Positions 1-64,000 of a DNA stretch of 64,000 nt are shown piece after piece (the stretch's first letter is position 1; each line of letters opens with the position of its first letter). The translations under genes and the position numbers were made by a program. This DNA is from Pelagibius marinus (GTDB lineage: Bacteria; Pseudomonadota; Alphaproteobacteria; Kiloniellales; Kiloniellaceae): contig NZ_JACSDK010000001.1 in the NCBI RefSeq assembly GCF_014925385.1, forward strand, positions 806,001 through 870,000. Reading direction: 5' to 3'. Under the pieces are notes generated by a model that searched no databases, was not told the origin of the DNA, and saw nothing but the letters and a program-made list of their open reading frames with translations.

Positions 1-204
1 GATGAAGATCTCGTTCACCACCGGCTTGATGAGCTGGGTGAAGGCGGCGGTGGTGGCGGCGACGATGCCCATGCCGAGCAGCGCCAGGACGATGCGCCCC
101 TTGTGTTCGGCGATGTAGTCGCGCAGCAGGCGGCGGACCAGCACCTTGGTGTGCTCGTCGCGCAGATCCACCTTCTTTTTGGAAGATTTACGTTTGTCCG
201 ACAA
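1..204 (-). CDS. ABC transporter, MsbA-like, N-terminal fragment (runs off window)
   Basis: Only the first 68 codons are visible; the gene continues beyond the left edge. The product has a very basic N-terminus (KRKSSKKK), a linker, and a first hydrophobic helix (VLALLGMGIVAATTAAF) followed by QLIKPVVNEIF. This is how the membrane domain of MsbA-type fused permease-ATPase exporters begins; these flip lipid A or other lipids across the inner membrane. No ATG lies in frame after the upstream stop at 235-237. TTG at 204 is the best start I see, and it lacks a clear ribosome binding site. The ATPase part is outside the window, so the substrate is unknown. Confidence 0.55.
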   Translation of the reverse strand, partial: MSDKRKSSKKKVDLRDEHTKVLVRRLLRDYIAEHKGRIVLALLGMGIVAATTAAFTQLIKPVVNEIFI

Positions 205-354
205 ATTGTCCGGGGGAGCCGTCCACAGGCTCCGTCAGCGGTTGATGAGGGCGGCAATTTACCATGACGCCGGGCGCGGCGTCACGTGGCCAAAAGCCGC
301 TGGCGCTGGGCCTTTTTGCGGGAACTAGGCGTGGATCTCGCAGGACAAATCCCT

Positions 355-1314
355 ATGATCGCCCGATTCATGGTCGATTCGCCCGAAAACGACGGCGCCC
401 CACGGCGCCTGCTGGTCATCTACAACCCCACCGCCGGAGGCAGCCGCCGCCAGCGCTTCGAGGCCGTGCTGGCCGGCCTGGCCGACCTCGGCTGTCCCCT
501 GGACGTGCGCCCGACGAGCGGGCCCGGCGACGCCGCCGCCCTGGCGCGGGCGGTCGATCCCGCGGCCTACGACCTGGTGGTGGCCGCCGGCGGCGACGGC
601 ACCATCAACGAAGTGGTCAACGGCATGGTCGGCGCAGCCGGCAGCGAAGTCGCCGCCGGCCCGGCGCCGCCGCCTCTCGCGGTCCTGCCGCTGGGCACGG
701 CCAACGTGCTGGCCGCCGAATTGGGCCTCGACCTGGTGCCGGCCCATATCGCCCGGGTCATCGCCCGGGGGCCGGTCCGGGAAGTCTCCCTCGGCCGGGC
801 CAGCGCGCCGGGCCGGCCGGCGCGGGTCTTTTCCCTCATGGCCGGGGCCGGTTTCGACGCGCGCGTCGTCGACAGCATCGACCTGCGCGTGAAGCGCCTC
901 CTCGGCAAGGGCGCCTACGTGCTGGAGGGCTTCCGCCAGATGTGCCTGAAGAAGCCGCCGCTGATGCGGGTCACGGTCGATGGCGAGACCCATGAGGCGG
1001 CTTCGGTCATCGTCAGCAACGCGCGCTTCTACGGCGGGCGCTACCTGCTGGCCCCGCAGGCCAGCCTGGAGGACCCGCTGCTGCACGTCTGCCTGTTCCG
1101 CCATGGCGATACGCTGAGCATCCTGCGCTACGCCATGGCGCTGCAGCGCGGCCGCCTGCTCGGCACGCAGGGCTTCGAGATCGTCACCGGCCAGGACATC
1201 CGCATCGAGGGCGATCCCGGCGCGCCGCTGCAGGCCGACGGCGACATCATCGCCCGCCTGCCGGTCCGCATCGCCGCCTTGCCCCGCGCCCTGCGCATGG
1301 TGACCGCCGGCTAG
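355..1314 (+). CDS. Diacylglycerol/lipid kinase family protein (YegS/DagK catalytic fold)
   Basis: About 319 residues. It opens with a beta strand and glycine-rich turn (LLVIYNPTAGG), then the nucleotide-binding signature GGDGTINEVVNGM and LPLGTANVLAAEL. These are typical of the DAGK_cat superfamily, which phosphorylates diacylglycerol, sphingoid bases or similar lipids with ATP at the membrane. A C-terminal beta-sandwich region follows (GRYLLAPQASLEDPLL). The frame is open from 286; I prefer ATG 355 (370 is also possible) because the conserved part begins just after it. It is divergent from the ABC exporter fragment, so both may act on envelope lipids, which is inference. The substrate cannot be told from sequence. 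Confidence 0.85.
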   Translation: MIARFMVDSPENDGAPRRLLVIYNPTAGGSRRQRFEAVLAGLADLGCPLDVRPTSGPGDAAALARAVDPAAYDLVVAAGGDGTINEVVNGMVGAAGSEVAAGPAPPPLAVLPLGTANVLAAELGLDLVPAHIARVIARGPVREVSLGRASAPGRPARVFSLMAGAGFDARVVDSIDLRVKRLLGKGAYVLEGFRQMCLKKPPLMRVTVDGETHEAASVIVSNARFYGGRYLLAPQASLEDPLLHVCLFRHGDTLSILRYAMALQRGRLLGTQGFEIVTGQDIRIEGDPGAPLQADGDIIARLPVRIAALPRALRMVTAG

Positions 1315-1421
1315 GCCGCCGGCGATTCCATCCGACCCTGATCTGCTCTAGGATCACAGCCGGACCGCGCGGCGGGGGGCGCGGGGGGGGCGAGGGGTAG
1401 GGGGAGAGGAAAGGGGAGGAA

Positions 1422-2351
1422 GTGTCCGGCAAGGGTGGCGCGGTGGCGCCTCCCGCCGCCATCGGCTTCATCGGCCTGGGCCAGATGGGCATCCCCATGG
1501 CGCAGCAGTTGCTGCGGGCGGGATTCGAGGTAAAGGCCTTCGACGCGGCCGAGGCGGCGCGGGCGAACTTCCAAGCCGCGACCGGGACCGCCGCCGTGGA
1601 GAGCGCGGCGGCGGCCTGCCGGGACGTTGCGGCGGTGATCACCATGCTGCCGGACGGCAAGATCGTCCGCGACGTGCTCTGCGGCGCGGGAGAGGGCGCC
1701 CTGGCGGCGGCCGATCCCGGCACCATCGTCATCGACATGAGCTCTTCCTCCCCCATCGACACCCGCGCCCTGGCGGCGGCGCTCGAGCCGCGCGGCTTCG
1801 CCCTGGTGGACGCGCCGGTCTCCGGCGGCGTCAAGCGCGCCCTCGACGGCTCCCTGGCGATCATGGCCGGCGGCGAGACCGGCACCGTGGAGCGCGTCCG
1901 CCCGCTGCTCTCGGCCATGGGCGCGGCGGTCTTCGCCACCGGCCCGCTCGGCTCCGGCCACGCCATGAAGGCGCTCAACAACTACGTCTCGGCGGCGGGC
2001 CTCGTCGCCGCGGCCGAGGCGATCCTCGTGGGCCGCCGTTTCGGCCTGGACCCTGAGACCATCGTCGACGTGCTGAACGCCTCCACCGGGCGCAACAACA
2101 GCACCGAGAAAAAGATGAAGCAGCAGGTGCTCTCCGGCGACTTCGCCTCGGGCTTCTCCCTGGCGCTCATGACCAAGGACCTGCACACCGCCGCCGGGAT
2201 CGCCCGCGACGCGGGGATCGCCGCGCCGCTGGCCCAGGTCTGCGAGGATCTCTGGGCCGAGGCCGACACGAAGCTGGGCGCGGGCGCCGACCATACGGAG
2301 ATCTACCGCTTCCTCGCCGGGCTGCAGGGCGGCGACGGGGAAGCGTCATGA
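1422..2351 (+). CDS. NAD(P)-dependent beta-hydroxyacid dehydrogenase (3-hydroxyisobutyrate dehydrogenase family)
   Basis: 309 residues. The N-terminal Rossmann motif is GFIGLGQMGIPMA. The substrate-binding signature DAPVSGGVKRA follows, and the catalytic lysine region is GSGHAMKALNNY. Length and motif order match MmsB/GarR/GlxR-type enzymes, which oxidise 3-hydroxyisobutyrate, tartronate semialdehyde or similar short beta-hydroxyacids. The start is GTG, preceded by a purine-rich GGGGAGGA. The stop overlaps the next gene's start (ATGA), so it is translationally coupled to the metallo-beta-lactamase-fold hydrolase. That pairing suggests a lactone or ester being opened and the hydroxyacid then oxidised; this is inference. 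The exact substrate is unknown. Confidence 0.85.
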   Translation: MSGKGGAVAPPAAIGFIGLGQMGIPMAQQLLRAGFEVKAFDAAEAARANFQAATGTAAVESAAAACRDVAAVITMLPDGKIVRDVLCGAGEGALAAADPGTIVIDMSSSSPIDTRALAAALEPRGFALVDAPVSGGVKRALDGSLAIMAGGETGTVERVRPLLSAMGAAVFATGPLGSGHAMKALNNYVSAAGLVAAAEAILVGRRFGLDPETIVDVLNASTGRNNSTEKKMKQQVLSGDFASGFSLALMTKDLHTAAGIARDAGIAAPLAQVCEDLWAEADTKLGAGADHTEIYRFLAGLQGGDGEAS

Positions 2352-3157
2352 CCGCCGATACCGCGCTGCCCTGCTATGAGGTCTTCGCCCTGCGCTATGC
2401 GACGGTGGCGCGGCGGCCGCAGGAGAATTTCATCTCCCCCGATCCACATGAGGGCCCGCTGTCCCTGGACTACTTCGTCTGGCTGATCCGCGGCGAAGGC
2501 CGGGTCATCGTGGTGGACACCGGCTTCGACGCCGAGGCGGCGCGGCAGCGCGGCCGCAGCCTGCTGCAGCCGCCCAGCGAAGCCCTCGCCGCGCTGGGAG
2601 TCGACTGCGCGGCGGTGGAAGACGTGGTCATCACCCATCTGCACTACGACCATGCCGGCAATCTGCAGGACTTCCCCCGGGCGCGCTTCCACCTGCAGGA
2701 CGCTGAGATCGCCTACGCTACCGGCCGGCTGATGCGCCACGACATGCTGCGCCACGCCTACGACGTGGAAGACGTGGTCGCCATGGTGCGCCGGGTCTAC
2801 GCCGGGCGCGTGGCCTTCCACGACGGCGAGGCGGAGGTCGCGCCGGGCGTCACCCTGCACCGTATCGGCGGCCATACCATGGGCCTGCAGGCGGTGCGCG
2901 TGCGCACGGCGCGGGGTTGGGTGGTGCTGGCCTCGGACGCGACGCACTTCTACGCCAACATCCGCGGGCGCGACCCCTTTCCCATTGTCGTGGACGTCGG
3001 CGCGATGTTGGAAGGCTACCGCACGCTGGAGCGCCTGGCCGACAGCCCCGACCACATCGTGCCCGGGCACGATCCCGAGGTGATGCGCCTCTATCCCGCC
3101 GTGCCGGGCGTCGCCGCCGAGGCCGTGGCCCTGCATCTGCCGCCCGCCGCGCCGTGA
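2348..3157 (+). CDS. Metallo-beta-lactamase-fold hydrolase, N-acyl homoserine lactonase family
   Basis: 269 residues. The dinuclear zinc motif HLHYDH sits at residues 97-102. A further metal His is in GGHTMG (H176), the bridging Asp is in ASDATHFY (about 197), and a late His is in VPGHDPE. The spacing matches AiiA/AttM-type lactonases, which hydrolyse acyl-homoserine lactones or gamma-butyrolactone in the cytoplasm. No signal peptide is seen. It overlaps the upstream dehydrogenase by 4 bp. There is no LuxI or LuxR homologue in the window, so a catabolic lactone substrate is as likely as quorum-signal degradation. Family assignment is firm; substrate is not. Confidence 0.8.
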   Translation: MTADTALPCYEVFALRYATVARRPQENFISPDPHEGPLSLDYFVWLIRGEGRVIVVDTGFDAEAARQRGRSLLQPPSEALAALGVDCAAVEDVVITHLHYDHAGNLQDFPRARFHLQDAEIAYATGRLMRHDMLRHAYDVEDVVAMVRRVYAGRVAFHDGEAEVAPGVTLHRIGGHTMGLQAVRVRTARGWVVLASDATHFYANIRGRDPFPIVVDVGAMLEGYRTLERLADSPDHIVPGHDPEVMRLYPAVPGVAAEAVALHLPPAAP

Positions 3158-3183
3158 CCTGCCGCTTGCGGCGCAGTGTGGCG

Positions 3184-3699
3184 TTACGCGAGTTCCCAGA
3201 TGTAGCCGATGGCGAACCTGTTGCCCTTGTCGTCGTTCATCGGCAGGGTCAGGTCGATCAGCGTGCAGTGCGCCCGGTCCAGGTATTCCATGCTGTAGGC
3301 CAGGATTGCCGTGCGCTTCTCGAAGTAGACCACCTGGTCGGAGCGCTTCCACAGGGCGTTGACGTCGCCCTTTACGTAGTCGTCGGTGCGCAGCCCGATA
3401 ACTTCCTCGTCCCACCGCGCCTTCAGGTCCTCGCCCATCAGGCGCATGCGGCTCTGTTGGGCTTCGGGGTCCCATTCCTCGATGTAGATGCTGGGCAGCA
3501 GCGCCGGCACCTCCAGAGGATCGAAGGCCGGCTTCAGCGCCAGCCCGTGGTAGTGCAGCAGCCGGCACCAATATTCGAAGAGCTGCAGGGCCTTGTCGTT
3601 GTCGATCAGGCTTCGGAAGTGCGAGGTGTCCGTGTCCGCCAGGATCTCATCAACGGACGGCCCCGGGATCAGCCCCCGTGCGAGTATCTCGGTATTCAT
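3184..3699 (-). CDS. Stand-alone PAS_5 domain protein
   Basis: 171 residues from ATG 3699; the frame is open further upstream, but the conserved part begins after this Met. One small alpha/beta domain covers most of the protein: LFEYWCRLL, the acidic strand IYIEEWDPE, and a C-terminal hydrophobic strand ending IGYIWELA. This resembles the PAS_5 (DUF1488-unrelated, PF07310-type) proteins common in Rhodospirillales, which have no attached output domain. Ligand and partner are unknown. It is convergent with the lactonase gene, 26 bp away. Two more such proteins occur at 14048 and 25820. Confidence 0.65.
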   Translation of the reverse strand: MNTEILARGLIPGPSVDEILADTDTSHFRSLIDNDKALQLFEYWCRLLHYHGLALKPAFDPLEVPALLPSIYIEEWDPEAQQSRMRLMGEDLKARWDEEVIGLRTDDYVKGDVNALWKRSDQVVYFEKRTAILAYSMEYLDRAHCTLIDLTLPMNDDKGNRFAIGYIWELA

Positions 3700-3878
3700 T
3701 CTATGCGCTCGCATTGCTGCAATGGCGGATTTGGCCCCGCACCTGACGGGACACGTTAATGGCAAGTCTGCAATTTACAAGGGCAACGGCCACTTGGACA
3801 GCAGACACGCGGCCGCGCGCCGACGGCATCGCTGCTCACTTCAGGCAAGCGTGTTGAAGGTCGTGGCCTCTCCCCTCC

Positions 3879-5342
3879 TCAGGCCCCGCTAGCGCGACTC
3901 TCGATACGCCGAATGAAGTCCTGGATGATGGCGGTGTAGAGGCCGTCCTTCAGCACCGCGTCCTCGATGCCGGCATCGAGGCTCGGATTGTCGTTGATCT
4001 CGATGACGAAGACGCCGTGTTCGTTCTGCTTCAGGTCGACGCCGTAAAGCCCATCGCCGATCAGATTGGCGGCGGCCAGCGCGGTCTCGACCACCGCCGC
4101 CGGCGCGTCGGCGACCGCCAGCGTCTTGGAATCGCCTTCGACGACCCGCCCGGCCGGGCCGTGCTGCACGATCTGCCAGTGCTTGCGCGCCATCATGTAC
4201 TGCGAGACGTAGAGCGGCTTCCGGTTCAGGATGCCGACGCGCCAGTCGTACTTGGTGTACATGAACTCCTGGGCCAGGATCACGTCGGAGCGTTTCAGCA
4301 GGTCCTTGGCAATTTGTTCCAGCTCGTCGCGGGTCTCCGCCTTGTGGACGCCGCGCGAGAACGAGCCGTCGGGGATCTTCAGCACGATGGGATAGGGCAT
4401 GGCCTGGTCCAGCTGGCCCAGGGTGTTGCTGTCGACCAGCATGGTCTTGGGCGCCGGGATCTTGTGGGCCTGCAGCAGCTCGGCCAGATAGACCTTGTTG
4501 GTGCAGCGCAGGATGGAGCCGGGGTCGTCGATCACCGGCATGCCCTCGGCCGCGGCCTTCTTGGCGAAGCGGTAGGTGTGGTTGTCGATCCGCGTCGTCT
4601 CGCGGATGAAGAGGGCGTCGAACTCCGCCAGCTTGCCCAGGTCCCGGCGGGTCACCAGGGTGACGGCGATGCCCAGCGCCCGCCCGGCCTCGGCGAATTT
4701 CTCCAGGGCCTTGGGGTCGGAGGGCGGCAGGGCCTCCTCCGGGTCGTAGAGCACCGCCAGGTCGTACTTGCTTGGGGCCTTCTGGCGCGGCGAGCGCCAG
4801 GCCGTCTTGGTGTAGCGGATCAGGGCGTCGGCGAAGGCGTCACCCAGGTCCGCCGGGGCCTCGCGCAGCGACGTGGTGCCCAGCGAGCGGATCCGCCAGT
4901 CGCGCTTGTAGCGCAGCTCCACCGCCAGGATCGGCGAGCGGAAGAGGTCGAACAGCCGCCGGCCGATCTCCGTCAGCCGTTCGTCGGGATTGCGCCCGAA
5001 GAAGAAGTGGATCGTGCGGTCGTCCAGGTCGGTTTCGCCCTGCAGGGCTTTGGCGAACTCCGCCTCCAGTTCGGGCAGGTAGGTGCGGTACAGCCGCTTC
5101 CAGTTCAGCTCCAGCAACACCTCGACGGCGGGAATCACCTTCTGGCGGCGCGCTTCGGCCAGCAGCGAGCAGTAGTACCCGAGGCTGAGATAGCTGGTGT
5201 CGCGGCAGAGGTTGATGACCCGCGCGCGCTCACCCGGCGCCTGGAGGCGGGTGATGTAGTCGCGCGGCGTCATCACCTCGATGGCCGGGTCGGGCCACTT
5301 GAAGTCCTTGGGCTGGTCGATGACGACGATGTGCTTGGCCAT
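3879..5342 (-). CDS. RimK-like ATP-grasp amidoligase with RLAN N-terminal domain
   Basis: 487 residues. Residues 1 to about 200 form the N-terminal domain found on a subset of RimK-like proteins (RLAN): HIVVIDQPKDF, then NLCRDTSYLSLGYYCSLLAEA. The C-terminal half is an ATP-grasp ligase: PAPKTMLV, YPIVLKIPDGSFSRGVHKA for nucleotide binding, and FVIEINDNPSLDAGIED for metal binding near the end. RimK-type enzymes join an amino acid such as glutamate to a peptide or small molecule using ATP. It follows a GNAT gene by 27 bp, so the two probably form one modification pathway (inference). The substrate is unknown, and it is too long to be classical RimK. Confidence 0.85.
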   Translation of the reverse strand: MAKHIVVIDQPKDFKWPDPAIEVMTPRDYITRLQAPGERARVINLCRDTSYLSLGYYCSLLAEARRQKVIPAVEVLLELNWKRLYRTYLPELEAEFAKALQGETDLDDRTIHFFFGRNPDERLTEIGRRLFDLFRSPILAVELRYKRDWRIRSLGTTSLREAPADLGDAFADALIRYTKTAWRSPRQKAPSKYDLAVLYDPEEALPPSDPKALEKFAEAGRALGIAVTLVTRRDLGKLAEFDALFIRETTRIDNHTYRFAKKAAAEGMPVIDDPGSILRCTNKVYLAELLQAHKIPAPKTMLVDSNTLGQLDQAMPYPIVLKIPDGSFSRGVHKAETRDELEQIAKDLLKRSDVILAQEFMYTKYDWRVGILNRKPLYVSQYMMARKHWQIVQHGPAGRVVEGDSKTLAVADAPAAVVETALAAANLIGDGLYGVDLKQNEHGVFVIEINDNPSLDAGIEDAVLKDGLYTAIIQDFIRRIESRASGA

Positions 5343-5369
5343 GGGGGCTCGTAAAGTCTGCCTGAGGGC

Positions 5370-5849
5370 TCAGGACCTGCGCCGGGACGCCCGGCGGGGT
5401 GGCCGGCGCGGCGGCAGCGGTTTCTCCATGCGGACGGCATCGGCGCCGTTCTCGTAGTACTTCTCGTAGCGGCCGAACACGCCGTAGCCGGCCTGCCTGT
5501 AGAGCCGGCGGGCCCTGGCGTTGCGGGGGTGCACCTCCAGGCGCAGGGCGCGGCAGTCGCGTTCCCGGCAGGCCGCCTCGGCGGCCGCCAGCAGCTTGCG
5601 GCCCAGGCCGCGGCCGCGGCAGCGCCGCGCCACCGCCAGGGAGTAGATCCGCCCCAGCCCGGTGCCGCGCCGGAACAGCACGGTCACGTAGCCGCAAAGG
5701 CCCTGGCGGTCTGACGCGACAAAGGTGGTGGCATTGGCGCCGTTCAGGATATGGCGGAAGTTCCGGCGCGAGATCCGGTCATGAGAAAACGACGTCTCTT
5801 CGAGTTCGAAGAGCGCGGAGAGGTCTTCAGGCGTCGCGGGACGGATCAT
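5370..5849 (-). CDS. GNAT family N-acetyltransferase (RimI-like)
   Basis: 159 residues from ATG 5849; a GTG 18 bp upstream is an alternative. It has the GNAT fold: the N-terminal MIRPATPEDLSALFELE helix region, a strand around GLCGYVTVLF, and motif A LAVARRCRGRGLGRKLLAAA, which binds the acetyl-CoA pyrophosphate. ARRLYRQAGYGVFGRYEKYYENGAD follows in pieces typical of RimI-type enzymes. The C-terminus is a very basic tail rich in Arg and Pro. Its placement immediately upstream of the RimK-like ligase suggests acetylation of the same peptide or metabolite that the ligase extends; this is inference. Confidence 0.8.
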   Translation of the reverse strand: MIRPATPEDLSALFELEETSFSHDRISRRNFRHILNGANATTFVASDRQGLCGYVTVLFRRGTGLGRIYSLAVARRCRGRGLGRKLLAAAEAACRERDCRALRLEVHPRNARARRLYRQAGYGVFGRYEKYYENGADAVRMEKPLPPRRPPRRASRRRS

Positions 5850-6002
5850 GTTCACGGGCCAGGGCACGGCCGGTCACTCAGGCCGATAATCGAGGCCGAA
5901 GATATAGCCACGATCCGCTCCGGCGACAACGCGAATAGCGCGGCGGGGGCCGCGCGCCCAAGGAGGGCGCTGCGGCGCAGGGGGAAGTCGCCGCGCCTCA
6001 GT

Positions 6003-6434
6003 TCAAGCTTTGCTTCCGCCGAGCGGCTTTCCGTCGGAAGCCGGCCAGGCGTCGAATTGCGGCGCCTTGCCGCCGATCTCGTCCCAGCCAGCCTTGGAGG
6101 CGACGAAGATGTGCTCGCCGATGATCACCGCCGGATCGCCGTTCAGGCTGCCGAGGGTGATGCCCGTCACCTCGCCGTCGAAGAGGCCGCAAAGAGTCGT
6201 GCCGCAGCGGCGGCAGAAGCCGAGACCGGCACCCTCGCGGTTGACGTAGGTCTGCAGCAGTTCTTCGCCGCGGGTCCAGGTGAAGGTCGCCGGGTCGACG
6301 CGGGACATGGCCGAGCCGGCGCCGCTGAAGGCCTTGCGGCACCGCGAGCAGTGGCAGCTGCGCGCCGGGGCCAGCGATCCCTTGATTTCGTAACCGATGC
6401 CGCCGCAGAAGCACTCGCCGGTAATCGCCGTCAT
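6003..6434 (-). CDS. GFA/CENP-V family zinc protein (glutathione-dependent formaldehyde-activating-like)
   Basis: 143 residues. Zinc-binding cysteines lie in ECFCGGIGYE, CHCSRCRKAF and FCRRCGTTLCGLF, the pattern of the Mss4-like fold used by GFA proteins. The founder, Gfa of Paracoccus, was reported to help combine glutathione with formaldehyde, but most family members have no tested activity. Its ATG overlaps the stop of the upstream DUF2239 gene by 4 bp, so the two are co-translated and probably share the palindrome-bearing promoter near 7.1 kb. A second GFA protein lies at 62280. Confidence 0.8.
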   Translation of the reverse strand: MTAITGECFCGGIGYEIKGSLAPARSCHCSRCRKAFSGAGSAMSRVDPATFTWTRGEELLQTYVNREGAGLGFCRRCGTTLCGLFDGEVTGITLGSLNGDPAVIIGEHIFVASKAGWDEIGGKAPQFDAWPASDGKPLGGSKA

Positions 6435-7036
6435 GCCGGGGCCCGTTCGTTTTCGAGTTGGGATACTGACTCGGGAAATGCGCGGGCGGTCATCTTGCGG
6501 CAGTGATCGCTCAGGTCGGCGGGCCAGGAGGCGATCAGCCTGTTGAAGTCGTCCCGCCGGCCGGCGAAGAGTGCCCGCGTCGCTTCCTCGAAGCCCGGCA
6601 GGTCGCCGGCCAGGGCCGACATGAAGCGGTAGGCCGCGTCGCGTGCCGCAACATGGCCGTTCCTGTCGTTGCGCCGGGCGGCCTCGACCAGTCTGCGCAA
6701 GGCCGCCGAGGCGCCGCCCGGCTGGCGCGCGAGCCAGTCCCAGTGACGCGGCAGCAAGGTGACCTCGCGGGGCACCACGCCCAGCTTGGGCCGGCCGCGG
6801 CGGCGCGGGGCGGCGGCTTCTTCGGCCTGAGAGGCCGGCCGGCGGGCGAGGATGTCGGCGGCCTCGCCGCGGGTGTCCACGTCGACCACCCGTCCGCTGG
6901 AGTCCTCGAAGACCAGCAGAGGCGCGTCGCAGCCATGCTCCTCGGCCGCCTTGACCGCCAGGGTCACCTCGGCGAGGTCGCCCTGGGCCAGGCGTTTGTG
7001 GCCCTCGAAAGCCGTGAAACTGCTATCGCCAGACAT
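6431..7036 (-). CDS. DUF2239 family protein
   Basis: 201 residues. The N-terminal part (SFTAFEGHKRLAQGDL, then APLLVFEDSSGRVVDVDTRG) and the central basic segment RRRGRPKLGVVPREVTLLP followed by HWDWLARQPGGASAALRRLV match the conserved DUF2239 family. The central segment resembles a short AT-hook or DNA-binding element (GRPKLG) followed by two helices, so a regulatory role is possible, though no function is established. It is the first gene of a two-gene operon with the GFA protein. Two copies of a palindromic sequence lie directly upstream. Confidence 0.75.
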   Translation of the reverse strand: MSGDSSFTAFEGHKRLAQGDLAEVTLAVKAAEEHGCDAPLLVFEDSSGRVVDVDTRGEAADILARRPASQAEEAAAPRRRGRPKLGVVPREVTLLPRHWDWLARQPGGASAALRRLVEAARRNDRNGHVAARDAAYRFMSALAGDLPGFEEATRALFAGRRDDFNRLIASWPADLSDHCRKMTARAFPESVSQLENERAPA

Positions 7037-7069
7037 GGCGGAACTCCCCGGAAATTCATGCTTCCGGGA

Positions 7070-7113
7070 TTTTATCCGGGTAAAAAGATGGAGTCAATTA
7101 TATCCGGGTAAAA
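7070..7113. promoter_or_regulatory. Two near-palindromic operator-like sites before DUF2239-GFA
   Basis: TTTTATCCGGGTAAAA occupies 7070-7085 and TTATATCCGGGTAAAA occupies 7098-7113. The first is a 16-bp palindrome with a single mismatched central pair. The two are exactly 28 bp apart and in the same orientation, about 34 bp upstream of the DUF2239 start. This layout is typical of a dimeric repressor bound twice over a promoter. I do not recognise the regulator. Confidence 0.6.
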
Positions 7114-7122
7114 ATTCGGCCC

Positions 7123-8466
7123 TCAGTTCCCCGCCAGCATCATGCCGTCGATGCGCAGGGTCGGGGCGTTGGCGGAATACTTGAAGACCAGGTCGTCGGC
7201 GGGGGTGATGTTCAGGAACATGTCCTTCAGGTTGCCGGCCACCGTGGCCTCGCTGATCGGCGTGGTCAGCTCGCCCTTTTCGATGCGGAAGCCCGAGGCG
7301 CCGCGCGAGTAGTCGCCGGTCACGCCGTTGATGCCCATGCCCATCAGGCCGGTGACGTAGAAGCCGTCCTCGATGTCGGCCATCAGCTCGGCGGGCGAGA
7401 GGCTGCCCGGCTCCATGTAGAGGTTGGAGGTGCTGGGCGAGGGCGGGCTGGAGGCGCCGCGCGCCGCGTGGCCGGTCGACTTCAGGCCCAGCTGCCGGGC
7501 CGAGCTCAGGTCCATGATCCAGGTGGTCAGGCGGCCGCCGTCGATGAGGTTGAGGCGCCGGTTGGCCAGGCCCTCGCCGTCGAAGGGTTTGGACGCCAGG
7601 CCGTGCGGGCGGTGCGGGTCGTCGACGATGGTGATGCCCTCGGCGAAGACCTGGCTGTCCAGCCTGTCCTTCAGGAAGGAGGTGCCGCGCGCGATGGCGG
7701 GGCCGGAGACGGCGCCGGCCAGGTGTCGCAGCATGGAGTTGGAGACCCGCGGGTCGTAGATGATGGGCAGGCGCCGGGTCGGCGGCTTCTTGGCGTTCAG
7801 GCGCTTGACCGCGCGCTCGCCGGCGCGCCGGCCGACGGCGGCCGGGTCGTCCAGTTCGCCGCCGTAGACCGCGGAGGCGAAGTCGTAGTCGCTCTCCATG
7901 CCCAGGCCCTCGCCGGCGATCACCGAGACGCCGACCGAATGGCCGGAGCGGGCATAGCCGCGGGCGAAGCCGTTGGAGGTGACCAGCGCGATGTCGATGC
8001 GGCTCCAGCTCGCCTCGGCGCCCTCGGAGTTGGTGATGCCGGTGACGGCGCGGGCGGCCTCCTCGCAGGCGCGGGCGCGCTCGATCAGCACTTCCGGCGC
8101 CGGCTCCTCGGCGTCCAGGATGTCCAGGTCGGGCACCGTTGTGGCCAGCTCGCCGGCCTCGGCGAGGCCGCAGTAGGGGTCCTCCGGCACCACCTTTGCC
8201 ATGGCCAGCGCCCGCTCGACCAGCTCGTCCAGGCTGTCCGGGGCCGTGTCGGTGGAGGAGACGATGGCCTGGCGCTTGCCCAGCATCACCCGCAGGCCGA
8301 CGTCCTGGCTCTCCTCGCGCTCCAGGCGTTCCGGCGCGCCCAGGCGCTGGGCGTGGGACAGGCCGGTGGAGCAGAAATGCACGGCGTCGGCGGCGTCGGC
8401 GCCGGCCTTCTTGGCCTTGGCGACCAGGTCGGAGAGCAGGGAGAGGGAGTCGTCGGTGGCGGTCAT
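7123..8466 (-). CDS. pmbA: TldD/PmbA family metalloprotease subunit PmbA (TldE)
   Basis: 447 residues from ATG 8466, preceded by AGCGAGG; the frame stays open upstream but looks non-coding. The N-terminal half (SDLVAKAKKAGADAADAVHF, then RVMLGKRQAIVSSTD) and the C-terminal glycine-rich end (TGLMGMGINGVTGDYSRGA) match PmbA. It lacks the HExxxH zinc motif of TldD, as expected for the non-catalytic partner. TldD and TldE form a heterodimeric protease that degrades unfolded peptides and matures microcin B17 or CcdA-type substrates in E. coli. The catalytic partner is also in this window, at 27648. Confidence 0.9.
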   Translation of the reverse strand: MTATDDSLSLLSDLVAKAKKAGADAADAVHFCSTGLSHAQRLGAPERLEREESQDVGLRVMLGKRQAIVSSTDTAPDSLDELVERALAMAKVVPEDPYCGLAEAGELATTVPDLDILDAEEPAPEVLIERARACEEAARAVTGITNSEGAEASWSRIDIALVTSNGFARGYARSGHSVGVSVIAGEGLGMESDYDFASAVYGGELDDPAAVGRRAGERAVKRLNAKKPPTRRLPIIYDPRVSNSMLRHLAGAVSGPAIARGTSFLKDRLDSQVFAEGITIVDDPHRPHGLASKPFDGEGLANRRLNLIDGGRLTTWIMDLSSARQLGLKSTGHAARGASSPPSPSTSNLYMEPGSLSPAELMADIEDGFYVTGLMGMGINGVTGDYSRGASGFRIEKGELTTPISEATVAGNLKDMFLNITPADDLVFKYSANAPTLRIDGMMLAGN

Positions 8467-8566
8467 CGGGCCTCGCTTGGGGGGACGAAGGAGCGTCGGT
8501 CTTGTTCTTGGGGAGGAATATAGGGGCTGCGGGCCCGCCTTGCACCCGCTGAGGGCCGATCCGGGC

Positions 8567-9076
8567 CTAGAGCTCGTAGTGCAGCACGGGCAGGCAGCGC
8601 TCGCTGCCGTCGGGCGCGCGCACGGAGGAGCGGATCTTGCCGGAGAGCGTCGCCCCGACGGCGCGGTAGAAGCCCAGTGCAAAGGGATCGCTCAGCACCT
8701 TCAGGCGCTTCAGGCCCTGGGCGCGGGCCGTGGCCACGGCGTGGTCCCACAGCGCCCGGCCGAGGCCGCGGCCGATGGCGGCGGGCTCGACGAAGAGCAG
8801 GCTGACCTCCGCCTCGTCGTGGCGCTCGCCCCGGTCCAGGGCATAGAAGCCCAGCGGGGTGTTCTCCTCGACCAGCACGATCACGCGCCCGGCAGCGATG
8901 TTCGCCGGGGAGACCGCCAGTTCGTCGCGGCAGGCCTGGATGAAGCGCGGGTCGTAGCCCCAGTAGGCCTTGGAGCGCAGGGCCAGGGCGGAGAGGGTGC
9001 CGCATTCCTCGGGCCGTGCCCGGCGCAGCAGCCAGCCGCCGCTTTCTTGCTCGGATAATCGGGCGCCGATGTTCAT
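8567..9076 (-). CDS. GNAT family N-acetyltransferase
   Basis: 169 residues from ATG 9076. It begins WLLRRARPEECGTLSALAL, with a motif A region EPAAIGRGLGRALWDHAV for acetyl-CoA binding and then SDPFALGFYRAVGATLSG, a typical GNAT C-terminal strand-helix. The strand before motif A (EAEVSLLFVEP) is well conserved. It is most like small uncharacterised GNATs that act on free amines or metabolites. It is transcribed in the same direction as leuA, but a strong terminator (9206-9233) separates them, so it is likely its own unit or read with pmbA, 100 bp downstream. The substrate is unknown. Confidence 0.75.
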   Translation of the reverse strand: MNIGARLSEQESGGWLLRRARPEECGTLSALALRSKAYWGYDPRFIQACRDELAVSPANIAAGRVIVLVEENTPLGFYALDRGERHDEAEVSLLFVEPAAIGRGLGRALWDHAVATARAQGLKRLKVLSDPFALGFYRAVGATLSGKIRSSVRAPDGSERCLPVLHYEL

Positions 9077-9205
9077 GGCGCGCGCCTCGCGATAGTGGCT
9101 CCATCCCCGACTGCAGGTGTAGCCCCCCACACCAGGCGAGCGAAGTAACAAAATGCTGCCGATTGTTTCAGCCACCGGTCGAAGCGGAGGCTGAACGCAA
9201 GAGAA

Positions 9206-9233
9206 AGGGCCGGGAAGTTTCCTTCCCGGCCCT
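9206..9233 (-). terminator. Rho-independent terminator of leuA
   Basis: A perfect 12-bp stem (9206-9217 with 9222-9233, arms AGGGCCGGGAAG / CTTCCCGGCCCT) with a 4-nt loop lies 25 bp past the leuA stop. On the minus strand it is followed by TTTCTCTT. Confidence 0.8.
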
Positions 9234-9257
9234 GCGATGGTGTCGAACAAAATGGGG

Positions 9258-11075
<1,818 letters not shown>

Positions 11076-11287
11076 CTACAGCCGCTGCGGCGCCAGCCGG
11101 GCGCAGCGGCCGCCCCTAAGTCGCAGGCCGGGACGGCCCGGCGCGAGGGCACGGTTCAGGCAAGCGTGAAACGGCCGAGAATGGCGGAAAGCGCAGAGTT
11201 CTGGGGTTTTTCGCGGACTGTCGCTCATCGGAGCGAACCTCTTTCAGGGACTGGATTGTCGGACGACGGCTTTACCCGGCGCGCACT

Positions 11288-11341
11288 TCAGGCGGCCGGG
11301 GCAGTAAGTCGTAGCGACAGGAGTCCGTGAAAGGTCGTCAT
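11288..11341 (-). CDS. Leucine-rich leader peptide upstream of leuA
   Basis: Seventeen codons read MTTFHGLLSLRLTAPAA then TGA. Four Leu codons in six (CTC CTG TCG CTA CGA CTT) include CTA and CTT, which are rare in this high-GC genome. Slow decoding of such codons when leucine is scarce is the classic attenuation signal. The ATG lies only a few bases from the predicted transcription start of the promoter at 11351-11379 and has no ribosome binding site, so it would be leaderless, as described for the trp leader of Sinorhizobium. The frame is read directly from sequence; its function is inferred from position and codons. Confidence 0.6.
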   Translation of the reverse strand: MTTFHGLLSLRLTAPAA

Positions 11342-11350
11342 AACGAGGCA

Positions 11351-11379
11351 AATCTAGGCAGCAGGCAGGACGGGGTCAA
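11351..11379 (-). promoter_or_regulatory. Sigma-70-type promoter of leuA
   Basis: On the minus strand, -35 TTGACC (11379-11374), a spacer of exactly 17 bp, and -10 TAGATT (11356-11351). The predicted start of transcription is near 11344, just before the leader-peptide ATG. The -35 overlaps the stop codon of the LysR gene. Confidence 0.6.
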
Positions 11380-12293
11380 GGTTCTTGCGGCGGGAGGGAA
11401 TCGAACCCGGCGGCTTCGGAGCGCAGCCAGGCGGCAACCTGCGCCACGGCCGTCCGCGACGGCGTTCCTTCCGGCGTCAACAGCCAATAGGCATCGGCCA
11501 GATCGACCTGATGGCTGCCGAAGGGCCGGATGAGCGCGCCGGAACGCAGATGGTCGCAGGTCAGACGGTGGCGGGCGAGAGCCACGCCCAGCCCCTGCAG
11601 GGCGGCACGCAGGACGAGATCGGAAGAGGCATAGCGCGGCCCGCTGCGCAAATCGGCTCCGCCGATGTCGTAGTGCCTGCGCCAGATTTCCCAGGCGGCT
11701 TGGGGGTCACGGTCGTGGAGCAGCCGCAGCCCCTGGAGCTGCCGCGGTTCACTGGGGCAGCCGGCACTTTTCCAGTATGCCGGGCTCATCACCGGATAGA
11801 GGGCATCGTCCATCAACGGCTGGCAATGGAAGCCGGGCCAGGGGCCGCGACCCATGCGAAGAGCGAGGTCCGCGTCCAGGTGGCCGGGGAGTGCCGGTCG
11901 CTGATCGACGGTGACCGACAGCTCGATCCACCCCAGGCTTGCCTCGAAGTCCGCCAGCCGCGGGAACAGCCAATTGGCCGCGATGGAGGGTGTCGTCGCG
12001 AGGCTGACGGCGTTGCCGCGGCGCGCTTCGCGCAGGGCGGCCACCGCGGAGCCCAGTTTGCCAAGCGCGTCGAGGCTGGCCCGGCCGAGCGCCTCGCCCT
12101 GAGGCGTGAAAGCCAGAGAGCGCCGCTGCGTCTCACGCTCGACCAAAGGAACGCCCAGCCAGTGCTCCAGTTCTCGCAGATGGCGGCTGACCGAAGAGTG
12201 GGTGATCTGCAGGGCGCGGGCGGCTGGCCGCAGTCCGCCCCGGTCGTATACGGCGGCAAAGGCCCGCAAGGCGTTCAATGGCAGGTCTTTCAT
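11376..12293 (-). CDS. LysR family transcriptional regulator
   Basis: 305 residues from ATG 12293. The N-terminal winged helix-turn-helix is LNALRAFAAVYDRGGLRPAA and SSVSRHLRELEHWLGVPLVE in pieces. The effector-binding domain from about residue 90 has two lobes (VSLATTPSIAANWLFPRL, ending LLTPEGTPSRTAVAQVAAWL) like the GcvA/AmpR subgroup. It is divergent from the glutathionyl-hydroquinone reductase and LysE exporter genes, the usual arrangement for a LysR protein that controls its neighbours. A perfect dyad over its own start (12292-12312) is a candidate binding site. The inducer is unknown, perhaps a quinone or other electrophile. Confidence 0.9.
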   Translation of the reverse strand: MKDLPLNALRAFAAVYDRGGLRPAARALQITHSSVSRHLRELEHWLGVPLVERETQRRSLAFTPQGEALGRASLDALGKLGSAVAALREARRGNAVSLATTPSIAANWLFPRLADFEASLGWIELSVTVDQRPALPGHLDADLALRMGRGPWPGFHCQPLMDDALYPVMSPAYWKSAGCPSEPRQLQGLRLLHDRDPQAAWEIWRRHYDIGGADLRSGPRYASSDLVLRAALQGLGVALARHRLTCDHLRSGALIRPFGSHQVDLADAYWLLTPEGTPSRTAVAQVAAWLRSEAAGFDSLPPQEP

Positions 12294-12312
12294 GGTCGCA
12301 TAATTAGACCAT
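12292..12312. promoter_or_regulatory. Perfect LysR-type dyad ATGGTC-N9-GACCAT
   Basis: The arms ATGGTC (12292-12297) and GACCAT (12307-12312) are exact inverted repeats. They contain the T-N11-A core of LysR boxes and overlap the start codon of the LysR gene in the divergent intergenic region. Confidence 0.6.
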
Positions 12313-12397
12313 AACACGCTTTGAAGAGACCAGAAAAACCAGCTGGCGGTTGCTAGATTGTGGGCCGAAACGGGCGGATTTGCGCGGAGAAGGCCCA

Positions 12398-13426
12398 ATG
12401 GGCATGTTGATCGACGGCCAGTGGCACGACGATGACCGGATTATCGAGGACGGCGCCTTCCGGCGCCTGCCCAGCCGCTTTCGCGGGACGATCGGCGACA
12501 ATATCGTCGCCGCTCTGGGCGCCGAGGCGGGCCGCTACCACCTCATCGCTTCCTCCTCCTGTCCCTGGTCGCATCGAACGCTGTTGCTGCGGGAGTTGAA
12601 AGGACTGGCACCCGCAGTTCCGCTCCAGCTTGCCGGCGGCACCAGGGTCGAGGGCTATCCCGTGAATGGCGGCAGGTCCTGGACATTGCCCGGCAGCGAC
12701 CGGTCGATCGTCCACCTGCATGAACTCTACAGCCTCGCCGACCCCCTCTACACCGGGCGTGCGACGGTCCCCGTGCTGTGGGACAGCCGGGAGGGACGCA
12801 TCGTCAGCAATGAATCGACGGCGATCTGCCGAGCCTTCGACGAGGCGCCCGCCGGCGGTTTGGATTTCGTCCTGCGCCCGGTGCGGCTTCGCGACGCGAT
12901 CGATCGCCTGAACGCGCGGCTCCAGCAAAGCCTCTTCAATGCGGTCTATGAGGCGGGTCTCGCCCAGCGGCAGGAGGCCTACGACGCGGCCGTCGCCCGC
13001 GTCTTCGCCAGCCTGGACAAGCTGGAGGCGCGTCTTGCAGCGCGGCGCTATCTCTTCGGAAATGTGGCAAGCGAGAGCGACTGGTTCCTCTTCTCCTGCC
13101 TCGTGCGCTTCGATGCGGTCTATTTCACGCACTTCCGCTGCAGCCGTCGGCGGCTCGTCGACTACCCGCATCTCTGGGCCTATGCCCGCGACCTCTATGC
13201 CTGGAAAGGTGTCGCAGCCACTGTTGACTTCGATGCGATCCGGGCGGGCTACTACCGCAACGACGGTGTGCACAATCCTTTCGGCATCGTCGGGGTTGCG
13301 CCGGAAGCCGATTGGGGGGCGCCGAGCGGGAGGGATGCCCTGGGGGCCGCCGAGCTGGCGTTGCGGCAGGGCGGCAGCCGGGCTATCGATCCGGGGAGTC
13401 TGCGGCCCCTGGAGCCGGCGGCATGA
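12398..13426 (+). CDS. Glutathionyl-hydroquinone reductase (Xi-class glutathione S-transferase)
   Basis: 342 residues from ATG 12398, which follows the strong site GGAGAAGG. The thioredoxin-like N-terminal domain carries the Xi-class motif SSSCPWSHRTLLL with its catalytic Cys. VPVLWDSREGRIVSNEST is the glutathione-binding loop. The helical C-terminal domain (YLFGNVASESDWFLFSCLVRFD, in pieces) completes the family pattern. These enzymes use glutathione to reduce glutathionyl-hydroquinones in quinone detoxification or aromatic breakdown. The stop overlaps the start of the LysE-type exporter (ATGA). The pair is probably controlled by the divergent LysR protein. Confidence 0.9.
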   Translation: MGMLIDGQWHDDDRIIEDGAFRRLPSRFRGTIGDNIVAALGAEAGRYHLIASSSCPWSHRTLLLRELKGLAPAVPLQLAGGTRVEGYPVNGGRSWTLPGSDRSIVHLHELYSLADPLYTGRATVPVLWDSREGRIVSNESTAICRAFDEAPAGGLDFVLRPVRLRDAIDRLNARLQQSLFNAVYEAGLAQRQEAYDAAVARVFASLDKLEARLAARRYLFGNVASESDWFLFSCLVRFDAVYFTHFRCSRRRLVDYPHLWAYARDLYAWKGVAATVDFDAIRAGYYRNDGVHNPFGIVGVAPEADWGAPSGRDALGAAELALRQGGSRAIDPGSLRPLEPAA

Positions 13427-14037
13427 TGGCCGGCGAGGCCCTCCTGGCGGTGACCATGATGATCGGCGTTGCCGCCGCTTCGCCGGGTCCGAACAACCTG
13501 ATCGTCATGACTGCCGCCGGGCGCGGCGGATTTGCCGCCGCCGTGCCGGCCATCGCCGGTGTGGTGGCCGGCAGCCTCGTGCTGCTGGTCCTGGTCTGGG
13601 CCGGCGCCGGCAAGGCCTTCGCGGCGCTGCCGCCGCTGCGCGACCTGCTTCGGATCCTTGGCGCTCTCTATCTGGTCTGGCTGGGTCTGGCGCTCGTCCT
13701 GTCCGCCCTCCGGCAGTCTGAGGCCCGCCCCATGGCGGCGCCTCAGGCCTTGCCCGGGAGTCTCGCCGGCGTAGCGCTTTTCCAGCTCGTCAATCCGAAG
13801 AGCTGGGTCCTGGTGGCGACCGCGGTTGCCGCCGTCGCCGCGCCGATGAAAGATGGTGAGGTCCTGGCGGCCCTGGGCTTCATCCTCGTCGCCGTTACCC
13901 TGCCCTGTCTCAGCCTTTGGGCCCTGGCGGGAGCCGTCATCCTCGGCCGGCTGGAATCGCGGCGGCCGCGGCAGTGCTTCGATGCCGTGCTCGGCGTTCT
14001 TCTGGTCGGCTCGGCGCTCCTGCTGGTCCTCCGCTAG
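13423..14037 (+). CDS. LysE family amino acid/metabolite exporter
   Basis: 204 residues, with about six hydrophobic segments. The LysE/RhtB signature near the N-terminus is ASPGPNNLIVMTAAGR, and FQLVNPKSWVLVATAV lies in the middle of the protein. LysE-type proteins export amino acids or their derivatives across the inner membrane by proton antiport. The start is the ATG overlapping the upstream stop (ATGA), so it is coupled to the glutathionyl-hydroquinone reductase. Export of a glutathione-derived product is a possibility but is inference. It is convergent with a PAS_5 gene 10 bp away. Confidence 0.85.
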   Translation: MMAGEALLAVTMMIGVAAASPGPNNLIVMTAAGRGGFAAAVPAIAGVVAGSLVLLVLVWAGAGKAFAALPPLRDLLRILGALYLVWLGLALVLSALRQSEARPMAAPQALPGSLAGVALFQLVNPKSWVLVATAVAAVAAPMKDGEVLAALGFILVAVTLPCLSLWALAGAVILGRLESRRPRQCFDAVLGVLLVGSALLLVLR

Positions 14038-14047
14038 ACAAAGCCCC

Positions 14048-14524
14048 CTAAACAAAGCCCACCGTGACGAAGAGCATGTCGACGGTGTCGTCGTCGTCGG
14101 AGAGCGGCATGATGAGATCCTCGGTGGTGAGGAAGTCCTTGTTCTTGCCGATGTAGGGCGTGTCACCGGAGATCGGCCGCCGCTCCATCACCACCTGGCG
14201 GCAGTTGGCCCAGATGCGGCTGGGCGCGGCCTGGTGGGGGATCTCGCTCATCCAGCGGCCGGTGTAGCGGGCCAGCATGTGCTCGTCCATCTTGGTGCCG
14301 ACTAGGCGGTAGCGGAAATCCAGCGGGGCCTGGCGGACATCCAGCAGGAAGACGTGCGGCAGGATCTTCACCATCTCGGAGGGGTCGATGTCCCCGCGCG
14401 TCGGCATGCGCCGCTGGCCCCGCTTGCGCTTCCAGTAGTCGTAGCCGACCTGGTTGATGGGCGAGCGCAATGCCAGAAGGGGTGCAGACGCGCTATGGGG
14501 AAGGGGACCGGTCACAACATTCAT
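14048..14524 (-). CDS. Stand-alone PAS_5 domain protein
   Basis: 158 residues. A single PAS-like domain: GYDYWKRKRGQRRMPTRGDID in its N-terminal cap (quoted in part), ILPHVFLLDV, then FRYRLVGTKMDEHM, a pattern strongly conserved in PAS_5 proteins of Rhodospirillales, and a last strand TVDMLFVTVGFV. No output domain, signal peptide or membrane segment is present. Such proteins are common and numerous in these bacteria but have no known function. The ATG follows AAGAAGCGGC. It shares the fold of the proteins at 3184 and 25820, with clear sequence divergence. Confidence 0.7.
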   Translation of the reverse strand: MNVVTGPLPHSASAPLLALRSPINQVGYDYWKRKRGQRRMPTRGDIDPSEMVKILPHVFLLDVRQAPLDFRYRLVGTKMDEHMLARYTGRWMSEIPHQAAPSRIWANCRQVVMERRPISGDTPYIGKNKDFLTTEDLIMPLSDDDDTVDMLFVTVGFV

Positions 14525-14719
14525 GCCGCTTCTTCTTTGTACAAACCCACCTCTACCGCCCGCGGACAGCCGGCGGCGAAGGAGCGGCGACGTGATGACT
14601 TTCAGGGGGACCAGTCTAGCGGATCGCCGGGCAGTTTCTAGCCGTCCTGAGGTATTAATTGTTTCAGGAAGGCGACTCCCGCCCCTTTCCCGGCCTCCGG
14701 CGGCCAGGAAGTGTGTCGA

Positions 14720-16234
14720 CTACTTCCAGATCGACTTGCCGCTGCCGGGCAGGCCCAGCTCCGGCCACAACCTGTCGACACGGTCGATGACCTCCTGGTC
14801 CATGCGGATCTCGCGGCCCCACTCGCGCCTGGTCTCCGGCGGCCACTTGTCGGTGGCGTCCAGGCCGATCTTGGAGCCCAGGCCGTCCTCGGGTGAGGCG
14901 AAGTCCAGGTAGTCGATGGGGGTGTTCTCGACCAGGGTGATGTCGCGTGCCGGGTCCATCTTGGTGGAGACGGCCCACATGACGTCCTTCCAGTCCCGCG
15001 CGTTCACGCTGTCGTCCACCACGATGACCCACTTGGTGTACATGAACTGGCGCAGGTAGGACCACACGCCCAGCATCACCCGCTTGGCGTGGCCGGGGTA
15101 GGCCTTCTTCATGGAGACCACGGCGATGCGGTAGCTGCAGCCCTCCGGCGGTAGCCAGAAGTCGGTGATCTCCGGGAACTGCTGCTGGAGGAGCGGGATG
15201 AAGACCTCGTTCAGCCCCTCGCCCAGCACCGAGGGCTCGTCCGGCGGCCGCCCGGTGAAGGTGGAGAGGTAGATCGGGTCGCGCCGCATCGTAATGGCCG
15301 TCACCTTGAAGACCGGGAAGCGCTCGACGGCGTTGTAGTAGCCGGTGTGGTCGCCGTAGGGGCCTTCCTCGGCGGTCTCCTCCAGGGAGACCTCGCCCTC
15401 GATGACGATCTCGGCCTCGGCGGGCACCTTCAGCGGCTGGGTCTTGCAGTCCACCAGCTCCACCTTGCTGCCGCGCAGCAGGCCGGCGAAGTGGTACTCC
15501 GACAGGGTGTCGGGGACCGGCGTCACCGCGGCCAGGATGGTGCCGGGGTCGGCGCCGATGACGGCGGCCACGGGCAGGGGGGCCGCCTTCTCCGCCTTCC
15601 AGCGCCGGTGGTGCTGCGCGCCGCCGCGGTGCTTCAGCCAGCGCATGATGGTGGTGTCGCGCCCGGTCACCTGCATGCGGTAGATGCCCAGGTTGAAGTC
15701 GTCGGTCTTGTCGCCGCCGGGGTTCGGTCCCTGGGTCACGACCAGCGGCCAGGTGATCAGCGGCGCCGGCTCGCCGGGCCAGCAGGTCTGCACCGGCAGG
15801 CGGGCAAGGTCGATGTCGTCGCCGGTCAGCACCACTTCCTGGCAGGGCCCGCTGCCGACGGTCTTGGGCTTCATGGCCATGACGGTCTTCAAGAGCGGCA
15901 GGTGCTCCCAGGCCTCGCGCAGGCTGCCCGGCGGTTCCGGCTGGCGCAGGAAGGCCAGGGTCTCGCCGACCTCGCGCAGCTGCTGCGGCTCGCGGTCCAT
16001 GCCCCAGGCGACCCGCTCCACGGTGCCGAAGAGGTTCACCAGCACCGGCATCTCGGCCTTGCGGCCGTCGCCGTAGACCACGTTCTCGAAGAGCACCGCC
16101 GGGCCGCCCTCGGCCAGCAGGCGGGTCTGGATCTCGGTCATCTCCAGCTCCGGCGAGACCGGTGCGGAGACGCGTTTCAGCCGCCCGGCGCGTTCCAGGC
16201 GGTCGATGAAGTCACGCAGGGAGGCAAACGACAT
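14720..16234 (-). CDS. ubiD: UbiD family decarboxylase (3-octaprenyl-4-hydroxybenzoate carboxy-lyase)
   Basis: 504 residues, the usual UbiD length. Conserved blocks include [20 protein letters not shown] in part, [31 protein letters not shown] (with the metal/prFMN-binding acidic residues), [20 protein letters not shown] and [17 protein letters not shown]. UbiD removes the carboxyl group in ubiquinone synthesis using prenylated FMN supplied by UbiX. UbiX is not in the window, while UbiA, the step before, is at 22362. It starts 8 bp after the NfeD stop in the same direction. ATG 16234 gives the standard N-terminus ([10 protein letters not shown]). Confidence 0.93.
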
Positions 16235-16242
16235 CAGGCTCT

Positions 16243-16689
16243 CTAGGCTCTCTCGACCTTCAGAACGGTGCCGTCGATGGCGGTCACTTTGACCTTCGTT
16301 CCCGCCGGCAGGTCCTCGCCCTCCACCTTCCAGCGCGAGTCGTCGACGTGCAGCAGGCCGGTGCCGTCGACGATGGGCTCCTTCAGGGTGAAGGTGCGCC
16401 CCACGTAGCTGGCGCCGCGGCGGTTCAGCAGGCGCTTGGGGACCGGCGCGGGAAAGCGGTCGCGCAGGAAAAAGCGCCAGACCAGGATCGAGGTCAGGGA
16501 GAGCACGGCGAAGATCAGCAGTTGGATCTGCCAGGTCATCTCCGGGAACAGCATGAGGACGAAGCCGACGATGCCGGCGGCGATGCCCATCCACAGGAAG
16601 ACCGCGCCGGGGGCGAAGATCTCGATGCCGATCAGGAAGACGGCGACGACCCACCAGTTCCAGAATTCGATCTGTTCGAAGCTGATCAT
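16243..16689 (-). CDS. NfeD-like membrane protein with OB-fold C-terminus
   Basis: 148 residues. Two to three hydrophobic segments occupy residues 10-75 ([20 protein letters not shown], then [15 protein letters not shown]). They are followed by a soluble beta-barrel ([38 protein letters not shown]) typical of the short NfeD class. NfeD proteins pair with stomatin-like SPFH proteins, and this gene overlaps the upstream SPFH gene by 4 bp. The pair is thought to organise or maintain membrane microdomains. No protease domain is present, unlike long NfeD. Confidence 0.88.
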
Positions 16690-17738
16690 GGACGCCTGCC
16701 TCCCTCGCCAGCGGAGCTGCCGCCGGCCGTGCTGCCGCCGGCGGTGCTGCCGCCCGCGCTGCCGCCGCCGCTGGGCGTGCTGCCGCCGTCCCAGGGCCCT
16801 CTGGCGGCCTGCCGCTGCTCCATGGAATCGCGGGCGATCTCGGCGATGCCGCCGATCGCCCCGATGATCCCGGCGGCGTCGACCGGCAGGAAGAAGGTCT
16901 TCTGATTGGTCGAGTCGGCGAACTTGCCCAGGGCGTCGACGTAGCGCTGCGCCACGAAGTAGTTCACCGCGTTGACGTCGCCGCGGGCGATGGCCTCGGA
17001 GACCATGGCGGTGGCCTTGGCCTCGGCCTCGGCCTCGCGCTCGCGCGCCTCGGCATCGCGGAAGGCGGCCTCGCGGCGGCCCTCGGCGGCCAGGATCTGG
17101 GCCTGCTTCTCGCCCTCGGCGCGCAGCACCTGGGCCTGGCGGTCGCCCTCGGCGACCAGCACGGTGGCGCGCTTGTCACGCTCGGCCTTCATCTGGCGGG
17201 CCATGGAGTCCACCAGGTCGGCCGGCGGGGTGATGTCCAGGATCTCGATGCGTGTCGCCTTGATGCCCCAGGGCTCGGTGGCGTCGTCGACCACCTGCAG
17301 CAGACGGGTGTTGATGTCGTCGCGCCGCGACAGCAGCTCGTCCAGGTCCATGGAGCCCATGACGGTGCGGATGTTTGTCATGGTCAGGTTCAGGATGGCG
17401 CGCTGCAGGTCGCGCACCTCGTAGGCGGCGGCGGCGGCGTCGAGCACCTGGAAGAAGATGACCCCGTCGACCTGCACCAGGGCGTTGTCGCGGGTGATGA
17501 CCTCCTGGGAGGGCACGTCCAGCACCGACTCCATCATGTTCATCTTGGCGCCGATGCGGTCGACGATCGGAAAGATCATGCCCAGGCCGGGGCTGAGGGT
17601 CTTGGTGTAGCGCCCGAAGCGCTCGACCGTGTACTCATAGCCCTGGGGCACGGCCTTGACGCTCATGGTGACGATGATGATCGCCAGAATGACGACGGCG
17701 ATCACCAGGACGCTGAAGCCGGAAATCTCGAAAGGCAT
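16686..17738 (-). CDS. qmcA: SPFH/stomatin-like protein (slipin, QmcA type)
   Basis: 350 residues. A single N-terminal membrane anchor ([19 protein letters not shown]) is followed by the SPFH domain, with [15 protein letters not shown], the conserved [20 protein letters not shown] helix region (quoted in part) and a long Ala/Glu-rich coiled coil (residues 180-250). The last ~35 residues are an unusual low-complexity tail built from Gly-Gly-Ser-Thr/Ala units encoded by short DNA repeats. SPFH proteins oligomerise into membrane cages and modulate proteases. It is followed directly by its NfeD partner. The E. coli homologue QmcA is associated with FtsH. Confidence 0.88.
16717..16790. repeat. Short tandem GC-rich repeats in the slipin 3' end
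   Basis: Units of 9-15 bp beginning CTGCCGCC are repeated five to six times, including two nearly identical 15-mers (CTGCCGCCGGCCGTG and CTGCCGCCGGCGGTG). They encode the Gly/Ser/Thr-rich tail of the slipin. Length variation between strains would be in frame because unit sizes are multiples of three. Confidence 0.6.
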
Positions 17739-18091
17739 CTTCTGCGGGTCTCCCTCCAGGTCAGGTCCTTGTCGGCGGACCTACTACCGCTGGTGCCGCG
17801 CCGGAGCGCTCTCGGGCTGGTACATGGCGGCGGCGGTTAATCTATCCTGTGTTGATGTGGTGGGGAAAGGTTAGGCTTTGCTGTCCCAAATGGCCGCTTT
17901 CGGGAAAGAAAATGACGCGGACGACACAGTTGGGCGACCGGTAATTAACCAACTTGAAATGCCAGTTTGGCACTATACATTGCGTTCGATTTTTCCCTAT
18001 CTTTATAGGGACCTTCGCCCGCTACTCGAAGATTCGTGTTCAAACGCGAAGGGGAACGGCAGACGCTTTCAAGTTGAGAGGCGTGGATTTA
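17739..18091. other. Intergenic region upstream of DUF4170 gene with two dyads
   Basis: This 353-bp stretch is AT-richer than its surroundings and I find no convincing gene in it. Two perfect inverted repeats stand out: TGCCA-GTT-TGGCA (17960-17972) and CCCTAT-CTTT-ATAGGG (17995-18010). They lie about 80-130 bp before the DUF4170 start, near weak promoter-like elements (TTGCGT then TTATAG, 17-bp spacing). They are probably part of the DUF4170 promoter region. Confidence 0.4.
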
Positions 18092-18304
18092 ATGATTCAG
18101 TACTACGTAGTCGGCGGCGAATACAAAGATACGCATTTTAGCGAAGCCGTCGGTGGCGATGAGGAGTGGTTTGGCCCATTTGCCGATTACGAAGCGGCGA
18201 AGCAGGAATGGGCCAAGCATGCCTGGCACACGGTCGATGAGTGCACGACCCGTTACCGGATCGAGCGCATCGACAACGAGGCCCCGCCGCCCTGCACCGA
18301 CTGA
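18092..18304 (+). CDS. DUF4170 small protein
   Basis: 70 residues, the family's usual size. The pattern YYVVGGEYKDTHF, then EEWFGPFADYEAAKQEW, then a C-terminal TTRYRIERID, is characteristic of DUF4170, a small soluble alphaproteobacterial family of unknown function. ATG 18092 follows GAGAGG at good spacing; the longer open frame upstream lacks coding character. A strong terminator overlaps its last codons, so it is transcribed alone. Confidence 0.85.
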   Translation: MIQYYVVGGEYKDTHFSEAVGGDEEWFGPFADYEAAKQEWAKHAWHTVDECTTRYRIERIDNEAPPPCTD

Positions 18305-18322
18305 AGCGGTGCAGTTTTTTTT
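18292..18322 (+). terminator. Rho-independent terminator of the DUF4170 gene
   Basis: A perfect 8-bp stem CTGCACCG / CGGTGCAG (18292-18299 and 18307-18314) with a 7-nt loop is followed immediately by eight T residues (18315-18322). The left arm lies within the last codons of the gene. Confidence 0.92.
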
Positions 18323-18343
18323 GCCGGTTGACGGCTGATCGCC

Positions 18344-19105
18344 GTGCCCTGGGCCCTTCCCGACTCAGACGACGCTTTGCTGCGCCTGGCCAAGGGATAC
18401 CCCTACGCCGCGCCTGACGGCTCCTACCTTTACCGCGAGGGCGAGAGCGCCGCATTGCGCGGGCCCCTCGACCCGGCGCTCACCGCCGGACGGGTGCCGG
18501 TCATCGCCCACGGCTCCAACCGCGCGCCCGAGCAGATCCACCGCAAATTCGGTCACCTGACCGGGGCGGCCTCAGAGATCCCGGTGACCCGCGCCTGGCT
18601 CACCGACCACGACGTGGTCTACTCGGCGCATATGACCCGCTACGGCTCCATCTCCGCCACCCTGCACGAGGCCCCGGGCACCCGGGTCCAGGTCTACGTC
18701 ACCTGGTTGACCGAGGCCCAGCTGCCGCGCATGCACGAGACCGAGATCGGCGCCGGCAACTACGCCTACGGGCGCATGGGCGGCGTGAAGCTCGCCGTCG
18801 AGGCGGGTCCGGAGCTGACCGAGGCCTTCGCCTACCTCTCGGTGCACGGCTGCCTGGCCGACCCGGAGCAGCCCGAGGCCCCGCTGGCCCTGGCCGCCGT
18901 GCCGGCCGAGCGGCGGGTCCACCGCCACGTGGACCAGGAGACGGCGCTGGCCGTGCTGCATGCCGCCCACCACCCGGAAGACGACCTCGACGCCATGATC
19001 CTGGCCAACATCAAAGACGTCCCGCGCCGCCGCCGCCTGGTCGAGGCCCTGCAGCATGCGGCCGTGCCCTGGTCGGTCCCCGGCTTCGAGCTGATCGTAA
19101 AGTAA
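18344..19105 (+). CDS. Conserved hypothetical protein, possibly gamma-glutamylcyclotransferase-like
   Basis: 253 residues, GTG start. I do not recognise a named family with certainty. The segment VPVIAHGSNRAPEQIHRKF resembles the N-terminal 'YGSN' glycine loop of gamma-glutamylcyclotransferase folds. The later stretch ISATLHEAPGTRVQVYVTWL followed by TEAQLPRMHETE resembles the strand and 'ALDRIE' helix of that fold. The C-terminal third is alpha-helical (NIKDVPRRRRLVEALQ). If the assignment is right, it would act on gamma-glutamyl compounds such as glutathione. It is isolated by a terminator upstream and has no clear operon partner. Confidence 0.6.
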   Translation: MPWALPDSDDALLRLAKGYPYAAPDGSYLYREGESAALRGPLDPALTAGRVPVIAHGSNRAPEQIHRKFGHLTGAASEIPVTRAWLTDHDVVYSAHMTRYGSISATLHEAPGTRVQVYVTWLTEAQLPRMHETEIGAGNYAYGRMGGVKLAVEAGPELTEAFAYLSVHGCLADPEQPEAPLALAAVPAERRVHRHVDQETALAVLHAAHHPEDDLDAMILANIKDVPRRRRLVEALQHAAVPWSVPGFELIVK

Positions 19106-19177
19106 TTTTCCGCTGCTTCTACCGGAGGTAGTTGCTAGTCTCGAACCGATTGCCGGCAGCGAGGTTGGGAGTGGCTG

Positions 19178-19900
19178 ATGTGGAGAATAGTGCTTTCAGC
19201 GATCTGTGTAGCAGGGCTTGCGTCTTGCCAGACGACCAAGTCTGGAACCGCGTCTCTCTGCGACATGGACCATCTCTACCAGGCGGACAGGAACGCGGAA
19301 GCGAGCATCGGCGCCTGCAGCGAGTTGATTGCGGCTGGTGGCTCGGCACAGGCAAGGTCGAACGCCCACCAGGTCCGCGGGGCTTTTCTCGCCCGGATGG
19401 ATCGCCTGGATGAAGCCGAGGCGGATTTCAATGCGGCCATCGCTCTGACACCCAAATCCAGCACCGCCTATGCAAACCGCGGGAACTTCCACAGCCTGCG
19501 CGGGGATCGGGATCGCGCCTTCGCGGACTACGAAACGGCACTCAACCTCGATCCGGAAAACGCTGCGGCGATGAACAACACGGCGTGGGAACTCGCAAGG
19601 TACGGCGAGTACCAAGCGGCGGCCGACATGATGGAAACGGTGCTGGCCATGGCTCCGAACCAGCCTGTGGCCTATGACACGCGCGCGCATGCGCTCATGG
19701 GGCTTGGGCGATTGGAAGAAGCCGAAGCTGCCTTCGAAAAAGCAGCAGAACTTGGTGGCGCGAATCGTGTCAGGCGCTATCAGACTGCACTTGGCGCGGA
19801 CGGCTACGACCCCGGCCGGACAGATGGAGTCTACGATGAGGGGACCCGGGCTGCGCTCTCCGCCTGCATCCGCGACAACTGCCGCTTGCTGCTGGATTGA
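19178..19900 (+). CDS. TPR lipoprotein with a peptidoglycan-binding-like C-terminus
   Basis: 240 residues. A signal peptide ends in the lipobox LASC (Cys17), so the protein should be lipid-anchored in the periplasm. Residues ~65-195 hold three to four tetratricopeptide repeats (AEADFNAAIALTPKSSTAYA, AFADYETALNLDPENAAAMN, AEAAFEKAAELG). The last 40 residues (YQTALGADGYDPGRTDGVYD then GTRAALSACI) have the PG_binding_1 pattern. The combination suggests an envelope scaffold that touches peptidoglycan; the function is unknown. ATG 19178 gives the signal peptide directly. Confidence 0.75.
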   Translation: MWRIVLSAICVAGLASCQTTKSGTASLCDMDHLYQADRNAEASIGACSELIAAGGSAQARSNAHQVRGAFLARMDRLDEAEADFNAAIALTPKSSTAYANRGNFHSLRGDRDRAFADYETALNLDPENAAAMNNTAWELARYGEYQAAADMMETVLAMAPNQPVAYDTRAHALMGLGRLEEAEAAFEKAAELGGANRVRRYQTALGADGYDPGRTDGVYDEGTRAALSACIRDNCRLLLD

Positions 19901-19941
19901 ACCCCACTGGATTGACTGCGGGCCTCCGCTATAGTGCGCGC

Positions 19942-20673
19942 ATGATCACACGCGCTTTTCGCGGCGGCCCGGCCGCGCTCGCCCTCGCCTTTCTCACCGC
20001 CTGCACGGCGCAGCCGGAACTGGCCCGCGAGGGCAGCTTCGACCGCCAGGACCTGCTCTACGACCCGGCGCTTGCCATCGAGCAGGGCTGGCTGGCCATG
20101 TCGCTGTCGCCCAACGGGCGGCTCACCGACTACCGCCTCGACAGCACCCAGGACCACCTCTCGATCCGCGCCGAGGGGCAGCGCGCGGCCTCCGGCCTGG
20201 TGCTGCCGGTCAACGTCGACGTGGAAGCCTGCCCCTACCTGGAATGGGAGTGGCGGGTCGAGAAGCTGCAGGAGGGCGCCAGCCTCTACGAGGCCGACCT
20301 GGAGGACGTCGCCGCCTCGATCTGGGTGATGTTCGGTGATCCCGAGCCCGGGCCCTGGGGCGCCATCACCGCGCCCAAGCCGGTGCCGACCCTGCGCTAC
20401 GTCTGGACCACCGACAAGATCCAGGAGGAGACCATCATCGACTCGCCCTCGCAGCCCGGCGTGATCCGCTCCATCGTCGTGCAGGGCGGCATCGTCAGCC
20501 CCCTGGCCTGGGAGGGCGAGAAGCGCGACCTGGCCGCCGACTACCAGGCGGCCTTCGGCGGGCTGCCGCAGAGCAACGTCCTCGCCGTCGCCCTGGTCAC
20601 CGGCAATTACCACACGCAAGAGCCGGTGGTGGCCCACTACGGTGCCGCGCGCCTGCGCTGCAGCGGCGGCTGA
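19942..20673 (+). CDS. DUF3047 lipoprotein
   Basis: 243 residues from ATG 19942. A signal peptide with lipobox LTAC predicts lipid attachment. The mature part is a single beta-rich domain with CPYLEWEWRVEKLQEGA, SIWVMFGDPEPGPWG and LRYVWTTDKIQEETIIDSP, matching the DUF3047 family found in many Proteobacteria. It ends AAFGGLPQSNVLAVALVTGN, also family-typical. The function is unknown; a jelly-roll-like carbohydrate- or protein-binding role has not been shown. It starts 41 bp after the TPR lipoprotein gene and may be co-transcribed with it. Confidence 0.75.
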   Translation: MITRAFRGGPAALALAFLTACTAQPELAREGSFDRQDLLYDPALAIEQGWLAMSLSPNGRLTDYRLDSTQDHLSIRAEGQRAASGLVLPVNVDVEACPYLEWEWRVEKLQEGASLYEADLEDVAASIWVMFGDPEPGPWGAITAPKPVPTLRYVWTTDKIQEETIIDSPSQPGVIRSIVVQGGIVSPLAWEGEKRDLAADYQAAFGGLPQSNVLAVALVTGNYHTQEPVVAHYGAARLRCSGG

Positions 20674-20763
20674 GCGGCCCTTCTCTGCTTGATCCACCGC
20701 AAGGTGGCTGCCGGCAAGCGCCGCTAGCCTGAATGTCAGTCCCAACCTCTGCGAGGGCGCGGA

Positions 20764-21630
20764 ATGCGGTGTTTTTCGGCTTTCATCCTGGGATGCCTGC
20801 TGCTTGCCGCCGGCCCTGCGGCGGCGCAGGACCTGACGGCCGAGCGGGACTCGGCGCGCGCCGCCATCCAGCAGCTGCGCCAGGCGATGATGCAGGCGCT
20901 GCAGACTTCGATGCGGGAGGTCGGCCCCGCCGAGGCCACCGCCGTCTGCCGACACCTGGCGCCCGAGATGGCGGCGGAGATCTCCGCCGAGACCAGCTGG
21001 CAGATCCGCCGTCCCGCCCTGAAGGCGCGCAACCCGGCAAACCGTCCGACGGAGCTGGAGCGCGGCGTGCTGCTCGGCTACCTGACGCGCAGCCTCGCCG
21101 GCCAGTCCTTCGACGGGATGGAGACGGTCCGCCTGGTAGAGCAGGACGGCAAGACCTACGTCCACTATATGCGCGCCATTCCCACGCTGGACGCCTGCCT
21201 CACCTGCCACGGCAGCAACCTGGCGCCCGACGTGGCGGCGAAGATCGCGGAGGTCTACCCCGAAGACGAGGCGGTGGGCTTCCAGGTCGGGGACCTGCGC
21301 GGCGCCTTCTCGCTGCTGCGGCCGTACGACCCCGAGGCCGCGCCGGTGGTGCAGGCGCCGCGCCTGCCGGAGGTGGCGGCCACGGGGCCAAGCGCGCTCG
21401 ACACCCCTGGCCTGCGCGGTGATCCCGTCGCCGGGCGCAGCCTCTTCGGCGCGCATTGCCTGTCGTGTCACGGCGCGACCGACCTGGCCACGCACCTCTA
21501 TCCCGGCGGCGGCGAAGGCACCCATGGCGATGTCTGTGAATTTCTCCAGACCCACGGCCTGACCGACCGGCAGAACGACTGCGACATCATCGCCTATCTG
21601 AAGGTGCTGGCCGGGCAGGTCCCCGAGTAG
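20764..21630 (+). CDS. Periplasmic DUF3365-like protein with two haem c sites
   Basis: 288 residues. An N-terminal signal peptide ends GPAAAQ. Residues ~30-180 follow the DUF3365 (Tll0287-like haem sensor) pattern: GYLTRSLAGQ, then VHYMRAIPTLDACLTCHG with a CxxCH haem c site at about 146. A second domain adds a mono-haem cytochrome c: GRSLFGAHCLSCHGATDLA and a late TDRQNDCDIIAYL. So the protein should carry two covalent haems in the periplasm. DUF3365 domains usually sense gas or redox state. The fusion with a cytochrome c domain suggests electron transfer as well. The partner is unknown. Confidence 0.75.
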   Translation: MRCFSAFILGCLLLAAGPAAAQDLTAERDSARAAIQQLRQAMMQALQTSMREVGPAEATAVCRHLAPEMAAEISAETSWQIRRPALKARNPANRPTELERGVLLGYLTRSLAGQSFDGMETVRLVEQDGKTYVHYMRAIPTLDACLTCHGSNLAPDVAAKIAEVYPEDEAVGFQVGDLRGAFSLLRPYDPEAAPVVQAPRLPEVAATGPSALDTPGLRGDPVAGRSLFGAHCLSCHGATDLATHLYPGGGEGTHGDVCEFLQTHGLTDRQNDCDIIAYLKVLAGQVPE

Positions 21631-21654
21631 AGCAGACCCCCGAGCAGGGGCGGT

Positions 21655-22365
21655 TCAACCCGCCGCTTCTTCTGGTTCGGGGGCGACCTTCCAGACCACG
21701 GCGTTGCGCAGGTCGCTGTCCTCCAGCTCACGGCTGGTCTTCACCCCGTAGGCGATGATCCGCTCCAGGCCCTGGCGCGGCAGGTAGGTGCGCCCGGGAT
21801 CGCCCATGAGGACCAGGCAGCCGCCTGAAGCCGATGGGGCCGCCAGGCCGCGCAGCCAGGCGACGATGCGCTCGGCGGCGGGGCGCTCGTAGCAGACGTC
21901 GCCGGCCAGGACCACGTCCCAGCCGGCATTGGCCGAGCCCACGATGTCTTCTTCGCGCACCGTGATCTCGACGCCGTTGGCGGCGGCGTTGAGGCGGCAG
22001 GCGGCGCCGGCGAAGGCGTCGATCTCGACGGCCTCGACGCTCTGCGCCCCGGCCAGCTTGGCGGCGATGCCCTGCAGGCCGGAGCCGGCGGCGAAGTCCA
22101 GCACCCGCTTGCCGCGCACCACCTCGGGGTGGTCGATCAGGTAGCGCGCCAGCGCCTGGCCGCCGGCCCAGGCGAAGGCCCAGAAGGGCGGCGGCAGGCC
22201 CTGTTCGGCCAGTTCCTCCTCGGTCGCCTCCCACAGCGGCACCACCTCGCTGGCGAGGTAGAGCTGCACCTCCGGCACCAGGGGCGGGGCTTCCAGGCGG
22301 GTGTTGGCGCGGATGAAGGCTTCCGGGTCCTGGCGCAGGGCCTCCGCCGTGGGGGGCGTGGTCAT
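21655..22365 (-). CDS. Protein-lysine methyltransferase, ETFBKMT/METTL20-like
   Basis: 236 residues. It is a class I SAM methyltransferase: motif I VLDFAAGSGLQGIAA, the acidic residue of motif II in VEAVEIDAFA, and the post-I segment GWDVVLAGDVCYE. The N-terminal block RANTRLEAPPLVPEVQLYLA and the PPPFWAFAWAGGQALARY block are shared with the METTL20 family. The Agrobacterium member was shown to methylate electron-transfer flavoprotein beta and ribosomal L7/L12. The same targets are likely here but not shown. Its start overlaps the ubiA stop by 3-4 bp, so it is translated from the ubiA message. Confidence 0.8.
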   Translation of the reverse strand: MTTPPTAEALRQDPEAFIRANTRLEAPPLVPEVQLYLASEVVPLWEATEEELAEQGLPPPFWAFAWAGGQALARYLIDHPEVVRGKRVLDFAAGSGLQGIAAKLAGAQSVEAVEIDAFAGAACRLNAAANGVEITVREEDIVGSANAGWDVVLAGDVCYERPAAERIVAWLRGLAAPSASGGCLVLMGDPGRTYLPRQGLERIIAYGVKTSRELEDSDLRNAVVWKVAPEPEEAAG

Positions 22366-23330
22366 CCGGTCAGACCGAGCCAGGGGCTGCCGGCGAGGAT
22401 GCCGGCCAGCAGCAGCCAGCCGGCCAGGCGGTTGGACTTGAACTTGGCCAGGCAGTTGAAGGGCGCGTCCAGGTCGACGTCGAGCACCTGCCAGGCGAAC
22501 TGGGCGCCGGTGGCGGCCAGCCCGATCCAGAAGGGCCAGGCGAGGCCCGCCGCCCAGCCGGCGGCGCCGAAGAGCAGCAGGGCGATGGCGAAGAAGGCGC
22601 CGAGCCAGGGCTTGCTGCCCTCACCGAGGCGCAAGGCCAGGGACTTCACGCCGATCAGGGCGTCGTCCTCCTTGTCCTGATGGGCATAGATGGTGTCGTA
22701 GCCGAGCGTCCAGGCGATGCCGCCGAGGTAGAGCAGCAGCGGCGGCCAGGCCAGGGCGCCGGTGGCCGCCGTCCAGCCGATCAGCGCCCCCCAGTTGAAG
22801 GTCAGGCCCAGCCAGGCCTGGGGCCAGTAGGTGATGCGCTTCATCAGGGGATAGGGGAAGACCAGCAGCAGCGAGGCGCAGCCCAGGGCCACGGTCAGGC
22901 TGTTCATCTGCACGAGAATGCCGAAGGAGACCAGCAGCAGCGCCAGCAGGAAGATCCCGGCCCGGGTCAGGCTGATCTCGCCCGAGGGGATCGGCCGGGT
23001 GGCGGTGCGCGCCACCTTGCCGTCGATGTCGCGGTCCAGGATGTCGTTCACCGTGCAGCCGGCCGCGCGCATCAGCACCGCGCCGCAGCCGAAGTAGAGG
23101 TAGAGCCACCACGAGGGGCCGCTGTTGGCCGCGGCATCACCCAGGGCAATCGCCCACCAGCCGGGAAACAGCAGCAGCCAGGTGCCGATCGGCCGGTCCA
23201 GGCGGGCCAGGCGCAGGTAGGGGCGCGCGGCGGCCGGGGCGAGGCGCAGCACCCAGTGGTCGGCGCGGATGTCGCTGGCCGAGGGCCCCTGGCTGGACGG
23301 GGTCCCTGAACTGGAAGACAGGTTGCTCAT
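22362..23330 (-). CDS. ubiA: 4-hydroxybenzoate polyprenyltransferase
   Basis: 322 residues with seven to nine membrane helices. The two Asp-rich prenyl-diphosphate sites are NDILDRDIDGKVARTATRPI (in part) near residue 95 and YAHQDKEDDALIGVKSLALR (in part) near 215. UbiA attaches the polyprenyl chain to 4-hydroxybenzoate in ubiquinone synthesis at the inner membrane. It is divergent from rsmE-gshA, a neighbourhood common in Alphaproteobacteria. The next enzyme of the route, UbiD, is at 14720. The N-terminus carries an extra ~25 polar residues rich in Ser and Pro. Confidence 0.93.
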   Translation of the reverse strand: MSNLSSSSGTPSSQGPSASDIRADHWVLRLAPAAARPYLRLARLDRPIGTWLLLFPGWWAIALGDAAANSGPSWWLYLYFGCGAVLMRAAGCTVNDILDRDIDGKVARTATRPIPSGEISLTRAGIFLLALLLVSFGILVQMNSLTVALGCASLLLVFPYPLMKRITYWPQAWLGLTFNWGALIGWTAATGALAWPPLLLYLGGIAWTLGYDTIYAHQDKEDDALIGVKSLALRLGEGSKPWLGAFFAIALLLFGAAGWAAGLAWPFWIGLAATGAQFAWQVLDVDLDAPFNCLAKFKSNRLAGWLLLAGILAGSPWLGLTG

Positions 23331-23409
23331 CCCCTAATCTTTAACGGCGAATCGGCGCGGGAAAAAGCCGTGTGTCGCCCGCAGGGGCGACAGCGGCGGC
23401 GGAAGGGAA

Positions 23410-24228
23410 ATGACCACAGCTGCAAAAATTGCCACCCGGCTCTACGTCGACGACGCCCTGACGGCGGAGCGCAGCCTGGGTCTCGACCACGGCCAGGCGC
23501 ATTTCCTGCGCTCGGTGCTGCGCCTGGCGCCCGGCGCCAAGCTGGCGGTCTTCAACGGCCGCGACGGCGAATGGCTGGCCGAGATCGACGGCCTGGGCAA
23601 GGGCTGGTGCTCGCTCACCCTGCTGGAACAGCGCCGCGCGCCGGCGCCCGAGCCCGACCTCTGGCTGTGCTTCGCACCGATTAAGCGGGCGCGCATCGAC
23701 TTCATGGCGGAAAAGGCGACGGAGCTCGGCTGTTCCGTGCTGCAGCCGGTGATGACCCGCTTCACCGCGGTCAGCCGGGTGAACGAGGAGCGCCTGGCCG
23801 CCAACGCCCGCGAGGCCGCCGAGCAGTGCGAGCGCCTGACGGTGCCGGAGGTGCGTGAAACCGTGAGCTTCGGCCGGCTGCTCGACACCTGGCCGGCGGA
23901 GCGGCGCCTCATGGTCTGCGCCGAATGGGGCGAGGCCAAACCCGTGGCCGAGGCGCTGCAAACGATTCGCGCCGAGACCGGTGGTAGCCCGCGGCCCTGG
24001 CCCCAGCCCTGGGCAGTCATGACCGGACCGGAGGGCGGCTTTGCCGAGAGCGAACTTGACGCCCTTCGCAAACTGCCCTTTGTTACCCCGGTCGGCCTCG
24101 GGCCGCGGATTCTGCGTGCGGATACCGCGGCTTTGGCGGCGATCGCCTGCTGGCAGGCGGTGCTCGGCGACGGGGACCGGCGGCCGCCGGCGGCGCTGGC
24201 GGGGGTTCCCCCGCCCGGGGGCGGATAG
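23410..24228 (+). CDS. rsmE: 16S rRNA (uracil-1498-N3)-methyltransferase
   Basis: 272 residues. The N-terminal PUA-like domain reads ATRLYVDDAL and HFLRSVLRLAPGAKLAVFNG (in part). The C-terminal SPOUT domain contains KRARIDFMAEKATELGCSVL (in part), the knot motifs MTGPEGGFAESEL and VGLGPRILRADTAALAAI. RsmE methylates U1498 in helix 44 of 16S rRNA. The ATG follows GGAAGGGAA. The C-terminus has a short proline/glycine-rich extension. gshA lies 223 bp downstream on the same strand. Confidence 0.93.
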   Translation: MTTAAKIATRLYVDDALTAERSLGLDHGQAHFLRSVLRLAPGAKLAVFNGRDGEWLAEIDGLGKGWCSLTLLEQRRAPAPEPDLWLCFAPIKRARIDFMAEKATELGCSVLQPVMTRFTAVSRVNEERLAANAREAAEQCERLTVPEVRETVSFGRLLDTWPAERRLMVCAEWGEAKPVAEALQTIRAETGGSPRPWPQPWAVMTGPEGGFAESELDALRKLPFVTPVGLGPRILRADTAALAAIACWQAVLGDGDRRPPAALAGVPPPGGG

Positions 24229-24451
24229 GCCTATTGGCCAAAAAGACTTGGAGGGCGCCTTCCGGCTCCCCTTGTAAAGCAGCAGGCTCCATGAAGAGGG
24301 CCGCTGTGACGGACCGAAAATTAGGAATACGAACCACCAGGCGCCCGGGGGGCGGACGCCGACTTCAATCCATAAGAATGCGTTCGATCGGGCGGTTCGA
24401 AGGGAACCGGAACGTGTCGAACCGGGATTCCGGGACCAAGGGTATCAAGTC

Positions 24452-25816
24452 ATGTCCGCTCCTCCCCAAAGCCAGGGCGAAACCCTGACCGACAAGGCAC
24501 AGCTCATTGCCTACCTGGAGACAGGCTGCAAGCCGGCCGACGACTGGCGCATCGGCACCGAGCACGAGAAGTTCTGCTATTCCCTCGACGATTTCCGCCC
24601 GCTGCCCTATGAGGGCGAGCGCGGCATCGGTGCCCTGCTGGAGGGCCTGCAGCAGTTCGGCTGGGCCGCGGTCAAGGAAGGCGACAACGTCATCGCCCTG
24701 GCCAAGAACGGCGCCAGCGTGTCCCTGGAGCCGGGCGGCCAGGTGGAGCTCTCGGGCGCGCCGCTGAAGACCATCCACGACACCTGCAGCGAGGTGCACA
24801 CCCACCTGGACCAGATCCGCCAGGTCATGGGGCCGATGAACGTCGCCGCCATGGGCCTGGGCTTCAATCCGAAGTGGGCCCGCGAGGACATCTCCTGGAT
24901 GCCCAAGGGGCGCTACAAGATCATGGGCGAGTACATGCCTAAGAAGGGCAGCCTGGGACTCGACATGATGCTGCGCACCTGCACGGTGCAGGTGAACCTC
25001 GACTTCGCCTCGGAAGCCGACATGGTGAAGAAGTTCCGCGTCGGCCTGGCCCTGCAGCCGGTGGCCACCGCGCTCTTCGCCAACTCGCCCTTCACCGAGG
25101 GCCGGCCCAACGGCTTCCTCAGCTTCCGCAGCCACATCTGGACCGACACCGACCCCGACCGCTGCGGCGTCCTGCCCTTCGTCTTCGAGGACGGCATGGG
25201 CTTCGAGCGCTATGTCGATCACGTGCTCGACGTGCCCATGTACTTCGTCTACCGCGACGGCCGGTACATCGACGCCTCCGGCCAGTCGTTCCGCGATTTC
25301 CTCGACGGCAAGCTGCCGGCGCTGCCGGGCGAGAAGCCGAAGATGGGCGACTGGGCCGACCACCTTTCGACCCTCTTCCCCGAAGTGCGCCTCAAGAAGT
25401 TCCTGGAGATGCGCGGCGCCGACGGCGGTCCCTGGAAGTCGCTCTGCGCCCTGCCGGCGCTCTGGGTCGGCCTGCTCTACGACCAGGGCGCGCTGGACGC
25501 CGCCTGGGACCTGGTGAAGGACTGGACCCTGGAAGAGCACCAGTACCTGCGCGACGAGGTGCCCAGGCAGGCCCTGCACACGCCCTTCCGCGGCAAGCCG
25601 CTGAACGCCATTGCTCATCAGGCGGTGGATATCGCCGCCCAGGGCCTGAAGGCGCGCCGGCGCCTGGATGGACAGGGCGACGACGAGAGCCACTTCCTCG
25701 CCCTGCTGCGCAGCCGCGTCGAGCGCGAGAAGTCGCCGGCCGAGTACCTGCTGGACGATTTTCACGGCCGCTGGCAGCAGTCCATCGACCCGGTCTTCAC
25801 CGAGTGCGCGTACTGA
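24452..25816 (+). CDS. gshA: Glutamate--cysteine ligase (plant/alphaproteobacterial GCS2 type)
   Basis: 454 residues. The N-terminal IGTEHEKFCYS carries the first catalytic Glu. ISLEPGG-type motif VSLEPGGQVELSGAP, LGFNPKW, MLRTCTVQVNLDFASE and FRSHIWTDTDPDRCG are all diagnostic of the group 3 enzymes of plants and Alphaproteobacteria. It makes gamma-glutamylcysteine from Glu and Cys with ATP, the first step of glutathione synthesis. The start follows AAGGG nine bases upstream. It converges on a PAS_5 gene only 3 bp beyond its stop. Glutathione-using genes in the window include the quinone reductase at 12398 and possibly the GFA proteins. Confidence 0.94.
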   Translation: MSAPPQSQGETLTDKAQLIAYLETGCKPADDWRIGTEHEKFCYSLDDFRPLPYEGERGIGALLEGLQQFGWAAVKEGDNVIALAKNGASVSLEPGGQVELSGAPLKTIHDTCSEVHTHLDQIRQVMGPMNVAAMGLGFNPKWAREDISWMPKGRYKIMGEYMPKKGSLGLDMMLRTCTVQVNLDFASEADMVKKFRVGLALQPVATALFANSPFTEGRPNGFLSFRSHIWTDTDPDRCGVLPFVFEDGMGFERYVDHVLDVPMYFVYRDGRYIDASGQSFRDFLDGKLPALPGEKPKMGDWADHLSTLFPEVRLKKFLEMRGADGGPWKSLCALPALWVGLLYDQGALDAAWDLVKDWTLEEHQYLRDEVPRQALHTPFRGKPLNAIAHQAVDIAAQGLKARRRLDGQGDDESHFLALLRSRVEREKSPAEYLLDDFHGRWQQSIDPVFTECAY

Positions 25817-25819
25817 ACG

Positions 25820-26401
25820 CTAAATCTCGATCTTGAAGACGGTCTTCGGCAACAGCTCGCCGAAGTCGATGTCCTTGCGGTAGTGGATCTCGATCTCTTT
25901 GCTGAACAGCTGATAGCACAGCAGGCGCGTCACCCGGCCGTCTTCGCCGTAGGGCAGGGCGATGCGCCAGGCCTTGCGGCTGTGGAAGGCGTCCTTGTAG
26001 GTGTCGTCGCGCAGCTGGAAGTCATGGCGTGAATACAGCGGCACGCCGCTGGCCGCGCATTCGCGCAGCTGTCCCTCCACCATATGGACGTAGGGCGTGT
26101 CGCCGAAGGCCTCGACGAGGGTGCGGCCCTTCAGGTTGGTCCCCGTCGTGGTCACGACCTTCTCCCCGACCACCCGGAAGGTGATGGCGCTGTCGGTGAC
26201 CTCGTAGAGGATGAGGTTGGGCACCAGGGCCGGCAGCAGGAAGGGGTCGATCTTCCCGGCCGGCGGGAAGGCCGCGCCGTCGCGCTGGCCGCACCAGCAG
26301 TGCAGGATCTCCCGAAAGGTCTCGGGCTCAATATCGGCGATGGCGATGCGGCCGAAGGTCGGCTCGGCATCGGTGGGGGACTTGGCAGTCGGGGCGTACA
26401 C
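25820..26401 (-). CDS. Stand-alone PAS_5 domain protein
   Basis: 193 residues, GTG start with no strong ribosome binding site. The PAS-like core includes FREILHCWCGQRDGAAFPPA in part, LVPNLILYEVTDSAITFRVV (in part) and GTNLKGRTLVEAF, the last two being the best matches to PAS_5. The protein ends in a short charged strand. No other domain or membrane segment is seen. An inverted repeat CTAGT-CTTT-ACTAG lies about 90 bp upstream (26492-26505). This is the third PAS_5 protein of the window; the function is unknown. Confidence 0.65.
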   Translation of the reverse strand: MYAPTAKSPTDAEPTFGRIAIADIEPETFREILHCWCGQRDGAAFPPAGKIDPFLLPALVPNLILYEVTDSAITFRVVGEKVVTTTGTNLKGRTLVEAFGDTPYVHMVEGQLRECAASGVPLYSRHDFQLRDDTYKDAFHSRKAWRIALPYGEDGRVTRLLCYQLFSKEIEIHYRKDIDFGELLPKTVFKIEI

Positions 26402-26621
26402 GGGCGCGCGCGTCCAGATCCTCTGATCACGTCCACGGCAGACCGCCCGCGATGCATCCCAGCAGCGCCCCGTCCGGTTTTGCCGTTTCGACTAGTCTTT
26501 ACTAGCAGGGTATCAATGAACAAGCGCTTATAGACGCCCGCGGCGCATTTCGCTGCCGTCGGTTGAAGGACCCCGGCAGGGACCACCCGCGGGCTGCGCC
26601 CGCAGGCATTTCGGCGCCGGT

Positions 26622-27167
26622 CTAGTTGCCTTCGACAGCCTTTCCGGCGGTGTTTTCGCGGGCCTCCTGGGCCAGCCGCAGGGCGCGGACCAGGGCCGGG
26701 GGCATGTCGGTCCCGGCCGCCTTCTGCGCCGGGGTCAGGTTCAGCTTGTCGATCTGCTCCTGCCGGTACTGGGCTTCGATGGCCAGGATCTCGGCGCGCA
26801 GCGCGGCGATGCGGGCCTCGTAGAGGTCGCCGCCCAGGGGTTTGGCGGTGCCGACGCCGGTGAAGGTGCGCGGCCCCGCCAGGCCACGGGACTCGGCGCC
26901 GCGCAGCATCTGGGTGCGCGGCGGCGTGCCGGTCACGGTGTAGTCGCCCACGCGCCGGCCGGCCGGGCCGTTGTTGAAGATCACGGTGTTGCCGACCGTG
27001 TTGTGGGAGCCGCGCGCGCCGCAGTAGGTCGAAGAGCCGATGGTGGCGCAGGACTGGGCGGCGGCGGGGGTGGCGCTGCCGGCCGCGGCGGCGCTCAGGG
27101 CGCCGGCCAGCAGCAGTGGCCCGGCCAGGCCGGGCAGGCGGCGCTTCAGGGTCGTGGCAGGCTTCAT
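26622..27167 (-). CDS. Secreted hypothetical protein
   Basis: 181 residues. A signal peptide (RRLPGLAGPLLLAGALSAAA) is cut near TPAAAQ-SC. The mature part starts with a Cys-flanked, Gly/Asn-rich segment (SCATIGSSTYCGARGSH, NTVGNTVIFNN) and ends with a charged helix (ARIAALRAEILAIEAQYRQE). I recognise no family. The short N-terminal motif resembles repeats in fimbrial or surface proteins, but this is weak. It is transcribed alone, divergent from a small membrane protein at 27400. Confidence 0.6.
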   Translation of the reverse strand: MKPATTLKRRLPGLAGPLLLAGALSAAAAGSATPAAAQSCATIGSSTYCGARGSHNTVGNTVIFNNGPAGRRVGDYTVTGTPPRTQMLRGAESRGLAGPRTFTGVGTAKPLGGDLYEARIAALRAEILAIEAQYRQEQIDKLNLTPAQKAAGTDMPPALVRALRLAQEARENTAGKAVEGN

Positions 27168-27399
27168 CCGGGGCTCCCGTCGTTCCTCTCCTCCCCAGGG
27201 GTATCCGGGGGGTCCAGCGAGATCTACGCGGTCTGCCCCCTATATGGGTTCAGCCCGCCCCGATTCCCAGCGCCCGGCGCGATTTACGGCTGCGCCAGCA
27301 CAGGCGTTTTGCGGCTGCGACGCGGGGGCGCTAAACTCCCGCGCAAATCCCAGCTCCCGGGCCCCTGCCCGGGGCAGGCCGCAGGAAAGACGTCACGTT

Positions 27400-27615
27400 A
27401 TGCCCCTGGAACCCGAGGATCGGCGCTGGCTCATGGACTGGGCCCGCAAAGTCGGCATCACCGCCTATCTGTTGTTCGTCCTGGCTTTCATGGCCGGGCA
27501 CCCGGCGCCGGGCAGCGTGGCCAGCCTCAGCTACGCGGTGATGATGGCGATCATCCCCGCGGCCATCGGCACGGCCGCGGTGCTGGGCCTCATGCTCTAC
27601 TTGAGGAAGCGCTAG
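27400..27615 (+). CDS. Small two-helix membrane protein
   Basis: 71 residues from ATG 27400, with AGGAAAG about 11 bases upstream. Two hydrophobic segments are visible (ITAYLLFVLAFMAGHPAPG and VMMAIIPAAIGTAAVLGLML) with a basic C-terminal end (LRKR). I do not recognise a family. It is convergent with tldD (32 bp apart). Coding is supported by the membrane topology and host-like codon use; the open frame upstream of this ATG looks like noise. Confidence 0.55.
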   Translation: MPLEPEDRRWLMDWARKVGITAYLLFVLAFMAGHPAPGSVASLSYAVMMAIIPAAIGTAAVLGLMLYLRKR

Positions 27616-27647
27616 CGGCCTCAGGCCGATGCCCGTTCCTTGGCAAC

Positions 27648-29081
27648 CTACGCCGCCGTGCCGCCCACCGTGATCGCGTCGATCAGCATGGTCGGCTGGC
27701 CGACGCCGACCGGCACGCCCTGGCCTTCCTTGCCGCAGGTGCCGATGCCGTCGTCCAGCTTCATGTCGTTGCCGATCATCTTCACCTTGGTCATCACGTC
27801 CGGGCCGTTGCCGATCAGGGTCGCGCCCTTCACCGGCGCGCCGACCTTGCCGTCCTCGATGAGGTAGGCCTCGGTGCAGGAGAAGACGAACTTGCCGGAG
27901 GTGATGTCGACCTGGCCGCCGCCGAAGTTGACCGCGTAGAGGCCCTTCTTCACCGAGGAGATGATTTCCTGCGGGTCGGCGTCGCCGGCCTGCATCACCG
28001 TGTTGGTCATGCGCGGCATGGGGATGTGCGCGTAGCTCTGGCGCCGCCCGTTGCCGGTGGGCTGCATGCCCATGAGGCGCGCGTTCTGGCGGTCCTGCAT
28101 GTAGCCGCGCAGGATGCCGTCCTCGATCAGCACGGTGGCCTGACTGGGCGTGCCCTCGTCGTCGATGGTCAGCGAGCCGCGGCGGTCGGCCATGGTGCCG
28201 TCGTCCAGCACCGTGACGCCCGGCGAGGCGACGCGCTCGCCCAGCAGGCCGGAGAAGGCCGAGGTCTTCTTGCGGTTGAAGTCGCCTTCCAGGCCGTGGC
28301 CGACCGCCTCGTGCAGCAGGATGCCGGGCCAGCCGGCGCCGAGCACCACCGGCATCTCGCCGGCCGGGGTGTCGACGGACTCCAGGTTCACCAGGGCCTG
28401 GCGCAGCGCCTCGTCGACGCCGGCCTGCCAGTGCGCCGGGTCCAGCAGGGTTTCGTAGGCGATGCGTCCGCCGCCGCCGTGCCCGCCGGCCTCCATGCGA
28501 TCGCCCTCGCCGACCACCACGGAAACGTTGAGGCGGACCAGGGGCCGGATGTCGGCGGCGCGCTCGCCGCCGGCGCGCAGGATCTGCACCGCCTGCCACT
28601 CGCCGGCCAGCGAGGCGCTGACCTGCTTCACGCGCGGGTCCTTGGCGCGGGCGTAGGCGTCGATCTCGGCCAGCAGCTTCACCTTGGTCTCGAAGGGCAC
28701 GGCGCCGATGGGGTTCTCGTCGCCGTAGAGGATGCGGTTGGTGCGCCCCGGCCCCTCGGCCATGACGCCGGAGTGGCCGGCCTGCACCGCCTTCACGGTC
28801 TCCGCGGCGCGGGCGATGGCGGCCTCGGACAGCTCGCTGGCGTGGGCGTAGCCGGCGGCCTCGCCGGCGATGGCGCGCAGGCCGAAGCCCTGCATGGTGT
28901 CGAAGGAGGCGGACTTGAGGCGCCCGTCGTCGAAGGCCAGGGCCTCCGACTGGCGGTACTCCAGGAACAGCTCGCCGTCGTCGGCCCCGGTCATGGCGTC
29001 GCTCACCAGGGTTTCCAGGCGGTTGCGGTCCAGGCCGGCTCTTGCGTAGAAAAGCTCGTCGGTGTCGGCGAGGTGGGTCAT
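27648..29081 (-). CDS. tldD: Metalloprotease TldD
   Basis: 477 residues from ATG 29081, which follows CTTGGAGGC. The zinc motif HEAVGHGLEGD (HExxxH, then Asp) is intact. The Cys/Gly-rich C-terminal part GKFVFSCTEAYLIEDGKVGA (in part) and the end MLIDAITVGGTA match TldD. TldD carries the active site of the TldD/TldE protease that trims unfolded peptides. Its partner PmbA is 20 kb away at 7123. It lies upstream of the oxidase cluster, on the opposite strand, as in several alphaproteobacterial genomes. Confidence 0.94.
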   Translation of the reverse strand: MTHLADTDELFYARAGLDRNRLETLVSDAMTGADDGELFLEYRQSEALAFDDGRLKSASFDTMQGFGLRAIAGEAAGYAHASELSEAAIARAAETVKAVQAGHSGVMAEGPGRTNRILYGDENPIGAVPFETKVKLLAEIDAYARAKDPRVKQVSASLAGEWQAVQILRAGGERAADIRPLVRLNVSVVVGEGDRMEAGGHGGGGRIAYETLLDPAHWQAGVDEALRQALVNLESVDTPAGEMPVVLGAGWPGILLHEAVGHGLEGDFNRKKTSAFSGLLGERVASPGVTVLDDGTMADRRGSLTIDDEGTPSQATVLIEDGILRGYMQDRQNARLMGMQPTGNGRRQSYAHIPMPRMTNTVMQAGDADPQEIISSVKKGLYAVNFGGGQVDITSGKFVFSCTEAYLIEDGKVGAPVKGATLIGNGPDVMTKVKMIGNDMKLDDGIGTCGKEGQGVPVGVGQPTMLIDAITVGGTAA

Positions 29082-29292
29082 GAATGGGCCTCCAAGGTCG
29101 CGTCCCGCCCTCGGCGGTCGCGGATACTCTGCTATGGTGTCGGTCGGGCGGCTGACTTGCCTTACGATGGGCTTCAATATAGGTCGTCGGGGCCAGAGTA
29201 ACATCCTTGCCGCGTGAACGCAGGGGCGCGACGCGGATTTTTCAGGGGCCCGAGTATCTTCTGAGGGCCGGGCCGGAGGGGAAGTTGTCGAG

Positions 29293-30594
29293 ATGATCGA
29301 GGGGCTGCGGAACCATCCCCTGCGCGGGGCGCTGCATTCGGAGGTGCATTCGCGCCCCTTCGCCACCCTGCAGGCCCCGGAACGGGTCAGCCATCTGGCG
29401 CTGCTCTCGGGTGAGGGCGCGGCCAAGAGCGAGCGCCAGCACGTCGTCGACCTCTGCCGCAGCCGCGGCGTCGCCGGGCCACCGGAGGACACCAACCACT
29501 TCATGGCCGACCTCGGCGCCTTCCGCCTGAAGTGGGAGCGGCATACCGAGTTCTCGACCTACACCTTCTTTCTGAACGGTCCCTTCGGCGACGGGCCCTT
29601 CGCGGGCCGCGCCCTCGACCTGGTGCCCCAGGACTGGATCGCCGGGCTGCCGGGCGAGCTGCTGGTCGGGGTGCACCTGGACCTGCTGGCCAGGGACGCG
29701 CCGGAGCTGGACCTGGCCGCCCTGCAGGCGCTTTTCGGCCACGACAGCATCGTCGGCAGCCATGTCTCCGGCGGCGCGGCGACCCTGTGGATGGATTTCC
29801 GCGTCCGGGAGGACGGCTTCGGGCGCATCCTGCTGCGCGACAACTCCCTGAAGCCGCGCCAGGCGGGCCGCCTGGTCCAGCGCCTGCTGGAGATCGAGAC
29901 CTACCGCATGACCGCGCTGCTGGCCTTTCCCGCCGCCAAGCGCCACAGCGCCGGGCTGGCCGCCGTCGGCGACCGGTTGACCGGAATCACCGGCCGCCTG
30001 AGCGAGATCGAGGGCATGGGGGCCGAGCGCAAGCTGCTGGACGAGCTGATGGTGCTGTCCTCGGAGATCGAGGACGTGGCCGCGGCCACCAATTACCGCT
30101 TCAGCGCCGCCAGGGCCTACTACGCCCTGGTGCTGCGCCGCGTCGAGGAGCTGCGCGAGCAGCGCATCGAGGGCCTGCAGACCATCGGCGAGTTCATCGA
30201 TCGCCGGCTGGCCCCGGCCATGCGCACCTGCGAGGCGGTGGCCGAGCGCCTGGAGGTGCTGTCCCGGCGGGTGGCGCGGGCCAGCCAGCTGCTGCGCACC
30301 CGGGTCGATATCCAGCTGGAGGCGCAGAACCGCGACCTGCTGGAATCCATGAACCGGCGCGCCCGCCTGCAGCTGCGCCTGCAGCAGACCGTCGAGGGCC
30401 TGTCGATCGCCGCCATCACTTACTACGTGGCCAGCCTGGTCGGCTACCTGGCCAAGGGCGCCAAGGCCGCCGGCCTGCCGGTCAGTCCGGAACTGGCCAC
30501 CGGCGCCTCGATCCCGGTGCTGGCGCTGCTCATCTGGCTCGGCCTGCGACGTCTGCGCCGTCGCCTGGAGCGGGAAGACGGCGCCAAGGATTGA
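29293..30594 (+). CDS. DUF3422 family membrane-anchored protein
   Basis: 433 residues. The N-terminal half, beginning LRNHPLRGALHSEVHSRPF, then FRLKWERHTEFSTYTFF, matches the conserved DUF3422 family. A long helical region follows (residues 190-370) with coiled-coil character (RASQLLRTRVDIQLEAQNRD in part). Two hydrophobic segments sit near the C-terminus (LSIAAITYYVASLVGYLA and IPVLALLIWLGL), suggesting an inner-membrane anchor. The function is unknown. The ATG follows GGAGGGGAAG. It precedes the oxidase cluster but is separated by 315 bp. Confidence 0.85.
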   Translation: MIEGLRNHPLRGALHSEVHSRPFATLQAPERVSHLALLSGEGAAKSERQHVVDLCRSRGVAGPPEDTNHFMADLGAFRLKWERHTEFSTYTFFLNGPFGDGPFAGRALDLVPQDWIAGLPGELLVGVHLDLLARDAPELDLAALQALFGHDSIVGSHVSGGAATLWMDFRVREDGFGRILLRDNSLKPRQAGRLVQRLLEIETYRMTALLAFPAAKRHSAGLAAVGDRLTGITGRLSEIEGMGAERKLLDELMVLSSEIEDVAAATNYRFSAARAYYALVLRRVEELREQRIEGLQTIGEFIDRRLAPAMRTCEAVAERLEVLSRRVARASQLLRTRVDIQLEAQNRDLLESMNRRARLQLRLQQTVEGLSIAAITYYVASLVGYLAKGAKAAGLPVSPELATGASIPVLALLIWLGLRRLRRRLEREDGAKD

Positions 30595-30909
30595 ACCCCC
30601 CGGTTTGGTCGCCCGCGGCGGCGCCGGGCGTGCCGGGCACGATATCAAGGCGGGCGGAGTTGCGTCATTCGGTCGCACCTGCCGTCTCACGGCCCCAAAG
30701 GCCAGCCTGCTTGATCTATCATAGGTGTACCTGGGAGGAGCGAAACCCCTGGCCAGCCGCCGCTTTTCGCGGCCTTGTGAAGGCAAGAGCCTTGGTATAG
30801 TTTTCGCTCGCCTTGGTGCCGACTCGCCTCCGTGGGGACTGAAATCGCGGCTACGCGCAACGAGAGGCGGCGGACGACAGGATTTGCAGGAAAGATGGGA
30901 AATGCAGCT
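30595..30909. promoter_or_regulatory. Upstream region of the cytochrome oxidase cluster
   Basis: No gene is visible in these 315 bp. A promoter-like pair, TTGTGA (30775-30780) and TATAGT (30796-30801), has 15-bp spacing, or 16 if CTTGTG is used. A perfect inverted repeat AAGGC-AAGA-GCCTT (30780-30793) sits inside the spacer and could be an operator. Confidence 0.35.
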
Positions 30910-33449
<2,540 letters not shown>

Positions 33450-33513
33450 GCCCGCAATTGAACGCCTGGGGGCTTCGTGATGCCGCTTCCGGGCCAGCGC
33501 GAAGGACGACTGA

Positions 33514-34497
33514 GTGAGTGACCTTTCACTTCGACTAGGTGCCGAGGGCACGGCTTTCTCCGGCGACGCCGGGGCCGTGCGCCGTGGCAGCGGTCAGGTC
33601 TCCGACTACCTTGCGCTGCTCAAGCCGCGGGTGATGAGCCTGGTGGTCTTCAGCGGATTCGCCGGGCTCTACGCGGCGCCGGGGGAAATCCATCCCTTCC
33701 TCGCGGCGGTGGCCGTGCTCTGCATCGCGGTGAACGCCGGGGCCGCCGGCGCCATCAACATGTGGTACGAGCGCGACATCGACGCGGTGATGGACCGCAC
33801 CCGCGGCCGCCCGCTGCCGCGCGGCAAGATGGCCCCGCAGGAGGCGCTGGCCTTCGGCGTGGTGCTCAGTCTCTTCTCGGTCATGCTGATGGGCATGGCG
33901 GTGAACTGGGTGGCGGCGGGCCTGCTGGCGCTCGCCAACGCCTTCTACGTTTTCGTCTACACCATCTGGCTGAAGCGTCGCACGCCACAGAACATCGTCA
34001 TCGGCGGCGCCGCCGGGGCCTTTCCGCCGATGATCGGCTGGGCGGCGGTGACCGGCGGGGTGGACCTGCACTCCATCGTGCTCTTCGCGCTGATCTTCTT
34101 CTGGACGCCGCCGCACTTCTGGGCGCTGGCGCTCTACCGCCAGGGCGACTACGCCAAGGCCAAGGTGCCGATGCTGCCGGTGGTCGCCGGGCGCGCGGCC
34201 ACCAAGCGCCAGATCATGGCCTACAGCCTGCTGCTGGCGCCGCTGGGCGTGCTGCCGGCGCTGCTGGGCACCGCGGGCGTGGTCTACGGCGCGGTGGCGG
34301 CGCTGATGGGCGCCTTCTTCGTGCTGCTGGCCGGCGCGGTGCTGCGCAGCGAGGCGGGCCCGAAGGGCGACCGCATCGCCCGCCAGCTGTTCGGCTATTC
34401 GATCCTCTACCTCTTCGTTCTTTTCACCCTGCTGATCATCGACCGGGCGCCGGGCCTCAGCTTCCAGGCGAACGGGATCTTCGGGCTGCTGGGGTGA
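33514..34497 (+). CDS. ctaB: Protohaem IX farnesyltransferase (haem O synthase)
   Basis: 327 residues, nine helices. The UbiA-superfamily Asp motif NMWYERDIDAVMDRTRGRPL and the second motif WTPPHFWALALY identify CtaB/CyoE. It adds the farnesyl tail to haem B to make haem O, the precursor of haem A for subunit I. Start codon GTG after GAAGGA. The stop overlaps the next start as TGATG, indicating coupled translation through the small ORF to ctaG. Confidence 0.95.
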   Translation: MSDLSLRLGAEGTAFSGDAGAVRRGSGQVSDYLALLKPRVMSLVVFSGFAGLYAAPGEIHPFLAAVAVLCIAVNAGAAGAINMWYERDIDAVMDRTRGRPLPRGKMAPQEALAFGVVLSLFSVMLMGMAVNWVAAGLLALANAFYVFVYTIWLKRRTPQNIVIGGAAGAFPPMIGWAAVTGGVDLHSIVLFALIFFWTPPHFWALALYRQGDYAKAKVPMLPVVAGRAATKRQIMAYSLLLAPLGVLPALLGTAGVVYGAVAALMGAFFVLLAGAVLRSEAGPKGDRIARQLFGYSILYLFVLFTLLIIDRAPGLSFQANGIFGLLG

Positions 34498-34631
34498 TGG
34501 TCATGACCGGTGAAGACGAGAAAGAACGCCTGCGGCGCCAGCGCAAGAAGAACTGGGCGCTGCTGGCCGCCCTGATGGCTTTCGTCGTCATCGTCTACAT
34601 CGTCTCGATCATCCGCATGGGCGGAGGCTGA
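34497..34631 (+). CDS. Small single-helix protein between ctaB and ctaG (CoxF-like)
   Basis: 44 residues. The charged N-terminus (TGEDEKERLRRQRKKNW) is followed by one membrane helix (ALLAALMAFVVIVYIVSII) and a Gly-rich end. Position, size and topology match the small 'CoxF/cytochrome oxidase assembly' ORFs placed between ctaB and ctaG in Alphaproteobacteria. It is too short for most gene finders. ATG 34497 overlaps the ctaB stop; ATG 34503 is possible. ctaG begins 2 bp after its stop, so all three are probably co-translated. Confidence 0.8.
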   Translation: MVMTGEDEKERLRRQRKKNWALLAALMAFVVIVYIVSIIRMGGG

Positions 34632-34633
34632 GC

Positions 34634-35272
34634 ATGGCGCAGCGCAAAGACACGAAGCAGCGCTCCAAGTCGAACCGGTTCCTGGGCCTGGCTCTGGTCG
34701 GCGTGGCCGCCGGCATGATCGGGGCGGCCTACGCCTCGGTGCCGCTCTACCAGCTGTTCTGCCAGGTCACCGGTTACGGCGGCACCACCCAGGTGGCCGA
34801 GGCGGCGCCGGAAACCGTCGGCGAGCGGGTCATCACCGTGCGCTTCAACAGCGACGTGGACCCGCAGCTGCCCTGGAGTTTCCAGCCGGTGCAGCGCGAG
34901 ATGACCCTGAAGGTCGGCGAGTCCGGCCTGGCGTTCTTCCGCGCCCGCAACCTTGCGGCCCGCGCCACCGTCGGCACGGCGACCTTCAACGTGACGCCGC
35001 TGAAGGCCGGGCCCTACTTCAACAAGGTGCAGTGCTTCTGCTTCACCGAGCAGCAGCTCGCCGCGGGCGGCGAGGCCGACATGCCGGTCACCTTCTTCGT
35101 CGATCCGGAAATCGAGAACGATCCGAACCTGGCGGAAGTGGATACCATCACCCTGTCCTACACCATGTTCGTCGACGAGGACGCGCAGCGGGAGCTGGAT
35201 GCCGAGCAGCAGCTCGGCCAGCTGCAGGCGCCCGCCGGCAGCGTGCAGGGCGAAGCAACGTCGGTGAACTGA
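34634..35272 (+). CDS. ctaG: Cytochrome c oxidase assembly protein CtaG (Cox11)
   Basis: 212 residues. One N-terminal membrane helix (FLGLALVGVAAGMIGAAYAS), then a periplasmic Ig-like domain with the copper-binding VQCFCFTEQ motif. SVPLYQLFCQVTGYGGTTQ is the conserved family segment after the helix. Cox11 delivers copper to the CuB site of subunit I. It is placed directly after the small membrane ORF and before coxC, as usual. Confidence 0.95.
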   Translation: MAQRKDTKQRSKSNRFLGLALVGVAAGMIGAAYASVPLYQLFCQVTGYGGTTQVAEAAPETVGERVITVRFNSDVDPQLPWSFQPVQREMTLKVGESGLAFFRARNLAARATVGTATFNVTPLKAGPYFNKVQCFCFTEQQLAAGGEADMPVTFFVDPEIENDPNLAEVDTITLSYTMFVDEDAQRELDAEQQLGQLQAPAGSVQGEATSVN

Positions 35273-35427
35273 GGGTTGAGTTTTTGCCGGGCCCGGGCAG
35301 CGGGCGCGGCGCGAGCAAGCGCCTGACGGCGGCAACGGCCGCCCCGGGCAGTGGAAATTGACAAGAGGTCTCCCAAGAGAACGTCGAGGGGACCGGCCGG
35401 AGCCAAAACGGCGATTTAGAGCGGGGA

Positions 35428-36258
35428 ATGACCATGAGTGCTGGCCACGACCAACCGAACCATCCTTACCACCTGGTGGACCCGAGCCCCTGGCCTTTCG
35501 TGGGCGCGGTCTCCGCCGGCCTGCTGGCCGTCGGCATGGTGCTCTTCATGCACGACATCACCGGCTGGTTGCTGCCGGTCGGTATCCTGGCGGTGCTGGC
35601 GACCATGTTCCTGTGGTGGCGCGACGTCATCAAGGAAGCCGTGCACCAGGGCCACCACACCCGGGTGGTGCAGCTCGGCCTGCGCTACGGCATGATCCTC
35701 TTCATCGCCTCCGAGGTGATGTTCTTCGCCGCTTTCTTCTGGGCCTTCTTCGACGCCAGCCTGTTCCCGGACGAGGCCAAGCAGGTGGCGCGCAGCGAGT
35801 TCACCGGCGGCGTCTGGCCGCCGGCGGGCACCGAGGTCTTCGACGCCTTCCACCTGCCCTTCCTCAACACCATGATCCTGCTGCTGTCGGGCTGCACCGT
35901 GACCTGGGCGCACCACGCGCTGATCCACGGCGACCGCAACGGCCTGCTGCAGGGCCTGGCGCTGACCATCCTGCTGGGCATGCTGTTCACCGGCGTGCAG
36001 GCCTATGAGTACAGCCACGCGGCCTTCGGCTTCACCGACGGGATCTACGCCTCGACCTTCTTCATGGCGACGGGCTTCCATGGCTTCCACGTCATCGTCG
36101 GCACGATCTTCCTGATCGTCTGCTTCTTCCGCGCCTACGCCGGCCACTTCAAGCCGGACCACCACTTCGGCTTCGAGGCGGCGGCCTGGTACTGGCACTT
36201 CGTTGACGTGGTGTGGCTCTTCCTCTTCATCTGCGTCTACTGGTGGGGGGGCAACTGA
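35428..36258 (+). CDS. coxC: Cytochrome c oxidase subunit III
   Basis: 276 residues with seven membrane helices. HPYHLVDPSPWPFVGAVSAG (in part), GMILFIASEVMFFAAFFWAF (with the conserved Glu that protects the proton channel) and GFHGFHVIVGTIFL are all diagnostic. Subunit III stabilises proton uptake by subunit I. It starts 155 bp after ctaG; that gap contains GC-rich sequence and no gene. ATG 35428 follows AGAGCGGGGA. Confidence 0.96.
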   Translation: MTMSAGHDQPNHPYHLVDPSPWPFVGAVSAGLLAVGMVLFMHDITGWLLPVGILAVLATMFLWWRDVIKEAVHQGHHTRVVQLGLRYGMILFIASEVMFFAAFFWAFFDASLFPDEAKQVARSEFTGGVWPPAGTEVFDAFHLPFLNTMILLLSGCTVTWAHHALIHGDRNGLLQGLALTILLGMLFTGVQAYEYSHAAFGFTDGIYASTFFMATGFHGFHVIVGTIFLIVCFFRAYAGHFKPDHHFGFEAAAWYWHFVDVVWLFLFICVYWWGGN

Positions 36259-36317
36259 TCGCCCGCCGGACCATCACCTGCTGCCGCGGGGCCTCGCGCC
36301 CCGGCGGCGAATCTGAA

Positions 36318-36341
36318 GGGGCGCCGTCGTGACGGCGCCCC
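36318..36341 (+). promoter_or_regulatory. Hairpin enclosing the DUF983 start codon
   Basis: GGGGCGCCGTC (36318-36328) is complementary to GACGGCGCCCC (36331-36341), with the GTG start codon (36329) at the loop and the AAGGGG ribosome-binding sequence in the left arm. About 9-10 bp would pair. No T-run follows, so it is a poor terminator of coxC and a better candidate for translational control. Confidence 0.45.
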
Positions 36342-36739
36342 ATTCCCATCAGGACCTGCCGCCGGAGCCGCCCTCGGCGGTCCTCACCGGCCTGCTGTGC
36401 CGCTGTCCGCGCTGCGGCAGGGGCAAGCTCTTCTCCGGCGTTCTCACTATCGCCGAGCGCTGCAATGTCTGCGGCCTGGACCTGCGCAAGCAGGACGCCG
36501 GCGACGGCCCGGCGGTCTTCGTCATCTTCTTTCTCGGGCTGATCTTCATGCCGCTGGTGTTCTGGGTGGAATTCTCCTTCGAGCCGCCCTGGTGGGTCCA
36601 CATCGTCCTCTGGCCCCTCCCGGTGGTGGTCGTCGCCCTGGCGCTGCTGCGGCCCATGAAGGGCTTCCTGGTGGCCCAGCAGTTCCGCCACCACGCCAGC
36701 GACAGCGGCACGGTTGACTACGGCGAAGACGACCGATGA
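36329..36739 (+). CDS. DUF983 membrane protein
   Basis: 136 residues, GTG start. A zinc-ribbon-like N-terminus has CRCPRCGRGKLF and AERCNVCGLDL (two CxxC pairs). Two membrane helices follow (VFVIFFLGLIFMPLVFWV and VLWPLPVVVVALALLRPM). DUF983 genes sit between coxC and SURF1 throughout the Alphaproteobacteria, so a role in oxidase assembly is likely though unproven. The stop overlaps the SURF1 start (ATGA). The start codon lies in the loop of a strong hairpin. Confidence 0.88.
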   Translation: MTAPHSHQDLPPEPPSAVLTGLLCRCPRCGRGKLFSGVLTIAERCNVCGLDLRKQDAGDGPAVFVIFFLGLIFMPLVFWVEFSFEPPWWVHIVLWPLPVVVVALALLRPMKGFLVAQQFRHHASDSGTVDYGEDDR

Positions 36740-37497
36740 GCGCGCCTGAAAGCTTCGGCGGGGGCGGAGGCAAGCGGCGCTTCCGGCCGACCCTCTGGGC
36801 CACCGTCTTCACCATTCCCGCCCTCATCATCCTGCTGGGGCTCGGCACCTGGCAGGTGCAGCGCCTCTACGAGAAGGAAGAGCAGATCGTCCTCCGGCAC
36901 GAGCGCTCGCAGCCGCCGGGCATGGAACTGCCGGCCGGTTTCCCCGATCCGGGCGCGCTGGAGTTCACCCGCGTGAACCTGAAGGGCCGCTTTCTCCACG
37001 ACCAGGAGTTTTACCTGGGTGCCCGCACCGAAAGCGGGCGGGTCGGACTCAACGTCGTGACGCCCTTCGAGCTGGACGACGGCCGCACCCTTTTGGTGAA
37101 CCGCGGCTGGGTGCCGGAGGCCAAGCGCGACCCCGCGACCCGTGCCGAAGGGCAGCTGGAGGGGGAGGTCGAGATCGCGGCCCTGCTGCGCACCGACGGC
37201 TGGAAGGGCATCGACTTCGCCAAGCCGCCCAACGAGCCGGAGGAGCGCTTCTACTTCTGGCTCGACCTGCCGGTCATGGCGGATTACGTGGACCGGCCGA
37301 TCATCGAGGATATGTACGCCGACGCCGTGGAGTCCGACATTCCCGGCGGCCTGCCGATCGGCGGCCAGACCCGCATCCAGCTGAAGAACGACCACCTGGA
37401 ATACGCCATCACCTGGTACTCCTTCGCCGTCATCCTGGCGGTGATCTACTTCCTCTTCCACTACCGCCGCGAAGAAGAGCCTTCCTCGGAGGCCTGA
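36736..37497 (+). CDS. SURF1 family oxidase assembly protein
   Basis: 253 residues. Two membrane helices flank a periplasmic domain: an N-terminal TIPALIILLGLGTWQVQRLY and a C-terminal YSFAVILAVIYFLFHYRR. Diagnostic blocks are GTWQVQRL, LNVVTPFELDDGRTLLVNRG (in part) and NDHLEYAITWYSFA. SURF1 helps haem a insertion into subunit I. It is the last gene of the oxidase cluster. It overlaps DUF983 by 4 bp. Confidence 0.95.
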   Translation: MSAPESFGGGGGKRRFRPTLWATVFTIPALIILLGLGTWQVQRLYEKEEQIVLRHERSQPPGMELPAGFPDPGALEFTRVNLKGRFLHDQEFYLGARTESGRVGLNVVTPFELDDGRTLLVNRGWVPEAKRDPATRAEGQLEGEVEIAALLRTDGWKGIDFAKPPNEPEERFYFWLDLPVMADYVDRPIIEDMYADAVESDIPGGLPIGGQTRIQLKNDHLEYAITWYSFAVILAVIYFLFHYRREEEPSSEA

Positions 37498-37577
37498 GCG
37501 GGCTGCTATCTTGATGTGGACCCGCCGGCGTGCCACCTAGAATGGGCGGCTTTGTCTGATGCTAGGAATGATCTCGC

Positions 37578-39068
37578 ATGACTGCCTACGAAGAACTCGC
37601 CAAGAAATTCAAGCGCCTGCACGCCCTGCAGGAGGCCGCGGGCATGCTGGGCTGGGACATGTCGGCGATGATGCCGGCCGGCGGCGCCGAGGCGCGTACC
37701 GAGCAGCTGGCGACCTTGAGCGTCGTCTGCCATGAGATCCTGACCGACCCGAACCTGGATGAGCTCTTCGACAAGGCCTCGGCGGAGACCAAGGGCCTGG
37801 ATTCCTGGACCCAGGCGAACCTGGCCGAAATGCGCCGGCGCTGGCTGCACGCCACCGCCCTGGAAAGCGACCTGGTGGAGGCGCTCTCCAAGGCCTGCAA
37901 GCGCTGCGAGATGATCTGGCGGAAGGCGCGGCCCAAGTCCGACTTCGCCGCCGTGCTGCCGGCCCTGAAGGAGGTGCTGAACCTGACCCGCCAGGCCGCG
38001 GCGGCCAAGGCCGAGCGCCTCGGCTGTTCGCTCTACGACGCGCTGCTGGACGAGTACGAGCCCGGCGGCAAGTCGGAACGCATCGACGCGGTCTTCACCG
38101 ACCTCGCCGCCTTCCTGCCGGGCTTCCTCTCCGACGTGCTGGACCGCCAGGCCAAGCAGCCGGCGGCGCTGCCCCTGGAGGGCCCCTTTCCCCTGGACAA
38201 GCAGGAGGCCCTGGCCCGCAAGCTGATGGCCGCCGTCGGCTTCGACTTCGAGCACGGCCGCCTCGACGTCTCCCTGCACCCCTTCTGCGGCGGCGTGCCC
38301 GACGACGTGCGCATCACCACCCGCTACAACGAGGACGACTTCATGATCGCCCTCATGGGTGTGCTGCACGAGACCGGCCACGCCATGTACGAGCGCGGCC
38401 TGCCGGCGGAGTGGCGCCTGCAGCCGGTGGGCGAGGCGCGCGGCATGGCGATGCACGAGAGCCAGTCCCTCATGGTCGAGATGCAGGCCTGCCGCAGCCG
38501 CGAGTTCGTGGAATTCCTGGCACCGCTGGCGCGCGAGGCCTTCGGCGGCTCGGGCCCGGCCTGGCAGGCCGACAACCTGCTGCGCCACTACAACGAGGTG
38601 AAGCCGGACTTCATCCGCGTCGACGCCGACGAGGTCACCTACCCGGCCCACGTCATCCTGCGCTACCGCCTGGAAAAGGCGCTGATCGCCGGGGAGATGG
38701 AGCTGGAGGCCCTGCCGTCCGAGTGGAACAAGGGCATGCAGGAGCTCCTCGGCGTCACCCCGCCGGAGGACCGCCTGGGCTGCCTGCAGGACATCCACTG
38801 GTACGACGGCGCCTGGGGCTACTTCCCGACCTATACCCTGGGGGCCATGACCGCGGCCCAGCTCTTCGCCGCCGCCAAAAAGGCGCGGCCGGAAATCCCC
38901 GAGGCCCTCGGCAGGGGCGACTTCGCGCCGCTGATGGGCTGGCTGGCCGAGAACGTCCACGCCCAGGCCTCCTCGGCCGGCTTCGAGCAGATCCTGGAGA
39001 AGGCCACCGGCGAGCCCTTGAACCCGAAGATCTTCGAGGCCCACCTGAAGGCCCGCTATCTGCCCTAG
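37578..39068 (+). CDS. M32 family metallocarboxypeptidase (carboxypeptidase Taq)
   Basis: 496 residues. The zinc motif HETGH with following AMYERGLP, the DVRITTRYNEDDF segment and YPAHVILRYRLEKALIAGEM (in part) match M32 carboxypeptidases. These are broad-specificity cytoplasmic enzymes that remove C-terminal residues. It is followed by a strong hairpin terminator. The last ~26 codons (ILE-ATGEPLNPKIFEA-LKARY pattern) recur as a decayed copy 4 kb downstream at 43089-43190, on the far side of the flotillin operon. Confidence 0.94.
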   Translation: MTAYEELAKKFKRLHALQEAAGMLGWDMSAMMPAGGAEARTEQLATLSVVCHEILTDPNLDELFDKASAETKGLDSWTQANLAEMRRRWLHATALESDLVEALSKACKRCEMIWRKARPKSDFAAVLPALKEVLNLTRQAAAAKAERLGCSLYDALLDEYEPGGKSERIDAVFTDLAAFLPGFLSDVLDRQAKQPAALPLEGPFPLDKQEALARKLMAAVGFDFEHGRLDVSLHPFCGGVPDDVRITTRYNEDDFMIALMGVLHETGHAMYERGLPAEWRLQPVGEARGMAMHESQSLMVEMQACRSREFVEFLAPLAREAFGGSGPAWQADNLLRHYNEVKPDFIRVDADEVTYPAHVILRYRLEKALIAGEMELEALPSEWNKGMQELLGVTPPEDRLGCLQDIHWYDGAWGYFPTYTLGAMTAAQLFAAAKKARPEIPEALGRGDFAPLMGWLAENVHAQASSAGFEQILEKATGEPLNPKIFEAHLKARYLP

Positions 39069-39095
39069 TCTCGAGACCATGCCCTGAAAAGCGTG

Positions 39096-39119
39096 AAGGC
39101 CCGCCTTTCGGCGGGCCTT
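39096..39119. terminator. Bidirectional hairpin between M32 and flotillin genes
   Basis: A perfect 10-bp stem AAGGCCCGCC / GGCGGGCCTT with loop TTTC lies between convergent genes. It is followed on the plus strand by CTTCTTCATT; the minus side has a shorter T-rich stretch (TTCACG). Confidence 0.75.
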
Positions 39120-39146
39120 CTTCATTGCGGGAGGCGGGAAGGGCGC

Positions 39147-40895
39147 TCAGGCCGTCCCCTCACCATCCGGGGTCGCCGGCGGCGTCGCGCTGGCGACCGG
39201 CGGCTTGCGCTTGCCGCCCTTCGCCTTGGGCGCGTCGCCGGCGTCCTCCGGCTGCGCCTGCCCGTTACCGATGCTCTGCGACAGGCGGTGCAGCATGGTG
39301 TTGGGGTTTTCCTTGGCGTTGAAGCCCAGGTCGGTCAGCAGCTCGTCCACCAGGGGTGCCTGCATGCGGTAGTTCAGCAGCGACTGCACGATGTTGTCGG
39401 GCAGGCTGCCGCCGCCGCCCAGGTTGCCGCCGGCCTGCGCGCCGTTGCCGCCGCCGTTGGTGCCGGCGATGTTCGGCATCAGGCCGGCGCCGCCGGCCAT
39501 GCCCTGGCCGAAGTCGATGACGCGGATGTCCTTGATCTTCTCGACCGCCTTCATTGAGGCCGCCATGACTTCCGGCATGACCTCGATCAGCGCCTTCTTC
39601 AGCTCCAGGGCGATGATGCGGTCGTCCAGCACGTTGCGCGCGGCGTTGATGGCCTCCTGGCCCTCGGCCTCCACCTGGTAGCGGGCGGCGTCGGCCTCGG
39701 CGGCGATCTTGGTCGCTTCCGAGTTGGCGCGCGCGGTGATCAGCGTCGCCTCGGCCTCGTCCTCGGAGGCGGCGCGCTCGGCCTCGGCGGCCACGGTCAC
39801 GCCGACCGCGTTCTTCTCCGCCTGTTCGCGGGCAGCGACGATGGCCACGGCCTTCTGGCGCTCGGCCTCGGCGACGCGGGCCACGGTCTTCACCTGTTCC
39901 TCCTCGCGCACGGCGGTGGCGCGGGCCTTGTTCGCCTCGGCGGCGGCCAGCGACTCCTCCTGCGACTTGGTGGCGACGGTGATGGCCTTGTCCTGGCGCG
40001 TCAGCTCGACGTCGCGGTCGGACTCGATCTGCTTGCGCTCGACGGCCAGCCGGGTCTGGATCGCGGCCTCCTCTTCCAGGCGCTTGGCCTCGGCTTCCTT
40101 CTGCGCCGTCTGGGCGCGGGTCTCGGCCGCGTAGTTGGCGACGTTGCGCTCGGTATTCAGGCGCGCGTAGTCCTTCTCCTGACTGATCTCATAGGCGCGC
40201 TGGTCGGCCTGCAGATTGCGCTGCTCGATGGCGATGCGCGTTTCCTGCTCGATCTCGTTGCGCTCCTTCTTCTTGTGCTGGGTGATCTCGGTCAGGCGCG
40301 TCAGGCCCTCGGCGTCGAAGGCGTTGTTGGGGTTGAAGAACTCGGACGACGTCTGGTCCAGGGTGGTCAGGGAGACCGACTCCAGCTCCAGGCCGTTCTG
40401 CTCCAGATCGCCGGAGACCGAGTTCTGGACCTTCTGCACGAAGTCGGTGCGCTTTTCATGCAGGTCGTTGAGGTTCATCTGGGCGGCGACGCCGCGCAGG
40501 GCATCGACGAACTTGGCCTCCACCAGGTCGCGCAGCTGCTCACCATCCAGGGTGCGCTCGCCCAGGGTCTGGGCGGCCAGCGCGATGGACTCGCGGTTGG
40601 GCTTCACGCGCACATAGAATTCGACGCCGATGTCGACGCGCATGCGGTCCAGGGTGATCATGGCCGCCTCGCGCTGGCGGTTCACCTCCAGGCGCAGGGT
40701 GCGCAGGTTGACCCAGGTGATGTCGTGCAGCACCGGCAGCTTAAGGGCGCCGCCGTCCTGGATGACGCGCTGTCCGCCCAGGCCGGTGCGTACGAAGGCC
40801 AGGTCCTTGGGTGCGCGGACGTAGAGCTTGGCGAAGACGATACCGATGACGATGATGACGACGGCAGCAAAGCCGCCCAGATAGATGCTTTCCAT
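39147..40895 (-). CDS. Flotillin family protein (YqiK-like)
   Basis: 582 residues. An N-terminal membrane hairpin (GGFAAVVIIVIGIVFAKLYV) leads to the SPFH domain (FVRTGLGGQRVIQDGGALKL in part, DIGVEFYVRVKPNRESI). The long flotillin coiled coil (residues 210-420) is rich in Ala-Glu repeats. The C-terminus holds a Gly/Asn-rich linker and a conserved end (NIVQSLLNYRMQAPLVDELL in part). Flotillins scaffold lipid microdomains. It is the third gene of an operon with a YqiJ-type protein and a PspA fusion. ATG 40895 follows GGGGAGAAG. Confidence 0.92.
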   Translation of the reverse strand: MESIYLGGFAAVVIIVIGIVFAKLYVRAPKDLAFVRTGLGGQRVIQDGGALKLPVLHDITWVNLRTLRLEVNRQREAAMITLDRMRVDIGVEFYVRVKPNRESIALAAQTLGERTLDGEQLRDLVEAKFVDALRGVAAQMNLNDLHEKRTDFVQKVQNSVSGDLEQNGLELESVSLTTLDQTSSEFFNPNNAFDAEGLTRLTEITQHKKKERNEIEQETRIAIEQRNLQADQRAYEISQEKDYARLNTERNVANYAAETRAQTAQKEAEAKRLEEEAAIQTRLAVERKQIESDRDVELTRQDKAITVATKSQEESLAAAEANKARATAVREEEQVKTVARVAEAERQKAVAIVAAREQAEKNAVGVTVAAEAERAASEDEAEATLITARANSEATKIAAEADAARYQVEAEGQEAINAARNVLDDRIIALELKKALIEVMPEVMAASMKAVEKIKDIRVIDFGQGMAGGAGLMPNIAGTNGGGNGAQAGGNLGGGGSLPDNIVQSLLNYRMQAPLVDELLTDLGFNAKENPNTMLHRLSQSIGNGQAQPEDAGDAPKAKGGKRKPPVASATPPATPDGEGTA

Positions 40896-40928
40896 CTCAC
40901 TTCTCCCCTTCCTTCATGAAACCGAATG

Positions 40929-41582
40929 TCAGTCTTTCAGGCTGTCCGGCGGCGCAATGACGTCGAAGAGCGATCTTCGGTGGCTCACCAGCAGCACCTG
41001 CTCGTCCTGTTGGAAGCGCTTGCCGCGCCGGGAGGCGCGCACGCGCACGAAATGCGTATTGCCGTGGGTGTCCGAGACCTTGGCTTTGCCCGGCGTGCGC
41101 CGGGTCACGGGCCCCAGGGTGATGACGGCGATGCGCCCGACCAGATCGTCGTTGCCGGTGGCGTAGGTTTCCTCGCGCGGCATGACGCGGGCGAGACCGC
41201 GGCTGGTCAGGCGCGTCGCCGGAATGGCCAGCGCCAGGGCCGCCGGAGCGGCCAGGACCGAAGGCAGCAGGAAGCCGAAGGTGCCGCGCATGGCCAGCTG
41301 CAGGCCGTAGCCGCCCAGGGTGAAGACCCCGAGGAAGGCCAGCAGCAGCACCAGGAAAGGCACGCGCCCGACGTTCAGCCAGCCCAGGGCCTCGCCCAGC
41401 AGCGAGCCTTCCGCCTCCGGCGCTTCGGTGTCGAAGTCCGGCAGGAAGTCGTCGATCAGGTCGGAGAGGCCGAGGCCCATGAGCAGGCTCAGCGTCTCCA
41501 CCCCGGCGATGGCCAGGGTCAGGACCATGGTCACCAGAAACGGGTCGTTCTGGTCGGCGAAGAAGAACTCGGCACCGTTCAT
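40929..41582 (-). CDS. YqiJ-type membrane protein with OB-fold C-terminus
   Basis: 217 residues from ATG 41582, which follows AAGGGAG at good spacing. Three membrane helices (FLVTMVLTLAIAGVETLSLL in part, VPFLVLLLAFLGVFTLGG, LLPSVLAAPAALALAIPA) precede a C-terminal beta barrel (DLVGRIAVITLGPVTRRTPG, HFVRVRASRRG). E. coli YqiJ is encoded next to the flotillin YqiK in the same way. The OB-fold plays the part that NfeD plays for slipins. It lies 33 bp upstream of the flotillin start, so the two are co-transcribed. Confidence 0.85.
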   Translation of the reverse strand: MNGAEFFFADQNDPFLVTMVLTLAIAGVETLSLLMGLGLSDLIDDFLPDFDTEAPEAEGSLLGEALGWLNVGRVPFLVLLLAFLGVFTLGGYGLQLAMRGTFGFLLPSVLAAPAALALAIPATRLTSRGLARVMPREETYATGNDDLVGRIAVITLGPVTRRTPGKAKVSDTHGNTHFVRVRASRRGKRFQQDEQVLLVSHRRSLFDVIAPPDSLKD

Positions 41583-41650
41583 GGCAAGCACTCCCTTGCG
41601 TTGCGGGTTGGTCCGTTGTGGTCAGGCCCGCCCAGTCGGGGGCGGCGGTT

Positions 41651-41678
41651 CCTCCCCCGGCGTGGCGGCCGGGGGAGG
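41651..41678. promoter_or_regulatory. Intercistronic hairpin between PspA-fusion and yqiJ-type genes
   Basis: CCTCCCCCGGC (41651-41661) pairs perfectly with GCCGGGGGAGG (41668-41678), an 11-bp stem with a 6-nt loop. It lies in the 111-bp gap inside the operon, with no T-run. It could protect the upstream message or reduce read-through. Confidence 0.5.
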
Positions 41679-41693
41679 GGCCGGTGGGCTTGG

Positions 41694-42866
41694 TCAGCCC
41701 TCGCCCCTGAGGCGCGCCTTGTGGCGGGCGAGGCGTTCCTGGATGGCGTTCTGGCGGTGCAGTTCAGCCAGGTCTTCCAGGTCGCGGTTGCTGATGTGGC
41801 TCTCCTCGCCTGGCAGGCCGGTGAACTTCTCGCCCAGGCGCTGGGCCGCGTCCATGGCGGCGGAGGCCTTTCCCTGCGCCTTGGTGCCGGCGCCACCGCC
41901 GCCGTCGCCGCCGGCCGGTGCGGCGGCCTTCAGGTCGCGCAGCCGGCTCTGCGCTTCGCGGCGGCTGGCCTGCAGGGCGGCCAGGGAATCGGTCAGCTTG
42001 GCGACCTCCTCGTCGGCCTCCGCCACGGTGCGCTCCAGGAGGGCGAGCTGGTTTTCGATGTCCAGCTGGCGGCCGACGCCGGCCTCGGCGAGGTCGTCCT
42101 TCTCCTCCTTCACGGCCAGGGCGATCTTCTCGCTCAGCGAGTCGTGCTCCTGCTGCAGCTCCGCCATGCGGCGTCGCGCGTTGTGCTTGGTGGCTTCATG
42201 TTTGCCGACCTCGCTGCGCACCTCCTTCACCGCGTCGTCGATGTCGCGGATCGCCTGTTCCATCATGGGAACGGAGGCGGCCTGCTCGGCCTGCTCGATG
42301 GCGTTGTGGGTCAGTCCGGCGACCAGGCGGGTGATACGGGTCAAAAGAGTTTCCGGCATGACTTGCTCCCTTCTTATGCTGTGACGGCTCAGGAGGTCTT
42401 CGGACAGTTCGGTCCGCATGATGAAGACCCAGTCCCCGTCGAGATGGCAGAGCTCTGCGCTGCCGACCAAGAACTCGCCCGCGGCATAGGCGGTGATCGT
42501 GCAAGGCACCACCACCCGCCCGGCCAGGGTGGAGAGGGACACGGCATCGACCGCCTTCATCGAAAAGAGGTGACGGTCGAAGGGCACCGGCCCCTCAGCG
42601 TCGAGATGCGGCGCGACTACCGCCTTCCGACAGAGACGGGCGATGTGCTTGAGGCACAGCACGGCCGTCTGGGCCGGCAGGTCGAAGCGATCTCGCAGGC
42701 GGCTGTAGTAGAGGCGGTGCAGGCGGACCTGGTCGGTCACCCCGGCATCGAAGACCTTCTGGCTCAGCCAGTTGGCCGCCTCGGCGTAGCGTTCCGCGTA
42801 ATCCCGCAGCTGCTTGGCCTGTTCGGCGGTCGGGTGCAGCTGCAAAATCGCTTCGGTAGAATGCAT
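41694..42866 (-). CDS. TnpB N-terminal half fused in frame to PspA/IM30 coiled coil
   Basis: 390 residues from ATG 42866, which follows GTGGAG six bases upstream. Residues ~6-85 match the N-terminal helical region of IS200/IS605 TnpB (LHPTAEQAKQLRDYAERY, then RLHRLYYSRLRDRF and LPAQTAVLCLKHIA). Residues ~93-157 match the beta region that precedes the TnpB nuclease (GPVPFDRHLFSMKAVDAVSL, then GDWVFIMRTEL). The RuvC domain with its DLG motif is absent. From Met170 (ATG 42359) a full PspA homologue begins (PETLLTRITRLVAGLTHNAI, long coiled coil). AAGGGAGCAAGTC gives that ATG its own ribosome binding site. No stop or frameshift separates the halves, and GC-rich third positions continue throughout. 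The PspA-YqiJ-flotillin order is known; the TnpB part is not something I know. The products may be 390 or 221 residues. Confidence 0.8.
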   Translation of the reverse strand: MHSTEAILQLHPTAEQAKQLRDYAERYAEAANWLSQKVFDAGVTDQVRLHRLYYSRLRDRFDLPAQTAVLCLKHIARLCRKAVVAPHLDAEGPVPFDRHLFSMKAVDAVSLSTLAGRVVVPCTITAYAAGEFLVGSAELCHLDGDWVFIMRTELSEDLLSRHSIRREQVMPETLLTRITRLVAGLTHNAIEQAEQAASVPMMEQAIRDIDDAVKEVRSEVGKHEATKHNARRRMAELQQEHDSLSEKIALAVKEEKDDLAEAGVGRQLDIENQLALLERTVAEADEEVAKLTDSLAALQASRREAQSRLRDLKAAAPAGGDGGGGAGTKAQGKASAAMDAAQRLGEKFTGLPGEESHISNRDLEDLAELHRQNAIQERLARHKARLRGEG

Positions 42867-42888
42867 CACTTACTCCACGCTTCATGGT

Positions 42889-42925
42889 TATATAAGGGCA
42901 TAATTTGTCCTTTCGTCAAGGGACA
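42889..42925 (-). promoter_or_regulatory. Promoter and dyad of the PspA-YqiJ-flotillin operon
   Basis: On the minus strand TTGACG (42919-42914) lies inside a dyad TGTCC-N10-GGACA (42906-42925). An AT-rich -10-like block TTATATAA lies 18-19 bp downstream, about 25 bp before the first ATG. A repressor or activator bound to the dyad would cover the -35. No sigma-54 (PspF-type) promoter is apparent. Confidence 0.45.
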
Positions 42926-43088
42926 GAATATGACCTTTGAAGGCGGCTGTCGTGTTTTTTGAGTTCTGATCCTCTAAAATCGGCGGAAATCAGGGGTTTT
43001 TAGGAGGAGCGGAAGCGGCGAAAAAGCGTCCCAGGATTGTTGATTCCTTCAGGACGATCGCGAAAAGGGCGTAATTTTCCCAATTCGA

Positions 43089-43190
43089 TCCTCTCCGCCC
43101 GGCTTCGGGCGGATCCTGGAAATAGCCAGCGGCGAGCCGCTGAACCCGAAGATATTCGAGGCCCGGCTGAAGGCCCGCTACCGGGCATAA
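43089..43190 (+). pseudogene. Remnant of the 3' end of a second M32 carboxypeptidase gene
   Basis: In one frame ending at TAA (43188-43190) the sequence reads GFGRILEIASGEPLNPKIFE then ARLKARYRA. The intact enzyme's end is GFEQILEKATGEPLNPKIFE then AHLKARYLP. Over the last 78 bases I count about 64 identities with 39068 and upstream. Most differences are synonymous or conservative, as expected of a diverged functional relative rather than a recent copy. Upstream of 43089 the similarity stops, so only about 34 codons remain and there is no start. Confidence 0.8.
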
Positions 43191-43308
43191 TCAATTGATT
43201 TAGACGGATTTTCCGGCGGCGTTTATGGATTCTCAACCCTGATTGAACCGGCGCCGGACTCTCCGCGACCCATGGGCAACCAACTCATAGGGGAAGTGGA
43301 GAGAGAAG

Positions 43309-44088
43309 ATGTTCAATCACCCTGTTTCCGGGGGCCTCAGGGCCTCCATTCTGGCCCTCGGCGTCGCCGGGGCCCTCAGCGGGTCCCTGGCCGGCGCCGC
43401 CCAGGCGGAGGAGCCGGGCCTGGTCGACCAGATGGCCTCCCAGCTCGCCGCGCGCAGCGACTCCTTCGCCGCCACCACGGCCGGCCTCAACGTGGTGCCG
43501 ATCAAGATGGCAGGGTCCTGCCCGCGCGCCTTCATGCTGCAGGTCAACCTCGGCGCCCAGTCGCCGGGCACCCTGTCCTACCAGATCGAAACCCTGGACG
43601 GCCGTACCTCGCAGGTCTTCAAGACCCGGGCCGGCGCCCGGGAGGACGGCCTGTTCGGCGCCCGCGTGGAGCACATGGTCGCCCTGGCGAAGCTCGAGGA
43701 CGGCGAAACCGACCCCTCGCTGGTGAAGTTCGACAACCCGACGCGTCCGGCGGCCGAAGCCGAGGCGGAGTCCGAGCCCGGCTTCTTCGAGCGCCTGTTC
43801 GGCGTCGAGCCGGCCGCCGACCCCTCCAAGGGTCTGCGGGAGCAGAGCTTCAGGGTCAAGATCGTGGCGCCCAACGAGATCGCCTCGACCTTCGATCAGG
43901 TCAGCGTGACTTGCGAGGACAAGGTGCTGCGTCATACCGCGGCGGCCGAGAGCCAGCGCGACGGCCGCGACTCGTCGGGCCGGGACCGGGACAGGCCGGG
44001 CCGGGATTCGTCGAGCGGCGGTTCGGGCAGCGGTTCGGGCGGTGCTTCGGGCGGCGGCACGGATGCTTCGGGCGGCACCATCGACTGA
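43309..44088 (+). CDS. Secreted hypothetical protein with a Cys-bounded beta domain
   Basis: 259 residues. The signal peptide is cut near GAAQA-EEPG. The mature domain runs from SCPRAFMLQVNLGAQSPGTL to the last strand STFDQVSVTCED, so a pair of cysteines brackets an immunoglobulin-like beta sandwich. A 40-residue disordered tail rich in Arg/Asp, then Ser/Gly, ends the protein. The same domain layout appears twice in the next gene. I recognise no named family. The ATG follows GGAGAGAAG, and a terminator follows the gene. Confidence 0.65.
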   Translation: MFNHPVSGGLRASILALGVAGALSGSLAGAAQAEEPGLVDQMASQLAARSDSFAATTAGLNVVPIKMAGSCPRAFMLQVNLGAQSPGTLSYQIETLDGRTSQVFKTRAGAREDGLFGARVEHMVALAKLEDGETDPSLVKFDNPTRPAAEAEAESEPGFFERLFGVEPAADPSKGLREQSFRVKIVAPNEIASTFDQVSVTCEDKVLRHTAAAESQRDGRDSSGRDRDRPGRDSSSGGSGSGSGGASGGGTDASGGTID

Positions 44089-44119
44089 CGAAAGCCCGCG
44101 CGACAGTGGAAGGGATGGG

Positions 44120-44150
44120 AAGGCCTGCCTAGCGGCGGGCCTTTTCCTCT
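44120..44150 (+). terminator. Rho-independent terminator after the secreted protein gene
   Basis: AAGGCCTGCC (44120-44129) pairs with GGCGGGCCTT (44134-44143), ten pairs including one T-G wobble, with loop TAGC. It is followed by TTCCTCTT. Confidence 0.8.
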
Positions 44151-44283
44151 TGGCGGTTGTGACAATCAGGGGACAAGGCCGACTCCCGGGGTTGCGTGTT
44201 GAACCGGGAATCCCTCCCGGGCGACCTACCGGACAGCACCAGTGGTTCCGTTACCCATTCGTCTTCACGAGAGGAGTAGGACC

Positions 44284-46074
44284 ATGTCACGCCGCATTTC
44301 CTTTGCCGCCATCTCGGCGGCCGTGCTTGCCGTCAGCCTGCCCGCTGCGCCGAGCCGGGCCGCGGACTTCTACGACGTCCGGGTGGACTCCGTGATCACC
44401 CAAAAAATCATCGTCCAGAGCAACGGCAGCAGCTATCACCGCATGGCGCCGTTGTCGAACCTCATCGCCAACCTTCGTGTCGAGCTGGACACCGGGGCTT
44501 CGGGCCGGATCAAGTGGTTCACCGCCTGGCTCGGGCTCGGCCGTGAAGGCCTGGCCGAGCAGTACTGGCCGGAGTGGCGCGAAGACGGCTATCACAAGTC
44601 CTTCGACCCCCGGCCCAAGTCCTGGTCGGGGACGGTGCCTGTTGCGGTCCCCGAATCCTCCCTTCAGCAGTTCGCCCTGGGGCAATGCAACTATCAGGCC
44701 CAGACGCTGCGGGATCAGGGCCTGTCGAATACGGCGATCTTTGCCCAGGACCGGCCCATCGAACTCGCCGTGGTCGCGCATCTCGATCATGAGATGACCG
44801 GCCCCAGCGGCAACCCGATCATTGAAGGCATCGGTGGCTGGCCAGCCTACAAGAAGATCAAGCTGGTCTGTCAGAAGTGGCCGGGCGCGGTAGGCCCCCA
44901 GGCCGGCGACTCCCTGGACAGCGTGCCGCCGGTGGTGGAGAAGGCGTCGCTGACCCTTCTGGAGCGCTCCGGCATCTCCGGTGTCTGCAAGGTCATCCTG
45001 TCGGGTGTCATCGAGACGTCGCTGCCCAACACCGAGGTCAGGTTCCGCTACAAGGACGACGACGGGCACCAGAGCGACGTGCACGAGGTGGTCACCGACC
45101 ACGCCGGCATCGCGATGTTCGATCACCACTACGACATTCCCAACAACCCGGAGGGCGGCGAGAGCGGCAGGATTCGCATCGTCGGCGTCAGCCATCCCTT
45201 CGAATCCAAGAAGCGGTCCTACGATATGGACTGCAGCGAGCCGGCGGCCACCGGCTTTCAGGCCCTCCTGCCGCCGACTCTGGACATCGACGTGGTGCCC
45301 CTGGAGAAGGTCATGGTCGGCCAGCAGCTCTGCGTCAGCAAGGTGCGGATCAACGGCAAGATCACCGGCCGCGGCCCCATGTCCGGCTATGCCGCCTTCG
45401 TCGGCGACCACAACTACATCTCGCCGCCGCAGGCCTACGAGGTGGATCAGGGCGATATCGTCCTCATCGGCGCCGACCGGGAGCTGGACTGGACGACGGA
45501 CCCGCAAAGCACCTTTGCGACGGGGCCGACGCCGGCGGGGCAGGCGAAGTCTCAGACCATCGACATCGGCTTCAACGTCACCGGTGAAAGCAACGCCATC
45601 GTCGCTTCCCTGCCCAAGAAGGGCTACGCCTTCACCTGCGTCTTCCCGACCGTGAACCCCGCCGTGGTGGGCGGCAACGGGGGCCTGGCCGTCCAGCCCC
45701 GCCCGCAGGACGGGGCCGCTCCCCAGGCCGCCCCCCAAGCCCCGGCGCAGCTTGCCCTGACGGCGCCCCTGCCGGACCTGAAGATCCAGCAGGCCAGGCC
45801 GGGCAAGAACGGGAACCGGCTGCGCGTGCGCGTGGTTAACGGCGGTGCGGGGACGGCCGGCGCCAGCAAGCTGATGGCGGTCTACCGGCGGGGCGGCAAG
45901 AACGTCGTCCGCACCGTCCCGGTGAAGGCCCTGAAGGCCGGCGCCAAGACCGTCGTGGTGGTCGATTTCGGCCTGCCCGTGGAGGATGCCGAGCGCATCA
46001 GCCTCACGGTCGACGCTCCCGACCAGGTCAAGGAGCTGAACGAGCAGAACAACAAGCTGCAGTTCAAAGGTTAA
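44284..46074 (+). CDS. Secreted protein with two Cys-bounded beta modules and a CARDB-like domain
   Basis: 596 residues from ATG 44284, preceded by AGAGGAGTAGGA. The signal peptide ends PSRAA. Residues ~20-215 form an N-terminal domain of unknown type. Two modules follow, each starting near a Cys (SGVCKVILSGVIETSLPNTE; QLCVSKVRINGKITGRGPM) and closing with another (SYDMDC; YAFTC). They resemble the domain of the upstream gene. A Pro/Ala/Gln linker leads to a C-terminal CARDB-like adhesion domain (LPDLKIQQARPGKNGNRLRV, ending EQNNKLQFKG). It is probably a cell-surface or periplasmic binding protein; partners are unknown. Confidence 0.65.
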   Translation: MSRRISFAAISAAVLAVSLPAAPSRAADFYDVRVDSVITQKIIVQSNGSSYHRMAPLSNLIANLRVELDTGASGRIKWFTAWLGLGREGLAEQYWPEWREDGYHKSFDPRPKSWSGTVPVAVPESSLQQFALGQCNYQAQTLRDQGLSNTAIFAQDRPIELAVVAHLDHEMTGPSGNPIIEGIGGWPAYKKIKLVCQKWPGAVGPQAGDSLDSVPPVVEKASLTLLERSGISGVCKVILSGVIETSLPNTEVRFRYKDDDGHQSDVHEVVTDHAGIAMFDHHYDIPNNPEGGESGRIRIVGVSHPFESKKRSYDMDCSEPAATGFQALLPPTLDIDVVPLEKVMVGQQLCVSKVRINGKITGRGPMSGYAAFVGDHNYISPPQAYEVDQGDIVLIGADRELDWTTDPQSTFATGPTPAGQAKSQTIDIGFNVTGESNAIVASLPKKGYAFTCVFPTVNPAVVGGNGGLAVQPRPQDGAAPQAAPQAPAQLALTAPLPDLKIQQARPGKNGNRLRVRVVNGGAGTAGASKLMAVYRRGGKNVVRTVPVKALKAGAKTVVVVDFGLPVEDAERISLTVDAPDQVKELNEQNNKLQFKG

Positions 46075-46124
46075 CGCTCCAGTCCAGACCCTGATCCCCG
46101 GGCCCATCACCCGGGGCCGGGAAA

Positions 46125-46153
46125 GGGGGTGCCGCGGGTTGCGGCACCCCCTT
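46125..46153 (+). terminator. Terminator after the CARDB-like protein gene
   Basis: GGGGGTGCCGC (46125-46135) pairs perfectly with GCGGCACCCCC (46141-46151), an 11-bp stem with loop GGGTT. A weak TTCG tail follows. Confidence 0.7.
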
Positions 46154-46204
46154 CGCCGTGTCTAGATTAGCCTTTCCGCGAAGGGAACCCATGGACCGCT
46201 GGCG

Positions 46205-47626
46205 ATGAAGTACGTTTCCACCCGGGGCGAGGCCCCGGAGCTCTCCTTTGACGAGGTCCTGCTGGCCGGGCTGGCCCGCGACGGCGGGCTCTATCTGCCC
46301 GCAAGCTGGCCGGAGTTCTCGGCCGAGGAGATCCGCGGTTTCGCCGGCAAGCCCTATGCCGAGGTCGCCTTCGCGGTGATCAAGCCCTTCGTCGGCGGCG
46401 CCATCTCCGACGGCGATCTGAAGGGCATCCTGGAAGAGACCTACGCCGGCTTCGACCATGCCGCCGTCGCGCCCCTGAAGCAGCTCGACGAGCGCACCTG
46501 GCTCATGGAACTGTTCCACGGGCCGACGCTGGCCTTCAAGGACTATGCCCTGCAGCTCCTGGGGCGCCTCTTCGACCACCTGCTGGCCGAGCGCGGCGAG
46601 CGCGTCACCATCGTCGGCGCCACCTCCGGCGACACCGGCTCGGCGGCCATAGAGGCCTGCCGCGACCGCGCCCAGATCGACGTCTTCATGCTGCACCCCA
46701 AGGGCCGCGTCTCCGAGGTGCAGCGCCGCCAGATGACCACGGTGCAGGCGCCCAACGTCTACAACATCGCCCTGGAAGGCACCTTCGACGACTGCCAGGA
46801 CCAGGTGAAGGCGATGTTCAACGACCTCGCCTTCCGCGACGACGTGAACCTCTCGGCGGTGAACTCCATCAACTGGGCGCGCATCATGGCCCAGATCGTC
46901 TACTACTTCGTGGCCGGGGTGGCCCTGGGCGCGCCCGAGCGCGCCGTCGCCTTCTCGGTGCCGAGCGGCAACTTCGGCAACATCTTCGCCGCCTACGGGG
47001 CCGGGCGCATGGGCCTGCCGGTGGCCCAGCTCATCGTCGGCTCCAACAAGAACGACATCCTGACCCGCTTCTTCGAGAGCGGCAGCATGAAGATCACCGG
47101 GGTCAGCCCGACCATCTCGCCGTCGATGGACATCCAGGTCTCCTCCAACTTCGAGCGCCTGCTGTACGACGTGCTGGACGGCGACGGCGGCCAGGTGCGC
47201 CGCGTCATGCAGAGCTTCCGCCAGTCCGGCGAGTTCGCCGTCAGTCCCGCGCAGCTGCAGCGCCTGCGCCGCCTCTTCGATGCGCAGCGCTTCGACGACG
47301 AGCAGACCTCTGCGGAGATCGCCGCGCGCCTCAAGTCCTGCGGCGAGCTGCTGGATCCGCACACGGCCATCGCCACGGCGGCCGCGCGCGCCGAGGTCCG
47401 CCCGGAGATCGCCGCCGTGGTCGCCCTGGCGACCGCCCATCCGGCGAAGTTCCCCGACGCGGTGGAGAAGGCCTCGGGCCGGCGTCCCGGGCTGCCGCCG
47501 CGCCTGGCCGACCTCTACGACCGCGAGGAACGCTGCGTGGCTCTGCCGAACGATCTCGTTGCCCTGCAGGACTACATCCGCAGCCAGCGGCAGGACCCGC
47601 CACAACGTCAGAAGGGCGCCGCATGA
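46205..47626 (+). CDS. thrC: Threonine synthase
   Basis: 473 residues, the long (class II) form. It has the N-terminal STRGEAPELSFDEVLLAGLA, the PLP-lysine motif FHGPTLAFKDYALQLLG, VGATSGDTGSAAIEA for phosphate binding and FSVPSGNFGNIFAAY. ThrC converts O-phosphohomoserine to threonine. Homoserine kinase, which supplies its substrate, is encoded at 59163, so the two steps are in the window but not one operon. The stop overlaps the start of the M16 peptidase (ATGA), a pairing typical of Alphaproteobacteria. Confidence 0.95.
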   Translation: MKYVSTRGEAPELSFDEVLLAGLARDGGLYLPASWPEFSAEEIRGFAGKPYAEVAFAVIKPFVGGAISDGDLKGILEETYAGFDHAAVAPLKQLDERTWLMELFHGPTLAFKDYALQLLGRLFDHLLAERGERVTIVGATSGDTGSAAIEACRDRAQIDVFMLHPKGRVSEVQRRQMTTVQAPNVYNIALEGTFDDCQDQVKAMFNDLAFRDDVNLSAVNSINWARIMAQIVYYFVAGVALGAPERAVAFSVPSGNFGNIFAAYGAGRMGLPVAQLIVGSNKNDILTRFFESGSMKITGVSPTISPSMDIQVSSNFERLLYDVLDGDGGQVRRVMQSFRQSGEFAVSPAQLQRLRRLFDAQRFDDEQTSAEIAARLKSCGELLDPHTAIATAAARAEVRPEIAAVVALATAHPAKFPDAVEKASGRRPGLPPRLADLYDREERCVALPNDLVALQDYIRSQRQDPPQRQKGAA

Positions 47627-48903
47627 GCGTACCCACGAGCGTCCCCACGAGCGTTCAGGTCACGCGGCTGCCCTCCGGCCTGACGGTCGCCACCGACACC
47701 ATGCCGGATGCGGCCACGGTGTCTCTGGGCGCCTGGGTCGGGGCCGGCACGCGCCAGGAGACGCCGGAGGTCAACGGCATCGCCCACCTGCTGGAGCACA
47801 TGGCCTTCAAGGGCACCGAGCGGCGCTCGGCCCAGGACATCGCGGTGGAGATCGAGGCCGTGGGCGGGCACCTGAACGCCTATACCAGCCGCGAGAACAC
47901 CGCTTTCTACGCCAAGGTGCTGTCCGAGGACGCGCCGCTGGCCCTCGACATCATCGCCGACATCCTGCAGCACTCCACCTTCCTGGAGGAAGAGCTGGAG
48001 CGCGAGCGCGCGGTGGTGCTGCAGGAGATCGGCCAGGCCTACGACACGCCCGACGACATCGTCTTCGACCATTTCCAGGAAACCGCCTATCCCGACCAGG
48101 CCCTGGGCCGCCCGGTGCTGGGCGAGAGCCGCACGGTCAGCGCCCTCAAGCGGGAATCGCTCTGGGACTACCTGCGCGGCCACTACGGCCCGGAGCAGAC
48201 GGTGGTGGCCGCCGCCGGCCAGGTCGAGCACGACCGCTTCGTCGACATGGTGGCCGGCGCTTTCACCCACGAGGGTTTCCAGAGCAACGGCGCGACCGAC
48301 CCGGCCGACTACCGCGGCGGCGATCGGCGCGAGGCCCGCGATCTGGAGCAGGTTCACCTGCTGCTCGGCTTCGACGGGGTCGGCTACCTGGACGACGACT
48401 ACTACGCCATGAACCTGCTCTCCATGCTGTTCGGCGGCGGCATGTCCTCGCGGCTGTTCCAGGAGGTGCGCGAGAAGCGTGGCCTGGTCTACTCGATCTA
48501 TTCCTTTCACTCGGCTTTCGTCGACGGCGGCATCTTCGGGCTCTACGCCGGCACCGGCAGCCGCGAGGTGAAGGAGCTGGTGCCGGTGGTCTGCGACGAG
48601 CTGGCCAAGTTGACCGGCGAGGTGAGCCCCGAGGAGCTGGAGCGCGCCCGCGCCCAGGTGCGCGCCTCCCTGCTGATGAGCCGCGAGCGCTCCAGCTCGC
48701 GCGCCGAACAGTTGGCCCAGCAGATCCTGATCTACGGCCGCCCGCAGCCGCTCGACGAGGTGCTGGAGAAGATCGCGGCGGTGACGCGCGAGGACGTGCT
48801 GCGTGTCGCCGCACGCCTGCTGGCCAGCCGCCCCACCTTGACCGCCATCGGCCCCCTGAAACACCTGGAGAGCGCCGAGCGCATCGCCGCGCGCTTCGGC
48901 TGA
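47623..48903 (+). CDS. M16 family zinc peptidase (mitochondrial processing peptidase-like)
   Basis: 426 residues. The inverted zinc motif HLLEHMAFKGTERRS (HxxEH) is intact, with the second metal Glu downstream in ERERAVVLQEIGQ. The C-terminal half contains the glycine-rich MLFGGGMSSRLFQEVREKRG, the substrate-grip region. It is the single-chain bacterial relative of the mitochondrial processing peptidase beta subunit. The N-terminus holds a short duplicated SVPTSVPTSV encoded by a 12-bp repeat. It is coupled to thrC by overlap and followed 16 bp later by a GNAT gene. Confidence 0.93.
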   Translation: MSVPTSVPTSVQVTRLPSGLTVATDTMPDAATVSLGAWVGAGTRQETPEVNGIAHLLEHMAFKGTERRSAQDIAVEIEAVGGHLNAYTSRENTAFYAKVLSEDAPLALDIIADILQHSTFLEEELERERAVVLQEIGQAYDTPDDIVFDHFQETAYPDQALGRPVLGESRTVSALKRESLWDYLRGHYGPEQTVVAAAGQVEHDRFVDMVAGAFTHEGFQSNGATDPADYRGGDRREARDLEQVHLLLGFDGVGYLDDDYYAMNLLSMLFGGGMSSRLFQEVREKRGLVYSIYSFHSAFVDGGIFGLYAGTGSREVKELVPVVCDELAKLTGEVSPEELERARAQVRASLLMSRERSSSRAEQLAQQILIYGRPQPLDEVLEKIAAVTREDVLRVAARLLASRPTLTAIGPLKHLESAERIAARFG

Positions 48904-48919
48904 AGAGGAGGGGCGGGCC

Positions 48920-49507
48920 ATGCTGTTCACGGTCTTCCGCGGCGAGAGCCCGCAGGCCATACGACTCGAAGGGCCGCGCGTCTTCCTGGTGCCGCCGCGC
49001 ATGAGCGACTGGAAGGCCTGGGCCGGCCTGCGCGAGGAGAGCCGCGGATTTCTGACGCCCTGGGAGCCGACCTGGCCGCACGACGCGCTGGGCCGCCACG
49101 CCTTCCGCCGCCGCCTGCGCGCCTATAACCAGGAATGGCGCCAGGGCACCGGCTTCAGCTTCCTGGTCTACCGCCTCTCCGACAGCACGCTGATGGGCGG
49201 GGTCACCCTCTCCAACGTGCGCCGCGGCGTCGCCCAGGCCGCGAGCATGGGGTATTGGATCGGCGAGCGCTTCGCCCGCCAGGGCTTCATGAGCGAGGCG
49301 GTCTCGGCCGTCGTCGAGTTCGCCTTCGAGGAACTGGCCCTGCACCGGGTCGAGGCCGCCTGCCTGCCGCACAACGACGCCAGCCGCAGCCTGCTGCTGA
49401 AGGTCGGCTTCCGGCAGGAAGGCTATGCCCGCCAGTACCTGCGCATCAACGGCAAGTGGCAGGACCACCTGCTGTTCGAAATGCTGCGCGACGACCCCAG
49501 GCTTTAG
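48920..49507 (+). CDS. GNAT acetyltransferase, RimJ-like
   Basis: 195 residues. GPRVFLVPPRMSDWKAWAGL starts the fold. It continues WEPTWPHDALGRHAFRRRL, then GYWIGERFARQGFMSEAVSA as the acetyl-CoA motif region, and HRVEAACLPHNDASRSLLLK (in part). This is the RimJ/RimL pattern, in which the enzyme acetylates protein N-termini such as that of ribosomal S5. It lies 16 bp after the M16 peptidase, with GAAGAGGAGGGGCGG before its ATG, so it is the third gene of the thrC operon. The substrate is not proven. Confidence 0.85.
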   Translation: MLFTVFRGESPQAIRLEGPRVFLVPPRMSDWKAWAGLREESRGFLTPWEPTWPHDALGRHAFRRRLRAYNQEWRQGTGFSFLVYRLSDSTLMGGVTLSNVRRGVAQAASMGYWIGERFARQGFMSEAVSAVVEFAFEELALHRVEAACLPHNDASRSLLLKVGFRQEGYARQYLRINGKWQDHLLFEMLRDDPRL

Positions 49508-49635
49508 GGCCCCGGCTTTAGCGCTGCGTCCCTCTGGAAGACCCCTTCCCAAAGAAGGGAAGACCCCTACCTTAAGTGAAAGTGTCCGGGATCCTGGGGT
49601 TCCGGATGGCGCGTTCGAAAAAGGAAGGTGGAACG

Positions 49636-49986
49636 ATGGCCGCAAGCAAACCCGAGCCGCTCAAGGACGCCAGCCACCTCTACGAGGTCGAGCGGCGGCA
49701 GTATCACCTGCAGCGCCCGGGCTTCAGGATCAGCGAATTGCAGTTGGGCCCGACGCAGAGCGTGCCCTGGCACAGCCACACGCACATCACCGATACCTTC
49801 TACGTGATCGAAGGAAGACTCCGCTTGTTTCTCCAGGGACCCAAGGAAGAAGTGCTGCTCGGGCCCGGGGAAACCTATGCCGTGCCGCCGGGACGGCCGC
49901 ACCTGGTCACCAACGGCGGTGACGGCTCGATGACCATTCTCGTCCTCCAGGGCGTCGGCGAATACGACTACGTCCCGCTGGTTTGA
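49636..49986 (+). CDS. Small cupin-domain protein
   Basis: 116 residues from ATG 49636, with GGTGGAACG before it. A single cupin barrel: motif 1 VPWHSHTHITDTFYVIEGRL (His, His and Glu metal ligands) and motif 2 VPPGRPHLVTNGG (third His). The metal and activity are unknown; such proteins may be isomerases, dioxygenases or sensors. It stands alone between a GNAT gene and a convergent cyclase gene. Confidence 0.8.
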   Translation: MAASKPEPLKDASHLYEVERRQYHLQRPGFRISELQLGPTQSVPWHSHTHITDTFYVIEGRLRLFLQGPKEEVLLGPGETYAVPPGRPHLVTNGGDGSMTILVLQGVGEYDYVPLV

Positions 49987-50043
49987 GACCGGACCTCGGG
50001 GCCGGACGAAGGGGGCCGCCTTCCTGCATCCTGCACGCCGAGG

Positions 50044-51822
50044 TTATTCCTCGGGCAGGCCTACCTGCCGCAGGGCCGCCGCATAGCGTTCCCTGTCGTT
50101 TTCGCCAGCGTAGGCGACCTGGCCATAGACATCTCTCTTGATCGAGCTTTCCGGCGTCAGCCGCAGCACCTCTGCGATGGCGCTGCGCGCCTTTTCCATT
50201 TCTCCGAGCCCGGCATGGCAGGCCGCGAGGAAGCGCAGGGCCGGCGTGAAATTGGGGCGCTCCCGCAAGGCCTGCTCTTCACAGGCAACCCCCTCGGTAT
50301 AGCGTTCCGCCGCAAAATGCGCGATCGCGGCGAAGTGGAGGTATGAATAGTTGAACGGATCGCGCGGACTCATGCGGATCGCCAAGTCCACGGCTTCGAT
50401 GGCCGCATCGGGCTGGCCCCCGAGGGCAAGCGCCGCCGCCATGTTGCCGTGCGCGAGGGCAAAGTTCTCGTTCAACTCGATCGCCCGGCGATACCAGGCG
50501 ATGGCCTCGTCGTACCTGCTGGTGAAACAGACGATATAGCCGACCGAGAAATAGCCCCAAGGTTCATCGTCGTCCAAGGCGACCGCGGTCTGTGCGATCT
50601 CGCGGGCGCTGGACAGGGTTGTGTCTATGTCACCGCCGAAGAACACCATGCGGGCCTCGGCAAATGCCAGCACACTGTGCGCCTTCGCATAGTTGGGGCT
50701 GAGCGCAACGGCCTGCCGCAGGAGCTGCCGCGCCTCCTCGTTGTCGCCCTTGGTGAAGCGCCCCAGGTGCCAGAGGCTTCGTATGACACAGCCCCAGGCA
50801 TCCAGGCTCTCAGGGGGCTTGCTTTGGATACGCAGGTTCTCGGCGGCGTAGAGCTGGGGCTCGATCGCGCCGACGACCCGCTGCGTGATCTCGTCCTGCA
50901 CCGCGAAGATATCCTCCACCTGCCGGTCGTAGCGCTCCGCCCAGAGGTGATTCCCGGTCTCCCCATCGATCAGCTGCGCGGCGATCCGCAAGCGGTTGCC
51001 GGCCTTGCGCACGCTGCCCTCGAGGACATAGCGCACGCCGAGTTCCCGTGCGACCTGGCGTACGTCGGGTGATTTTCCCTTGTAGGAGAAGGTCGAATTG
51101 CGCGCGATCACGAAGAACCAGCGCAGTTTCGACAGGGCCGTGATGATGTCCTCCGACATGCCGTCGGCGAAGTAATCCTGCTCCGGGTCTCCGCTCATGT
51201 TGTCGAAGGGCAGAACGGCGACGGAAGGCTTGTCGGAGGTTTTCGCCGCCGGTTCGGGCGGTGGCGCTTGCTGCGATGCGCTTTCGTCTGCCGTGTCGGG
51301 GCCCACGGCGAAACAGCGGACGGGCCGGGTGATGTTCTTGACGGCAACCTCTCCCAGGTCGTGGAGCGCGATTGCCATGCGGTCGCGCACCTGGTCGCGC
51401 GCCGCGCGCGAGAGGCAGATGCCGCCCGGCCTTGCCAGGCCCTCGATGCGCGCGGCCACGTTCACGCCGTCGCCGAAGACGTCATCGTCCTGGATGATCA
51501 CGTCGCCCAGGTTGACGCCGATGCGAAACTCTATGCGCCGGGCTTCCGGAACCGGGCCGTTGCGCTTGCCCATCGCGTCTTGAAACGCAAGCGCGCACTG
51601 CACGGCGTCGACGACGCTGGCGAACTCCGCGAGCAGTCCGTCGCCCGTCGTCTTGACGACGCGTCCGCGGTGTTCGGCGATGCAGGGCTCGATTGCCTCG
51701 GAGAGATGGGCTGTCAGGGCGGCCAGCGTACCCTCTTCATCCTCGCCCATCAGCCGGGAGTATCCCGCCACGTCGGCGGCCAGGATCGCAGCCAGCCTTC
51801 TTTGAACGCGTCCCTCGGCCAT
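50044..51822 (-). CDS. Adenylate/guanylate cyclase with TolB-like and TPR domains
   Basis: 592 residues. Residues 1-175 are a class III cyclase domain: RLAAILAADVAGYSRLMGED, VVKTTGDGLLAEF and FGDGVNVAARIEGLA give the metal Asp pair and the transition-state Asn/Arg. After a Pro/Ala-rich linker comes the TolB-like region (KPSVAVLPFDNMSGDPEQDY in part, FADGMSEDIITALSKL, then the GSVRKAGNRLRIAAQLID pair). Residues ~340-590 are TPR repeats. This architecture is widespread in soil and marine Alphaproteobacteria. It should make cAMP or cGMP in response to a protein or ligand bound by the TPRs. No receptor or response gene lies next to it. Confidence 0.9.
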   Translation of the reverse strand: MAEGRVQRRLAAILAADVAGYSRLMGEDEEGTLAALTAHLSEAIEPCIAEHRGRVVKTTGDGLLAEFASVVDAVQCALAFQDAMGKRNGPVPEARRIEFRIGVNLGDVIIQDDDVFGDGVNVAARIEGLARPGGICLSRAARDQVRDRMAIALHDLGEVAVKNITRPVRCFAVGPDTADESASQQAPPPEPAAKTSDKPSVAVLPFDNMSGDPEQDYFADGMSEDIITALSKLRWFFVIARNSTFSYKGKSPDVRQVARELGVRYVLEGSVRKAGNRLRIAAQLIDGETGNHLWAERYDRQVEDIFAVQDEITQRVVGAIEPQLYAAENLRIQSKPPESLDAWGCVIRSLWHLGRFTKGDNEEARQLLRQAVALSPNYAKAHSVLAFAEARMVFFGGDIDTTLSSAREIAQTAVALDDDEPWGYFSVGYIVCFTSRYDEAIAWYRRAIELNENFALAHGNMAAALALGGQPDAAIEAVDLAIRMSPRDPFNYSYLHFAAIAHFAAERYTEGVACEEQALRERPNFTPALRFLAACHAGLGEMEKARSAIAEVLRLTPESSIKRDVYGQVAYAGENDRERYAAALRQVGLPEE

Positions 51823-51989
51823 TTTCCGGTACTCCCCGGGATGGAGTCTATGGCCGGGGAGGGAGGAAGTCTATGAGAGCGCGCGGCGGCGGACGGGCGT
51901 CAATCTGCGCCCTCGAGCCCGGTCGCGGAAAGGCCCGCTCTCAGCCGAAAACCGGGTCTCCTGCCGCGCATGGCGAAGATTGCGGATGA

Positions 51990-52553
51990 CTACGCGTGGC
52001 CGGCGTCGCCGGAGAGCATGGAGACGTCGATGCCCAGCTTGGCGATGGCGCGTTCCCACTTGTTGTCGAGGGACTCGTCGAAGACTAGGTCTTCGTCCGG
52101 GGCGACGTGCAGCCAGCCGTTGGCCTGGATCTCGGAGTCGAGCTGCCCCGGCCCCCAGCCGGCGTAGCCCAGGGCCAGCAGGCTGCGGCGCGGGCCCTGG
52201 CCGTGGGCGATGTCGCGCAGGATGTCCACCGTCGCCGTCAGGGCCACGGTCTCGTCCACCTGCAGGGTGCTGTCCTGGCGGTACTCGCCGGAATGCAGCA
52301 CGAAGCCGCGGCCGGATTCCACCGGGCCGCCGAAGTGCACGCGGATTTCCTCGTCGATGGTCGGCGGGCCGATGCCGAGCTGGGTCAGCAGGTCGGGGAA
52401 GGTGATGGCCCCGACCAGGCGGTTGATGACTAGGCCCATGGCGCCCTCGGGATGATGGGCGCAGACATAGATGACGCTGCGCGCGAAGCGGGAATCGCGC
52501 ATGCCGGGCATGGCGATCAGCAGCTGGCCGGTCAGGTATTCTTCGTCCTGCAT
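51990..52553 (-). CDS. YqgE/AlgH family protein
   Basis: 187 residues from ATG 52553. The family core is clear: [39 protein letters not shown] and [18 protein letters not shown], then [20 protein letters not shown], a highly conserved block. YqgE/AlgH proteins are small, cytoplasmic and of uncertain function; AlgH affects alginate regulation in Pseudomonas. It is divergent from the dsbD-like gene and separate from the cyclase gene by 167 bp. Confidence 0.9.
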
Positions 52554-52746
52554 CACCCAAGAATCTAGCGGTCCGGCGCGATCCCCACAATGGCCGCGCG
52601 GGTGTTTTTTCGGGGACCCGGCGCCCGGCGGCAATGCACCGCGGGACTCCGGGGCTTTCCGGCGGGTTATCGGGGCTATACTGGGGACACACGTTGTCGT
52701 GAGACCCCCACGGCCGGGGCTGGATATTCCGGGCCCAGCCGTCTAT

Positions 52747-54954
52747 ATGCCGGGGGTCGGCCCCTTTCGGCGGAAGCGGTTGTTGATTAACTATTTGAAA
52801 AATAGAACTTTTGCTGCGGCTCTCCTGGCCGGATTCCTGGCTTTTGGGGGCGCGCTTGCCCTGGCGCCCCAGAACGGGGTCGCCGCGGCCAGCGGCTGGG
52901 CCGAGGAGGAGCAGGGCCGCCTGCGCCTGATCAGCGCCCAGCAGTCGCTGGCCGGCGAGGCTGTCGACCTGGGCCTGGAGTTCGACCTGCAGCCGGGCTG
53001 GAAGATCTACTGGCGCTCGCCGGGAGACGCCGGGCTGCCGCCGCGGGCCGACTGGAGCGGCTCGGAGAACCTGAAGCAGGCGGAGATCGCCTGGCCGGTG
53101 CCGCACCGCTTCTCCCTCTTCGGGCTGGAGACCTTCGGCTACGGCGACCAGATCGTGCTGCCGGTCCGGGCCCTGGCCGAGCGCCCGGGCGAGCCGTTGC
53201 AGCTGCGCGCCAAGGTCGACTACCTGCTCTGCGAAGAGATCTGCATTCCCTACACGGCCGAGCTCAGTCTCGACCTGCCGGCGGGCGAGGGCGCGCGCAC
53301 GCCGCAGGCCTTCCTCATCGAGAGCTTCCGCGGCCAAGTGCCCGGCCTCGGCGCCGAGCGCGGCCTCGGCATCACCAATGTGACTCTTACCGGTTCACTG
53401 GAGGCACCTCGCCTGCAGGTGACCGCGCGCTCCGAACGGCCTTTCCAGGCGCCGGACCTGCTGGTCGAGGGGCCGCCGGGCTTCACCTTCGGCGTGCCGG
53501 AGGTGAGCCTCAGCGACGGCGGCAAGCAGGCGAGGCTCAGCGTCGCCGCCACCACGGTGCTGCCCGACAAGGTGCTGGAGGGCAAGGCGGTGACTGTCAC
53601 CGTCACCGACGGGCCGCGCGGCATCGAGAAAGACGCCGTGGCGCAGTTCCTGACGCCGCCGGCCCCGCCGGCGCCCAGCCTGGCGGCCTTCGCCGGCCTG
53701 CTGGGCCTGGCCCTGCTCGGCGGCCTGATCCTCAACCTCATGCCCTGCGTTCTGCCGGTGCTCTCCATCAAGCTGCTCTCGGTGGTGCAGCAGGGCGGGC
53801 GTGAGCGCGGCGCCGTGCGCCTCAGCTTCCTGGCCTCGGCGGCCGGCGTGATCTTCTCCTTCCTGGTGCTGGCCAGCCTGGCGGTGGCGCTGAAGGCCAC
53901 CGGCCTGGCGGTGGGCTGGGGCATCCAGTTCCAGCAGCCGCTGTTCCTCAGCGCCCTGGCCCTGGTCATGACGCTCTTCGCCTATAACCTCCTGGGCTTC
54001 TTCGAGGTGCCGCTGCCCGGCTTCGTCGGGCGCCTGGCCGCGACCGGGACCGGCCACGAAGACCACAGCCTCTTGGGCAACTTCGCCACCGGCGCCCTGG
54101 CGACCCTTATGGCGACGCCCTGCTCGGCGCCTTTCCTCGGGACCTCCGTCGGCTTCGCCCTGGCGCGCGGCGCGCTGGAGATCTACCTCATCTTCACCGC
54201 CCTGGGCCTCGGCCTGGCGCTGCCCTACCTGCTGGTGGCCGCGGCGCCGCGGCTGGTCGCCTGGCTGCCGCGCCCGGGCCATTGGATGGTGACCCTGCGC
54301 CGCGTCCTGGGGCTGCTGCTGGCGGCCACGGCGGTGTGGCTGCTCAGCGTGCTGGCCGCCCAGGTGGGCGCGCTGGCCGCGCTGCTGACCGGCGGACTGC
54401 TGCTCGGCCTGGGGCTGGTGCTGTGGAAAGGCCCCAAGCTGATGGCGCAGAACCGCTTCGCGACCTCGGCGCTGGCGGTCGTCCTGGCCCTGGCCGCCTT
54501 CGCGCTGCCGGCCGGACTCAAGAGCGATCTGCCCGGCGGACCGGGGCCCCGGCAGACGGCGGCGAACGATCTGGCCTGGCGGCCGCTGGACGCGGCGGCC
54601 ATTCCGGGGCTGGTGGCCGAAGGCCGGGTGGTCTTCGTCGACGTCACGGCCGACTGGTGCATCACCTGCCAGGTGAACAAGAAGCTGGTGCTGAACAGCG
54701 ACAGCGTCGCCGCCCTGTTGAGCGATCCCTCTGTGGTGCGCATGCGCGGCGACTGGACCCTGCCGAGCGACGCCATTTCCAGCTATCTCGCGAGTTTCGG
54801 GCGCTACGGCATCCCCTTCAACGCGGTCTACGGCCCCGGCGCGCCGGAGGGGCTCGCCCTGCCGGAATTGCTGAGCCAGGACGCGGTCACGGCCGCCTTC
54901 GGGCAGGTGCGCCGCGCCGAAACCGCCGCCCGCGTCCCGCAAACCTTGGAATAG
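52747..54954 (+). CDS. DsbD/ScsB-like thiol:disulfide interchange protein
   Basis: 735 residues if ATG 52747 is used; TTG at 52780 or 52783 would give a more compact signal peptide. A signal peptide (FAAALLAGFLAFGGALALAP) is followed by an N-terminal beta domain (residues ~50-300) with YLLCEEICIPYTAEL carrying two cysteines. Eight membrane helices include the CcdA-like NLMPCVLPVLSIKLLS and ATPCSAPFLGTSVGFAL cysteines. The C-terminal thioredoxin-like domain has VDVTADWCITCQVNKKL. It moves reducing power from cytoplasmic thioredoxin to periplasmic proteins. The peroxiredoxin 138 bp downstream could share redox duties. Confidence 0.9.
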   Translation: MPGVGPFRRKRLLINYLKNRTFAAALLAGFLAFGGALALAPQNGVAAASGWAEEEQGRLRLISAQQSLAGEAVDLGLEFDLQPGWKIYWRSPGDAGLPPRADWSGSENLKQAEIAWPVPHRFSLFGLETFGYGDQIVLPVRALAERPGEPLQLRAKVDYLLCEEICIPYTAELSLDLPAGEGARTPQAFLIESFRGQVPGLGAERGLGITNVTLTGSLEAPRLQVTARSERPFQAPDLLVEGPPGFTFGVPEVSLSDGGKQARLSVAATTVLPDKVLEGKAVTVTVTDGPRGIEKDAVAQFLTPPAPPAPSLAAFAGLLGLALLGGLILNLMPCVLPVLSIKLLSVVQQGGRERGAVRLSFLASAAGVIFSFLVLASLAVALKATGLAVGWGIQFQQPLFLSALALVMTLFAYNLLGFFEVPLPGFVGRLAATGTGHEDHSLLGNFATGALATLMATPCSAPFLGTSVGFALARGALEIYLIFTALGLGLALPYLLVAAAPRLVAWLPRPGHWMVTLRRVLGLLLAATAVWLLSVLAAQVGALAALLTGGLLLGLGLVLWKGPKLMAQNRFATSALAVVLALAAFALPAGLKSDLPGGPGPRQTAANDLAWRPLDAAAIPGLVAEGRVVFVDVTADWCITCQVNKKLVLNSDSVAALLSDPSVVRMRGDWTLPSDAISSYLASFGRYGIPFNAVYGPGAPEGLALPELLSQDAVTAAFGQVRRAETAARVPQTLE

Positions 54955-55092
54955 GGCCGCCGCCGCTCTATCTTTCTGGGCAGCGCCGGGTCCTCCGGCG
55001 CGCGACATCCGAAAAGGGGCCTCCGGTCCCGGCAATCAAGAGACAGAGCTCCCCGACTGGGTAGGGGGCGGAATTTTCAGGGGACACTCATC

Positions 55093-55575
55093 ATGACGAT
55101 TCAGGTTGGCGACCGCATTCCCAGCGCGACCCTGCGCTACAAGACAGACGAAGGCATTCAGGAGATCACCACCGACGAGATCTTCGGCGGCAAGAAGGTC
55201 GTGCTCTTCTCGCTGCCGGGGGCCTTCACCCCGACCTGCTCGGCCAAGCATCTGCCGGGCTTCGTGGACAAGGCCGGCGAGTTCAAGGGCAAAGGCGTCG
55301 ACAGCATCATCTGCATGTCGGTGAACGACGCCTTCGTCATGGACGCCTGGGGCAAGGACCAGAACGTCGGCGACAAGGTGCAGCTGCTGGCCGACGGCAA
55401 CGGCGACTTCGCCAAGGCCCTGGGGCTGGAGCTGGACGCCACCGGCGTCGGCCTGGGCATCCGCGCCCAGCGCTTCGCCATGGTCGTCGAGGACGGCGTG
55501 GTGAAGACGCTGAACGTCGAAGAGCCCGGCGCCTTCGAGGTGTCGAGCGCCGAGTCCATGCTGGCCGCGCTGTAA
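55093..55575 (+). CDS. Peroxiredoxin (Prx5/glutaredoxin-type)
   Basis: 160 residues. The peroxidatic Cys lies in LPGAFTPTCSAKHLPGF, the Prx5 signature. The later Arg in LGIRAQRFAMVVEDG and the C-terminal EEPGAFEVSSAESML also match. It reduces hydrogen and alkyl peroxides with glutathione/glutaredoxin or thioredoxin. It has a single clear Cys at the active site and no C-terminal resolving Cys. A hairpin terminator lies 20 bp after the stop. The ATG follows AGGGGACACTCATC. Confidence 0.92.
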   Translation: MTIQVGDRIPSATLRYKTDEGIQEITTDEIFGGKKVVLFSLPGAFTPTCSAKHLPGFVDKAGEFKGKGVDSIICMSVNDAFVMDAWGKDQNVGDKVQLLADGNGDFAKALGLELDATGVGLGIRAQRFAMVVEDGVVKTLNVEEPGAFEVSSAESMLAAL

Positions 55576-55595
55576 CGCCGGACACCGCGCAGAAC

Positions 55596-55635
55596 AGCGG
55601 CGGCGGCTCCTTCCTGGGGCCGCCGCTTTGCTTTT
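55596..55635 (+). terminator. Rho-independent terminator of the peroxiredoxin gene
   Basis: AGCGGCGGC (55596-55604) pairs perfectly with GCCGCCGCT (55619-55627) and is followed by TTGCTTTT. Confidence 0.8.
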
Positions 55636-55665
55636 GCCGGCTTCGCGGCGCCCGAAAGGGCGCCG

Positions 55666-56679
55666 TCATCCGTTGCGGTAGACATAGCTGTAGCCGTTGA
55701 TGGCGGGAACGCCGCCCAGGTGCGCGTAGAGGACCTTGGCGCCCGCCGGGAAATAGCCCTTGCGCACGAGGTCGATCAGGCCCTGCATCGATTTTCCCTC
55801 GTAGACCGGATCGGTTATCATCCCTTCGGTGCGCGCCGCCAGTCGGATCGCCTCGTTGGTTTCCTCGGAAGGCACGCCGTAGGCCGGATAGGCATAGTCG
55901 GCGATCAGCACGAGGTCTTCGTCGGTGATGTCAGAGCCAAGGCCCACCAGATCGGCGGTGTTGCGCGCGATCTCCATCACCTGGGCGCGGGTCTGGTCGT
56001 AGGTGCCGGAAGCGTCGATCCCGATCACTTTGTCGGCGCGGCCGTCCTTGGCGAAGCCCACCAGCATGCCGGCATGGGTCGAGCCGGTCACGGTGCAGAC
56101 GACGATGTAGTCGAAACGGAAGCCGAGTTCCTGTTCCTGTGCGCGGACCTCCTCGGCGAAACCGACGTAGCCGAGGCCGCCCAGTTTGTGGACCGAGGCG
56201 CCGGCGGGAATGGCGTAGGGCCGCCCGCCCTTCGACTCGATATCCTCCAGTGCCCGGCGCCAGCTCTCGCGGATACCGATGTCGAAGCCTTCGTCGACCA
56301 GCTCGATCTCGGCGCCCATGACCCGGCTCAGCAGGATGTTGCCGACACGGTCGTAGACGGCGTCGGGAAAGGGGACCCAGCTTTCCTGCACCAGGCGGCA
56401 TTTCATGCCCAGTTTCGCGGCCACCGCCGCGACCTGACGCGTGTGGTTCGACTGCACGCCGCCGATGGTCACCAGCGTGTCCGCGTTGGCCGCAATGGCG
56501 TCGGGCAGGATGTATTCGAGTTTGCGCAGCTTGTTGCCGCCGAAGGCGAGGCCGGAGTTGCAGTCCTCGCGCTTGGCGAAGATCTCGACCCCGCCGCCGA
56601 GGTGCCGGGACAGCCGGCCGAGCTTCTCGATCGGGCTGGGCCCGAAAGTCAGCGGATAGCGATCAAATTTCTCGAGCAT
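55666..56679 (-). CDS. acdS: 1-aminocyclopropane-1-carboxylate deaminase
   Basis: 337 residues, the standard length. The PLP-lysine motif [16 protein letters not shown] has Lys at residue 50. [29 protein letters not shown] and [16 protein letters not shown] follow. The Glu in VYEGKSM and the Leu in AHLGG are the residues that separate true ACC deaminases from D-cysteine desulfhydrases, so I favour AcdS. It breaks the plant ethylene precursor ACC to ammonia and 2-oxobutyrate, and is typical of plant-associated bacteria but also occurs in marine ones. The divergent Lrp-family gene is its usual regulator AcdR. Confidence 0.92.
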
Positions 56680-56730
56680 GGGCGGGTTCCTCCGGAAGTG
56701 GCTGTTGCCGAAACTAGCGGAGAAAGCCTG

Positions 56731-56745
56731 GAAGGTGCTTCCAAA
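56731..56745. promoter_or_regulatory. 15-bp palindrome TGGAAG-GTG-CTTCCA between acdS and its regulator
   Basis: An exact inverted repeat with a 3-bp centre lies in the 114-bp divergent intergenic region, 52 bp before acdS and 49 bp before the regulator gene. Lrp-family proteins bind 15-bp palindromes of this form, so this is the likely AcdR site. Confidence 0.6.
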
Positions 56746-56793
56746 GATGGGTCGGATGATTCTATAAAGCGAGGCAGATGCCTTGGTTTACGG

Positions 56794-57300
56794 ATGATTT
56801 CCTTAATGAAAAGCGGAAAACAGAAAGAATCTTCCGAGGGGTCGGGGCTGGACCGGACGGACCGGCGGATTCTCCGGCTGCTTCAACAGGATGGGCGGCT
56901 CACCAATGCCGAGCTGGCCAAGCGGGTGAATGCCAGCCCCGCGACCTGTCACCGGCGCACCCAGCGGCTGTTCGAGGAAGGCTATCTGCGTGCCGTGCGC
57001 GCCGAGGTGGCGCCGCAGCGCGTCGGCCGGGGCGCTCTGGTGGTGGTCGGCGTCGTTCTGGATCGCTCGACACCGGAAAGCTTCGCCGCCTTCGAGAAGG
57101 CCATCGTCGCGCTGCCCTTCATTCTCGACTGCCACCTTGTCGCCGGCGACTTCGACTACTTCCTGAAGATCCGGGTGCGCGACATCGCCGATTTCAACCG
57201 ACTTCACGGAGAGCGCCTGATCGCCTTGCCGGGGGTGCGCCAGACACGCACCTTCTTCGTTATGAAGGAAGTCGTCGACAACGCGCCCTTGGAGTTTTGA
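56794..57300 (+). CDS. Lrp/AsnC family regulator of acdS (AcdR-like)
   Basis: 168 residues from ATG 56794 (ATG 56806 is possible). The N-terminal helix-turn-helix is LDRTDRRILRLLQQDGRLTN and ASPATCHRRTQRLFEEGYL in pieces. The C-terminal RAM (ligand-binding) domain includes FILDCHLVAGDFDYFLKIRV (in part). Divergent placement against acdS is the classic acdR-acdS arrangement, in which AcdR activates acdS when ACC is present. A perfect palindrome lies between the two starts. Confidence 0.9.
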   Translation: MISLMKSGKQKESSEGSGLDRTDRRILRLLQQDGRLTNAELAKRVNASPATCHRRTQRLFEEGYLRAVRAEVAPQRVGRGALVVVGVVLDRSTPESFAAFEKAIVALPFILDCHLVAGDFDYFLKIRVRDIADFNRLHGERLIALPGVRQTRTFFVMKEVVDNAPLEF

Positions 57301-57350
57301 GCCGCCGCCGGGGCGGCCCCGCGGCCGGCGCGCATCCGGCTGAACGGGAA

Positions 57351-57381
57351 CGGCGGCCCCTTCATCCCCCCGGGGCCGCCG
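57351..57381. terminator. Hairpin between convergent regulator and outer-membrane protein genes
   Basis: CGGCGGCCCC (57351-57360) pairs perfectly with GGGGCCGCCG (57372-57381) around an 11-nt loop. No T-run is present on either side, so it may act weakly or with Rho. Confidence 0.5.
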
Positions 57382-57396
57382 CTGCTGCACCCCCGC

Positions 57397-58338
57397 CTAA
57401 AACGACAGCACGAGATCGGCGTAGACGCGGTAATCCATGATGGTGTCTTCTTTGTCGGTGATCGGCGTCTCCGCCCCCAGGCCGACCTGCACGTTGTCGG
57501 TGAAGCGGTAGCGGAAGCCGCCGCCGAGCGTGATCGTGGTGCCGCGGTCGTCGCTGCCGAGGTTCAGCAGGTCGACCCCGTCCAGCTTGCCCAGCGCGCC
57601 GGTGATGCGGTTGCCGTGGTCGATGGGGGTGAAGCCGTTGAGCTCGATCAGCGGGAAGAAGTCCTCGAAGACCTCATAGTCCGCATGCAGGGAGTAGTGC
57701 AGGATCGAGGTGTCGGCATCGCCGTCGAGGGCGATGTTGGCGCCCAGGCTGGCCTGCAGGCCCAGGTCGCCGAAAGTCGTCGCGCCCGTCACGAAGGGAT
57801 TGATGAAACCGTCGCCGTCGCCCTGCAACTCGATGCCGCCGGTTTCCAGATCGGCGATGGGAATCTCGTAGCGCAGGCCCGCGGTCAGGATCGTTTCGCT
57901 CTCGGGGTCCGAGATGATCGCGTACTTGAGACCGAAGGCGATGTTGGCGAAACCGTTTTCGTCATCCAGGACGCTGTCGAAGTTGGCGTCCGCATAGCCA
58001 TCCTTGGTGGCGATGAAGCCGAGACGTTCGGTCAGCGCCAGGCGCAGTTGCAGGGCGCCGAGATGGATGTTGCCGCCGTCGGTGACGAAGTCGTCGCCGT
58101 CGGGGATCTCGTTGTACAGATAGATGCCGCGTGCCTCGGTGGTGATGTAGGGCGTCTCGTTGAATACCGGGTTGGTCAGCGGCGGCACGTAGCGGCTGTG
58201 CCGGCCCTCGCCCAAGGACCCCTTGAGGTCCAATCCCAGGAAGTTGTCCTCCGCAAGCGCCGGCAGCGGCGCCGCAGTGCTTGCCAAAAAGATCGCCAGG
58301 GCGGCCAGCCGGCCGTTCCGCGCCAAATCCCCCTTCAT
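57397..58338 (-). CDS. Outer-membrane beta-barrel-like secreted protein
   Basis: 313 residues from ATG 58338, which follows AAGGAG eight bases upstream. A signal peptide ends PLPALA-EDN. The mature protein is built of alternating strands ending in an aromatic residue (IAFGLKYAIIS, ILTAGLRYEIPIA, TITLGGGFRYRFTD). The last residues YRVYADLVLSF fit the C-terminal Phe signal of outer-membrane barrels. It resembles the uncharacterised 'transporter'/MetA-pathway-phenol-type barrel proteins. It is transcribed alone, and its promoter region is the gene-poor stretch that follows. Confidence 0.7.
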   Translation of the reverse strand: MKGDLARNGRLAALAIFLASTAAPLPALAEDNFLGLDLKGSLGEGRHSRYVPPLTNPVFNETPYITTEARGIYLYNEIPDGDDFVTDGGNIHLGALQLRLALTERLGFIATKDGYADANFDSVLDDENGFANIAFGLKYAIISDPESETILTAGLRYEIPIADLETGGIELQGDGDGFINPFVTGATTFGDLGLQASLGANIALDGDADTSILHYSLHADYEVFEDFFPLIELNGFTPIDHGNRITGALGKLDGVDLLNLGSDDRGTTITLGGGFRYRFTDNVQVGLGAETPITDKEDTIMDYRVYADLVLSF

Positions 58339-58713
58339 AACCAAATCTCCTTCGTGTTCCGCGATGGGGTCGACAACAGAACCTCATTGCCCGCAGGCCG
58401 GCGCAAAGGCGCGAAGGGGCGCCTTTCCACCACAAGCCGGGCGGCAAGTTGCTCAGCGTCGATCCGCTGCCGAGGGAGATCGGAGAACCGAGCCTCGATG
58501 GCTGTGAGTGAACGACCGGCGCAGAGAACCTTGCTCCCCACATCTCAGTCCCTACAGCTCAGAAAAGGAGGCAACGTAAGTTCGCGCGCAGAAGATCAGA
58601 ACGCCGCCGGGCGTGCATTGATCTGTGGCAATTTTCTCCACGATATCAAGGCAGTAGTGAGACAAATTGTCGCGGGGGAAAGATCGCCGGGCGCAGGCCG
58701 GCGGTCGCGAAGG
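58339..58713. other. Gene-free stretch upstream of the outer-membrane protein gene
   Basis: I see no convincing gene, RNA or strong repeat in these 375 bp. The minus strand just before the barrel gene carries AAGGAG, so its promoter probably lies within the first 100-150 bp. The right part is the 3' flank of rnhA without a clear terminator hairpin. Confidence 0.4.
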
Positions 58714-59163
58714 TCAGCGCACGCTGTCCACGCCGGCGCGGGCGAGCGCGTCGGCGCGCTCATTCTCGGGGTGGCCGGCGTGGCCCTTGACCCAGTGCCA
58801 GGCGACGTCGTGGCGTTCCAGCGCCTCTTCCAGGCGCTGCCAGAGATCGACGTTCTTCACCGGCTTCTTCGCCGCCGTCTTCCAGCCGTTGCGCTTCCAG
58901 CCGTGAATCCACTTGGTGATGCCGTCGCGCAGGTAGGTGCTGTCGGTGTGGAGGTCCACCCTGGAGGGGCGCTTCAGGGCTTCCAGGGCCTGGATCGCCG
59001 CCATCATCTCCATGCGGTTGTTGGTGGTCGATTTCTCGCCGCCGCTCAGTTCCTTTTCCACGCTGTCGTAGCGCAGCACGGCGCCCCAGCCGCCTGGGCC
59101 CGGATTGCCCGAGCAGGCGCCGTCGGTGAAGATCTCCACCCGTTTTCCCGACGCGCCGGTCAC
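58714..59163 (-). CDS. rnhA: Ribonuclease HI
   Basis: 149 residues. The catalytic Asp and flanking motif [38 protein letters not shown] with the catalytic Glu, [20 protein letters not shown] (in part) and [18 protein letters not shown] are all intact. It removes RNA from RNA-DNA hybrids. GTG 59163 shares one base with the thrB stop (TAGTG), so translation is coupled. The ispH-thrB-rnhA order is standard in Alphaproteobacteria; here it stands apart from the oxidase cluster. Confidence 0.95.
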
Positions 59164-60128
59164 TAGAGATCCAGTCCGTAGGCGCCGGGGCCACGGACTT
59201 CCTGATGGAATTTCAGCTTGTGCCAGTACTCCATGGGGTCCTTGGGCTTCACGAAGGCGCCCTCGGGGTGGTTCAGCCAGTCGTAGAGCCGGGTCAGCAG
59301 GAAGCGCAGGGCCGAGCCGCGCGCCAGCAGCGGCAGGGCCGCCAGCTCTTCCCTGGAGAAGGGCCGTTCGCGGCTGTAGGACTGCAGCATCTGGCGTGCC
59401 TTGGTGACGTTGAAGGCCTTGTCCTGCTCGAAGCACCAGGCGTTGAGGCAGATCGCCAGGTCATAGGCGAAGAAGTCGTTGCAGGCGAAGTAGAAGTCGA
59501 TGAGACCGGTAAGCTTCTCGTGGCGGAAGAAGACGTTGTCGGGAAAGAGATCGGCGTGAATGACGCCGGCGGGCAGGTCGCCGGGCCAGTCGGCCTCCAG
59601 GTGGTCCAGCTCCCGCTGCAGCGCCTCGGCGAGGCCGGGCCGCACCTCGTCGGCGCGGTCCTGGCAGGCATCCAGCAGTGGGCGCCAGCCGGCCACGGAT
59701 AGGGCGTTCTCGCGCCGCAGCTGGAAGTCGGCGCCGGCCAGGTGCATGCGCGCCATGGCGCCGCCCAGGGCGGCGCAGTGGAAAGTCTGGATGCGCCGCG
59801 GCCAGAGTCCCTCCAGGAAGGTAACCAGCGCCGCCGGCCGGCCGCAGAGCTGGCGCAGGGCCTTGCCGTCCTGGCCGTGCAGCGGCACCGGGCAATCGAT
59901 GCCGCGCCCCGCCAGGTGTTCCATCAGGCCCAGGAAAAACGGCAGGTCGGCCGCGTCCACGCGCTTCTCGTAGAGCGTCAGGATGTAGCTGCCGCTCTCG
60001 GTCTGCAGCACGTAGTTGGAATTCTCCACTCCTTCGGCGATGCCCTTGAACGACAGCACCTCGCCCAGGCCGTAGTCGGCGGCGAAGCTCTCGATCTCTT
60101 CGGCGGAAACTTCGGTGTAGACGGCCAT
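59163..60128 (-). CDS. thrB: Homoserine kinase (ThrB, APH-fold type)
   Basis: 321 residues. The aminoglycoside-phosphotransferase-like fold is shown by [20 protein letters not shown], the catalytic [14 protein letters not shown] and the metal motif [18 protein letters not shown]. This is the non-GHMP homoserine kinase used by Alphaproteobacteria and Pseudomonas. It phosphorylates homoserine for ThrC (46205). It starts 64 bp after ispH and is joined to rnhA by TAGTG. Confidence 0.94.
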
Positions 60129-60192
60129 GGGATTACGGAAGGGTGGTCGGGGAAAGGAGGCGGGCCGGGGTTGCTGTGGCGGGCGTCGGCTG

Positions 60193-61152
60193 TCAGGCGG
60201 AGGCGGTCTTGGCGGTCAGTTCCCGGGGCAGTTTGAAGATGACGTCCTCGACCACGCCGCTGACGTTCTGGAGTTCGACGTCGAAGCGTTCACGGCAGGC
60301 GTCGATGACTTCCTCCACCAGGACCTCCGGCGCGGAGGCGCCGGCGGTCAGCCCCAGCCGCTGGATCTGGCCCAGGGTCTCCCAGTCGATGTCGGCGGCG
60401 CGCTGGACCAGCAGAGACTTGGGGCAGCCCTCGCGGCGCGCGACTTCCACCAGGCGCTGGGAGTTGGAGGAGTTCGGCGCCCCGACAACCATCAGGGCAT
60501 CGCAATTGCGGGCGATGGTCTTCACCGCCTCCTGACGGTTGGTGGTGGCGTAGCAGATGTCTTCCTTCTTGGGGCCGTGAATGGCCGGGAAGCGCCGCCG
60601 CAGGGCGGAGATGATCTCGATGGTATCGTCCACCGACAGAGTGGTCTGGGTGATGTAGGCCAGGTTGTCCGGGTCGTCGACCTGAACGCTCTCGGCCTCT
60701 TCGACGTTCTCGACCAGCAGGATGGCGCCTTCCTCGACCTGGCCCATGGTGCCGATGACCTCCGGGTGGCCGGCGTGGCCGATCAGCAGGATCTGGTGCC
60801 CGACCCGGGCATGGCGCTCGGCCTCGCGGTGCACCTTGCTGACCAGCGGGCAGGTGGCGTCCAGGTAGAAGAGCTGGCGCCGCTCGGCCTCGCTCGGCAC
60901 CTCCTTGGGCACGCCATGGGCGGAGAAGATCACCGGCACGCCCTCCGGCACCTCGTCCAGCTCCTCGACGAAGACGGCGCCCTTGGCCTCCAGCGACTCG
61001 ACCACGAAGCGGTTGTGGACGATCTCGTGGCGCACGTAGACCGGCGCGCCGTAGCGCTCCAGCGCGCGCTCGACGATTTCGATGGCCCGCTCGACGCCGG
61101 CGCAGAAGCCCCGGGGGTTGGCCAGAAGAACGGTAAGCGGCTTTTTACTCAT
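60193..61152 (-). CDS. ispH: 4-hydroxy-3-methylbut-2-enyl diphosphate reductase
   Basis: 319 residues. The three iron-sulfur cysteines are in [32 protein letters not shown] and [15 protein letters not shown] or its neighbourhood. [17 protein letters not shown] and the C-terminal [16 protein letters not shown] match IspH. It performs the last step of the MEP isoprenoid route, making IPP and DMAPP with a [4Fe-4S] cluster. Those feed UbiA and CtaB substrates. First gene of the ispH-thrB-rnhA operon. Confidence 0.95.
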
Positions 61153-61433
61153 TCAAAGGGGTCCCTGTCCTTGGAACGATCCTGGGGAATGGCCCGTCCG
61201 GCCTCGGGGGCGCCGAAGCCGCGGACTCTAGGGTGAGCGCGCGAAGCCGGTGCCGCAAGGCTTGTTTCGGGCGGCTGCCTGGTTTCCGCCGGGCCGGGTC
61301 TACCACCAGGGGGCCCCTTGTCCCAGCCCCGGCGGTTCCTTAAAGTCCGCCCAGCAAGAAAATGGCGCTTCCCGGCGGCTCTCCGGCGCCGCCCGCGGAC
61401 ACTAATACAGCACGCCAGTAGAAGGAAGGCTTC

Positions 61434-61673
61434 ATGGCAGACCCGATTCCCGCGCAAAAGGAGCCATATAAGGTTTCCGTCGAGGCCGGAAAGAAGTACT
61501 TCTGGTGTGCCTGCGGGCGCAGCAAGAATCAGCCTTTCTGTGACGGCTCCCACTCCGGGACGGGGCTCACCCCGGTCCGCTACGAGGCGCCGGCCAGCAA
61601 GGTCGTGTTTTTCTGCGGCTGCAAGGCGACCGGCAAGCGGCCGCTCTGCGACGGCAGCCACTCCCGGCTCTGA
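61434..61673 (+). CDS. Two-domain CDGSH iron-sulfur protein
   Basis: 79 residues with two short CDGSH units: WCACGRSKNQPFCDGSHSG and FCGCKATGKRPLCDGSHSR. Each has the C-x-C...C-x3-H ligand set for a [2Fe-2S] cluster, as in mitoNEET-type and bacterial tandem-CDGSH proteins. It is soluble. Function in redox or Fe-S transfer is likely but not defined. The ATG follows GAAGGAAGGCTTC. It is divergent from ispH, itself an Fe-S enzyme. Confidence 0.92.
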   Translation: MADPIPAQKEPYKVSVEAGKKYFWCACGRSKNQPFCDGSHSGTGLTPVRYEAPASKVVFFCGCKATGKRPLCDGSHSRL

Positions 61674-61717
61674 CCGGCCGACCCGCGTCCAGGACCCCTG
61701 CGATATAGCGAGCCTCC

Positions 61718-62272
61718 ATGATTGCCTTTTCTTCCCGGTTTGACGTCCTCCGATCCCGATTTCTGCGCCGCTCCGGCCTGCTCTTCGGCCTCGCCGCCGG
61801 CCTGCTGCTGGCCGGCTGCGCCAGCGAGCCGGAAACCCGGCCCTGCCCCGAGGTGAGGGTGCTCACCGACGCCGCGCGCCAGGTGAAGTTCAGCGGCCAG
61901 GGGCGCGACCTGACCGACGTACTCTTCGAGGCCTCCATCGAGACCGGCAGGCTGGTCTGCGAATACGACGACAACGTTCTGGACGTCGACCTGCAGGTGC
62001 AGGTGATCGGCTCGCGCGGTCCGGCCAACAGCGACCGCCTGGCCAACATCAGCTACTTCGTGGCCGTCGCCCGCACCGACCAGACCATTCTGGCGCGCCA
62101 AAGCTTCGACATCGCCATTCCCTTCCCCGGCAACCGCACGCGCGTTTCCGGCCTGGAGGAGATCGGCCAGGTCATCACGCTGCAGGGCAACGAGGACGGC
62201 GGCGACTACCTGATCTACGTCGGCCTGGACCTGACCCGCGAGGAACTGGACTACAACCGCGCCAACTATTGA
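61718..62272 (+). CDS. Hypothetical lipoprotein
   Basis: 184 residues. The signal sequence ends in the lipobox LLAGC, so the protein should be lipid-anchored. The mature part is one beta-rich domain (ILDVDLQVQV-like pattern in VLDVDLQVQVIGSRGP, then ISYFVAVARTDQTILARQSF) with no family I can name. Similar alphaproteobacterial lipoproteins are annotated only as hypothetical. It is 7 bp upstream of a GFA gene, so both are likely co-transcribed. Confidence 0.7.
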   Translation: MIAFSSRFDVLRSRFLRRSGLLFGLAAGLLLAGCASEPETRPCPEVRVLTDAARQVKFSGQGRDLTDVLFEASIETGRLVCEYDDNVLDVDLQVQVIGSRGPANSDRLANISYFVAVARTDQTILARQSFDIAIPFPGNRTRVSGLEEIGQVITLQGNEDGGDYLIYVGLDLTREELDYNRANY

Positions 62273-62279
62273 GGCGGAC

Positions 62280-62783
62280 ATGCCGGACCAGAGAGTGCAG
62301 GGCGGCTGCCAGTGCGGCGCCGTCCGCTACAGCGTCGATCTGGCGGAGGCCCTGACGCTTTACCGCTGCCACTGCCGCGACTGCCAGAAGCAGTCGTCCA
62401 GCGCCTTCGGGATGTCGATGATCCTGCCGGAGACGGCGTTCGAGATTACCGAGGGCCGTGCGAGCACCTGGTCGCGCACCGCCGACAGCGGCCGCCCGGT
62501 GCACGGCTTTCTCTGCGGGACCTGCGGCACCCGGCTCTATCACACCTCGCCCAGCCGGCCCGGCATGGTCAACCTGAAGCCCGGCACCCTGGACGATCCC
62601 TCGGGCCTGCAGCCGATCGGCGATGTCTGGACCGACAGCCGGCAGGCCTGGGTGGACCTGCTGCCCGAGGGCCTGCACTATGCCCGCCAGCCGGCGGACA
62701 TGGAGGCCCTCATGGCCCGCTATCGCCCGCGAATCCCCGCCCCGGAAGGCGGCGATGGCGGCGGCGGCGACGCAGGCAGTTGA
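62280..62783 (+). CDS. GFA/CENP-V family zinc protein
   Basis: 167 residues. Zinc cysteines lie in GGCQCGAVRYSVDL, YRCHCRDCQKQSSSAFGMSM and FLCGTCGTRLYH, the GFA pattern. It differs clearly from the GFA protein at 6003, so this is a separate lineage rather than a recent copy. It ends with a Gly/Asp-rich tail. Function is unproven; formaldehyde-glutathione activation is the family's name but not shown for most members. The ATG is 7 bp after the lipoprotein stop. Confidence 0.85.
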   Translation: MPDQRVQGGCQCGAVRYSVDLAEALTLYRCHCRDCQKQSSSAFGMSMILPETAFEITEGRASTWSRTADSGRPVHGFLCGTCGTRLYHTSPSRPGMVNLKPGTLDDPSGLQPIGDVWTDSRQAWVDLLPEGLHYARQPADMEALMARYRPRIPAPEGGDGGGGDAGS

Positions 62784-62860
62784 AATCCACCCTCCGGCGG
62801 GCTAGCTTCCTGACTACAGCAGGGCGGTCGTCCGCGAGTCGATCGCCTTTTGCCACTGAT

Positions 62861-63090
62861 CCCTTGCGGGAGAGACCGGTTTTCGCAAAGAAGCCGGCGC
62901 CGAAGGAGCAACCGCCCCGGAAACTCTCAGGCAAAAGGACCGCAAGGGTGAGGCGCTTCTGGAAAGCGGTCGCGCCCGGCCCCCTGACTTGCATGGGGAT
63001 TTTGGCCGGGCGGGTCTCACCGAAGGAGTAAGTCGGCAGCCGATGTTATCGGCGTACCGATGAATCTCTCAGGTATCCACGACAGAAGGG
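62861..63090 (+). ncRNA. Tandem glycine riboswitch upstream of gcvT
   Basis: Two aptamers lie in series. The first has outer stem CCCTTGCGG (62861-62869) with CCGCAAGGG (62940-62948) and the family signature segments GGGAGAGACC, GCCGAAGGAGCAA and CTCTCAGGCAAAAGGACCG. The second has outer stem CTTCTG (62956-62961) with CAGAAG (63083-63088), ACCGAAGGAGTAAG and AATCTCTCAGGTA. This is the glycine riboswitch that turns on glycine-cleavage genes when glycine is high; each aptamer binds one glycine. The gcvT start is 60 bp beyond. Confidence 0.95.
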
Positions 63091-63150
63091 GCCGGGCTAC
63101 CCTCAAGGGGGTGGTGCTGGCGGAATGACTTTTGTCGAAGGAGGCGCGCC

Positions 63151-64000
63151 TTGGGAGAGCCAGGCACAGCGGGGCAGAAAGAAACACCCCTCTTCACCCT
63201 GCACCAGGAACTGGGCGGCAAGATCGTGCCCTTTGCGGGCTATGCCCTGCCGGTGCAGTACCCGGCCGGCATCATGGCCGAGCACAAGCAGACCCGCGAG
63301 TACGCCGGGCTGTTCGACGTCTCCCATATGGGCCAGGTGAAGCTGGAGGGCGCCGACCGCGTCGCCGCGCTGGAGGCCCTGGTGCCGGCGGACCTGGCCG
63401 GCCTCGCCGAGGGGCGCCAGCGCTACAGCTTCTTCACCAACGATGCCGGCGGCATCCTCGACGACCTGATGATCTCCAACCAGGGCGACTGGCTGTTCCT
63501 GGTGGTCAACGCCGCCTGCAAGGACGCCGACATCGCCCACCTGAAGGCGAACCTGAAGGGCGAGGTGACCCTTACCGAGCTGTCGGACCGCGCGCTCATG
63601 GCGCTGCAGGGGCCCAAGGCGGCGGCGGTGCTGGCGCGCCTGGCGCCGGGGGTCGAGACGATGAGGTTCATGGACTGCAAGCCGGTGGAAATCGACGGGA
63701 CGGCCTGCATCGTCAGCCGCTCCGGCTACACCGGCGAAGACGGCTACGAGATCTCCGTGCCCGCCGAGGCCGCCGACGCCCTGGCGCGCCACCTGCTGAG
63801 CGCCGAGGAGGTCATGCCGATCGGCCTGGGCGCGCGCGATTCGCTGCGCCTGGAGGCCGGGCTCTGCCTCTACGGCCATGACATCGACACCACCACCACG
63901 CCGGTCGAGGCCGACCTGACCTGGGCGATCCAGAAGCGCCGCCGCGAGGGCGGCGGCTTTCCCGGCGCCGCCGTTGTGCAGGAGCAGCTGGCCGAGGGCG
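63151..64000 (+). CDS. gcvT: Aminomethyltransferase (glycine cleavage T protein), 5' part
   Basis: 283 codons are visible; the gene runs off the right edge. [20 protein letters not shown] and [20 protein letters not shown] open the T-protein fold. [30 protein letters not shown] and [16 protein letters not shown] (with the folate-binding Asp/Glu region) are family-specific. GcvT takes the aminomethyl group from the H protein and makes 5,10-methylene-THF. The start is TTG at 63151, strongly supported by AAGGAGG seven bases upstream. No ATG or GTG fits the frame. Controlled by the riboswitch just before it. Confidence 0.92.

What the first reader, a model, noticed from the sequence alone, without database searches (positions are those of the whole stretch)
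41694..42866. TnpB N-terminal half fused in frame to a PspA/IM30 protein at the head of a flotillin operon
One open frame starts with ~165 residues that follow the N-terminal helical and beta regions of IS200/IS605 TnpB, stops exactly before the RuvC nuclease would begin, and continues without a stop into a complete PspA. Codon use is host-like throughout, so this is not a fresh transposon hit. The nuclease residues are missing, so any remaining role would be nucleic-acid or protein binding, perhaps linking a TnpB-derived domain to an envelope-stress coiled coil. PspA-YqiJ-flotillin operons are known; I know of no TnpB-derived partner.
Basis: partly seen in the sequence, partly recalled or inferred. 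Interest (0 to 1): 0.88.

Follow-up and report, generated by a model that had tools for sequence, protein, structure and literature searches.

The report
Transposon nuclease lobe fused to PspA
A piece of a jumping-gene nuclease that has lost its cutting half has been joined to a membrane-stress protein in a range of bacteria, and the shared gene probably makes both the joined protein and the plain one.

Summary
One frame (ATG 42866 to stop 41694) encodes the REC lobe of an IS200/IS605 TnpB (OB-fold WED domain with REC helices inserted), then a complete PspA. The TnpB part ends just before RuvC, and the gene heads a PspA-YqiJ-flotillin operon. Homology is firm: profile-profile E 4.7e-24, and a pLDDT 92 model whose best structural matches are TnpB and Cas12.

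The fusion is neither local nor decaying. I found it in 17 genomes of eight families (surveys of 98, 385 and 398) and on 11 named rhizobial and Bosea plasmid records. It most likely arose once, is under purifying selection, and always came with YqiJ in the two surveys that tested this.

Two features are new. In 22 of 22 genes read, the buried PspA start codon keeps a Shine-Dalgarno sequence, so plain PspA is probably also made. The lobe kept its core but lost its positive charge (+6.9 in TnpB, -0.2 here) and TnpB-invariant residues, so guide-RNA binding is unlikely.

Working model, inferred: a domesticated regulatory or docking head on a second PspA, perhaps an autoregulator reading the operon's promoter palindrome. 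A second, independent RuvC-less lobe family, coupled to secretion transporters, turned up in passing.

The parts
41694..42866 (-). Fusion gene: TnpB REC lobe plus PspA (ATG 42866; alternative GTG 42869)
42360..42866 (-). TnpB-derived head (REC lobe, no RuvC)
42627..42827 (-). Three REC helices (model residues 13-79), inserted after WED strand 1
   Evidence: ISDra2 TnpB domain limits in passages of PMC10097598
42408..42587 (-). WED OB-fold strands 2 onward (model residues 93-152)
42366..42372 (-). Internal Shine-Dalgarno (AAGGGAG) for the short PspA
   Evidence: such a site in 22 of 22 fusion genes read
41694..42359 (-). PspA/IM30 part; ATG 42359-42357 is the probable start of a short, plain PspA
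40929..41591 (-). YqiJ (YqiJ_N and YqiJ_OB)
39147..40895 (-). Flotillin / YqiK-like (Band_7 and Flot)
42906..42925 (-). Imperfect palindrome TGTCCCTTGACGAAAGGACA, the only place in the genome matching TGTCCYTTGANNAAAGGACA at up to 3 mismatches; candidate operator
42889..42919 (-). Promoter-like elements TTGACG (42919-42914) and TATATA (42894-42889), read by eye, spacing 19
   Evidence: inference

Best explanation
A TnpB lost its RuvC half and its REC lobe became, most likely once, the N-terminal head of the PspA that belongs to the YqiJ-flotillin operon (shown by sequence, predicted structure and trees). The gene probably makes two products: a long head-PspA from the upstream start, and an ordinary PspA from the internal Shine-Dalgarno (strong inference). 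The short form has a free N-terminal amphipathic helix (recalled PspA biology) and would do the membrane work; the long form would be the minor, regulatory or tethering subunit (inference). My preferred mechanism for the head is autoregulation: it reads the palindromic operator in the operon's own promoter, oligomerised by PspA, and lets go when membrane stress draws PspA to the envelope (inference, weakest step). My separate probabilities: TnpB REC lobe 0.97, two products 0.75, operator-reading head 0.35.
For: Homology. Single origin: 16 heads lie on one side of a branch against 62 TnpBs, support 100/98; 15 distinct fused PspAs split from 17 plain ones, 96/94. Selection: in 10 pairs the head dN/dS is 0.08-0.22, PspA 0.05-0.19. 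Two products: 22 of 22 genes have anti-SD energy of -6.9 or better at the PspA ATG, against 4 of 109 other in-frame ATGs, although the linker residues vary. Autoregulation: the promoter palindrome has one place in the 5.4 Mb genome; perfect palindromes of 7 bp or more lie upstream of 12 of 22 fusion genes against 11 of 278 other ORFs; arms change together between clades; no regulator gene is shared by the 5 annotated neighbourhoods; all 7 fusion genomes among 98 relatives carry YqiJ and the 4 congeners without the fusion lack it. In ISDra2 TnpB the WED and REC domains hold the TAM DNA duplex (passages of PMC10097598).
Against: The head has lost net charge (mean -0.2, n=16, against +6.9, n=62 TnpBs) and TnpB-conserved residues: R69 (60 of 62) is L in 16 of 16, F87 (62 of 62) is gone, basic 73 (59 of 62) is D or H. 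A RuvC-less lobe family elsewhere keeps charge +6 to +10, so the loss is not simply due to losing RuvC. Synonymous shuffling does not show selection on the internal Shine-Dalgarno beyond what the amino acids force. The palindrome could bind another protein; it is imperfect in the window and three congeners and weak in L055. Single occurrence is near background: backward-read controls and two congeners without the fusion also give 0-6 sites per genome. Nothing was tested at the bench.
Confidence: 0.4

Rival explanations
1. The head is a protein-docking module: it keeps only the TnpB fold and ties PspA to flotillin, YqiJ or another partner, with no nucleic-acid role.
For: Loss of positive charge and TnpB-invariant residues while core residues stay; co-occurrence with YqiJ in all 6 and all 7 fusion genomes of two surveys; one published group of PspA-flotillin operons carries a CesT/Tir protein-binding partner (section 19 of PMC11237479); a second RuvC-less lobe family is coupled to a secretion transporter.
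Against: Does not explain the operon's palindrome. No partner interface was tested.
Confidence: 0.35
2. The head still binds RNA, tethering a transcript or small RNA to PspA at the membrane.
For: The WED domain of ISDra2 TnpB contacts stem 4 and, with RuvC, the pseudoknot of the omega RNA. A short basic stretch remains after the last REC helix in many copies (by eye).
Against: Net charge is lost, and in ISDra2 much of the omega-RNA contact is made by RuvC, absent here.
Confidence: 0.1
3. The fusion is made only as a single long protein and the internal Shine-Dalgarno is a by-product of a charged linker.
For: The synonymous-codon test is not significant.
Against: 22 of 22 genes keep the site though the linker reads KE, RE, EGE, MEE or EEE; 4 of 109 other in-frame ATGs have such a site.
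Confidence: 0.2
4. Neutral relic of a transposon insertion.
For: The fusion is absent from 4 of 7 congeners; one deep pair has dN/dS 0.51 in both halves.
Against: The frame is open in each of the 22 copies read, dN/dS is 0.08-0.22 in 10 pairs, heads with only 24-28% identity to the window still align, and those 4 congeners lack YqiJ too.
Confidence: 0.02

Closest known systems
TldR (TnpB-like nuclease-dead repressors)
   Same: TnpB protein put to host use after loss of nuclease activity, beside non-transposon genes (passages of PMC13418256)
   Different: TldRs have an inactivated RuvC and keep guide-RNA and DNA binding; here RuvC is absent and the lobe is fused to PspA
IS200/IS605 TnpB, REC lobe
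   Same: Predicted fold, strand-helix order and about a dozen shared conserved residues
   Different: No RuvC, no zinc finger, charge lost, sits in a host operon
PspA-YqiJ-flotillin (band-7) operons with a CesT/Tir-PspA dyad
   Same: PspA, YqiJ and flotillin together, with a partner next to PspA
   Different: The partner here is a TnpB lobe fused in frame; the survey names NlpC/P60 and PspAA fusions and its main text holds no 'transposase'
E. coli PspA of pspFABC (recalled)
   Same: PspA as both regulator and membrane effector
   Different: Regulation there is through PspF; here a head domain and a palindromic promoter are proposed

Membership tests
TnpB (IS200/IS605) protein | WED/REC lobe homologous to TnpB | tested here: met
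TnpB (IS200/IS605) protein | RuvC domain with catalytic acids and zinc finger | tested here: not met
   the frame passes from the lobe into PspA; no RuvC
TnpB (IS200/IS605) protein | guide RNA and transposon ends | not tested
   no search for a guide RNA or IS ends was run; the own genome has no OrfB_IS605 (PF01385) match
TldR | full-length TnpB with inactivated RuvC | tested here: not met
   RuvC absent, not inactivated
TldR | RNA-guided repression of a target promoter | not testable with these tools
   needs RIP-seq or ChIP
PspA/IM30 | PspA_IM30 coiled-coil domain | tested here: met
   E 4.2e-11, above cut-off; tree
PspA/IM30 | membrane binding and ESCRT-III-like polymers | not testable with these tools
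   inferred from family (recalled)
PspA-YqiJ-flotillin operon | PspA, YqiJ and flotillin genes in a row, same strand | tested here: met
PspA-YqiJ-flotillin operon | CesT/Tir partner beside PspA | tested here: inconclusive
   the place before PspA holds the TnpB lobe; no comparison with CesT/Tir was run

The most novel reading that the evidence does not exclude
RuvC-less TnpB lobes would then be a recurrent building block of bacterial membrane machines (PspA here, PrtD-type secretion elsewhere).
Probability: 0.25. Interest if true: 0.92.

Novelty: new variant of a known kind. Interest (0 to 1): 0.8.

Why it matters
The TnpB domestications that I know of (Cas12, Fanzor, TldR; partly recalled) keep the RuvC fold and a guide RNA. 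Here selection kept only the other half and joined it to a membrane-stress protein, so the REC lobe has a use of its own. The case makes testable what that lobe can do without guide or nuclease, how this PspA is regulated, and whether PspA polymers mix two isoforms. It also shows a limit of annotation: the tables label 10 of the 11 plasmid copies 'PspA/IM30 family protein' and one 'hypothetical protein'.

Tried and rejected
Viral-contig search with the fusion heads: 12 stretches matched a pattern, none encoded a relative. The phylum survey with profile A2 matched 12 of 398 genomes: 9 carry the fusion, 1 a full TnpB (G447), 1 a stand-alone lobe (G646), 1 a chance match inside what looks like a xanthine dehydrogenase (G531).

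Internal Shine-Dalgarno as codon-level selection: not supported by synonymous shuffling (combined P 0.27 over 16 genes); the case rests on recurrence. For L044 and L165 I took the second of two nearby Met codons.

Charge comparison: TnpB rows are 62 left after dropping near-copies from 71; the fusion rows L044 and L056 carried about 20-25 untrimmed upstream residues; rows are related, so the P value is not an independent test.

Trees: treekit warned of long branches meeting in the head tree, and one origin holds only if the root is not inside the fusions. In the PspA tree, rooted by general PspAs, the fused clade's own branch has 91/73. In one search the bootstrap had not settled.

The 138-174 aa gene in front of plain PspA looks ribbon-helix-helix-like to my eye (recalled motif), but Pfam gives nothing over a cut-off, PDB sequence searches nothing significant, and its predicted structure is poor (pLDDT 50.3). 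It has no detectable relation to the lobe (hhalign probability 0.3). I do not claim that the lobe displaced a DNA-binding protein.

dN/dS: pairs share sequences and several have saturated dS (up to 2.05); the deep pair window-L009 gives 0.51 in both halves.

Promoter pattern: the -35/-10 regex found nothing in 7 of 22 genes; in 6 of these a palindrome or near-palindrome is present, in L055 only a weak one. G001, G002 and G006 have the site upstream of the fusion at 0-1 mismatches plus 1-4 others at 2-3 mismatches; G023 and G030, whose own element is one base shorter, give 1 and 2 other sites; G003 and G004, without the fusion, give 3 and 1.

RNA hairpin instead of DNA operator: possible (L166 and L167 have a pair that would be G-U in RNA), but in many copies the palindrome lies on or between the promoter-like elements and would not be transcribed.

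Published mention: searches for TnpB with PspA, flotillin-PspA-YqiJ, TnpB-domesticated-nuclease-dead, PspA-flotillin-operon-Alphaproteobacteria, TnpB-exaptation-RuvC-TldR, TnpB-flotillin and PspA-internal start codon listed no paper on this fusion by title or abstract. In the two papers that I opened, 'pspa' is a promoter or a plasmid name in the passages shown; the other listed papers were seen as listings, except PMC11237479, PMC8987985, PMC13418256 and PMC10097598, of which I saw passages or one section. Subscription papers are mostly not held, nor is the TnpB/Cas12 classification paper.

Full report
WHAT IS THERE. The frame lies on the minus strand, from ATG 42866 to the stop at 41694. It begins with about 168 residues of TnpB type and continues into a full PspA whose own ATG is at 42359. 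YqiJ and a flotillin follow on the same strand. The genome has a second, separate PspA gene elsewhere and no OrfB_IS605 match.

IS THE HEAD REALLY TnpB? A single sequence gives only weak library hits: TIGR01765 at E 1.4e-4, below cut-off, and no TnpB family in Pfam or PHROGs. Relatives settle it. Translated search of plasmids finds TnpBs at E down to 7e-11. Eleven fusion heads against six TnpBs give hhalign probability 99.6, E 4.7e-24, over TnpB columns 7-164; the RuvC motif begins at about 169. An AlphaFold2 model of the window head, with 41 viral TnpB N-lobes as its alignment, has pLDDT 92.1 and pTM 0.85 and shows one strand, three helices, then the remaining strands. The TnpB rows may pull the model towards TnpB. 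The nine Foldseek PDB matches at E 0.001 or better are TnpB or Cas12. The 50 rows shown by VIA-align are Cas12 (C2c1 included), TnpB, Fanzor or TranC entries, with Z 13.2 and rmsd 2.7 over 144 residues to 8ex9, an ISDra2 TnpB with RuvC unresolved. In ISDra2 TnpB the WED domain is residues 1-12 plus 117-176, REC 13-116, and RuvC starts at 185 (passages of PMC10097598). The fusion therefore keeps one lobe and drops the other at the domain border.

DISTRIBUTION. Full fusions were found in 7 of 98 relatives, 6 of 385 genomes of the class and 9 of 398 of the phylum, with overlaps; together 17 genomes in eight unnamed families. Named copies lie on 11 plasmid records: Agrobacterium 5, Shinella 3, Rhizobium 2, Bosea 1. 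The five of these whose neighbourhood I read have fusion, OB-fold (YqiJ-like) gene and flotillin in a row. The window is probably alphaproteobacterial, by inference from these named relatives. Of 25 of 385 class genomes with YqiJ_OB, 6 have the fused PspA upstream, 10 a plain PspA (one broken over two frames), and 9 none within 1.5 kb. All 6 fusion genomes of that survey, and all 7 among the relatives, carry YqiJ; the 4 congeners without the fusion lack YqiJ as well. The operon seems to be gained or lost as a unit.

ORIGIN AND SELECTION. Sixteen fusion heads lie on one side of a branch against 62 viral TnpBs, support 100/98, with a long-branch warning. Fifteen distinct fused PspAs split from 17 plain ones, 96/94; rooted by 17 general PspAs the fused clade's own branch has 91/73. 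These trees used 16 of the 22 fusion genes; the six found last were not added. One fusion event is the simplest reading. Among 10 pairs, NG86 dN/dS of the head is 0.08-0.22 and of PspA 0.05-0.19; the pairs are not independent and some dS values are saturated. A deep pair gives 0.51 for both halves.

AN INTERNAL START. In all 22 fusion genes read (17 genomes and 5 plasmids) the PspA ATG is preceded by a Shine-Dalgarno sequence: anti-SD energy -6.9 to -11.3, against 4 of 109 other in-frame ATGs that reach -6.9. The linker residues differ between clades (KE, RE, EGE, MEE, EEE) while the nucleotides stay. Synonymous shuffles are not significant, since lysine and glutamate codons spell the site anyway. 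Plain PspA from an internal start is thus likely but not proved. In rhizobial copies the long start lies 6-7 bases after a -10-like hexamer, so the long form may be leaderless (by eye).

WHAT CHANGED IN THE HEAD. Core positions stay (L9, P11, Y53, R57, L62, D96, S109, T112, G115, R116, Y126, L138). Positions nearly fixed in TnpB change: R69 (60 of 62) to L in 16 of 16, F87 (62 of 62) lost, basic 73 (59 of 62) to D or H. Mean net charge falls from +6.9 (n=62) to -0.2 (n=16). This speaks against guide-RNA binding and for a new role.

PROMOTER. Upstream lies a palindrome: in nine copies AAAGCAC and GTGCTTT arms at a fixed distance from the long start, in others AAAACACC/GGTGTTTT (L170) or AAAGTA/TACTTT (L054), and in the window and its three congeners an imperfect TGTCCCTT-GACG-AAAGGACA around the -35-like element. 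Perfect palindromes of at least 7 bp are found upstream of 12 of 22 fusion genes and of 11 of 278 other ORFs in the same sequences. The window's element has one place in the 5.4 Mb genome at up to 3 mismatches, but this is close to what the backward-read controls give. A dedicated regulator is suggested; the operon's own soluble product is the simplest candidate, because no regulator gene is shared by the five annotated loci (a LysR gene in one and a GlxA-type gene in another, incomplete plasmid tables).

MECHANISM. Shown: a TnpB REC lobe fused to PspA, probable single origin, purifying selection, operon context. Strongly inferred: long and short products. Proposed: the long form is the regulatory or tethering subunit and the short form the membrane effector; the head either reads the operator (0.35) or docks to a protein partner (0.35); RNA binding is less likely (0.1).

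COMPARISON. It is not a TldR: RuvC is absent, and nothing here points to a guide RNA, though none was searched for. The 2024 PSP survey reports over 98% of PspA homologs with little variation in architecture, names NlpC/P60 and PspAA fusions, and its main text has no 'transposase' (passages; section 19). My literature searches listed no report of a TnpB-PspA link.

A SECOND LOBE FAMILY. In another proteobacterial family, 7 of 100 genomes (the query's own included) have stand-alone RuvC-less lobes of about 200 aa, the other six 51-61% identical to the query, directly upstream of an ABC-transporter-like gene (6 overlapping it, 1 two bases away); the one transporter scanned is PrtD-type. They form their own clade beside a full TnpB (100/99), apart from the PspA fusions, and keep a positive charge. 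Two further matches in that survey were partial and weak.

Noticed in passing
L189-L195 (1501 to about 2130 in each, oriented to the match): A second, independent domestication: stand-alone TnpB REC lobes without RuvC, conserved in 7 of 100 genomes of one family, directly upstream of type I secretion-like ABC transporters (start codon -14 to +2 bases from the lobe's stop); most lobes end in an IPEYxxV-like tail.
   Followed up: partly
L012 1100-1513, L013 992-1513, L014, L015 1013-1531, L016 989-1507, L017, L003 4466-4981, L004 4490-5005: Plain PspA genes (6 in genomes with YqiJ, 2 in named MAGs) have an uncharacterised 138-174 aa gene directly upstream (overlap of 4-8 bases, or a gap of 16 in L003), in 8 of 8 loci read; its N-terminus looks ribbon-helix-helix-like by eye, with no Pfam support.
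   Followed up: partly
L047 2995-3525 (Thermobacillus composti plasmid): Another stand-alone TnpB REC-lobe-like protein, overlapping the next gene, an S-layer homology protein.
   Followed up: partly
window 42595-42885, minus strand: An out-of-frame ATG at 42885, 19 bases before the long start and close to the predicted transcription start, could lower translation of the long form.
   Followed up: no
L015-L017, about 75-105 bases before the upstream gene: Plain operons of one genus have a different promoter palindrome (ACATTTGTA...TACAAATGT, perfect in L016, imperfect in the other two), next to a TTGACA-like element.
   Followed up: no
L057 261-991: A plain flotillin-operon PspA is split over two overlapping frames (frameshift or assembly error).
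   Followed up: no
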